A stretch of DNA of 37,182 bases, from contig NZ_FXLV01000007.1 in assembly GCF_900180345.1 (NCBI RefSeq), forward strand, positions 1 to 37,182, written 5' to 3'. The stretch comes from Bathymodiolus heckerae thiotrophic gill symbiont. GTDB taxonomy: Bacteria; Pseudomonadota; Gammaproteobacteria; PS1; Pseudothioglobaceae. The notes under the pieces were generated by a model that was not told the DNA's origin, did no database searches, and saw only the letters and a program-made list of their open reading frames with translations. Positions 1 through 37,182 of this stretch are shown here, piece after piece. Made by a program: the position numbers and the translations under genes. Every line of letters starts with the position of its first letter. Within the stretch, counting starts at the first letter, position 1.

Positions 1-110
1 TCAATTTTTGCCAGATTGGTGATTTTCTTAAACCTTGTCCTAGCAGGACTAAGGCTGGGTTTAAAAAAATTGCCAAGCGGGTGAAAAGTGGATTTTTGAT
101 GATTATTCAT
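1..110 (-). CDS. Putative transposase N-terminus (partial)
   Basis: A minus-strand frame opens with ATG at 110-108, 17 bases inside the IS terminus. It stays open to the window edge, giving 36 residues that begin MNNHQKSTFHPLGNFF. The position just inside the terminal repeat is where a transposase start is expected. The MITE at 8249-8348 preserves the first seven codons (MNNHQKS) before a stop, which fits an internally deleted derivative of this IS. I do not recognise the family from so few residues. A competing plus-strand frame is also open here, so coding is inferred rather than shown. Confidence 0.4.
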   Translation of the reverse strand, partial: MNNHQKSTFHPLGNFFKPSLSPARTRFKKITNLAKI

Positions 111-127
111 ATTTATGCAAAGGTCTC
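1..127 (-). mobile_element. End of an IS element, continuing off the left edge
   Basis: The right boundary is the terminal sequence GCAAAGGTCTC, ending at 127. Read on the minus strand it begins GAGACCTTTGCATAAATATG, identical over these 20 bases to both ends of the 100-bp element at 8249-8348. The similarity to the left end of that element continues for about 40 bases. The remainder of the IS lies outside the window, so its family and target duplication cannot be determined. Confidence 0.6.
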
Positions 128-168
128 ACTGTATGATAAAAAACTTTTAAGATTAAGGATGTATCAAG

Positions 169-1101
169 ATGAAAACACTAATAAAAAATACCTGCACAGC
201 ATACAACAATGCCGCCAACCTAATTACCCATATTGTAGAAGGACACTTTAGCGTACTAAACAAGCTTAAGCGCTTTTTAACCTTTAGCGCTTTAACCCTA
301 ACCCTTAATGTCGCCTCTGCTGGCGATGTTAATCAGTTTAATAAACAATCCTACCTAGGTCTTAGTGCCGAATACAACTGGAATCAACCCCAAAGCCATT
401 ACAGAAAAGACAACCAAGCTACCACGGTTACTGTAACAGATGTTTCTGATACGGGACCCTTTGTATCAGAAACAATTACATTTAAAGGTTTAACCTATAA
501 AACCATACTCTCTCCTGATACAGGAAAGGTTTGGTTAGATAGAAACCTCGGCTCTACCCAAGTAGCCACCTCCAGTAGTGATGCGGCAAGTTATGGTGAT
601 TTGTATCAATGGGGACGAAATAATGATGGACATGAAGATAGGACAAAAGCCAGCACATCAACGACACTAGCCAGTAGTATTACTGATGCGGGCACACCAC
701 TATTTATTATAGATTCTGCTAATCCTAATGATTGGGCTAGCATAGATTCATCAGGTGCAAGCAGAACCAGTGCCTGGGCGAACAATGGAGCGAATGATAT
801 CTGTCCAGCAGGTTTTAGTGTGCCAACAAGTGCAGAAATGACTTCTGATACCATCTTTGCGACTACCACAAAAATTACTAACAGCGCCACCGCCCTCTCT
901 AGCTTCCTTAAGTTGCCAGTTGCTGGCTATCGCCATAGTGAAAATGGTAAGATCGAATATGTTGGTATTTATGGTCTCTACTGGTCACGTAATACTGATT
1001 CCGATGTGTTTAGTAGTCTTTTGGCTTTTGGCAGTGGGTATGCCAAGCTCTACGATGATGGTCGTGCCACTGGCATGAGTATTCGTTGCATCAAGGGTTA
1101 A
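169..1101 (+). CDS. Secreted FISUMP-domain protein
   Basis: This 310-residue protein has a long N-terminal extension with a hydrophobic signal-like stretch at about residues 37-51, ending in ASA. The C-terminal region from about residue 105 matches the Fibrobacter succinogenes major paralogous domain (FISUMP). Visible hallmarks are GLTYKTI, KVWLDRNLG, YGDLYQWGR, DICPAGFSVPT and the terminal YWS...MSIRCIKG. FISUMP proteins are exported or surface proteins of unknown biochemical role. The gene starts about 40 bp inside the flank of an IS end and follows GGATG at a weak Shine-Dalgarno position. Its codon use is richer in C than the downstream metabolic genes, which together with the adjacent IS hints at acquired DNA. 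The domain call is fairly secure; the function is unknown. Confidence 0.75.
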   Translation: MKTLIKNTCTAYNNAANLITHIVEGHFSVLNKLKRFLTFSALTLTLNVASAGDVNQFNKQSYLGLSAEYNWNQPQSHYRKDNQATTVTVTDVSDTGPFVSETITFKGLTYKTILSPDTGKVWLDRNLGSTQVATSSSDAASYGDLYQWGRNNDGHEDRTKASTSTTLASSITDAGTPLFIIDSANPNDWASIDSSGASRTSAWANNGANDICPAGFSVPTSAEMTSDTIFATTTKITNSATALSSFLKLPVAGYRHSENGKIEYVGIYGLYWSRNTDSDVFSSLLAFGSGYAKLYDDGRATGMSIRCIKG

Positions 1102-1336
1102 GCGTAGTGCGATACTTTGATTTATTTGGTCGAATAGTCGGGGTGTTTAATCAATCCAGCATTGTTTGGTTTCAGGATTAAACAAATGAGATTTGTAAAC
1201 CCAAACATCCTCAAGATTACCCTTATTCAAGTTGAAATCAAGGGGTCAGTAAATTAAATAAAAACCTTTCTTGCAATACTTACCTACGATAAGAAATTTT
1301 CATTGTATGATTGTAACTTAATTTAAAGGAATTTAA

Positions 1337-2074
<738 letters not shown>

Positions 2075-2076
2075 AT

Positions 2077-2706
2077 ATGCAGTCACATTCACACAAAATG
2101 CCACTTGTTTTACTGGGAATTTATACGCTTTTATTTACTGTATTGGCAATCAACCCGTACGATAGGGCGACTTGGTGGGCAGAAAATATCCCCATTTTGA
2201 TTGTGGTTGGTATTTTGCTGTTGACTTATCCTCGTTTTAAATTTTCAAATTTTGCTTATTTATTAATGGCTTCGTTCTTGTGTTATCACACTATTGGCGG
2301 GTATTTTACTTTTGAATTGGTGCCTTTTGATTGGGGTAATCAGTTACTATCCAAATTGAATTTTGATTTTATTCTCCCCGAAGGGCGTAATAATTTTGAC
2401 CGCTTGGGGCATTTTTTGGTTGGTGTTTTTGCCTATTCTGTGGTTGAACTAAGTGTGTGTAAAAAATGGGTAAATAGTCGCTTAATGGCATGGTTGTTAG
2501 GTGTGTTTGTTTTGGGTTTTTGGGCAGCAAGTTATGAAATTATTGAGATGGTTTATGCTGTTACCGAGGGCGGAGAATCGGGTGCGGCTTTTTTAGGCTC
2601 GCAAGGCGATGTTTGGGATGCGCAAAAGGATATGTTGCTTGATATATTAGGGAGCTGTGTGTTTGGATTATTGGCGTTATTTAATCAGCGTAATTGGGAT
2701 AAATAA
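2077..2706 (+). CDS. YjdF-like DUF2238 inner-membrane protein
   Basis: A 209-residue integral membrane protein with about six hydrophobic helices. It has the conserved blocks of the DUF2238/YjdF family: NNFDRLGHF, SYEIIEM and FLGSQGDVWDAQKDM, the last rich in acidic residues. The molecular function of the family is not established. I chose the ATG at 2077 rather than an in-frame ATG at 2014, because the latter lies deep inside dapB. The 2077 start follows TTGGAGG, a strong ribosome-binding site located at the end of dapB. Only two bases separate it from dapB, so co-transcription is likely. Confidence 0.85.
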   Translation: MQSHSHKMPLVLLGIYTLLFTVLAINPYDRATWWAENIPILIVVGILLLTYPRFKFSNFAYLLMASFLCYHTIGGYFTFELVPFDWGNQLLSKLNFDFILPEGRNNFDRLGHFLVGVFAYSVVELSVCKKWVNSRLMAWLLGVFVLGFWAASYEIIEMVYAVTEGGESGAAFLGSQGDVWDAQKDMLLDILGSCVFGLLALFNQRNWDK

Positions 2707-3009
2707 ATGATGTTGTATGCGATTATTTCACAAGATGTCAAGCATTCATTAGAGAAAAGAATGTCAGTGCGTCCAGCGCATATTGAGCGCTTAAACCATT
2801 TAAAAAATGAAGGGCGTTTGATTTTGGCAGGCCCACATCCTGCGATTGACAATAATGAGCCGGGTGCGGCGGGGTTTACTGGATCGCTGGTGGTGGCAGA
2901 GTTTGATTGCCTTGAAGATGCGCAGGCTTGGGCAGATGCAGACCCTTATTTGGAATCTGGTGTGTATGCCAGTGTTGTGGTTAAGCCGTTTAAGAAAGTC
3001 TTGCCGTAA
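2707..3009 (+). CDS. YciI family protein
   Basis: A 100-residue ferredoxin-like-fold protein of the YciI family. It shows the N-terminal MLYAIISQD strand, a central [10 protein letters not shown] block and the C-terminal [17 protein letters not shown] motif. YciI proteins are small soluble proteins of uncertain function, some proposed to be enzymes using a His/Asp pair. The ATG follows the DUF2238 stop with no gap, and a second ATG one codon later could be the true start. The location after dapB and DUF2238 indicates one operon. The repeat and hairpin described at 3016-3036 lie immediately downstream. Confidence 0.88.
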
Positions 3010-3015
3010 GGCCCC

Positions 3016-3036
3016 TACATAAATATGATTTATGTA
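3016..3036. repeat. Perfect AT-rich hairpin between yciI and the ABC operon
   Basis: TACATAAAT and ATTTATGTA form perfect 9-base arms around a 3-base loop. The hairpin is flanked on both sides by the sequence CTTGCCGT. The first copy overlaps the YciI stop codon; the second contains the GTG start of the next gene. The core CATAAATATGA is also found in the MITE/IS ends of this window, so this could be a very degraded element remnant. No U-tract follows it, so it is not a standard terminator. Confidence 0.5.
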
Positions 3037-3047
3037 AAGACCTTGCC

Positions 3048-3815
3048 GTGATTGAAATTGCCAATTTGTCTAAACATTTTGGCGGTATTCGTGCAGTTGA
3101 CGGGGTTAATCTGACGATTGAGCAAGGTTCAATTACGGGGTTGGTAGGTCCAAATGGTGCAGGTAAAAGTGTGTTGTTTAATTTGATTGCGGGCTTGTAT
3201 CCGCCGACACAGGGTAACATTATATTTGCTGGCGAGGATATTAGCGCATTGAGTGCTGATCAGCGTTTTCATAAAGGCATATTACGGACCTTTCAAATTG
3301 CACATGAATTTCCTACATTGAGTGTTTTAGAAAATTTGATGATGGTGCCAAGTAATCAGTTGGGCGAGTGTTTGAGCAATACTTGGTTTAAGCGTAAGGC
3401 GATTGCGGTAGAGGAAAAAAACAACCAAGAAAAAGCCGAAGAGGTGCTGGATTTTTTACAAATTTCGTCTTTAAAAAATGAAAAAGCGGGCAATCTTTCA
3501 GGTGGACAAAAAAAACTATTAGAATTGGCACGAACCATGATGGTAGATGCAAAAGTAGTTTTATTAGACGAAGTTGGCGCTGGCGTTAATCGCACCTTAC
3601 TTAAACAAATCGGTACTGCTATTTTAAAACTCAATGAAGATAAAGGTTATACTTTTTGTATGATTGAGCATAATATGGAGTTTATTTCTCGCATGTGTAA
3701 TCCTGTGGTGGTTTTAGCAAAGGGCAAAATCTTGACTGTAGGCACTGCCACTGAAATTAAAAATAATGAGGCAGTTATTGATGTATATATGGGCAAAGGT
3801 CCATACCAAAAATGA
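3048..3815 (+). CDS. LivG-type ABC transporter ATPase
   Basis: One of the two ATPase subunits of a hydrophobic/branched-chain amino-acid-type (HAAT) importer, 255 residues. Walker A is GPNGAGKS (about residues 34-41), the ABC signature is LSGGQKK, and the H-loop is MIEHNM. The Walker B block reads VLLDEVGAGVN, where most relatives have DEP at this point. The length and the GILRTFQIAHEFPTLSVLENL block are LivG-like. The start codon is GTG at 3048, placed in a repeated CTTGCCGT motif and without a strong Shine-Dalgarno. The stop overlaps the next ATPase gene by ATGA. The substrate cannot be read from the ATPase; amino acids, amides and urea are all handled by this family. Confidence 0.9.
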   Translation: MIEIANLSKHFGGIRAVDGVNLTIEQGSITGLVGPNGAGKSVLFNLIAGLYPPTQGNIIFAGEDISALSADQRFHKGILRTFQIAHEFPTLSVLENLMMVPSNQLGECLSNTWFKRKAIAVEEKNNQEKAEEVLDFLQISSLKNEKAGNLSGGQKKLLELARTMMVDAKVVLLDEVGAGVNRTLLKQIGTAILKLNEDKGYTFCMIEHNMEFISRMCNPVVVLAKGKILTVGTATEIKNNEAVIDVYMGKGPYQK

Positions 3816-4516
3816 CTTATCTAACGGGTAAAAATTTATTTGCTACTTATGGCACTGTGCCGATTTTACGAGGGTGCTCGGTGGGGGTTAATCGGGGAGA
3901 ATTGGCAGTCATTGTTGGCCCAAATGGTGCAGGAAAATCCACTGTGATGAAGGTGCTTTTAGGGTTGTTGCCTATCAGTGAAGGCGAGGTTTTGCTTGAT
4001 GGCAAGGATATTAGTACCTTATCAACACAGCAAAGAATTGGCCTTGGATTGGCTTTTGTGCCACAAAATAACAATATTTTTCCGACTATGAGCGTTGCAG
4101 AAAATCTGGAAATGGGTGCGTTTTTGCGTCATGATGATTGTCAAGCAACGCTAGATGAGGTTTATACTTTGTTTCCCATTCTTTTTGAAAAACGCCAGCA
4201 GTTAGCGGGACAGCTTTCAGGCGGGCAAAGACAGCAAGTCGCCTTTGGTCGCGCAATGATGACTCAGCCAACAGTTTTGTTGTTAGACGAGCCTACAGCA
4301 GGCGTTTCACCCATTGTAATAGATGAGATTTTTGCCAATATTTTGGCCTTAAAAGAAGCAAACAAAGCCGTATTGATGGTCGAACAAAATACACAACAGG
4401 CTTTGAGCATTGCTGACAAAGGTTTTGTCTTGGTTGCAGGTAAAAATGCACATACAGGCACAGGCAAAGCGCTACTTAATGACGACGAAGTTAGAAGAGA
4501 TTTTTTAGGGGGATAA
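3812..4516 (+). CDS. LivF-type ABC transporter ATPase
   Basis: The second ATPase of the HAAT importer, 234 residues. It has Walker A GPNGAGKS, Q-loop FVPQNNNIFP, signature LSGGQRQQ and Walker B VLLLDEPTAGVSP. MVEQN occupies the H-loop position, as is usual for LivF. The start overlaps the upstream ATPase stop by four bases (ATGA), implying translational coupling. It pairs with the LivG-like subunit to drive the permease pair downstream. Confidence 0.92.
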   Translation: MTYLTGKNLFATYGTVPILRGCSVGVNRGELAVIVGPNGAGKSTVMKVLLGLLPISEGEVLLDGKDISTLSTQQRIGLGLAFVPQNNNIFPTMSVAENLEMGAFLRHDDCQATLDEVYTLFPILFEKRQQLAGQLSGGQRQQVAFGRAMMTQPTVLLLDEPTAGVSPIVIDEIFANILALKEANKAVLMVEQNTQQALSIADKGFVLVAGKNAHTGTGKALLNDDEVRRDFLGG

Positions 4517-4517
4517 G

Positions 4518-5540
4518 ATGCCAAGTTTTGACGATGTCTTAAATGCCTTTATTTTGCTGAGTAATTTTGTCTTATTGCCTGCACTCACTTATGGTGCGCA
4601 GCTGGCATTAGGCGCTTTGGCAGTTACACTGGTATATTCAATTCTACGATTTGCTAATTTTTCCCAAGCCAACAATATGGCATTTGGCACGGCAATGACA
4701 ATTTTATTAACGGGATTTTTTCAATCTCAGGGCTGGACTATTAGCGGTTTTCCAACTGCATTATTGGTTGTGCCTTTGGCGATTGTTATCACTACTATTT
4801 GCTTGTTGTTAACCGAGCGCTGGGTGTATCGTTATTATCGCATTAACAACGCCAAATCCATCACTGTTGTTATGGTTTCTATTGGGGTAATGTTTATTAT
4901 GGGGGGCTTGGTGCAGCTTATCATGGGGCCAGAGCAGCAGATTTTTGCTGACGGTGCGCGCTTTATTTGGACGGCTAGAGAGTTCAAAGCATTTAGTGGG
5001 TTATCCGAGGGTTTGGCGCTTAAAACCTCACAATTAACCACCATTTTATTGGCATTATTGGCGGTTGGGCTGGTGTTTTATTTTTTACAAAAAACCAAAA
5101 TTGGTAAAGCAATGCGTGCTTTTTCTGACAATGAAGATTTGGCACTGCTTTCTGGCATAAATCCTGATAAAGTAGTGCGTACCACTTGGCTATTGGTGGC
5201 AATATTGACCACCATCGCTGGGGTTTTGTTTGGTCTTGACAAAGGTTTTTCTCCCTTTCAATATCATTTGTTGCTGTTACCCATCTTTGCCTCGGTTATT
5301 GTCGGCGGTATTGGCTCCCCTTTAGGTGCAATCGTAGGCGCATTTGTGATTTCTTTTTCTGAAATGTTGCTCACTTACGCCTACAAAAAGTTCTTTATTT
5401 ATTTACTACCAACTGCGTTAGAGCCAGATTCATTATTGCAATTAATTGGCACAGAATACAAATACGCTGTTTCCTTTGTGATTTTGATTATCGTTTTGTT
5501 GGTCAAGCCTACGGGAATTTTTAAGGGCAAAGTATTGTGA
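4518..5540 (+). CDS. LivH-type ABC transporter permease
   Basis: A 340-residue polytopic membrane protein with the LivH-type permease pattern. It has an N-terminal YGAQLALGALAVTLVYSILRFANF block, the cytoplasmic coupling motif GKAMRAFSDNEDLALLSGIN and a C-terminal ASVIVGGIGSPLGAI segment. LivH homologues form one half of the translocation pore. Start ATG at 4518 is two bases after the ATPase stop, with GGGGGATAAG serving as ribosome-binding site. Its last bases overlap the next permease (GTGA). Confidence 0.92.
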   Translation: MPSFDDVLNAFILLSNFVLLPALTYGAQLALGALAVTLVYSILRFANFSQANNMAFGTAMTILLTGFFQSQGWTISGFPTALLVVPLAIVITTICLLLTERWVYRYYRINNAKSITVVMVSIGVMFIMGGLVQLIMGPEQQIFADGARFIWTAREFKAFSGLSEGLALKTSQLTTILLALLAVGLVFYFLQKTKIGKAMRAFSDNEDLALLSGINPDKVVRTTWLLVAILTTIAGVLFGLDKGFSPFQYHLLLLPIFASVIVGGIGSPLGAIVGAFVISFSEMLLTYAYKKFFIYLLPTALEPDSLLQLIGTEYKYAVSFVILIIVLLVKPTGIFKGKVL

Positions 5541-6910
5541 ATAATCTGAGTCATATTTGGCAATCACACCGGCAAACGATTAGCATTTTGGTAATGGTTT
5601 TTTTGTTGGCTTTTGTGGGTGTTAATCAATCTTGGGTGCTGGCATTAAGTATTTTTAATTTGTGTTTAATCTCTGCCATTATGGCATTAGGCGTTAATAT
5701 TCAATGGGGCTATGCGGGGCTTTTTAATATCGGTATTATGGGGTTTGCCGCTTTGGGTGGGTTAAGCGTGGTTTTAATCTCTGCACCCAGCGTCCCTATG
5801 GCAGTGAGTGCGGGCGGTATGAAAATACTGTTTGCCTTGTGTTTACTGCTGCTGAGTATTGTGCTGAGCGTGTATTTGTCTAAACATAAATACAATAAAG
5901 GCTGGGTGGTATTGAGTCTAGTGGCAGGGTATTTTTCTATGCGTTATTTCTATGTTGATGCAGCGCAAGCCATAGAAGCAGTTAATCCCTCTAAAACGGG
6001 ATATTTAGGGGGGTTGGGTTTGCCTGTACCGTTGGCTTGGTTGGCAGGTGGCTTACTGGCAGCAGGTGCGGCGTGGTTGATTGGGAAAATAACCTTGGGC
6101 TTGCGTTCAGATTATTTAGCGATTGCCTCGTTCGGTATTGCTGAAATTGTGCTTTATATTATCAAAAATGAGGATTGGATAGCACGAGGCGTTAAAAATG
6201 TAACAGGACTGCCAAGACCCGTGCCGTTAGAGATTGATTTGCAACAATCCCCTTGGTTTGAAGAGATGGTTGTATGGTTTAATCAATCCAGTTTAAGCCT
6301 TTTAACCGAGGTGGAAAAAACCAAAGCACTGGGTATACTGCTTAGAGAATATTCTGTGGTATTTGTCAAATTATGTTACTCTGGTTTGTTTTTGGCGATT
6401 CTGGTTGCACTGATAGTAATGGCAAATCTGGCGTTTGATTCCCCTTGGGGTAGAAAGGTGCGTGCCATTAGGGACAACGAAACTGCCGCCAGTGCTATGG
6501 GCAAAAATGTCAAACGCCAGCACCTGCAAATTTTTATCATTGGTTCTGCCATTGTCGGTATTGCAGGGGCTTTGTTGGTAACTTATACGGGGCAATTTAC
6601 CCCTAATTCTTATCAATCTCTACGCTTCACTTTTTTAATTTGGGTGATGGTTATTGTCGGTGGCTCAGGTAACAATTTTGGTTCAGTTATCGGTGCTTTT
6701 TTTATTTGGTTTTTTTGGGTAGAATCCACTCCAATGGGGCTTTGGTTGGCAGAAACGGTGCAAAATTTTGCTGGCGCTGATAATGGCGTTTCTGCCTTTT
6801 TGCAAGAGCGAGCGCACTTTCTCAGATATATCTTTATGGGGCTGATTATGCTGCTGGTACTAAGATTCGCTCCTGGCGGCATTCTGCCCGAAAAAGACAA
6901 AAAATTATAA
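5537..6910 (+). CDS. LivM-type ABC transporter permease
   Basis: A 457-residue polytopic protein, the second permease half of the HAAT importer. It shows LivM features: NIQWGYAGLFNIG near the N-terminus, LRSDYLAIASFGIAEI in the middle, and the EAA-like coupling block WGRKVRAIRDNETAASAMGKN. Near the end are FVIVGGSGNNFGSVIGA-type residues and APGGILPE. A soluble loop of about 60 residues lies between ENDWIARGV-like sequence and the coupling block. The start is GTG at 5537, overlapping the LivH stop by four bases. A 150-bp gap separates it from the binding protein. Confidence 0.92.
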   Translation: MNNLSHIWQSHRQTISILVMVFLLAFVGVNQSWVLALSIFNLCLISAIMALGVNIQWGYAGLFNIGIMGFAALGGLSVVLISAPSVPMAVSAGGMKILFALCLLLLSIVLSVYLSKHKYNKGWVVLSLVAGYFSMRYFYVDAAQAIEAVNPSKTGYLGGLGLPVPLAWLAGGLLAAGAAWLIGKITLGLRSDYLAIASFGIAEIVLYIIKNEDWIARGVKNVTGLPRPVPLEIDLQQSPWFEEMVVWFNQSSLSLLTEVEKTKALGILLREYSVVFVKLCYSGLFLAILVALIVMANLAFDSPWGRKVRAIRDNETAASAMGKNVKRQHLQIFIIGSAIVGIAGALLVTYTGQFTPNSYQSLRFTFLIWVMVIVGGSGNNFGSVIGAFFIWFFWVESTPMGLWLAETVQNFAGADNGVSAFLQERAHFLRYIFMGLIMLLVLRFAPGGILPEKDKKL

Positions 6911-7059
6911 AAACCCTTTGCACCATATTTTTACAAGTTTTCCACAAGGGTGTGAAAAAGAGCAACAAGGTCATGAGGTGTTTTATTGTCGTGTAGGGGC
7001 GTGGTGATAATGATTAGTGGTTATAATATGATTTTGTTTTTACATAAAAGAGAACAGCA

Positions 7060-8250
7060 ATGAAAATCAATAAACTATTAGGAGCGGTATTTGTGGCAAG
7101 TTTGAGTTTGACGACATTGGTCGATGCAAAATCTGTGAGTATTGGCAGTTTGCAAGCGCTTACAGGGCCGCTTGAATCTTTGATTGTACATATGTCTGCT
7201 TCTGCAGATGTTGCTGCTAGAGAGGCCTCGGATTCTGGTAAATTTTTAGGCGGCACTTTGATTAACATTGCGCGTGCTGATTCTCGTTGTATTGAGGCTG
7301 ATGTTGCCGTTGCAGAGGCAGAGCGGCTGATTAATAGCAAAAAAGTCATTGCCATCATGGGACCAAATTGTTCAGGCGCTACTACTGCTGTGGTTAATAA
7401 TGTTACTGTTCCTAATGGGGTAGTTACTATTTCCCCTTCTGCAACCTCGCCAGCTTTGTCCACTATTGAAGACCGAGGTTTTTTCTTTAGAACGGTGTCA
7501 TCTGATGCGAGACAGGGGCAGGTGATTGCCAATATTGCCATTCAGAAAGGGGTAAAAACGGTGGCATTGACTTACACCAATAACGATTACGGCAAAGGGC
7601 TGTCGAATACTTTTGTTGCGGCTTATGAAAAATTGGGCGGCACAATCAGCATTAGTGCGGCACACGAAGATGGTAAAGCAGATTATTCTGCTGAAGTGGC
7701 CGCTCTCTCGGCTTCAGGTGCATCGGTACTGGCTGTGTTTGGTTATGTGGATCAAGGCGGCAAAGGGATTGTTCAGGCTTCGTTAGACACAGGTGCATTT
7801 GATAGTTTTATTTTCGCTGATGGAATGTTTAGTGACAGCCTTACTAAATTGGGTGCAGAATTAAATGGCTCATGGGGCACTATTCCCAGCAATGGTGGTA
7901 TTGCTGATGAAAAATGGCAGAAAATTGCCAAAGCCAATAACATCAAAATAGGCGGACCTTATTTGGGTGAATCTTATGATGCGATGGCACTGATTGTGCT
8001 CTCGGCTCAGGCTGCTAATTCTACTGATAGAATAGCATTAAAAGCGCAAGTAATGAAGGTTGCCAATGCACCGGGTGAAAAAATTTATGCGGGCGAATTA
8101 GCCAAAGGCTTGTCTTTGTTGGCTCAAGGCAAGCAAATTGATTATGTCGGCGCCAGTAATATTGAGTTTAATGTGGTGGGTGAAGTTGAGGGTGCTTATA
8201 AAGAAAAATTAATTGTTAATGGGCAGTTTAAAACGATTAACATACATTGA
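7060..8250 (+). CDS. Periplasmic binding protein of the HAAT importer
   Basis: A 396-residue type I periplasmic binding protein. A signal peptide covers about residues 1-23 (ending VDA). The two-lobed ligand domain has the family blocks SVSIGSLQALTGPL, GPNCSGATTAVVN, SPSATSPALS and LTYTNNDYGKGL. It delivers the substrate to the LivH/LivM-like pore encoded just upstream. Binding proteins of this family take branched-chain amino acids, amides, urea or other small polar solutes, and the ligand is not deducible here. The ATG follows AAAAGAGAACAGCA. The stop codon TGA is formed jointly by the gene and an inserted 100-bp MITE; before insertion the stop would have been TAA and the protein unchanged. 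Confidence 0.92.
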   Translation: MKINKLLGAVFVASLSLTTLVDAKSVSIGSLQALTGPLESLIVHMSASADVAAREASDSGKFLGGTLINIARADSRCIEADVAVAEAERLINSKKVIAIMGPNCSGATTAVVNNVTVPNGVVTISPSATSPALSTIEDRGFFFRTVSSDARQGQVIANIAIQKGVKTVALTYTNNDYGKGLSNTFVAAYEKLGGTISISAAHEDGKADYSAEVAALSASGASVLAVFGYVDQGGKGIVQASLDTGAFDSFIFADGMFSDSLTKLGAELNGSWGTIPSNGGIADEKWQKIAKANNIKIGGPYLGESYDAMALIVLSAQAANSTDRIALKAQVMKVANAPGEKIYAGELAKGLSLLAQGKQIDYVGASNIEFNVVGEVEGAYKEKLIVNGQFKTINIH

Positions 8251-8348
8251 GACCTTTGCATAAATATGAATAATCATCAAAAATCCATTTTTTACCAAGT
8301 TGACAAAAATTGAATTCTGTTAATCATCCATATTTATGCAAAGGTCTC
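8249..8348. mobile_element. 100-bp MITE with 5-bp target duplication
   Basis: The element begins GAGACCTTTGCATAAATATG and ends with the exact inverse. The terminal inverted repeats are identical for 20 bases and continue, with 2 mismatches, to about 26. It is flanked by perfect 5-bp direct repeats ACATT (8244-8248 and 8349-8353). Its left part retains the start MNNHQKS of the putative transposase frame at 1-110 before hitting a stop. It is therefore a non-autonomous deletion derivative of that IS type. It contains no complete gene. Confidence 0.85.
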
Positions 8349-8382
8349 ACATTAAATTATTTAATTTTAAAAAGAGGTTATT

Positions 8383-9090
8383 ATGAGTCTTATTTTTCGT
8401 CCTTTATTTGAAAAAGAAAGTTCAACTTATACTTATCTGTTGGCAGATTCAGACACCAAAGAGGCAGTAATTATTGATGCAGTTGATGAGACTCAGCAGC
8501 GAGATATTGGCTTGATTGAGGAGCTGGGTTTAGATTTAAAATACATCATCGAAACCCATGTACACGCCGACCATATCACCAGTTCTTGCCCTTTAAAGCA
8601 GAAGTTTAAGAATGCCAAGATTGTGCTTGGTGCAGCTAACTCAATGGCTTGTGCGGATATTTTAATCAAAGATGGTGAGCGCTTACAATTTGGGACATAT
8701 AGCATAAACGCAATCGAAACTCCGGGGCATACCAGTGGTTGTATGTCGTTTGTGTGCGAAGACAGGATTTTTACTGGAGATGCTTTGTTGATTAGGAGCT
8801 GCGGTCGGTGTGATTTTCAGGGTGGCTCGGCAGAAAAATTATTTAATTCTATTCAAAAAATATTCACCCTAGCCGATAAGGTTTTGGTTTATCCCGCTCA
8901 TGATTATGGCGGCAGAACGGTAAGTACTATTTGGGAAGAAAAACAATTCAATGAAATGATTGGCGGTGGTGTTGATAAAGACGAGTTTGTTGGGCGTGTC
9001 AATGCGATGGTGTTATCGCTACCTAAAAAAATCCATGTCGCTGTGCCAGCAAACCAAGTATGTGGCTCTAACATCTTATCTGATGGTTAA
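8383..9090 (+). CDS. Persulfide dioxygenase, ETHE1-like
   Basis: A metallo-beta-lactamase-fold non-haem iron enzyme that oxidises glutathione persulfide (GSSH) to sulfite and GSH in the cytoplasm. The 235-residue protein has the metal motif HVHADH (residues 59-64) followed by IT. It then has TPGHTSG, the ETHE1-specific GDALLIRSCGRCDFQGG block and PAHDYGG. These distinguish it from glyoxalase II. In a sulfur-oxidising cell it would connect zero-valent sulfur to sulfite oxidation. Start ATG follows AAAGAGGTTATT. The MITE lies just upstream and may have altered its promoter. The next gene overlaps its last 8 bases. Confidence 0.9.
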   Translation: MSLIFRPLFEKESSTYTYLLADSDTKEAVIIDAVDETQQRDIGLIEELGLDLKYIIETHVHADHITSSCPLKQKFKNAKIVLGAANSMACADILIKDGERLQFGTYSINAIETPGHTSGCMSFVCEDRIFTGDALLIRSCGRCDFQGGSAEKLFNSIQKIFTLADKVLVYPAHDYGGRTVSTIWEEKQFNEMIGGGVDKDEFVGRVNAMVLSLPKKIHVAVPANQVCGSNILSDG

Positions 9091-9328
9091 TGGCTATTCG
9101 CTAGACCCACACCCTAGGGCAAGTTTTGCCAAGGAGCAGTTTGCTGTGGTGCGGATTCCTCGTATTAAACGCGACCGTGTGCCTGCAGCCAGCGTAGAAG
9201 TTGTTAAAGACTTAGACACAGCCATTGCACAATCTGACCCCGATAATAAATATTATGCCGCCAAAGTAGCTGGCCCAGCACGCTCATCTGAAGGCACAAT
9301 GTTGTTTTATTTATTGGAAATGTATTAA
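9083..9328 (+). CDS. Small conserved-looking unknown protein
   Basis: An 81-residue product with no transmembrane segment. I do not recognise a family. I chose ATG 9083 because the upstream part of the frame only shadows the persulfide dioxygenase gene in another frame. The C-terminal half (KYYAAKVAGPARSSEGTMLFYLLEMY region) looks structured. The gene overlaps the dioxygenase by 8 bases, and its stop shares one base with the start of the hydrolase/TlpA gene. Such tight packing argues that it is real and co-translated with sulfur/redox genes. Confidence 0.55.
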   Translation: MVNGYSLDPHPRASFAKEQFAVVRIPRIKRDRVPAASVEVVKDLDTAIAQSDPDNKYYAAKVAGPARSSEGTMLFYLLEMY

Positions 9329-10572
9329 TGAAGTTGCTAACTCTTTTGCTGTTTTTATTGCCTGCATTTGTGTATGCGGGCGAAGCATTAGAAATAGAAT
9401 TAACCTCAGGCAACACAATTAGTATCGATGCGTATGCGGCAGATGATGAGATTTTATTTTTGTATCTTCCATCGGAGCGGGGTCTTGGCAAGGGCTATGT
9501 GGCAACGGCGCAGCAACTGTCTTTTTTTGAAAAAAGTGTGTGGGCAGTTGATTTGCATTCAAGTTATATGGCACCAAAACATCGTAGTAGTATTAATAGA
9601 TTCAATATTGATGATTTGGTAGAATTGATTGATATTTCTCAAACAAAAGGTTTTAAAACACTATTTTTTGTCGCTTCAGGCAGAGGAGCACAACTTGCAT
9701 TAAAGGCGGCACACCAATGGCAATTAACAAATCCAGATGCTGATTATTTAAAAGGTCATATTTTGCATTCTCCACATCTCATTTCTGGCAGTCCAGCTTT
9801 GGGCTCAAAAGCTAACTATGTTGATATTGCCAAAGCCAGCAATCTGCCAATATATGTGTTGTTGCCACAATACGGCACCAAATATTTTCGAGCAGATGAA
9901 ATCGCCCAAAACTTAAAAATAGGAGGCAGTTCTGTATTTATACATCGCTTGCGAGATGTGCATGGTGGGTTTCATATGCGGGACGATAAAGACCTGACTA
10001 AACAGGACATTAAGGCAAAATCAAGCTTAAGTGATATTTATTTAATGGCAGTTGACCTAATGTCCACAGTGCAAATACCCAGCGTATTAAAAGTGAAAAA
10101 TAGTATTAAAGCCAAACGCACAATTTCATTTAATGCACCTGAATTAAAGCCATATACAAGTAAACAAAATATAGCACTTGCATTGAATACTTATCAAGGT
10201 AAGCAAATGAATATTAACAATTTTAAGGGCAAGGCGCTGTTGGTTAATTTTTGGGCAAGCTGGTGTAAGCCTTGCGTGAAAGAAATCCCTTCTTTAATAC
10301 GATTACAGCAAAAATTAAAAGACCGAGGTTTTGTTGTTATTACCGTTAATATCGGTGAGTCTCATAAGCAAATCAAAGCGTTTATGCAAAAAGTTAAATT
10401 TGATTTTCCCATTATGATGGATACTCAAGGCAAGGCTATTAAAGATTGGGGGGTGTATGCATTTCCGTCAAATTTCTTGCTGGATAAAAATGGCGTTATT
10501 CGGTATGCTTATTTAGGCGCTTTAGAATGGGATGCAAAGCCTATTGTTGAGACCATTAAATCAATACTTTGA
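9328..10572 (+). CDS. Secreted alpha/beta-hydrolase-like and TlpA/ResA thioredoxin fusion
   Basis: A 414-residue protein with a clear signal peptide (residues 1-17, ending VYA). Residues about 20-255 resemble an alpha/beta hydrolase of the DUF3530 kind. The expected nucleophile elbow GxSxG reads ASGRG, with Gly in place of Ser, so esterase activity is doubtful. Residues about 280-414 form a TlpA/ResA-like thioredoxin domain with VNFWASWCKPC (WCKPC at 312-316) and the cis-Pro block YAFPSNFL. Such domains act in the periplasm as thiol-disulfide reductants, for example in cytochrome c maturation. It overlaps the upstream small gene by one base and the downstream flavoprotein by four. The thioredoxin call is secure; the N-terminal assignment is moderate. 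Confidence 0.78.
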   Translation: MKLLTLLLFLLPAFVYAGEALEIELTSGNTISIDAYAADDEILFLYLPSERGLGKGYVATAQQLSFFEKSVWAVDLHSSYMAPKHRSSINRFNIDDLVELIDISQTKGFKTLFFVASGRGAQLALKAAHQWQLTNPDADYLKGHILHSPHLISGSPALGSKANYVDIAKASNLPIYVLLPQYGTKYFRADEIAQNLKIGGSSVFIHRLRDVHGGFHMRDDKDLTKQDIKAKSSLSDIYLMAVDLMSTVQIPSVLKVKNSIKAKRTISFNAPELKPYTSKQNIALALNTYQGKQMNINNFKGKALLVNFWASWCKPCVKEIPSLIRLQQKLKDRGFVVITVNIGESHKQIKAFMQKVKFDFPIMMDTQGKAIKDWGVYAFPSNFLLDKNGVIRYAYLGALEWDAKPIVETIKSIL

Positions 10573-11753
10573 AGCTATATGATGTGATTATTATTGGTGC
10601 AGGTGCGGCAGGGCTAATGTGTGCAGCCCAAGCGTCAAGGCGAGGGCGCAAGGTTTTACTTTTGGATAAAGCAGAAAAAGCAGGTAAAAAGATTTTAATT
10701 TCAGGTGGCGGTAGATGTAATTTCACTAACTTGTATATTGAGCCTGAGGCGTATATTTCTCGTAATCCACATTTTTGCAAATCAGCATTATCGCGTTATA
10801 CGCAATGGGATTTTATTACGCTGTTAGAAAATGCAAATCTACATTGGACTGAGAAAACATTGGGGCAGTTGTTTTGTGATGAAAAATCAAGTGCAGTATT
10901 AAATATGCTGTTAGAGGAGTGCCAGCAAGTAGATATTCGGCTTAATACCAGTGTTGAAAAGATTGATTTTCAAGAGGGTTACAGGCTTATTAGCAATCAA
11001 GGGGATTTTCAAGCAGATTCATTGGTGATTGCAACGGGTGGGGCATCAATCCCCAAAATGGGTGCGACTGATTTTGGTTTGCAAATTGCCAAACAATTTG
11101 GCATTAAATCCATTCCCTTTAAACCCGCTTTAGTGCCTTTAACCTTTTCACAGAAAGATATTGAGCGCTATTTTAAGGGTTTGTCAGGGCTGGTAGTTGA
11201 TGCGCTTGTGCGTTGTAATAATCAAAGTTTTCGAGAAGGTGTGTTGATTACACATCGAGGTATTAGTGGTCCAGCAGTGTTGCAGATTTCTTCCTATTGG
11301 CGACAAGGCGACGCAATTAGCATTGATTTATTGCCTGATTTTGAGGTAAGTGATTGGTTGTTAACAATGCGTGATAAACACCCTAAGTCTGAATTAAAAA
11401 CTATTTTGAGCATCTATTTTCCAAAGCGCTTAGCCATTCGTTTGGCAGACACATTAACGGATAAGAATTTATCAGATAAGGCATTAAAGCAAATCAAAAA
11501 AGACGATTTGATTGCCTTAGGAAGTAAGCTTAACCACTGGGCGCTAATGCCAAGTGGCACCGAAGGTATGCGCACAGCTGAGGTTTGTGTAGGTGGTGTA
11601 AATACACAAGAATTGTCATCTAAAACCATGGAATCCACCCAACAAAAAGGCTTGTATTTTATCGGTGAAACCGTTGATGTAACAGGCTGGCTTGGGGGTT
11701 ATAATTTTCAATGGGCTTGGTCATCAGGCTGGGCAGCAGGGAAAGTAGTTTAA
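10569..11753 (+). CDS. HI0933/YhiN-type flavoprotein
   Basis: A 394-residue FAD-dependent oxidoreductase of the HI0933/YhiN (BaiN-like) family. The N-terminal Rossmann motif is GAGAAGLMCA. It is followed by the family hallmark KKILISGGGRCNFTN, a mid-protein ATGGASIPKMGATDFG block, and the C-terminal GGYNFQWAWSSGWAAG FAD-binding end. The substrate is not established for most members. The start is TTG at 10569, overlapping the stop of the TlpA fusion gene by four bases. This makes it part of the same operon as the persulfide dioxygenase group. Confidence 0.88.
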   Translation: MKLYDVIIIGAGAAGLMCAAQASRRGRKVLLLDKAEKAGKKILISGGGRCNFTNLYIEPEAYISRNPHFCKSALSRYTQWDFITLLENANLHWTEKTLGQLFCDEKSSAVLNMLLEECQQVDIRLNTSVEKIDFQEGYRLISNQGDFQADSLVIATGGASIPKMGATDFGLQIAKQFGIKSIPFKPALVPLTFSQKDIERYFKGLSGLVVDALVRCNNQSFREGVLITHRGISGPAVLQISSYWRQGDAISIDLLPDFEVSDWLLTMRDKHPKSELKTILSIYFPKRLAIRLADTLTDKNLSDKALKQIKKDDLIALGSKLNHWALMPSGTEGMRTAEVCVGGVNTQELSSKTMESTQQKGLYFIGETVDVTGWLGGYNFQWAWSSGWAAGKVV

Positions 11754-11768
11754 AAAAAATGCCTTTTT

Positions 11769-11797
11769 TTGTACATTTGTGTACAATTAGAGATAAT
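11769..11797 (+). promoter_or_regulatory. Promoter candidate with 18-bp operator-like dyad
   Basis: TTGTACA and TGTACAA form perfect 7-base arms around TTTG (11769-11786). The left arm doubles as a -35-like hexamer TTGTAC. It is 17 bases before GATAAT (11792-11797), a good -10. The start codon of the DUF4395 gene follows at 11815. A dyad covering the -35 and spacer is a typical repressor position. The regulator is unknown. Confidence 0.5.
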
Positions 11798-11814
11798 TCA
11801 ATCAACAATAAAAT

Positions 11815-12435
11815 ATGTTCGGATTTGGTGAAAAAGTTGCAGGTTATGATATTCTTATTTTTAACGAACGAGAAGTCCGAGCTGCCGCTGGAATCGTATT
11901 TTTATTTGCCTTTATCGCCTTTATGAATGGTTTTTTAACTGACAATAATGAGCCGACTAAGTTAATGGTATCGGTTTTTTTGTTGGACTTTTTTATTCGT
12001 ATCTTTGTCAATCCAAAATATGCACCCTCAATGGTTGTAGGGCGTTGGATGGTGAATAATCAAACCCCTGAATATGTCGGCGCACCACAAAAACGCTGGG
12101 CTTGGGCGTTTGGATTTTTCTTGGCATTGGTCATGTTTTATTTGGTGGTGCTCAACGATGTGCGTGGGCCAATCAACATTCTCACCTGTGCATTGTGTTT
12201 GGGATTATTGTTTTTTGAGGCAGTATTCGGTATTTGTATAGGATGTAAAGTATATAATGTATTCCACCAAGGTAGTGCAAAGCATTGCCTTGGTGAATCG
12301 TGTGATTTGAGCAAAAAACGCACAGTCATCCAAAGCCTAAATTTGGCGCAAAGGGTAATATTTACCCTGTCAATACTGGTGCTTTTTTACTTGGCATTTG
12401 GTGATGTTGTTACATTCTTGATTTTTAATAAATAA
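11815..12435 (+). CDS. DUF4395 family membrane protein
   Basis: A 206-residue inner-membrane protein with about five hydrophobic helices. The DUF4395 pattern is visible: an N-terminal soluble start, VNPKYAPSMVVGRWMV, a GAPQKRWAW loop, and a C-terminal part containing GICIGCKVY and KHCLGESCD. The four cysteines in two pairs, C-x-x-C and C-x4-C, may bind metal or form redox pairs. Function is unknown. It has a plausible promoter of its own at 11769-11797. It appears to be co-transcribed with the small secreted protein 9 bases downstream. Confidence 0.75.
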   Translation: MFGFGEKVAGYDILIFNEREVRAAAGIVFLFAFIAFMNGFLTDNNEPTKLMVSVFLLDFFIRIFVNPKYAPSMVVGRWMVNNQTPEYVGAPQKRWAWAFGFFLALVMFYLVVLNDVRGPINILTCALCLGLLFFEAVFGICIGCKVYNVFHQGSAKHCLGESCDLSKKRTVIQSLNLAQRVIFTLSILVLFYLAFGDVVTFLIFNK

Positions 12436-12444
12436 GGAAAAAAT

Positions 12445-12669
12445 ATGAAAAAAATATTCATTATATTAATGCTAACATTAAGTTTCAGCGCAATGGCGTT
12501 ATTTGGTCTTGGTGAAGACAAAAAAGATGCTAGCAAAGAAAAAACTGCCGAAGAGTGTGAAATTCCAACTTTTGCCAAAGTTATCGGACATGAAGACAAA
12601 TGGTTATTGCATAATGGTTGTCCGCCAAGAGAAAACACCAAAAAAGTAGAAAAACACACTTCTGAATAA
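12445..12669 (+). CDS. Small secreted Cys-containing protein
   Basis: A 74-residue precursor with a classical signal peptide (MKKIFIILMLTLSFSAMA). The mature part of about 56 residues is highly charged and holds two cysteines (EECEIP and NGCPP) that could form a disulfide or ligate a metal. AAGGAAAAAAT precedes the ATG. The family is not recognised. The tight spacing after the DUF4395 gene suggests a shared envelope or redox role. Confidence 0.65.
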   Translation: MKKIFIILMLTLSFSAMALFGLGEDKKDASKEKTAEECEIPTFAKVIGHEDKWLLHNGCPPRENTKKVEKHTSE

Positions 12670-12833
12670 TACCACTAGGCGTTACTTATGCAATTTGGTT
12701 GGGTGTTGGCATTGTTTTAGTTACCATTGCAGGTGTATTTTTATACAAACAAATGCCAAACATACCCGCCATTATTGGCATGGGTTTAATTATATTGGGG
12801 TTGTGCATATTTTTTCCCAAACCAGTTGGTTAA
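12666..12833 (+). pseudogene. EmrE-like SMR transporter relic (C-terminal half)
   Basis: The frame from 12669 to the TAA at 12831-12833 encodes 54 residues. It contains GVTYAIWLGVGIVLVTIAG and NIPAIIGMGLIILG, a clear match to TM3-TM4 of small multidrug resistance proteins (compare GVAYAIWSGVGIVL in EmrE). The N-terminal half, including TM1 with the essential membrane glutamate, is absent, and an in-frame TGA lies at 12663-12665. The secreted-protein gene now abuts the break. It is a non-functional remnant. Confidence 0.8.
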
Positions 12834-12839
12834 TTGGCG

Positions 12840-13421
12840 TTAAATAATATCACATGCCTTATCAAAACTTAAACGAGGCGATCTTGGAAAAATTTTACTA
12901 TGATCACCATGACCAATGCCGCACAAGAAAATAGATTTGGTTTTACCTTCTGGGAAAAATGTAGCATCCAAGGTTTGATTATTAAACCCACCCATCGGTC
13001 CGCAATCCAGCCCAACTGCACGGGCTGCCATCATAAAATAAGCCCCTTGCAAAGTTGCGTTCATCTCGCCTACTGATTTAATTTTGTCAGGTTTGCCCTC
13101 GTACCAACTTTTGGCATCGGTATGGGGAAATAAAAACGGAAGTTTTTCATAGAATTCTGCGTCATAAGCAATGATTGTGACCACAGGTGCGCTCATTGCT
13201 TTTTCTACATTTCCCTCGTCAAGGTGAGGTTTTAAACGCTGTTTTGCCTCATCTGATTTAACGAAAGTAAGTCGTGCTGGGCAAGTGTTAGCCGCTGTCG
13301 GGGCGAATTTCATCAATGCATAGATTTGCTGAATTTGCGCTTCAGATATGTCTTTCTCTAGCCAGCCATTGTGGCTTCTTGCTTGTGTAAATAAAGTGTC
13401 TAGTGTGTCATCTGTCAGCAT
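12840..13421 (-). CDS. RutE/HadB-like nitroreductase family protein
   Basis: A 193-residue FMN-dependent nitroreductase-fold protein. It closely follows the RutE pattern: LFTQARSHNGW near the start, FAPTAANTCPARLTFV, then FYEKLPFLFPH, GLDCGPMGGFN and the terminal SPRLSFDKA. RutE is proposed to reduce malonic semialdehyde in uracil catabolism. No other rut genes are visible, so a general NADH-dependent reductase role is just as likely. It is transcribed divergently from the SQR-like gene and convergently toward the SMR relic. Confidence 0.85.
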   Translation of the reverse strand: MLTDDTLDTLFTQARSHNGWLEKDISEAQIQQIYALMKFAPTAANTCPARLTFVKSDEAKQRLKPHLDEGNVEKAMSAPVVTIIAYDAEFYEKLPFLFPHTDAKSWYEGKPDKIKSVGEMNATLQGAYFMMAARAVGLDCGPMGGFNNQTLDATFFPEGKTKSIFLCGIGHGDHSKIFPRSPRLSFDKACDII

Positions 13422-13451
13422 AAAATACCCTCAATGGTTATAAAAAATAAT

Positions 13452-13491
13452 CAGAGTAGATTATATATTTGTTTGATTGTAAATTATCAAA
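13452..13491. promoter_or_regulatory. Divergent intergenic region with TTTGAT-N8-ATCAAA dyad
   Basis: Between the nitroreductase and SQR-like starts lies an inverted repeat, TTTGAT (13472-13477) and ATCAAA (13486-13491), with an 8-base spacer. On the minus strand TATAAT occurs about 40 bases before the nitroreductase start, with TTGATA 19 bases upstream, so the dyad overlaps that candidate promoter. The arms resemble FNR half-sites, but the spacer is 8 rather than 4, so FNR binding is not supported. Confidence 0.35.
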
Positions 13492-13547
13492 TAAATTCAA
13501 AAAAACTATTAAACAGATTTGAGTATGAAAATATAGGATCATAAAGA

Positions 13548-14678
13548 ATGAAAAAAATTACGATTATTGGGTCAGGTTTTGCAGGATTAACGGCAGTCAG
13601 AACGCTTAGAAAAAAAGACAAAACAGTGGAAATTATACTCATTTCTCCTAAAGCAGAGTTGGTGTATATGCCAAGTTTGATTTGGGTGCCATCAGGTGCA
13701 GCTGGTAAAAAAGATATTATTGTGTCATTGGATAATTTTTTTAAGCGACTAAATGTACACCATGTAGCAGGTAAGGTTGTTGGCTTAGAAAACGATGGCA
13801 GAGTGGTGCTTTTGGAAAACAAGACAAGAGTTGATAACGATGCTTTGATCATTGCCTCAGGCGGACGATTTATTAAAAAATTAGCAGGCATTGAAAACGC
13901 CATCACGCCTTGCGAAGGATTAAGTGCGGTGGAAGCAATACGAGACAGAGTAAAAGCGATGGAGGGTGGTAATATTGCCATTGGTTTTGCCTCTAACCCC
14001 AAAGAGCCGAGTGCGATGCGTGGCGGACCAATGTTTGAATTTTTGTTTGGTTTGGACACGCAGCTGCGACAAGAAGGGCGGCGTGATAAATTTAACCTCA
14101 CCTTCTTTACCCCTGCACAAAAGCCGGGTGCGCGTTTGGGCGAAAAGGCAGTTAAGGGTTTGCTGAACGAGATGAAAAAGCGCAATATTACCACTCATCT
14201 TGGTAATAAAATGAAAAAATTTGAAGCCAATAAAGTCATTACTGAAGGCGGTGAGTTTGATGCGGATTTGATTTTGTTTATGCCAGGGATGACTGGTAAT
14301 CAGTGGTTTGATAATACTGAATTGGCTCGTAGCGAAGGCGGACTGCTTAAGGCAGATAAATTTTGCCAAGTTGAAGGCGCTGATAAGGTATTTGTGGCAG
14401 GCGATTCAGGTAGTTTTCCAGGGCCAGAATGGATGCCAAAACAAGCACATATGGCAGATTTACAAGCCGAGGCAGCGGCTAACAATATGCTTGATGCGCT
14501 TAATGGAAAGCCAGCAAGCCACACTTTTAAAATTGAACTGATGTGTATTGTTGACTCAAATAATAAGGGTATATATATACAACGAACAATGACAGGCGGT
14601 TTAATGTTACCAAATTGTCGTCTACTGCACATTGCTAAGCGTTTATTTGGCTGGTGGTATTTACGCCAGTATCGTTAA
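13548..14678 (+). CDS. Sulfide:quinone oxidoreductase-like flavoprotein
   Basis: A 376-residue FAD protein of the SQR/flavocytochrome c sulfide dehydrogenase superfamily. It has GSGFAGL (8-14), the substrate-side block VYMPSLIWVPSG, LIIASGG, and FVAGDSGSF for FAD. MPKQAHMADLQAEAAANNM precedes a C-terminal amphipathic end (LFGWWYLRQYR) suited to membrane docking. SQRs oxidise sulfide and reduce quinone using a redox cysteine pair. Here cysteines are at 122, 273, 333 and 357. The usual Cys ahead of the GPxxEF block is missing (AMRGGPMFEF). It may therefore be a divergent SQR or another quinone-reducing flavoprotein. The start follows AAAGA closely. Confidence 0.72.
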   Translation: MKKITIIGSGFAGLTAVRTLRKKDKTVEIILISPKAELVYMPSLIWVPSGAAGKKDIIVSLDNFFKRLNVHHVAGKVVGLENDGRVVLLENKTRVDNDALIIASGGRFIKKLAGIENAITPCEGLSAVEAIRDRVKAMEGGNIAIGFASNPKEPSAMRGGPMFEFLFGLDTQLRQEGRRDKFNLTFFTPAQKPGARLGEKAVKGLLNEMKKRNITTHLGNKMKKFEANKVITEGGEFDADLILFMPGMTGNQWFDNTELARSEGGLLKADKFCQVEGADKVFVAGDSGSFPGPEWMPKQAHMADLQAEAAANNMLDALNGKPASHTFKIELMCIVDSNNKGIYIQRTMTGGLMLPNCRLLHIAKRLFGWWYLRQYR

Positions 14679-14738
14679 TTTGTTACACATTACTACAATT
14701 GTGGTAACATTAATCATCATTAACCATACGCCATATCA

Positions 14739-15077
14739 ATGAGTAATTGTTTATTTTGTAAAATTATTGCAGGCGATATTCCTGCTGAAAAAATTTATGA
14801 AGATGCTGATGTTTTGGCTTTTCATGATATTGGAGCACAAGCACCGCATCATTTTTTAGTTATTCCGAAAAAACATATTGCCACTCTAAACGATGTAGAT
14901 GATGCGGCTTTACTGGGCAAACTAACCTTAACTGCCAGTAAAATTGCCAAAGATTTGGGTTTTTCACAGGATGGTTACCGTGTGGTGATGAACTGTAATG
15001 AGCAAGGTGGTCAGACAGTTTATCACATTCACCTGCATTGTTTGGGCGGTAGAAATTTGAGCTGGCCACCAGGTTAG
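14739..15077 (+). CDS. hinT: HIT family purine nucleoside phosphoramidase
   Basis: A 112-residue histidine-triad protein that hydrolyses AMP-linked phosphoramidates. It begins with CLFCKIIAGDIPAEKIYED, the standard HinT N-terminus. It carries the catalytic triad HIHLH (residues 96-100), followed by LGGR and a terminal WPPG. Length is normal. The ATG has no obvious strong Shine-Dalgarno. Confidence 0.94.
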   Translation: MSNCLFCKIIAGDIPAEKIYEDADVLAFHDIGAQAPHHFLVIPKKHIATLNDVDDAALLGKLTLTASKIAKDLGFSQDGYRVVMNCNEQGGQTVYHIHLHCLGGRNLSWPPG

Positions 15078-15242
15078 TTTTAGCTTTATTTTTTCCTTTT
15101 ATTGTGTTAGACCTTTTAAAACCCTCAATTTCATAGTTTTGGCTATGCTTAATAAAGCTTTAAAAACCCTTATCTTTTAGGCGATATTTTTTGTCTAAAA
15201 AAGGTTAAAATTCACGCTTTATTTTTTACAACTCCCCTTATT

Positions 15243-18041
15243 ATGAGTGATTTTTTAGACAGACATATCGGTCCAAGCGAAGCAGATATTACTTCAATGT
15301 TAAGCGCAATTGGGCAAAAATCAATTGATGCGATGGTCTCTAAAACAGTGCCTAATAGTATTTTATTTGGCAATCGAATGGATATTGATACAGGCATGAG
15401 CGAGCGAGACACGCTAGCGCTAGCCACTAAACTTGCTGCTAAAAATACGCTTGCAATCAACTTTATTGGGCAGGGTTATCACGGCACTGTTATGCCAAGT
15501 GTTATTCAGCGCAATATTTTAGAAAATCCAGGTTGGTATACAGCTTATACACCTTATCAAGCTGAAATTTCTCAGGGTCGTTTGGAGATGTTGCTTAATT
15601 TTCAGCAAATGATTGTGGATTTAACGGGTATGGATATTTCCAATGCTTCGTTGTTGGACGAACCGACTGCCGCCGCCGAAGCAATGATGATGGCAAAACG
15701 AGCCAATCGTAAAAATAAGTCTAACAAATTTTTAATTGACAGTAACGCCCATCCGCAGACAATTACCATTTTACAAACGCGTGCCAAGCCGCTTGACATT
15801 GAGCTGGTAGTGGAAGATGTACAAAACAATGATTTTTCAGATTGTTTTGCTGTTTTACTGCAATATCCGGGTACAAATGGCGAAGTGCGTGATTTGACTG
15901 GCGATATTGACAAAGCCAAAGCACAAAGTGTACTTAGCATTGTTGCCTGTGATATTTTGGCATTGGCACTCATTAAAACGCCAGCTGAAATGGGTGCAGA
16001 TATTGTGGTGGGTAATTCTCAGCGTTTTGGCGTGCCTATGGGTTTTGGCGGTCCTCATGCGGCTTTTTTAGCAACAAAAGACGAATTTAAGCGCATGATA
16101 CCAGGGCGTATTATTGGTGTATCTCAGGATGTACAGGGTAACCCTGCCATGCGTATGTCCCTGCAAACGCGTGAGCAACATATTCGCCGAGATAAGGCTA
16201 CCAGTAATATTTGCACTGCGCAAGTTTTATTAGCAGTGTTGGCAGCGGCTTATGGCGTTTATCATGGCGCAAAGGGGATTAAAAAAATTGCAACCAAGGT
16301 ACATTTAAAAGCCACAGCACTGGCTAATAGTTTGACCAATGCAGGTTTTGAGCTGACGAGTAATCAGTTTTTTGACACCATTACTATTAACACGAATGAA
16401 GCGCAGGCGTTGTTCAATATTGCACAGGATAGAGGTGTTAATTTACGCCTACTGAATGATAATCAACTCAGTATTTCCGTGGATGAAACAACCAGCGATG
16501 CGGATTTGTTGGCAGTATTGAACATCTTTTCAATTACAGATTTAATAAGCAATAGCGAAAGCGTTCTTGCTATAAATATACATCGAAAATCTAAATATTT
16601 AACGCATTCGGTGTTTAGCAATTATCACAGTGAAACTGAGATGATGCGTTATTTGAAACGCTTGGAGAATAAAGATATTGCCCTTAATCATTCAATGATT
16701 GCGCTGGGCTCTTGTACCATGAAGCTCAATGCTGCGGTGCAAATGTATCCGATTAGTTTGCCTGGTTTTTCATCATTGCATCCTTATGCGCCAGAGCATC
16801 AGAGCAAAGGCTATCAGCAATTGTTTAAAGATTTAGAGCACGCTTTAGCCGAGGTTACAGGCTATGATGCGGTGTCATTACAGCCAAATGCTGGCTCGCA
16901 AGGTGAATTTGCAGGGCTACTTGCTATTCATGCTTATCACGATTCTCGTGGCGATTCGCATCGTAATATTTGCTTAATTCCTCAATCAGCGCATGGCACA
17001 AACCCAGCCAGTGCAGTGATGACAGGTATGAAAGTGGTGATTGTAAAATGTGATGAATCAGGCAATATTGATATCAATGATTTACAAGAAAAAGCGAAGA
17101 AGCACGCCGATAATCTCTCAGCCATTATGGTGACATATCCATCAACTCACGGCGTGTTTGAAGTTGAAATTAAGCAAGTTTGTGAGATTATTCACACTCA
17201 AGGCGGACAAGTTTATCTTGACGGTGCTAACCTAAACGCTATGATTGGCATTACTCGTATGGGAGAATTTGGTGCAGATGTATCGCATATTAATTTACAC
17301 AAAACTTTTGCCATTCCGCATGGTGGTGGTGGTCCAGGTATGGGTCCCATCGGCGTTAAGGCACATTTGGCAGAATTTTTACCTGGCAATCCACTGGAAA
17401 AACACTCAAATGCTGTGTCCGCAGCGATGTATGGCTCTGCCTCAATTTTGCCGATTTCATGGTCGTATATTAAATTATTGGGCAAACAAGGTATGCAACG
17501 CTCAACAGAGATTGCCATTCTCAGTGCCAACTATATTGCCGATGAACTCAAAGACTATTTTCCTATTCTTTATCGTGGCAATCAGGGTTTGGTGGCACAC
17601 GAATGTATTATTGATATTCGCCCCTTGAAAGAGAAAAGCGGTATTTCTGAGGAAGATATTGCCAAGCGATTAATGGATTATGGCTTTCATTCGCCAACCA
17701 TGAGTTTTCCAGTCGCAGGCACGCTGATGATTGAGCCAACTGAGAGTGAGTCAAAACGAGAGATTGATAGATTTATTGCCGCAATGCTCAATATTTATGA
17801 TGAAATTCAAAAAATCATCTCTGGCGAATGGGATAAAGACAACAATCCCCTCAAAAACGCCCCTCACACAGCGATTGAGATGGCAGGCGACTGGGCGTAT
17901 CCTTATTCCCGTACTGTGGCACTTTATCCTGTCGAATCTTTAAAACAAAACAAATATTTCCCGCCGGTTAAACGCATTGACAATGTGTATGGCGATAGAA
18001 ATTTGTTTTGTTCGTGTATTACTACCGAAGACTTTGAGTAA
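15243..18041 (+). CDS. gcvP: Glycine dehydrogenase (decarboxylating), P-protein
   Basis: The PLP-dependent P-protein of the glycine cleavage system decarboxylates glycine and passes the aminomethyl group to lipoyl H-protein. The 932-residue product is the fused, full-length form. It has RHIGPS near the N-terminus, SLLDEPTAAAEAM, then LGSCTMKLNA and SLQPNAGSQGE. The PLP lysine is in HINLHKTF (K687), followed by PHGGGGPGMGPIG. No gcvT or gcvH is adjacent. With the glyoxylate aminotransferase at 33277-34392 it fits glycolate salvage in a Calvin-cycle autotroph. The start lacks a recognisable Shine-Dalgarno; the upstream 165 bp is AT-rich and shows no glycine riboswitch signature. Confidence 0.96.
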   Translation: MSDFLDRHIGPSEADITSMLSAIGQKSIDAMVSKTVPNSILFGNRMDIDTGMSERDTLALATKLAAKNTLAINFIGQGYHGTVMPSVIQRNILENPGWYTAYTPYQAEISQGRLEMLLNFQQMIVDLTGMDISNASLLDEPTAAAEAMMMAKRANRKNKSNKFLIDSNAHPQTITILQTRAKPLDIELVVEDVQNNDFSDCFAVLLQYPGTNGEVRDLTGDIDKAKAQSVLSIVACDILALALIKTPAEMGADIVVGNSQRFGVPMGFGGPHAAFLATKDEFKRMIPGRIIGVSQDVQGNPAMRMSLQTREQHIRRDKATSNICTAQVLLAVLAAAYGVYHGAKGIKKIATKVHLKATALANSLTNAGFELTSNQFFDTITINTNEAQALFNIAQDRGVNLRLLNDNQLSISVDETTSDADLLAVLNIFSITDLISNSESVLAINIHRKSKYLTHSVFSNYHSETEMMRYLKRLENKDIALNHSMIALGSCTMKLNAAVQMYPISLPGFSSLHPYAPEHQSKGYQQLFKDLEHALAEVTGYDAVSLQPNAGSQGEFAGLLAIHAYHDSRGDSHRNICLIPQSAHGTNPASAVMTGMKVVIVKCDESGNIDINDLQEKAKKHADNLSAIMVTYPSTHGVFEVEIKQVCEIIHTQGGQVYLDGANLNAMIGITRMGEFGADVSHINLHKTFAIPHGGGGPGMGPIGVKAHLAEFLPGNPLEKHSNAVSAAMYGSASILPISWSYIKLLGKQGMQRSTEIAILSANYIADELKDYFPILYRGNQGLVAHECIIDIRPLKEKSGISEEDIAKRLMDYGFHSPTMSFPVAGTLMIEPTESESKREIDRFIAAMLNIYDEIQKIISGEWDKDNNPLKNAPHTAIEMAGDWAYPYSRTVALYPVESLKQNKYFPPVKRIDNVYGDRNLFCSCITTEDFE

Positions 18042-18107
18042 TTCGTGAATTTTTGCAAGACAGTTGCATTAAAATAGTCAAAACTTCACATCCTTTTTAG
18101 GGGGAAA

Positions 18108-20393
18108 ATGAGCCAAATCGGCCTTGAACAGCAAAGCGTTGCTGAATTTAGTGAGCGCGCTTATCTTGATTACTCAATGTATGTCATTCTTGACCGTGCA
18201 TTGCCTTTTGTGGGTGATGGGCTTAAGCCTGTTCAGCGGCGTATTGTTTATGCGATGAGCGAGTTGGGGCTTAAATCTAGCGCAAAGTTCAAAAAATCTG
18301 CCCGAACGGTGGGCGATGTGTTGGGTAAATTCCATCCACATGGCGACAGCGCTTGTTACGAGGCGATGGTATTGATGGCGCAGCCATTTTCTTATCGCTA
18401 TCCTTTTATTGATGGACAGGGGAATTGGGGCGCACCTGATGACCCAAAATCTTTTGCAGCGATGCGTTATACCGAGAGTAAGCTTTCTCGTTATGCGGAT
18501 TTATTACTGGCAGAAATCAATCAAGGTACGGTGAATTGGACGGATAATTTTGATGGTTCATTGCAAGAGCCTAAAAATCTGCCAGCACAAGTGCCAAATC
18601 TTTTACTGAATGGCACTTCGGGTATTGCCGTTGGTATGGCGACTGATGTGCCGCCACATAATTTGAACGAAGTGGTTTCTGCTTGTATTCAATTGTTGGA
18701 CAAGCCGTCCACCGATTTAGACGAAATTATGCAGATTTTGCCAGCACCTGATTACCCCACGCACGCCGATATTGTTTCTTCTCCAGCAGATATTAAACAA
18801 ATTTACGAAACGGGGCATGGCTCGGTGAAAATGCGTGCCACCTATACAAAAGAAAAGGGCGACATTGTAATCGAAACACTGCCCTTTCAGACTTCTGGCT
18901 CTAAAGTCATCATGCAAATTGCCGACCAAATGCGCAAGAAAAAACTGCCACTGGTGGAAGATATTCGTGATGAATCTGACCATGAAAACCCAACCCGTAT
19001 TGTCATTGTCCCAAGGTCAAATCGTGTGGATGCTGATGCGTTGATGCTGCATTTATTTGCCACCACCGATTTAGAAAAAAATTACCGTGTGAATATGAAT
19101 GTGATTGGTCTAGATGGCAAACCACAGGTTAAACCACTCATTCCAATGCTCAAAGAGTGGCTCACTTATCGTACACAAGTAGTTACCAACCGTCTAAATT
19201 ATCGTTTGGATAAAATTTTAGCAAGGTTGCATATTTTAGAAGGCTTGCTGGTCGCTTTTTTGAATATTGATGAAGTGATTGCCATTATTCGAGAAAACGA
19301 CAAACCTAAGCCAGTATTAATTGCGCGTTTTAAGCTTAGTGAGGTGCAGGCAGAGGCGATTTTAGAGCTAAAACTCCGCCATCTTGCCAAACTAGAAGAG
19401 ATGAAAATCCAAGGCGAGCAACAAGAATTGGCAGAAGAGAAGGAAAAACTAGAACTTTTGCTGTCAAGCGATATGCGTCTAAAAAATTATATCAAAAAAG
19501 AACTTATAGCTATCATTGCAGAGTTTGGCGATGAGAGGCGTTCAAGCCTAAAACCAAGCACAATACAATCACAAGCCTTTAATGAAGATGATTTGATGCC
19601 TGCTGAAAATATTACCGTGGTGTTAAGCGATAAAGGTTGGGTGCGTAGTGCCAAAGGGCATGACATTGACCCAGGCACTTTGAATTACAAATCTGGCGAT
19701 ACTTTTTTAACCAGCGCCAAAGGTCGCAGTAATAAGAGCGCAATATTTTTAGATTCTACGGGACGCTCTTACGCATTAACGGCTAACTCTCTGCCAAGTG
19801 CCAGAGGGCAGGGCGAGCCACTAACAGGGAAACTTACGCCGCCAGCAGAGGCAAAATTTGTCGATGTAATTATGGGCGATGATACGCAAAACATCCTGCT
19901 TGCTTCCAATGCAGGCTATGGTTTTATTGCCACCATCGGTGATTTATTATCGAAGAAAAAGGCAGGCAAGGCTTCGCTTTCATTGTCAGGAAATGCCAAA
20001 GTAATGAGCGTGGTTAAAGTTGATGATTTAGAAAAACAATTTATTGCCGTTACCACCAATCGTGGTAGATTGTTAATATTCCCCGTGTCTGAATTGCCGA
20101 TTTTGTCAAAAGGCAAGGGTAATAAATTGATTCAAATCCCAGCAAAAGAAATGAAATCTGGCGAAGAATTTGTTGTTGATATTTGTGTTTTACTTGACAC
20201 ACAAGGTCTTAAAGTAACCGCAGGAAAACGCCATCTAACCATTAAGTTCCAAGATTTAGCCAACTATATGGGCAAGCGTGCAAGACGAGGCAATCTATTA
20301 CCAAAAGGCTACCAAAATCTATCGAAAATCGAAGCGGTCAGCAAACCAACCAAAGCAAAAGAAGTTACAGATAACACACCTACTGAGGTTTAA
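18108..20393 (+). CDS. parC: DNA topoisomerase IV subunit A
   Basis: ParC is the DNA-cleaving subunit of topoisomerase IV, which decatenates daughter chromosomes. The 761-residue product has an N-terminal cleavage domain with [19 protein letters not shown], the quinolone-binding region with the usual Ser. The catalytic tyrosine is in AMRYTE (Y121). A tower/coiled-coil region and a C-terminal beta-pinwheel follow. The GyrA-box heptad is absent, separating it from gyrA downstream. A strong ribosome-binding site TAGGGGG precedes the ATG. parE is not in the window. Confidence 0.94.
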
Positions 20394-20458
20394 ATTTATT
20401 AATCTCAAGAGGAACGATGGCATACTTTATTGATTTTACAAATGAAGGGAGTGGGGTG

Positions 20459-21388
20459 ATGAAAAAGTTAAGTTTAAGTGTGTTGTTATTAGCAAGTGTT
20501 GCATTAACTGGATGTGGCGGTGGCGGTGGCGCTTCATCGGGTGTTAACTTTCCTGATAATGCCACATTAGCAGAAGCTAATGAGGGTAGTGGTGAGAAAG
20601 TTGCTAAAAGTAGTGTGAGTAAAAGTCCAAGTTATGGCTTAAATAATGTAGGTGATTCTTCAGGTGCTAATTCATCACTTATTGCTCATAATATAAGCAA
20701 TATATTATCTGAGAGTATTAAAAATTTACCACAGTCTAATGCGCTTAATACGATTAAAGACATTGACAAAGATTGTGACATAAAAGGCACTACTTTGAGC
20801 AGTGTTAATACCGATACTGGTGCGTATACTTTGACTTTTCACGATTGCAAAAATAACGATACCCTTGATACAATGAACGGTTCAATGTCTGGTACAATTG
20901 TTCTTAATAACAATAAGTTGAAAAAATTCTCTTTTACGATAACAAGTACTTTGAGCACGACAAAAAACAGTGTTAAGTATAGCACCATGCAAATTGGTAG
21001 CTCTATGGTTGTTGAGTATTCTGAACCTGGTAATAACAACAAGAATGTAAAAGTAACAATGTCAGCAATAGGTGTTGAAAATAGCAAAAAATATGGATGC
21101 AAGAACTGCGAGTTTTATACAAAATTTTTGAACAATCACGATATTCAAATTTACCAAACAAAGGGGCAACTTTATATTGGTGAGAATTTAGAAGCTTATG
21201 TTATTTATAACATTGGCTATGATATGAGTACCACCCCTTTTGTATTTTCAAATAATGATGGAAAAGTGATTGATGGCGGTATTGCGAAATATATAACTAA
21301 AGACGACAAAGTTATAGAAATCAGAGTAGAGAGCAATGTTGTTAAATTGTATATTGACGGTACTTTTTCAAAAGTGATAGATTTGTAA
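20459..21388 (+). CDS. Putative lipoprotein, unknown family
   Basis: A 309-residue exported protein. A signal sequence begins at ATG 20459 (MKKLSLSVLLLASVALTGC) and ends in a lipobox, LTG-C, followed by a glycine run. This supports the 20459 start over an in-frame ATG at 20417, and AAGGGAGTGGGGTG just upstream is a good ribosome-binding site. The mature part is Ser/Thr/Asn-rich with alternating beta-strand character and contains a Cys pair (YGCKNCEF). No family is recognised. The next gene starts immediately after the stop and encodes an exported beta-rich protein, so the two likely act together in the outer membrane. Confidence 0.75.
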   Translation: MKKLSLSVLLLASVALTGCGGGGGASSGVNFPDNATLAEANEGSGEKVAKSSVSKSPSYGLNNVGDSSGANSSLIAHNISNILSESIKNLPQSNALNTIKDIDKDCDIKGTTLSSVNTDTGAYTLTFHDCKNNDTLDTMNGSMSGTIVLNNNKLKKFSFTITSTLSTTKNSVKYSTMQIGSSMVVEYSEPGNNNKNVKVTMSAIGVENSKKYGCKNCEFYTKFLNNHDIQIYQTKGQLYIGENLEAYVIYNIGYDMSTTPFVFSNNDGKVIDGGIAKYITKDDKVIEIRVESNVVKLYIDGTFSKVIDL

Positions 21389-22231
21389 TTGATTTTACCA
21401 ACAATTGTTTTAGGATTTATTTCCCTAATTTTTTGCCCATCTTTAGCGTTCGCACAAGGTTTTGTTTTTGTTGAGCAACACAAAGGAGAATCTTCCTATG
21501 TTGTTAAAGCAGGAGATTTAAAATCTAAACTTGATTTTCCGTTTAAACTTCAAGCGGCAGGCATTGGTTTTGATAAAGTGCATCAAGGTATTCGCTACAC
21601 TTTTAAAGCGTCTAAGGTTGTAAAAAATTTACGCACCACTGGCAAGGATTATGATTGGAAGAGCAATCAACTGACTGTTTTTTCAAGTTCCAACAGTGAT
21701 GTTGAAGATTTTTTTAGTGTTGGATTAGAGGTCGCTAAAGATGTTACTAATCGTAGCGCTGTTTTTGCCAATATCCAATATCGTGAATTAGATTTAGTAT
21801 GGTCTGATACAAAACAGCAAGATTTTGTTGAAAATAAATTGTCTAATCTTATTGGAGATACATTAAGGTATAAACAGAATTTTTACCAACTCAACCTAGG
21901 CGTGAGTTATCAATATCCATTATCAAATAGGGTTAGTTTTAATATTAAGCCTAGCGTTGTTTTTGGATATGTTAAAAGTGTTGATGAGCACTTGCGTAGG
22001 AATTTTTATACCGTTCAGAATAGTTTTATTAAGGGATATGGAGTTAGCGCAATACTGGCTAAATCAATAGACAAAGATAGTATATTATCTTTATTATTTA
22101 GCTATGAAAACTATCAAGACAAGCATAGTAAAATGGACTATTATCCGCCTTTTTCTTCGTCTTATTCTTTGCCTGCATCTTACAAGCATAATATTCAAAA
22201 AATTAGCGCCTCTTATCAACAGCAATTTTAA
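21389..22231 (+). CDS. Predicted outer-membrane beta-barrel protein
   Basis: A 280-residue protein with an N-terminal signal peptide (hydrophobic to about residue 22, ending AFA). Amphipathic strands rich in aromatic residues follow, ending in the terminal phenylalanine typical of outer-membrane barrels (YQQQF). The start is apparently TTG at 21389, directly abutting the lipoprotein stop. No nearby ATG preserves the signal peptide, so coupled re-initiation is likely. I cannot assign it to a named barrel family. Confidence 0.65.
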   Translation: MILPTIVLGFISLIFCPSLAFAQGFVFVEQHKGESSYVVKAGDLKSKLDFPFKLQAAGIGFDKVHQGIRYTFKASKVVKNLRTTGKDYDWKSNQLTVFSSSNSDVEDFFSVGLEVAKDVTNRSAVFANIQYRELDLVWSDTKQQDFVENKLSNLIGDTLRYKQNFYQLNLGVSYQYPLSNRVSFNIKPSVVFGYVKSVDEHLRRNFYTVQNSFIKGYGVSAILAKSIDKDSILSLLFSYENYQDKHSKMDYYPPFSSSYSLPASYKHNIQKISASYQQQF

Positions 22232-22267
22232 ATCTATTGATTCAAAGTGTAATTAATTCCTAGAGGT

Positions 22268-22276
22268 TGGTATAAT
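22268..22276 (+). promoter_or_regulatory. Extended -10 promoter for queD-folE2-aroG
   Basis: TGGTATAAT matches the extended -10 consensus TGnTATAAT exactly. It lies 38 bases before the queD start. No good -35 is seen, as is normal for extended -10 promoters. Confidence 0.65.
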
Positions 22277-22314
22277 AGTCTCTTTCCAATTTTTCCGAAT
22301 TAAAGGCTAATTAG

Positions 22315-22692
22315 ATGTTCGTCTTAAAAATTGTTACTGACTTTGCTTCAGCACATTCTCTGCGAAATTACCCTGGTAATTGTGCGCGTCTGCATGGCCA
22401 TAATTGGCAAGTCGAAGTGTCGGTTGAGTCTGAAGTACTTGATGACACAGGTATTGCGATTGATTTTCGGGAAATTAAAAAGCAAACCAAAGCTGTGGTC
22501 AAAAGACTAGATCATCAATATTTGAATGAAATTAAACCTTTTGACAAGTTAAACCCAACGGCTGAAAACATTGCTAAGTATTTTTATGAAGAAGCAGGGG
22601 TATTAATCAACAATCAAGCCGTTCGTGTTTGTGAAGTTATTATTTGGGAAACCCTTAGAGCATCTGTCACCTATTCGGAGCCAAAACCATGA
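22315..22692 (+). CDS. queD: 6-carboxytetrahydropterin synthase
   Basis: QueD converts dihydroneopterin triphosphate to 6-carboxytetrahydropterin, an early step of queuosine/preQ0 synthesis. The 125-residue protein has the zinc ligands His14 (ASAHSL), His27 and His29 (RLHGHNW). It also has the catalytic Cys23, LDHQYLN (His67) and the substrate Glu in WETLRASV. Length is normal for bacterial QueD. Its stop overlaps the GTP cyclohydrolase gene by four bases, which places the enzyme making its substrate directly next to it. Confidence 0.92.
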   Translation: MFVLKIVTDFASAHSLRNYPGNCARLHGHNWQVEVSVESEVLDDTGIAIDFREIKKQTKAVVKRLDHQYLNEIKPFDKLNPTAENIAKYFYEEAGVLINNQAVRVCEVIIWETLRASVTYSEPKP

Positions 22693-23483
22693 GTGCAACT
22701 AATCTACCTGATACACAAAATAACACAGACATACGACAGATTGTGATTGATAAAGTGGGAATTAAAGACATTCTACACCCGATTACTTTTATTGACCGTG
22801 ATGGCAACAAAAACGCAACGATTGGCAACTTTACCATGACGGTAACTTTGCCAGAATGTGTAAAAGGTACACATATGTCGCGTTTTATTGAGATTTTAAA
22901 TGAAGGCCCTTGTGAATTTAACAGTGGCAATTTTGGCAAAATTATTACCAAGGTGTGCGAAAAATTAAACTCAGAAACAGCATACATTGCGCTAGATTTT
23001 CCCTTCTTTAGAAAGAAAAAAGCCCCTTCTTCAGGGGTGGAATCATTGATGGATTATCAGGTTACTTTGTATGGTATTTTGAATCAAGACAAGTCGGAAG
23101 TGATGATGAAAGTAGTGGTGCCAGTAACCAGTCTTTGCCCGTGCTCAAAAAGTATTTCTAAATACGGCGCACACAATCAACGCTCGCACATTACTATTAA
23201 GGCTAGAATTGCCGAAGGAAAGACCTTGTATTTAGAGGATTTAATCGACTTAGCGGAGCAAAAAGCATCGTGCGAGTTGTATGCTATATTAAAACGAGAT
23301 GATGAAAAAGTCGTTACCGAGAGGGCATACGACAACCCTGCTTTTGTTGAGGATTTGGTGCGTGATATTGCGGTTGGTTTGAACGCTAATGATAATATTG
23401 ATTATTATCGCCTAGAGTCAGAGAATTTTGAATCGATTCACAACCATTCGGCTTACGCACTGATTGAAAATAATAAATGCTAA
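22689..23483 (+). CDS. folE2: GTP cyclohydrolase FolE2 (type IB)
   Basis: FolE2 turns GTP into 7,8-dihydroneopterin triphosphate for folate and queuosine synthesis. The type IB enzyme is not strictly zinc-dependent, unlike FolE. The 264-residue product has the COG1469 signature VTSLCPCSKSISKYGAHNQRSH (about 146-167), with the conserved Cys and His residues, and an N-terminal TVTLPECVKGTHMSRF block. It overlaps queD by ATGA and aroG by seven bases, so the three proteins are almost certainly translationally coupled. Confidence 0.93.
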   Translation: MSATNLPDTQNNTDIRQIVIDKVGIKDILHPITFIDRDGNKNATIGNFTMTVTLPECVKGTHMSRFIEILNEGPCEFNSGNFGKIITKVCEKLNSETAYIALDFPFFRKKKAPSSGVESLMDYQVTLYGILNQDKSEVMMKVVVPVTSLCPCSKSISKYGAHNQRSHITIKARIAEGKTLYLEDLIDLAEQKASCELYAILKRDDEKVVTERAYDNPAFVEDLVRDIAVGLNANDNIDYYRLESENFESIHNHSAYALIENNKC

Positions 23484-24544
23484 AAAAGATACTACAAAAA
23501 ATTAGCAATATTCGCATTACTAAGGCGGAGTCAATTACCCCGCCGATAGTGTATATCAAACGCCACGAGGTAAAAAAACCTGAGTCTGATTTTATTGTTG
23601 AGGCACGGCAAACTATTGCCAATATCGTTAAAGGTAAAGACAAGCGTCTGCTTGTTGTGGTTGGACCTTGCTCTATCCATGACCCCAAAGCGGCAATAGA
23701 ATACGCTGAAAAATTAGCCAAATTAAGAGATGAATTAAAAGACGATTTATTTATCATTATGCGGGTGTATTTTGAAAAGCCACGCACCACTATTGGTTGG
23801 AAAGGCTTGATTTACGATCCCGATTTGGACGACAGTTGTAATATGGAAAAAGGCTTTGGTGTAGCGCGTAAATTATTACTGGATTTAGCCAAATTGCGCT
23901 TGCCTACGGCAACTGAGTATTTAGATCTTATTACTCCGCAATATATTTCTGATTTAATTTCATGGGGTGCCATTGGTGCCCGCACCACTGAAAGCCAAAC
24001 ACACCGTGAATTGGCATCAGGTTTGTCTTGTCCTGTTGGTTTTAAAAATGGCACAGATGGTGGTGCTCAAGTAGCAATTGATGCGGTTATCTCTGCTGGT
24101 AACCCCCATATGTTTTGGTCGATTAATAAAAAAGGTATGATTAATCGATACACAACTTCGGGCAATCCCAATTGCCATATTATTTTGCGTGGTGGCAGTG
24201 GTAAGACTAATTACGATAGCACTAGCGTTCAAAAAACCATTGCCCAACTTTCTAGTGCGAAATTACCTGAGCGATTAATGATTGATTTTTCTCATGCCAA
24301 TAGCGAGAAAAAATTTAAAAATCAAATCAAAGTTGGGGCAGATGTTGCCAAGCAAATTAGTGCAGGTTCTAAGCACATTTTTGGCGTAATGATTGAGTCG
24401 CATCTTAACGAAGGAAAACAGTCGGTTGCGGTGTTAAAATCACTCGAATATGGTGTTAGTATTACCGATGGTTGTATTGGTTGGAATGATACTGAAAATC
24501 TGCTTAAAACACTGGCACAATCTGTTTGTCAAAGAAACTCATAA
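23477..24544 (+). CDS. 3-deoxy-7-phosphoheptulonate synthase (DAHP synthase)
   Basis: The first enzyme of the shikimate pathway condenses phosphoenolpyruvate and erythrose-4-phosphate. The 355-residue product is an AroF/AroG/AroH-type class I enzyme. It shows VVVGPCSIHDP, MRVYFEKPRTT.GWKG, GARTTESQTHRELASG, GFKNGTDG and the metal-site DFSHANS block. Feedback specificity (Phe, Tyr or Trp) cannot be told from the sequence alone. The start lies within the 3' end of folE2 (7-bp overlap). Confidence 0.94.
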   Translation: MLKKILQKISNIRITKAESITPPIVYIKRHEVKKPESDFIVEARQTIANIVKGKDKRLLVVVGPCSIHDPKAAIEYAEKLAKLRDELKDDLFIIMRVYFEKPRTTIGWKGLIYDPDLDDSCNMEKGFGVARKLLLDLAKLRLPTATEYLDLITPQYISDLISWGAIGARTTESQTHRELASGLSCPVGFKNGTDGGAQVAIDAVISAGNPHMFWSINKKGMINRYTTSGNPNCHIILRGGSGKTNYDSTSVQKTIAQLSSAKLPERLMIDFSHANSEKKFKNQIKVGADVAKQISAGSKHIFGVMIESHLNEGKQSVAVLKSLEYGVSITDGCIGWNDTENLLKTLAQSVCQRNS

Positions 24545-24593
24545 ATAATTGATTTTTAATGGTTTTTCTTATTAAAAAATTAACATATTTTAA

Positions 24594-24622
24594 TTGTAAG
24601 TTTGGCTCTTTTAGGGTACAAT
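24594..24622 (+). promoter_or_regulatory. Sigma-70 promoter for gyrA
   Basis: TTGTAA (24594-24599) and TACAAT (24617-24622) are separated by exactly 17 bases and lie 30 bases upstream of the gyrA ATG. They match the consensus at 4/6 and 5/6 positions. Confidence 0.65.
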
Positions 24623-24651
24623 AAAAGCCAATTCAACCAAGCCTTTTTTGT

Positions 24652-27240
24652 ATGTCTGAAAACACTGATAATCCTGAAGAATTCACGCCTAATTTCCCTG
24701 TAGTTACCATTGAAGATGAAATGCGAGATTCCTATTTGGAATACGCTATGAGTGTCATTGTTGGGCGTGCTTTGCCTGATGTGCGAGACGGACTAAAACC
24801 CGTGCATCGTCGGGTGCTTTACGCCATGGATGTGCTGGGGAATGACTACAACAAATCTTATAAAAAATCAGCCCGTATCGTCGGTGATGTGATTGGTAAA
24901 TACCATCCGCACGGCGATACAGCGGTGTATGACACGATTGTGCGTATGGCGCAGTCATTTTCAATGCGTAATATTTTAATCGATGGTCAGGGTAACTTCG
25001 GCTCGGTTGATGGTGATAAGGCAGCGGCCATGCGTTATACAGAAATCCGTATGGCAAAATTATCGCATGAATTATTGCGTGATTTAGACAAGAAAACTGT
25101 TGATTTTATTGACAACTATGATGGCTCTGAATCTGAGCCAAGTGTGCTACCGACCCGTGTGCCTAATCTTTTGGTTAATGGCTCCTCAGGCATTGCAGTG
25201 GGTATGGCGACCAATATCCCACCGCATAATTTAAGAGAAGTGATTAACGCTTGTTTACAAGTGATTGATAACGAGCTAATAACCATTGACGAATTATTAA
25301 AAGTGATACCTGGGCCTGATTTTCCAACTGCTGGCATTATTAATGGTGCTAGCGGTATTCGTCAAGCTTACGAAACAGGCAAAGGCAAAATTTACCTGCG
25401 TTCTGTTTCTCATGTTGAAGGCGAAGACAAGCAAAGTATTGTGGTAACGGAATTGCCTTATCAAGTCAACAAAGCTAGACTAATTGGTAAGATTGCTGAA
25501 TTGGTTAAGGACAAAAAAGTTGACGGCATTACTGGATTGAGGGATGAATCTGATAAAGACGGTATGCGTATGGTGATTGAACTTCGTCGTGGCGAAGTGC
25601 CAGAAGTGATGCTGAATAACCTGTATAAACTAACTGAAATGCAAACTGTTTTTGGCATCAATATGGTGGCAATTGACAAGGGAATGCCAAAACTGATGAC
25701 GCTAAGAGGCGTGCTAGATGCCTTTATTGCTCATAGGCGTGATGTGGTTACTCGCCGCTCAATTTTTGAGCTAAACAAGGCGAGAAACCGTGCACATATC
25801 TTAGAAGGTTTAGCAGTTGCGCTCAGTAATATTGATGAAATTATCAATATGATTAAAGCCGCTGCAAATCCAACCGAGGCAAAAGCACAATTAATTGCCC
25901 AAACTTGGCAAGGCAGTGTGATTAAAGATTTGATTGGCGATCGTGACATGTCATTATTTAAGCCAGAAGAATTGCCACCTGAGCTCGGTTTACAAGTCAG
26001 TGGCGATTACCAACTTTCACAAAAGCAAGCGCAAGCCATTCTTGATTTAAAACTTCATCGTTTAACGGGTTTAGAAAAAGATAAGATTTTTGATGAATTT
26101 AATGAACTGTTAGAACAGATTAAATATTTATTAGATATTTTGCAAAATCCTGAAAAATTGATGCAAGTGATTCGTGATGAGTTAATGGAAATTCGTGAGA
26201 ACTTTTCCAATGACAGAATGACCAATATTATTGATAATAAAATTGATTTAACGCTAGAGGACCTTATTGCCCAAGAGGAGCGAGTAGTAACTTTGTCACA
26301 CGGTGGCTACATTAAGGCACAATCACTCAGTGATTATCAAGCACAACGCCGTGGTGGAAGGGGTAAAGCCGCTACTAAGATGAAAGATGAAGACTTTGTA
26401 GACCAGTTATTCGTTGCCAATTCACATGATACTGTGTTGTGTTTTTCATCCACAGGTAAGGTGCATTGGCTCAAGGTTTACGAGTTGCCAATGGCATCAC
26501 GCACCGCACGAGGTAAGCCAATTATTAATTTATTGCCACTTGACAAAGAAGAATCAATTAACGCCATCTTGCCAGTGGCTGAGTTTAGCGATGAGCAATT
26601 TGTGTTTATGGTAACCAGCAACGGTACTTGTAAGAAAACATCATTGACTAATTTTGCCCGCCCAAGAAAAGGCGGCATTATCGCTATTGACCTTAGAGAT
26701 GGGGATAAACTCGTTGGTGTTGATATTACCTCAGGCGAGCAAGATATTATGCTGTTCTCGGCCAACGGTAAATCCATTCGTTTTAAAGAATCTGATGTAC
26801 GCACCGTAGGTAGAACGGCTATCGGCGTGCGTGGCATGAAGTTAAAAGACGATAAAATCGTCTCAGCCATTATTACAGATGGTGAAGATTCAATCCTAAC
26901 TGCCACTGAAAAAGGCTTTGGTAAACGCACCGCACTTGATGAATACCGCTCTCAAGCACGAGGCGGCTTAGGTGTTATCTCCATCAAAACCAGCGATAGA
27001 AACGGCAAAGTTGTCGGTGCTATTCAAGTAACAGATGATGATGAAATGATGCTCATCTCCAATAAAGCCACCCTTGTTAGAGCAAGAGCAGCCGATGTTT
27101 CTATCATCGGCCGTAACACTCAAGGCGTTACCCTTATCAAAATCGCCAAAGGCGAAAAACTGGTCTCTCTTGCTAAGATTGCCGAAACTGAAGGCGACAA
27201 TGAAACCCCTGAGGGTGACGAAACACAAAATGAAGTATAA
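24652..27240 (+). CDS. gyrA: DNA gyrase subunit A
   Basis: GyrA is the DNA-cleaving subunit of gyrase, which introduces negative supercoils. The 862-residue protein has [17 protein letters not shown], the quinolone-resistance region, with Thr90 where E. coli has Ser83. The catalytic tyrosine is in AMRYTE (Y129). The GyrA-box QRRGGRG (about 566-572) is diagnostic of gyrase as opposed to ParC. A C-terminal six-blade repeat region and an acidic tail ([13 protein letters not shown]) follow. It is preceded by its own promoter. Relics of an exporter gene lie immediately downstream. Confidence 0.96.
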
Positions 27241-27258
27241 AAGAGAAACTATATTGTA

Positions 27259-27602
27259 ATATCAGGCGCTGCTTTTGCTGTTGCGGTATTCAAGATTGTC
27301 TAAAAATACTATTACAGAATTAAAACCGCAATCGAAAAAACACAGTTTTTAGAGTGGATTGTTTGTCACTCTAGGCAATCCTAAAGTTATTCTTTTCTAT
27401 CTTAGTTTTTTACCAGTCTTCGTTGATCTTAAATTTCTTTCAAGTCTCGATGTAGCAATAGTTGCACTTGTTGTTTCTGTGGTTCTGTCATGCTGTTTTA
27501 TGCTCACGGGCTAGACGACTTTTGAAAAATGAAAGTGCTCAAAATAAAATAGCGGGCAGCGTGATGATTGGGACAGGTGCAGTATTATTATCAAAAACCT
27601 AG
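27259..27602 (+). pseudogene. LysE/RhtB family exporter relic
   Basis: Three frame fragments together spell an eroded LysE/RhtB amino-acid exporter. The first (27259-27303) gives GAAFAVAVFKIV and then TAA. The second, from 27311, gives ITELKPQSKKHSF, a TAG at 27350-27352, then SGLFVTLGNPKVILFYLSFLPVF and on to a TAG at 27512-27514. The third, shifted by one base, gives ARRLLKNESAQNKIAG and ends in TAG at 27600-27602. GLFVTLGNPK...LPxF is the hallmark of the family. The N-terminus and an internal segment are gone. This accounts for the 400-bp gap between gyrA and the msr gene. Confidence 0.82.
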
Positions 27603-27640
27603 TAATTAAGTCTGTTTTTTCATAAAAAGATGTGGGTGGC

Positions 27641-28933
27641 TTAAGATTTTTTATCAGCAACAAATTCTAATACATTAGCGTTAATACAAAAGCGACGAGT
27701 ATTATTTGGACCGTCTTCAAATACATGCCCTAAGTGGATGCCTGTGCTTTTTGAGAGGATTTCAACACGGCTCATGCCAAATCGATTATCGGGTTTTTCT
27801 ATGGTAGTGTCATCAATGGCCTTGGTAAAACTCAGCCAGCCACTTTTGGAATTGAAGCGGTCATCGGTATCAAATAGTGGCACACCTGAGAGCTTATCTA
27901 CAAATACACCATCAGGTGTATTTTTGAAAATATCATATTGTTTACAAAATCGACCTTCAGTACCTTCGTTAAAGGCAATATCAAAGGCTTTAGAGCTGCC
28001 AAGTTTGAATTTCCCAAGGGCTTTGTAAAATTCTTTAGGCGACAAATAACCTTGAAAACCTGCTTGTTCTACACCATCTTCAATGAATAAAATGGTGGGC
28101 GTGGCAAAGGTCGGGGTTTTGATTGTATAGCCCTTAAGATTTTGTGCAAATACACTTCTAACAGGAATACTGCCTTGGTAATTATTCAATACTTTTTTCT
28201 TGAATGCCACGCAGTAGGGGCAATATGCATCGGTTTCAATCACTACAATTTCTTTGCCTTTTAAAGGCTCTAAAATCAGGTCTTTCAGGTGTTTATTGTA
28301 GGTGCCACTGAGTTGTTCTTTAATCATACCTTTGTCGGCAAATTTTACCCCTGTTTTGTGATTAGGGCAGTAGCCATTTGGATTATTTGCTAGATAGTCT
28401 TGATGATAATCTTCTGCTTGCCAAAATTTATCCAAAGACTTTAGTTCAGTAACAATATTTCCAAAACCTTTTTTAGTTAATAATTTTTGGTACTCGTCTT
28501 TGGTTTTGAATGCAATTTTCCTTTGCTCATCTGTCGTCCAATAAATTGCTGAACGGTAATTATTACCCTTGTCATTACCCTGTCCGTCAATTTGCGTAGG
28601 ATTGTGCAGTTCCCAAAAATTCTTAATCAAAAATTCGGTGGAAACCAGTTTCGTGTCATAAGTAACTTTGACGACTTCAGTGTGATTGATGATGTTTGTA
28701 GACTTCTCAGGTGTTTCATCCTCATCCTCATTACTCCAGTTGATTTTCTTGAGTAAGCTTAGAAAGTCAAACGCATTGTTATTGTCTTTATTTGCTATTA
28801 CTTGGCGATAAGTTGGATTATCGTAATTACCGCCCGCATAGCCAGAAGCCACATCAACTACACCCGATATTTGTTCAAAATTCTTTTCCACGCCCCAAAA
28901 ACAACCTGCAGCGAATACAATTTCTAATAACAT
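27641..28933 (-). CDS. msrAB: MsrA - thioredoxin-like - MsrB methionine sulfoxide reductase fusion
   Basis: A 430-residue three-domain repair enzyme. Residues 1-195 are MsrA, with the catalytic Cys11 in GCFWG and the NPTQIDGQGND and DYHQDYL blocks. Residues about 48-83 form an acidic insertion not usual in MsrA. Residues about 225-310 resemble thioredoxin/glutaredoxin, with CPYC at 238-241. Residues about 320-425 are MsrB, with the resolving-type Cys330, GIHLGHVFEDGP and catalytic Cys416 (RFCINA). The zinc CxxC pairs of many MsrB proteins are absent (LSGVPLF). No signal peptide is visible, so it is probably cytoplasmic. The ATG lies in CATAAGACC on the complementary strand. Confidence 0.92.
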   Translation of the reverse strand: MLLEIVFAAGCFWGVEKNFEQISGVVDVASGYAGGNYDNPTYRQVIANKDNNNAFDFLSLLKKINWSNEDEDETPEKSTNIINHTEVVKVTYDTKLVSTEFLIKNFWELHNPTQIDGQGNDKGNNYRSAIYWTTDEQRKIAFKTKDEYQKLLTKKGFGNIVTELKSLDKFWQAEDYHQDYLANNPNGYCPNHKTGVKFADKGMIKEQLSGTYNKHLKDLILEPLKGKEIVVIETDAYCPYCVAFKKKVLNNYQGSIPVRSVFAQNLKGYTIKTPTFATPTILFIEDGVEQAGFQGYLSPKEFYKALGKFKLGSSKAFDIAFNEGTEGRFCKQYDIFKNTPDGVFVDKLSGVPLFDTDDRFNSKSGWLSFTKAIDDTTIEKPDNRFGMSRVEILSKSTGIHLGHVFEDGPNNTRRFCINANVLEFVADKKS

Positions 28934-29002
28934 AAGACCTTCCTAAAATTCAATCATATAATTATACGAAAATCAGTCAAGATAGTTTCATTAATGTTGA
29001 TA

Positions 29003-30571
29003 TTAATGTTCACGGGTAGCAGAGAATATGAGATTAGGGTGACGCTCTTCGGTGAGTTGTAAATTAACCATAGACGGCGCTAAGTAAGTAAGAACACCAG
29101 CAGAGTCAATAGCTACATTGTTGCCTGCTTTGATTTTAAGCTGTTCAATGTCTTTGTCGCTGCCTGTTACCCAGCGTGCTGTGGCAATGTTGATGGTCTC
29201 AAATTGGCAATCAACTCCGTATTCGTATTTCAAGCGGTGTGCCACCACATCAAATTGTAAAATACCGACTGCACCTAAAATTTGCGATGAGTTGATAATC
29301 GGGCGAAATACTTGCGTTGCCCCTTCCTCTGAAAGCTGATTTAGACCTTTTTGCAAAGCCTTAGCTTTGAGTGGGTCTTTTAAAACAGCACGACGAAATA
29401 ATTCTGGGGCAAAATTTGGAATACCTTGGAAGATGAGTTTTTCGCCTTGGGTAAAGGTGTCGCCAATGCTAATACCACCATGATTATGAATGCCAATCAC
29501 ATCGCCAGCATAGGCCACTTCTGTGCTGGCGCGTTCGCGTGACATAAAGGTAACTGCATTGGCGATTTTGATTTGTTTTCCCGTGGACACTTGCAGGGCT
29601 TTCATACCTTTTTTGTATTGTCCACTAACGATACGCATAAAAGCGAGTCGGTCATGGTGTTTTGGGTCCATATTGGCTTGAATTTTGAAGATAAAACCAG
29701 TGAGTTTTTCCTCCTCAGGTTTGACTTTGCGTATATTCGATTCACGATTTTTTGGCATGGGTGCGTATTGAATAAAGCCATCAAGTAGGTTTTGAATACC
29801 AAAGTTTGAAATCGCTGAGCCAAAAAATACAGGGGTTTGTTTGCCTGCTAAAAATTCGTCTAAACTAAATGGTGTGGTGGTTTCACGAATCAGCTCAACT
29901 TCATCACGCATTTCAGAGACCACTTCTGAGCCCAATATTGCATCAAGTTCTGGATTATTGACCCCGTGGATAATTATGTTTTCACCAATCTCAGAATTTT
30001 TCCCCGTTTCGTATAAATAAACTTTATCTTCAAGTAAGTGAACAACGCCTTTAAAGCGTTTTCCCATACCAATCGGCCAAGTGATTGGCGCACATTCGAT
30101 ATTGAGCACGGTTTCAACTTCATCTAACAGCTCAATTGGCTCTTTGCCTTCTCGGTCTAATTTGTTAATAAAAGTGAGAATTGGCGTGTCACGCAAACGA
30201 CACACCTCCATGAGTTTAATAGTGCGCATTTCCACACCTTTGGCGACATCAATCACCATTAAAGCAGAATCCACCGCTGTTAATGTGCGATAAGTATCTT
30301 CAGAAAAATCCTCATGCCCCGGTGTGTCTAATAAATTAATCACATGATTATCATACTCAAATTGCATAATGGACGAGGTAATAGAAATACCTCTTTCTTT
30401 CTCCATTTCCATCCAGTCCGAAGTAGCGTGAGTACTGGCTTTTCTGGCTTTCACACTACCCGCTGTTTTAATCACACCTGCGTATAGCAATAGTTTTTCG
30501 GTAACGGTAGTTTTGCCCGCATCAGGGTGAGAGATAATCGCAAAAGTGCGGCGTTTGGCTATTTCACTCAC
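29003..30571 (-). CDS. prfC: Peptide chain release factor 3
   Basis: RF3 is the translational GTPase that recycles RF1/RF2 from terminated ribosomes. The 522-residue product has the P-loop SHPDAGKTT and the RF3-specific [27 protein letters not shown]. It also has [12 protein letters not shown] (G3), NKLDR (G4) and a C-terminal block typical of RF3. The start is GTG at 30571. It follows the dCMP deaminase stop by only a few bases, so the two are probably in one transcript. Confidence 0.96.
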
Positions 30572-30574
30572 AAT

Positions 30575-31054
30575 CTATTTTTTTTGTCCCGAGCCGGGTT
30601 CGGGACAAAAGTCTTTTATAATAAGTTCAATGCCAGCTTCATCAAATATTGTTTGTGAGAGTTTGACGCTGTCATTCCAATTATCAAGTTCTTTGGATTT
30701 TTTTATTACCACTTTTTTAATTCCTACTTGGATGATGCCCTTGGCGCATTCTGAACAAATTGGCAAGCCGTAAACATACAAGGTCGCTCCATCAAGTGAA
30801 GTGCCAGAATAAGTGGCATTGTAGATGGCGTTCATTTCTGCATGTACCACAAGTTTGTATTTGGTTGCTCTGTCGTTATAACGCTCATCAGTGTCATCAA
30901 TATTTCTGGGAAAGCCATTAAACCCTTGAGAAAGCACCTCTTTTTTGCTGCCAACAGTAATGGCACCGACTTGAGTTGAGGGGTCTTTTGACCAAGTGGA
31001 AACCTCCTTAGCGAGGCTTAAATAACGCTCATCCCATTTACTTAATTGATTCAT
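30575..31054 (-). CDS. dCMP deaminase family protein
   Basis: A 159-residue zinc-dependent cytidine/deoxycytidylate deaminase. It has STQVGAITV, the zinc/catalytic motif HAEMNAI and [10 protein letters not shown] supplying the two cysteine ligands. dCMP deaminases make dUMP for thymidylate synthesis; a related ComEB role is possible but less likely here. The last 13 residues ([12 protein letters not shown]) are encoded by a perfect palindrome (30582-30610), probably a recent 3'-end replacement. The gene overlaps mraY by four bases. Confidence 0.88.
30582..30610. repeat. Perfect 11-bp-arm palindrome in gene 3' end
   Basis: TTTTGTCCCGA and TCGGGACAAAA are perfect 11-base arms around a 7-base loop (GCCGGGT). 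It is the most GC-rich stretch in this region and lies inside the dCMP deaminase coding end, just before prfC. Neither strand has a U-tract after the stem, so it is not a standard terminator. It resembles a dispersed intergenic palindrome. Confidence 0.75.
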
Positions 31055-32133
31055 CGAATCTTAATGGAGGCTAAGGCAACTAATACTAAAATTAAAGTAA
31101 CTATCCAAAAACGCACAATAATTTTTGGCTCTGAAATGCCTTGTTTTTCAAAGTGGTGGTGTAGAGGTGCCATTAAGAAAATACGAGTCTTGGTGCGCTT
31201 ATACCAAGCGACTTGAATAATCACGGAAAGCGTTTCAGCAACAAAGATACCGCCCATAATAAACAATAAAATCTCTTGACGAATAATAATGGCAATAACT
31301 GCCAAAATTGCCCCCAAGGCTAATGAACCGACATCGCCCATAAAAACCTCAGCAGGATAAGTGTTGAACCACAAAAAACCTAAACCAGCACCAATCAATG
31401 CAGCACAAACAACGAGCATTTCGCTGGTAGCTGGCATAAACGGCATATGTAGATATTGGGCAAAATTATAATTGCCACTAATATAAGAAAAAATTGCCAG
31501 TGCACCTAGGATTAGGATAACGGGCATAATTGCTAAGCCATCCAGCCCATCGGTTAGATTGACTGCATTAGAACTGCCAACAATAACAAAATAAGAGAAA
31601 ACAGCCAATCCTATTGCCCCTAATGGCAATGTCCAATCCTTGAAAAAAGGGATTAAAAGATCCGTAGGAATGGGTTGTGGGTTGTTAACCAACCAAACAG
31701 CAATGGCAATCGCACTTAAGGATTGTGCTAAGTATTTTTGTCCGGCACTGAGTCCATTAGAGGATTTTTTAGTGATTTTCAAATAGTCATCAGCAAAGCC
31801 AATTGCGCCAAAAATCAGCCCAGTAACCACCACAACCCAAAGATAAACACTGTACCAATTACCCCACACCAGCACACTACTAATAAAGGCAAATAAAATC
31901 AAGATGCCACCCATAGTTGGCGTGCCTGCTTTAGACAAATGCGACTGCGGACCATCCTCTCTAATGATTTGGGCGATTTGTAATTGTTGTAATTTGTTAA
32001 TGAAAAAACGACCTAAAGCGAGCGTGATAAACAAAGATGTTAACATCGCCAAAATAGCACGAAGTGTCAAGTATTGCAAAACATTAAAACCTGTATCAAA
32101 CTGGGTGAAAAAATTGATAAACTCTAAAAACAT
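31051..32133 (-). CDS. mraY: Phospho-N-acetylmuramoyl-pentapeptide transferase
   Basis: MraY makes lipid I by transferring phospho-MurNAc-pentapeptide to undecaprenyl phosphate in the inner membrane. The 360-residue polytopic protein has TMGGILIL, the catalytic pair [12 protein letters not shown], then [23 protein letters not shown] and the conserved HHHFEKQG near the C-terminus. It is outside the usual dcw cluster: its neighbours are a cyclophilin gene upstream and the dCMP deaminase downstream. Confidence 0.96.
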
Positions 32134-32136
32134 AAA

Positions 32137-32736
32137 TTATTTAACAGTTTTATGTTTTTGACTGTATGTTTGGAACGCCGCCTCATCAGTTTGAAAGTTT
32201 TTAGCTTTTTCACCAATACGAATAATCTCCAACTTACGAATAAAATCCCCTTTTTTGATGCGATTAACCACGCTCATGCCTTTTACCACATGACCAAAGA
32301 CAGTGTGTTTACCATCCAGCCAAGGCGTGGCATTATGAGTGATGAAGAATTGTGAGCCATTGGTATTTGGCCCCGAGTTTGCCATCGACAAAATACCCCC
32401 TTTGTTATGCTTTAAATCGCTAAATTCATCAGCAAATTTATAGCCTGGATTGCCCGTGCCATTGCCTTTAGGGTCGCCACCTTGAATCATAAAATTGTTA
32501 ATCACCCGATGAAAGGTAAGCCCGTTATAAAACGGCTTACCAGTTTGGATGTTTGAGCGTTTTGTGCCTTCTGCCAAGCCCACAAAATTAATCACCGTTA
32601 GAGGCGCTTTTTCATAAGCAAGCTGAATAAAGACAGCACCTTGGTTGGTGCGCATTTTTGCATACAGACCATCGCTTAATTGTGCGTAAGATTGAATGGA
32701 TATAAACAAAGTAAAAAATAAGATTAGAATGTGCAT
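32137..32736 (-). CDS. Secreted cyclophilin-type peptidyl-prolyl isomerase
   Basis: A 199-residue periplasmic prolyl isomerase. A signal peptide (residues 1-18, ending SYA) is followed by a cyclophilin domain. Visible blocks are KAPLTVINFVGLAEG, FHRVINNFMIQGGDP (catalytic Arg/Phe), FADEF, GILSMANSGPNTNGSQFFIT and HTVFGHVVKGMSVV. These are the PpiA/PpiB hallmarks. It lies three bases before mraY and shares a divergent promoter region with the ferredoxin gene. Confidence 0.93.
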   Translation of the reverse strand: MHILILFFTLFISIQSYAQLSDGLYAKMRTNQGAVFIQLAYEKAPLTVINFVGLAEGTKRSNIQTGKPFYNGLTFHRVINNFMIQGGDPKGNGTGNPGYKFADEFSDLKHNKGGILSMANSGPNTNGSQFFITHNATPWLDGKHTVFGHVVKGMSVVNRIKKGDFIRKLEIIRIGEKAKNFQTDEAAFQTYSQKHKTVK

Positions 32737-32814
32737 AAATTACCCCTATAAATAAAATTAGTATGTTACCTAAGATATGGTTAAAATATACACCAATCAA
32801 AATAATTAGGATAA

Positions 32815-33051
<237 letters not shown>

Positions 33052-33199
33052 TTATGAAGATGGTTATCCTTATCCGCTTGTGAATCAAACCAAACTTATC
33101 AAAAAGCACAATACAAGACCAATATTGCCAATAAATACTCAATTAAAAAAGAAATTTTTTTGAAAATACTGAAATTATGAGGAAAATTAAGGAAAAAAG

Positions 33200-33246
33200 A
33201 TTAAAAAAATAGTAAATTTACCCATTGTTTAAATGGATAAAGGTAA
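33200..33246 (-). terminator. Possible terminator of the aminotransferase gene
   Basis: The inverted repeat CCATT/AATGG (33222-33236) is nested within TTACC/GGTAA. On the minus strand it is followed by a run of seven T bases. Downstream of the aminotransferase stop this could end minus-strand transcription. Confidence 0.35.
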
Positions 33247-33276
33247 TTAGTTTAAGTCTTTTTTTTTAGATTTTAC

Positions 33277-34392
33277 CTACTTACTTAAAGCTTCTCTAAG
33301 CGCCGCTAGACATAATGCAATATTTTCCCTTCTTGAAGAATGACCCATCAAACCAATACGCCACACTTTGCCCGCATATGCACCGAGACCTGCACCGATT
33401 TCTAAGTTGTAATCGTTTAATAAAGTAGCACGAACTGCTGCATCATCCGCACCTTCTGGAATGAACACAGAATTTAACTGAGGCAGGCGGTCTGCTTTGT
33501 TTACTAAAAAATTAATGCCCATTGCTTCTAAACCATCTCTTAACAGTTCATGATTTTTCTGATGGCGTGCCCAAGAATTTTCAACACCTTCTTCCAATAT
33601 CATTACCAACGATTCGTGTAAACCATATAGCGTATTCACAGGTGCAGTGTGGTGATAAGTGCGTTTAGCACCTTCGCCCCAATAGCCCATGACTAAATTC
33701 AAATCTAAAAACCAAGAGGTAACAGGTGTTTTACGGTTTTTAACTTTGTGCAAAGCCCGATCGTTAAAACTGACTGGCGAGATACCCGGCATGGCGGATA
33801 AGCATTTTTGCGTACCTGAATAAATCGCATCAATCTCCCATTCATCCACACGCAACTCAGTCCCACCTAGCGAAGTAACCGCATCAACAATATTAATACA
33901 ATCATACTGATGTGCAAGTTTGCATAAGGCTCGAGCGTCAGATTGTGCACCTGTTGAAGTTTCCGCATGGACAAAAGCCAAAATTTTAGCGTCTGGATTG
34001 TCTTTTAACGCTTGCTCGACTTTATTAGTTGACACCGCATTACCCCAATCATCCTCAACCACAATCGCCTCGCCTCCTAAACGCGTGATATTTTCTTTCA
34101 TACGCATCCCAAACACGCCATTAATACAAACAATAACTTTATCATTTGGCTCAACCAAATTAGCAAAACAAGTCTCCATTCCCGCAGAACCCGGTGCCGA
34201 TACGGGCATAGTTAATTCATTTTCAGTTTTAAAAATAGCCTTCAAGCCTTCTTTGGTCTCGTCCATCATTCCCACAAAAGTAGGGTCTAGGTGCCCAATT
34301 GTTGGGCGTGCCATAGCAGATAAAATTCTCGGATGTACATCAGAAGGACCAGGTCCCATAAGTGTTCTTACTGGTGGATTGAATGATTTCAT
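33277..34392 (-). CDS. Serine/alanine-glyoxylate aminotransferase
   Basis: A 371-residue class V PLP aminotransferase that makes glycine from glyoxylate. It has MGPGPSDVHP near the start, SAPGSAGMET, VHAETSTGAQ, DAVTSLGG and the PLP lysine in SGTQKCLSAMPG (K196). The donor (Ser or Ala) cannot be told from the sequence. In a carbon-fixing sulfur oxidiser it would act downstream of glycolate oxidation, feeding the glycine cleavage system (gcvP at 15243). Confidence 0.88.
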   Translation of the reverse strand: MKSFNPPVRTLMGPGPSDVHPRILSAMARPTIGHLDPTFVGMMDETKEGLKAIFKTENELTMPVSAPGSAGMETCFANLVEPNDKVIVCINGVFGMRMKENITRLGGEAIVVEDDWGNAVSTNKVEQALKDNPDAKILAFVHAETSTGAQSDARALCKLAHQYDCINIVDAVTSLGGTELRVDEWEIDAIYSGTQKCLSAMPGISPVSFNDRALHKVKNRKTPVTSWFLDLNLVMGYWGEGAKRTYHHTAPVNTLYGLHESLVMILEEGVENSWARHQKNHELLRDGLEAMGINFLVNKADRLPQLNSVFIPEGADDAAVRATLLNDYNLEIGAGLGAYAGKVWRIGLMGHSSRRENIALCLAALREALSK

Positions 34393-34424
34393 AGTATTTA
34401 CAAAAATTAAAAAATAAGAAAACC

Positions 34425-34454
34425 ATTATAATGACTTAAATGTCAATTATTGAC
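34425..34454 (-). promoter_or_regulatory. Aminotransferase promoter with GTCAATTATTGAC operator
   Basis: On the minus strand TATAAT (34430-34425) lies about 33 bases before the aminotransferase start. A perfect palindrome, GTCAAT-T-ATTGAC (34442-34454), covers the -35 position, where no consensus hexamer is otherwise seen. This suggests a dedicated regulator. Confidence 0.45.
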
Positions 34455-34536
34455 GAATTATCGCTTGCTTTATTTAAGGATATTTTCGTTATGTATTTGT
34501 TATGCTATTTTCTATTATTTCTTTGATTTTATAAAC

Positions 34537-35624
34537 CTTGAATTCACATAACAAGTGCAATTTTAATTGTAATTAAATAGCCAGTTGTAATAAACTTTGT
34601 GATTTTCTTACTACGGGAAATTGCAATGAATTATCAACAACTGACTAACGATGAACGATACCAGATAAAAGCGTGTTTACAACTACATATGAATCAGATT
34701 GGCATTGCCAATCTGTTAAACAGAAGTCCGGCAACTATCTCACGTGAGATTAAACGTAATACTGGCAAACGAGGCTATCGACCCAAGCAAGCCAATGAGC
34801 TTGCTACTATGCGTAGATTAACTGCCAGTAAAAGCATTAAGCTCACACCAGAACTTAGACAAGACATTATAGAGCTAATCAAACAAGAGCTCAGCCCAGA
34901 ACAAGCTTGTGATTATCTTATAACGCACGGTAAAACTAAGCTACATCATGAGACTATTTACAGAATGTTACTGCAAGATAAGCGTGCTGGTGGCACGCTC
35001 TATAAGCATCTTAGACACCTGCACAAAAGCCATCGTAAGCGCTATGGTAGTTATGAGCGCAGAGGACGAATCAAGAACGCTGTGAGTATTGAGCAGCGTC
35101 CAGAGCTTGTTAACACTAGATCACGCATTGGCGACTGGGAGGGTGACACTATCATTGGTAAAAACAAGAAGAGCGCCATCTACACATTGGTTGATCGTAA
35201 ATCACTTTATACTGTTATTGTTAAACTTAATGGCAAGAATGCCACTGAGTTGGCTGATAAGACTATTAAAGCGCTAAAGCCAATGTCAAGTAAGATTCAT
35301 ACCATTACCTACGATAATGGCTTAGAATTTGCTGAACATGAGCGTATGGCTAAAGCACTGGATGTGGATATATATTTTGCTCATCCGTATTCTTCTTGGG
35401 AAAGAGGTATTAACGAGAATACTAATGGCTTGATTAGACAGTACTTCCCAAAGGGTACTGACTTTAACAAGGTGACAAATTCACAGATTGAATTTGTCAT
35501 GAAGCGACTCAACACAAGACCTCGAAAAACACGAGGTGGGAAACAACCAGTTGAGTTATTTTTAGGAAAGGCTGTTGATTTATTAACGGCTTAGGAGAAA
35601 TTGCACTTAATGTGCGAATTCAAG
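34537..35624 (+). mobile_element. Complete IS30-family insertion sequence
   Basis: A 1088-bp element. The left end reads CTTGAATTC-N7-AAGTGCAATTT (from 34537). The right end, read inward on the minus strand from 35624, has the same form, so the terminal inverted repeats match at 23 of 27 positions. The flanks carry a possible 2-bp duplication AC (34535-34536 and 35625-35626), consistent with the short duplications of IS30. One intact transposase gene fills it. Confidence 0.85.
34626..35594 (+). CDS. IS30 family transposase
   Basis: A 322-residue DDE transposase. An N-terminal helix-turn-helix (residues about 8-45, including IANLLNRSPATISREIKRN) binds the ends. The catalytic core has GDWEGDTIIG (about 169-178), TYDNGLEFAEH (D230) and the terminal E264 region, NENTNGLIRQYFPKGTDF. 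I start at ATG 34626 (MNYQQLT), the usual IS30 N-terminus, rather than an upstream in-frame ATG at 34599. The gene is full length without stops, so it may be active. Confidence 0.93.
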   Translation: MNYQQLTNDERYQIKACLQLHMNQIGIANLLNRSPATISREIKRNTGKRGYRPKQANELATMRRLTASKSIKLTPELRQDIIELIKQELSPEQACDYLITHGKTKLHHETIYRMLLQDKRAGGTLYKHLRHLHKSHRKRYGSYERRGRIKNAVSIEQRPELVNTRSRIGDWEGDTIIGKNKKSAIYTLVDRKSLYTVIVKLNGKNATELADKTIKALKPMSSKIHTITYDNGLEFAEHERMAKALDVDIYFAHPYSSWERGINENTNGLIRQYFPKGTDFNKVTNSQIEFVMKRLNTRPRKTRGGKQPVELFLGKAVDLLTA

Positions 35625-35627
35625 ACT

Positions 35628-35762
35628 TGGCGTTTATGCATTGTTGCAGCTAAACTCAAAAACAGCCTTTTTTATGGCAACAGAATAATATGCTTTAACC
35701 AATTTTCGGCGACCGTATTTTTTGTATTTGGTTTAATCATTATTGGCAACATTATCTTGTAG
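35628..35762 (+). pseudogene. Possible exporter C-terminal fragment beside IS30
   Basis: A short frame next to the IS30 right end reads AAKLKNSLFYGNR then NQFSATVFFVFGLIIIGN and stops at TAG 35760-35762. The pattern (basic AxKLK, then N-Q-F-S and a hydrophobic F.GL end) recalls the C-terminus of LysE/RhtB exporters. There is no start codon. No matching N-terminal part is seen left of the IS, so this is only a suggestion. Confidence 0.3.
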
Positions 35763-35797
35763 CCATAGAATATAGTAATAATATTCAGGTTGTTACA

Positions 35798-36430
35798 TCA
35801 TTGCAGGTCTGAACGAGTGGATTTGCGTTTAGAGCGAGGGATTTTTTCTTTTTTGCGTTTGATTTGCTCTTCTTTAGAGGTGATTTTATTGACTGATACT
35901 AAGTCATCAACACTCTGGGCGATTTTTTTAAAGGCTTTTGGCGCTTGGATTTCCACCATTTGTTGTACAATCCATTTTTCATCAATATTGGTCATGACCA
36001 GTTTGATTTTTTCGCCGAAGTATCTTAAAAAGCGGTAGTCAGGTTCGTTGCCGATAAAGTCATAATCTGAATAATCTTGTGAGCGTTGGTTGTAAGTATT
36101 GACAAACGACTTCCAATGATTGCCTTCGCCGATGCGTTCGGTTTTGTTTTCTTGATAATAAAAGGCGGATTGTTTTGCCAGTTTGTTAATCAATTCCTGT
36201 CGTTGTTCGGTGCTGAGTGTTTTAAACACAAGGCGGTCAATGGACTGAATAAGGAAACATAAGTATTCAGCAATCACATCAAAGACTTGTTCTTTTTCAA
36301 TCACAAAGCCTTCGTTGATTAAATCTTCAAGGTGATTTTTAGTAATACGCCAGCAAATAAATGCCATTGCACCGCCGATATCTTCGATGGTTTTAACTTG
36401 GGTTTTGTGCCATTTGCTTTTAACTCTCAT
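35798..36430 (-). CDS. Unknown protein with strongly basic C-terminus
   Basis: A 210-residue soluble protein that I do not recognise. The predicted character is mostly helical, with conserved-looking blocks RITKNHLEDLINEGF, QSIDRLVFKTLSTEQRQEL and GNEPDYRFLRYFGEKI. The last about 30 residues are rich in Lys/Arg (EEQIKRKKEKIPRSKRKSTR), suggesting binding to nucleic acid or another acidic partner. No signal peptide or membrane segment is present. It is divergent from the glutathione-S-transferase relic, with a 15-bp palindrome between them. Confidence 0.6.
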   Translation of the reverse strand: MRVKSKWHKTQVKTIEDIGGAMAFICWRITKNHLEDLINEGFVIEKEQVFDVIAEYLCFLIQSIDRLVFKTLSTEQRQELINKLAKQSAFYYQENKTERIGEGNHWKSFVNTYNQRSQDYSDYDFIGNEPDYRFLRYFGEKIKLVMTNIDEKWIVQQMVEIQAPKAFKKIAQSVDDLVSVNKITSKEEQIKRKKEKIPRSKRKSTRSDLQ

Positions 36431-36485
36431 AATGAGATTTTAACAAAAATTAAGACCATTTAACTTGAAATTGTCTTTACTTGCA

Positions 36486-36525
36486 ATTAGCGACGCTAAT
36501 AAAATCAAACACTTTGTGCTATAAT
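36486..36525 (+). promoter_or_regulatory. 15-bp palindrome and extended -10 promoter
   Basis: ATTAGCG-A-CGCTAAT (36486-36500) is a perfect 15-base palindrome. The extended -10 TGCTATAAT (36517-36525) follows 16 bases later and is about 25 bases upstream of the glutathione-S-transferase relic. The palindrome covers the -35 zone, a typical repressor or activator site. Confidence 0.55.
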
Positions 36526-36549
36526 TTTATACTTTTTATTTCAGGGAAA

Positions 36550-36879
36550 ATGATGTCAAATTTAATTTTGGTTATTGGTAACAAAAGTTATTCATCTTGA
36601 TCATTGTGGCCTTGGGTTTTTATGAAGCAATTTCAAATTGGGCTTGAAGAGAAGAAAGTGTTTTTGTTCACAGATACAATTGACGACGAACTTGCTCAAT
36701 ACAATTCTAATTTTAAAGTGCCTGTATTGTTGGATAAGGATTTAATTATTTGGAACTCGTTGGTAATTCTTGAATATTTATCAAAGCAGTATTTGGTAGG
36801 TAGCGGCTTACCTGAACCTCCTGATGTGCATGCGATTTCTCGATCAATCAGTGTAGAAATGCATTCAAGTTTTTTTTAA
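36550..36879 (+). pseudogene. Glutathione S-transferase pseudogene
   Basis: The frame starts at ATG 36550 (or 36553) with SNLILVIGNKSYSS and reads TGA at 36598-36600, where relatives have the conserved Trp of SSWSLRPW. It continues SLWPWVFMKQFQIGLEEKKV, then KVPVLLDKDLIIWNSLVILEYL, the glutathione-binding thioredoxin-like domain. It ends at MHSSFF, a few bases before an IS5-family terminus at 36886. The helical C-terminal domain is missing. TGA is used as a normal stop in other genes here, so readthrough as Trp is not expected. The promoter and palindrome upstream are still intact. Confidence 0.82.
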
Positions 36880-36885
36880 TATTAA

Positions 36886-37182
36886 GAGACCTTTGCATAA
36901 TTCATAATTCCCCATCCTATTTTCAACCTTTGCAATTTTTCAAAAAAAATAGCTCAAAATTTCCGTATTTTTCCATAAAAATCTAAAAAACACCTTGTTT
37001 GTCTGATTTTTTTAGCCTTATTTCTCTCTTTTTAGCCTTTTTTACTCACTGGATGTAATAATCCCTTAGGCTTTTTAATCGCTGCATTTCTTTAAAAATA
37101 TTCATGCCAGTTTTAAGGTTATGACTCATGGCAATCAGTTGTACTCTGGTTTTGTTTCTCTCTAGTCCAAGGTATCTTGCCT
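36886..37182 (-). mobile_element. IS5-family element, end only
   Basis: The element begins with GAGACCTTTGCATAA (36886-36900), sharing this 15-base terminus with the MITE and the IS end at 1-127. It then differs from them, so it is a related but distinct element. It interrupts or follows the glutathione-S-transferase gene. Bases 36901-37045 are non-coding and AT-rich, with the transposase 3' end beyond. The other end is outside the window. Confidence 0.7.
37046..37182 (-). CDS. IS5-family transposase, C-terminal part
   Basis: A minus-strand frame open from the window edge ends with TGA at 37048-37046, giving 44 residues. It contains ARYLGLERNKTRVQLIAMSH and NLKTG, the pattern of the C-terminal helix of IS5-family DDE transposases (ARYxGLxRN...LxAMxHNL). 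The reading frame is intact as far as seen. Confidence 0.7.
   Translation of the reverse strand, partial: ARYLGLERNKTRVQLIAMSHNLKTGMNIFKEMQRLKSLRDYYIQ

Follow-up and report, generated by a model that had tools for sequence, protein, structure and literature searches.

A MITE of likely IS5-family origin lies within the stop codon of a binding-protein gene and rebuilds the codon with its terminal GA

Small mobile repeats that bring translation stops with them have been described in several bacteria. MITEAba12 of Acinetobacter provides a gene with a stop codon at its 3' end (PMC6382973), and both RUP of pneumococcus and the long form of the Correia element (Correia/NEMIS) of Neisseria carry stops in every frame (PMC2229807). 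Our literature search found no paper on a MITE rebuilding a stop codon, on MITEs in SUP05-clade symbionts or on the family described here.

We analysed a stretch of 37,182 nucleotides, called the window below, from the genome of the thiotrophic gill symbiont of Bathymodiolus heckerae (G000; 1.44 Mb in 119 contigs). The features of the locus of interest are the following.

7060 to 8250, + strand: periplasmic binding protein of a branched-chain-amino-acid-type ABC importer, 396 aa (Pfam PF13458, 3.9e-30)
8244 to 8248, no strand: target site duplication ACATT, left copy, inside the coding sequence
8248 to 8250, + strand: stop codon TGA, with T from the gene and GA from the element; presumed original codon TAA
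8249 to 8348, + strand: 100-bp MITE, internal-deletion form of a 161/162-bp family, from alignment with the 161/162-bp copies
8249 to 8268, + strand: left terminal inverted repeat (TIR) GAGACCTTTGCATAAATATG
8329 to 8348, - strand: right TIR, perfect complement of the left TIR
8349 to 8353, no strand: target site duplication ACATT, right copy
8383 to 9090, + strand: metallo-beta-lactamase-fold protein, 235 aa (Pfam PF00753)

The initial annotation had placed here a 100-bp MITE between ACATT duplications, inserted in a stop codon directly behind its T, the first two bases of the element turning the codon into TGA. Every base of this reading was confirmed. The element reads GAGACCTTTGCATAAATATG...CATATTTATGCAAAGGTCTC, its 20-bp TIRs are perfect, and AAATTATT comes after the right ACATT. 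T8248 belongs to the gene and the element starts at 8249, so that the codon following CAT is composed of T8248, G8249 and A8250. In-silico removal of the element together with one ACATT yields ATA CAT TAA and a protein of 396 aa, the same length as with the element; the binding protein is unaltered, as had been proposed, and we infer that the ancestral stop was TAA. Since homologues from other genera end in H or very near H, the C-terminal end of the protein looks original. No ORF within the element reaches 60 aa: short, non-coding, bounded by TIRs and a duplication of fixed length, and represented by many near-identical copies, it is a MITE.

The initial annotation had called for a count of copies over the genome. 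A search with the 20-bp TIR allowing up to 3 mismatches returned 289 sites in G000 and none with the reversed control, far more than chance would give, and 96 complete copies were characterised, among which 77 measure 161 bp, 10 measure 162 bp and 4 measure 100 bp. A perfect 5-bp duplication borders 71 of the 96. These duplications are AT-rich, with TAATA/TATTA as the commonest targets, and 68 of the 71 are preceded by C or T. The 100-bp form differs from the 161/162-bp copies by a central deletion of about 61 bp between the imperfect repeats ACCAACTTGGTAA and ACCAATTTGACAA; because this junction is common to all four 100-bp copies (that of the window and three more), they look like one subfamily. 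The family is present in at least 9 of the 12 species of the genus (E below 1e-20), and the viral contigs searched with its left 40 bp gave no match. The window holds two further repeats of interest, one at each end.

1 to 127, - strand: second copy of this MITE family, truncated at the contig end
36886 to 37182, - strand: end of an IS5-family insertion sequence (IS), with TIR GAGACCTTTGCATAATTCAT and C-terminal codons of the transposase, cut by the contig end

Contigs thus break inside MITE or IS copies, and copy numbers are therefore lower bounds. The breaks lie about 127 bp into the repeat (window 1-127; many contig ends, for example those of C33, C34 and C50), as expected from an assembly with 127-base overlaps.

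A complete copy of the IS was found in a relative (G007). It is 1243 bp long, with TIRs GAGACCTTTGC(A/G)TAA and the duplication AATAA, and it encodes a transposase of 336 aa that passes the NCBIfam model IS5_4 (NF033581; 234.9 vs 140 bits) and also matches Pfam DUF772 and DDE_Tnp_1. The IS duplications found are all of 5 bp (AATAA; ATGTA for a copy in G004; AAAAG), while some other IS copies have none. The MITE and the IS share GAGACCTTTGCATAA, the first 15-17 bp of the TIR being common, 17 bp at the left end of the IS. The ends of the same IS are present in G000, where IS copies break at contig ends and no complete copy with an intact transposase was seen. By sequence, the MITE appears as an IS5-family derivative, sharing its TIR with an IS that carries an IS5 transposase and producing a duplication of equal length, and this IS is the likely source of the family. 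Since both the start of the TIR and the duplication length match the IS, the MITE would have been moved in trans by it. Mobilisation of MITEAba12 was argued from the same evidence, matching ends and duplication length (PMC6382973).

The best explanation of the locus, which we hold with great confidence, combines these elements. An IS5-family transposase that recognises GAGACCTTTGCATAA ends and cuts AT-rich Y-NNNNN-R targets with a 5-bp stagger would have mobilised a non-autonomous MITE in trans, and one copy would have entered the TAA stop of the binding-protein gene between its T and AA. Both element ends start with GA when read inward, so that T plus GA gives TGA, and TA plus G gives TAG, in either orientation. 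The protein being unaltered, the insertion would have been tolerated, and it may have been neutral, or without cost as the initial annotation put it.

Rebuilding of stops because the TIR begins with GA is also seen elsewhere. Of the G000 insertions tested against the closest relative carrying the binding-protein gene (G003), about ten gave one continuous G003 match across the junction, with the element absent; empty sites with a single target copy were obtained, for example at loci L273 and L281. At L273 (contig C3 of G000), a gene for a DedA-like membrane protein ends in WYVK followed by a TGA made by the MITE, while its G003 counterpart, which has only one ATTTA and lacks the element, ends in WYVK followed by TAA. 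The stop-rebuilding mechanism is confirmed at L273, not at the window locus. The same insertion (positions 920-1080 of L273) also cuts a likely downstream lipoprotein gene off from its overlapping ATG, and for this reason may not be neutral. The annotation had also asked whether stop codons hold further copies; a few do, and their pattern does not indicate targeting. In fmt (L274), TAA became TAG in G000; the support is weaker, as G003 lacks the element and its gene stops one codon further on. In rsgA (L317), TAG was replaced by TAG in G000, the G003 end being too diverged for the exact site. In another species (G006), TAA became TAG in proB. The names DedA-like, fmt, rsgA and proB were read from the sequences, without a profile test.

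To confirm the insertion at the window locus, the initial annotation had pointed to an empty site reading CATTAAATTATT with a single ACATT. None was found in searches of 83 family genomes and of the genome-contig collection, and the interpretation of the annotation as a whole is partly supported. Among the genomes searched, G003 is the only close relative with the binding-protein gene (88-89% DNA identity around the locus, 93% protein identity), and its site is occupied. A 278-bp MITE is inserted at the same base, between two copies of ACATT, and its removal gives CATTAA; the G003 locus (L031/L150) is split between two contigs, whose 121-bp overlap falls within the element. Relatives one step further away (60-68% protein identity) end in CAT TAG or CAT CAG TAA and are too distant to judge, and two further genomes (G001, G009) have other sequence 5' of the downstream gene, with no copy of the binding-protein gene there. 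The 278-bp copy contains three inserted small G+C-rich repeats (CCTAGAGGATTGCTGGGTGTCGCTAACCC-like). We counted 18 such repeats in the 30 G003 loci examined, with overlapping loci entering the count twice; they have the look of another, very small mobile repeat that nests in MITEs.

The window copy is 98% identical to the copy at locus L002 of G000 and 95% identical to copies in G004, while the G003 copy is 95-96% identical to the other subfamily and 86% identical to the window copy. Because the G003 copy belongs to a different subfamily, the history of the site is not that of one simple insertion. One reading, to which we give an even chance, is that the insertion predates the split of G000 and G003 and that gene conversion from another 100-bp copy later overwrote the G000 copy. 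It is favoured by the agreement of the two species in insertion base, ACATT duplication and gene order, and by the sharing of this site although about ten other G000 sites are clearly free of the element in G003; the difference of subfamily (86% identity) argues against it. That difference speaks instead for two independent MITE insertions at the same base in the two species, a reading that is quite possible, if a little short of an even chance. It is also consistent with what is seen at another site, where MITEs of G000 (L002, positions 1501-1600) and G003 (L259) lie in the same TAATAATA adjoining a stop codon, 3 bp apart, which is the pattern of separate hits on a hot spot; the G003 copy there is a remnant of about 30 bp and its TAATA duplication is shifted by 3 bp. 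Against independent insertions, ACATT is not a frequent target in our sample, unlike TAATA/TATTA, and two random hits are not likely to coincide exactly.

The element also folds strongly, because its ends are inverted repeats. The 100 bases fold 7.4 standard deviations better than shuffles (z -7.4), and the 20-bp stem (-31 kcal/mol) lies in the 132 bp that now separate the binding-protein gene from the gene at 8383, a distance of about 30 bp once the element is removed. The product of the latter gene gave NCBIfam matches to GloB and to the sulfur dioxygenase Blh, all below cut-offs, and the putative persulfide dioxygenase identity assigned to it by the annotation is plausible. The hairpin could have been retained for a role in regulating this downstream gene, through transcription termination or mRNA processing, and a relative (G015) does have a terminator-like hairpin with a T run 3' of its binding-protein gene. 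We regard such a role as improbable: the fold is explained by the inverted repeats, and no intrinsic terminator was found, promoter-like matches equalled those of shuffles and no Rfam family matched, none of these searches rising above chance. Directly 3' of the permease stop (window 6911-6960), a sequence AAACCCTTTGCACC...CAAGGGT (GACCTTTGTGCAA in G003) looks like either a degraded TIR or the hairpin of a terminator.

That the GA start of the TIR is itself protective, ends that complete TGA or TAG being better tolerated at stop codons, seems to us decidedly improbable. Were it so, hundreds of copies could collect at the gene ends of a small genome, and the same stop codon could be hit repeatedly in separate species. 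Active preference of the element for stop codons is very improbable: the 4 rebuilt stops in G000, against 0.83 expected among 46 tolerated insertions (P ~0.01), form an excess noticed post hoc, copies sampled from four other species gave 1 against about 0.75 expected, and AT-rich targets with purifying selection suffice. Expected counts, about 2% of tolerated sites, came from a target-preference model over sites that do not break a gene, with simple gene calls (ORFs of at least 100 codons); at other sites, many insertions shorten reading frames through stops inside the TIR. Since the G000 excess was not reproduced in the other species, we conclude that tolerance, not targeting, accounts for the rebuilt stops.

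The insertion of a probably IS5-mobilised MITE whose GA ends rebuild a stop offers, with the empty site at the second locus, a clear example in which it depends on the end bases of the mobile element whether or not an insertion at the end of a gene does harm. The analysis also describes a genus-wide MITE family, probably IS5-derived, in relatives of Candidatus Thioglobus, and many breaks in the assembly fall at its copies.

Compared with known systems, the family resembles MITEAba12 in its size of about 100-160 bp, its AT-rich, non-coding sequence, and TIRs and a duplication length that match a resident IS. It differs in family and sequence, and its duplications are of 5 bp vs 9 bp in MITEAba12. 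The stop supplied by MITEAba12 truncates a protein by 398 aa, whereas here the stop is rebuilt at the original codon (PMC6382973). Correia/NEMIS and RUP share with it a high copy number, an RNA hairpin and a mostly intergenic location, and long and short forms exist in both cases (155/107 bp in Correia, 161/100 bp here); in contrast, their TIRs end in TA and no sequence relation is known (PMC2229807). With the IS5-family ISs (NF033581), represented by the IS of the genus, the MITE has in common the first 15-17 bp of the TIR and the 5-bp duplication, but it lacks a transposase gene. The element in the window is ordinary MITE biology, to which the rule of the GA ends adds a tidy twist.
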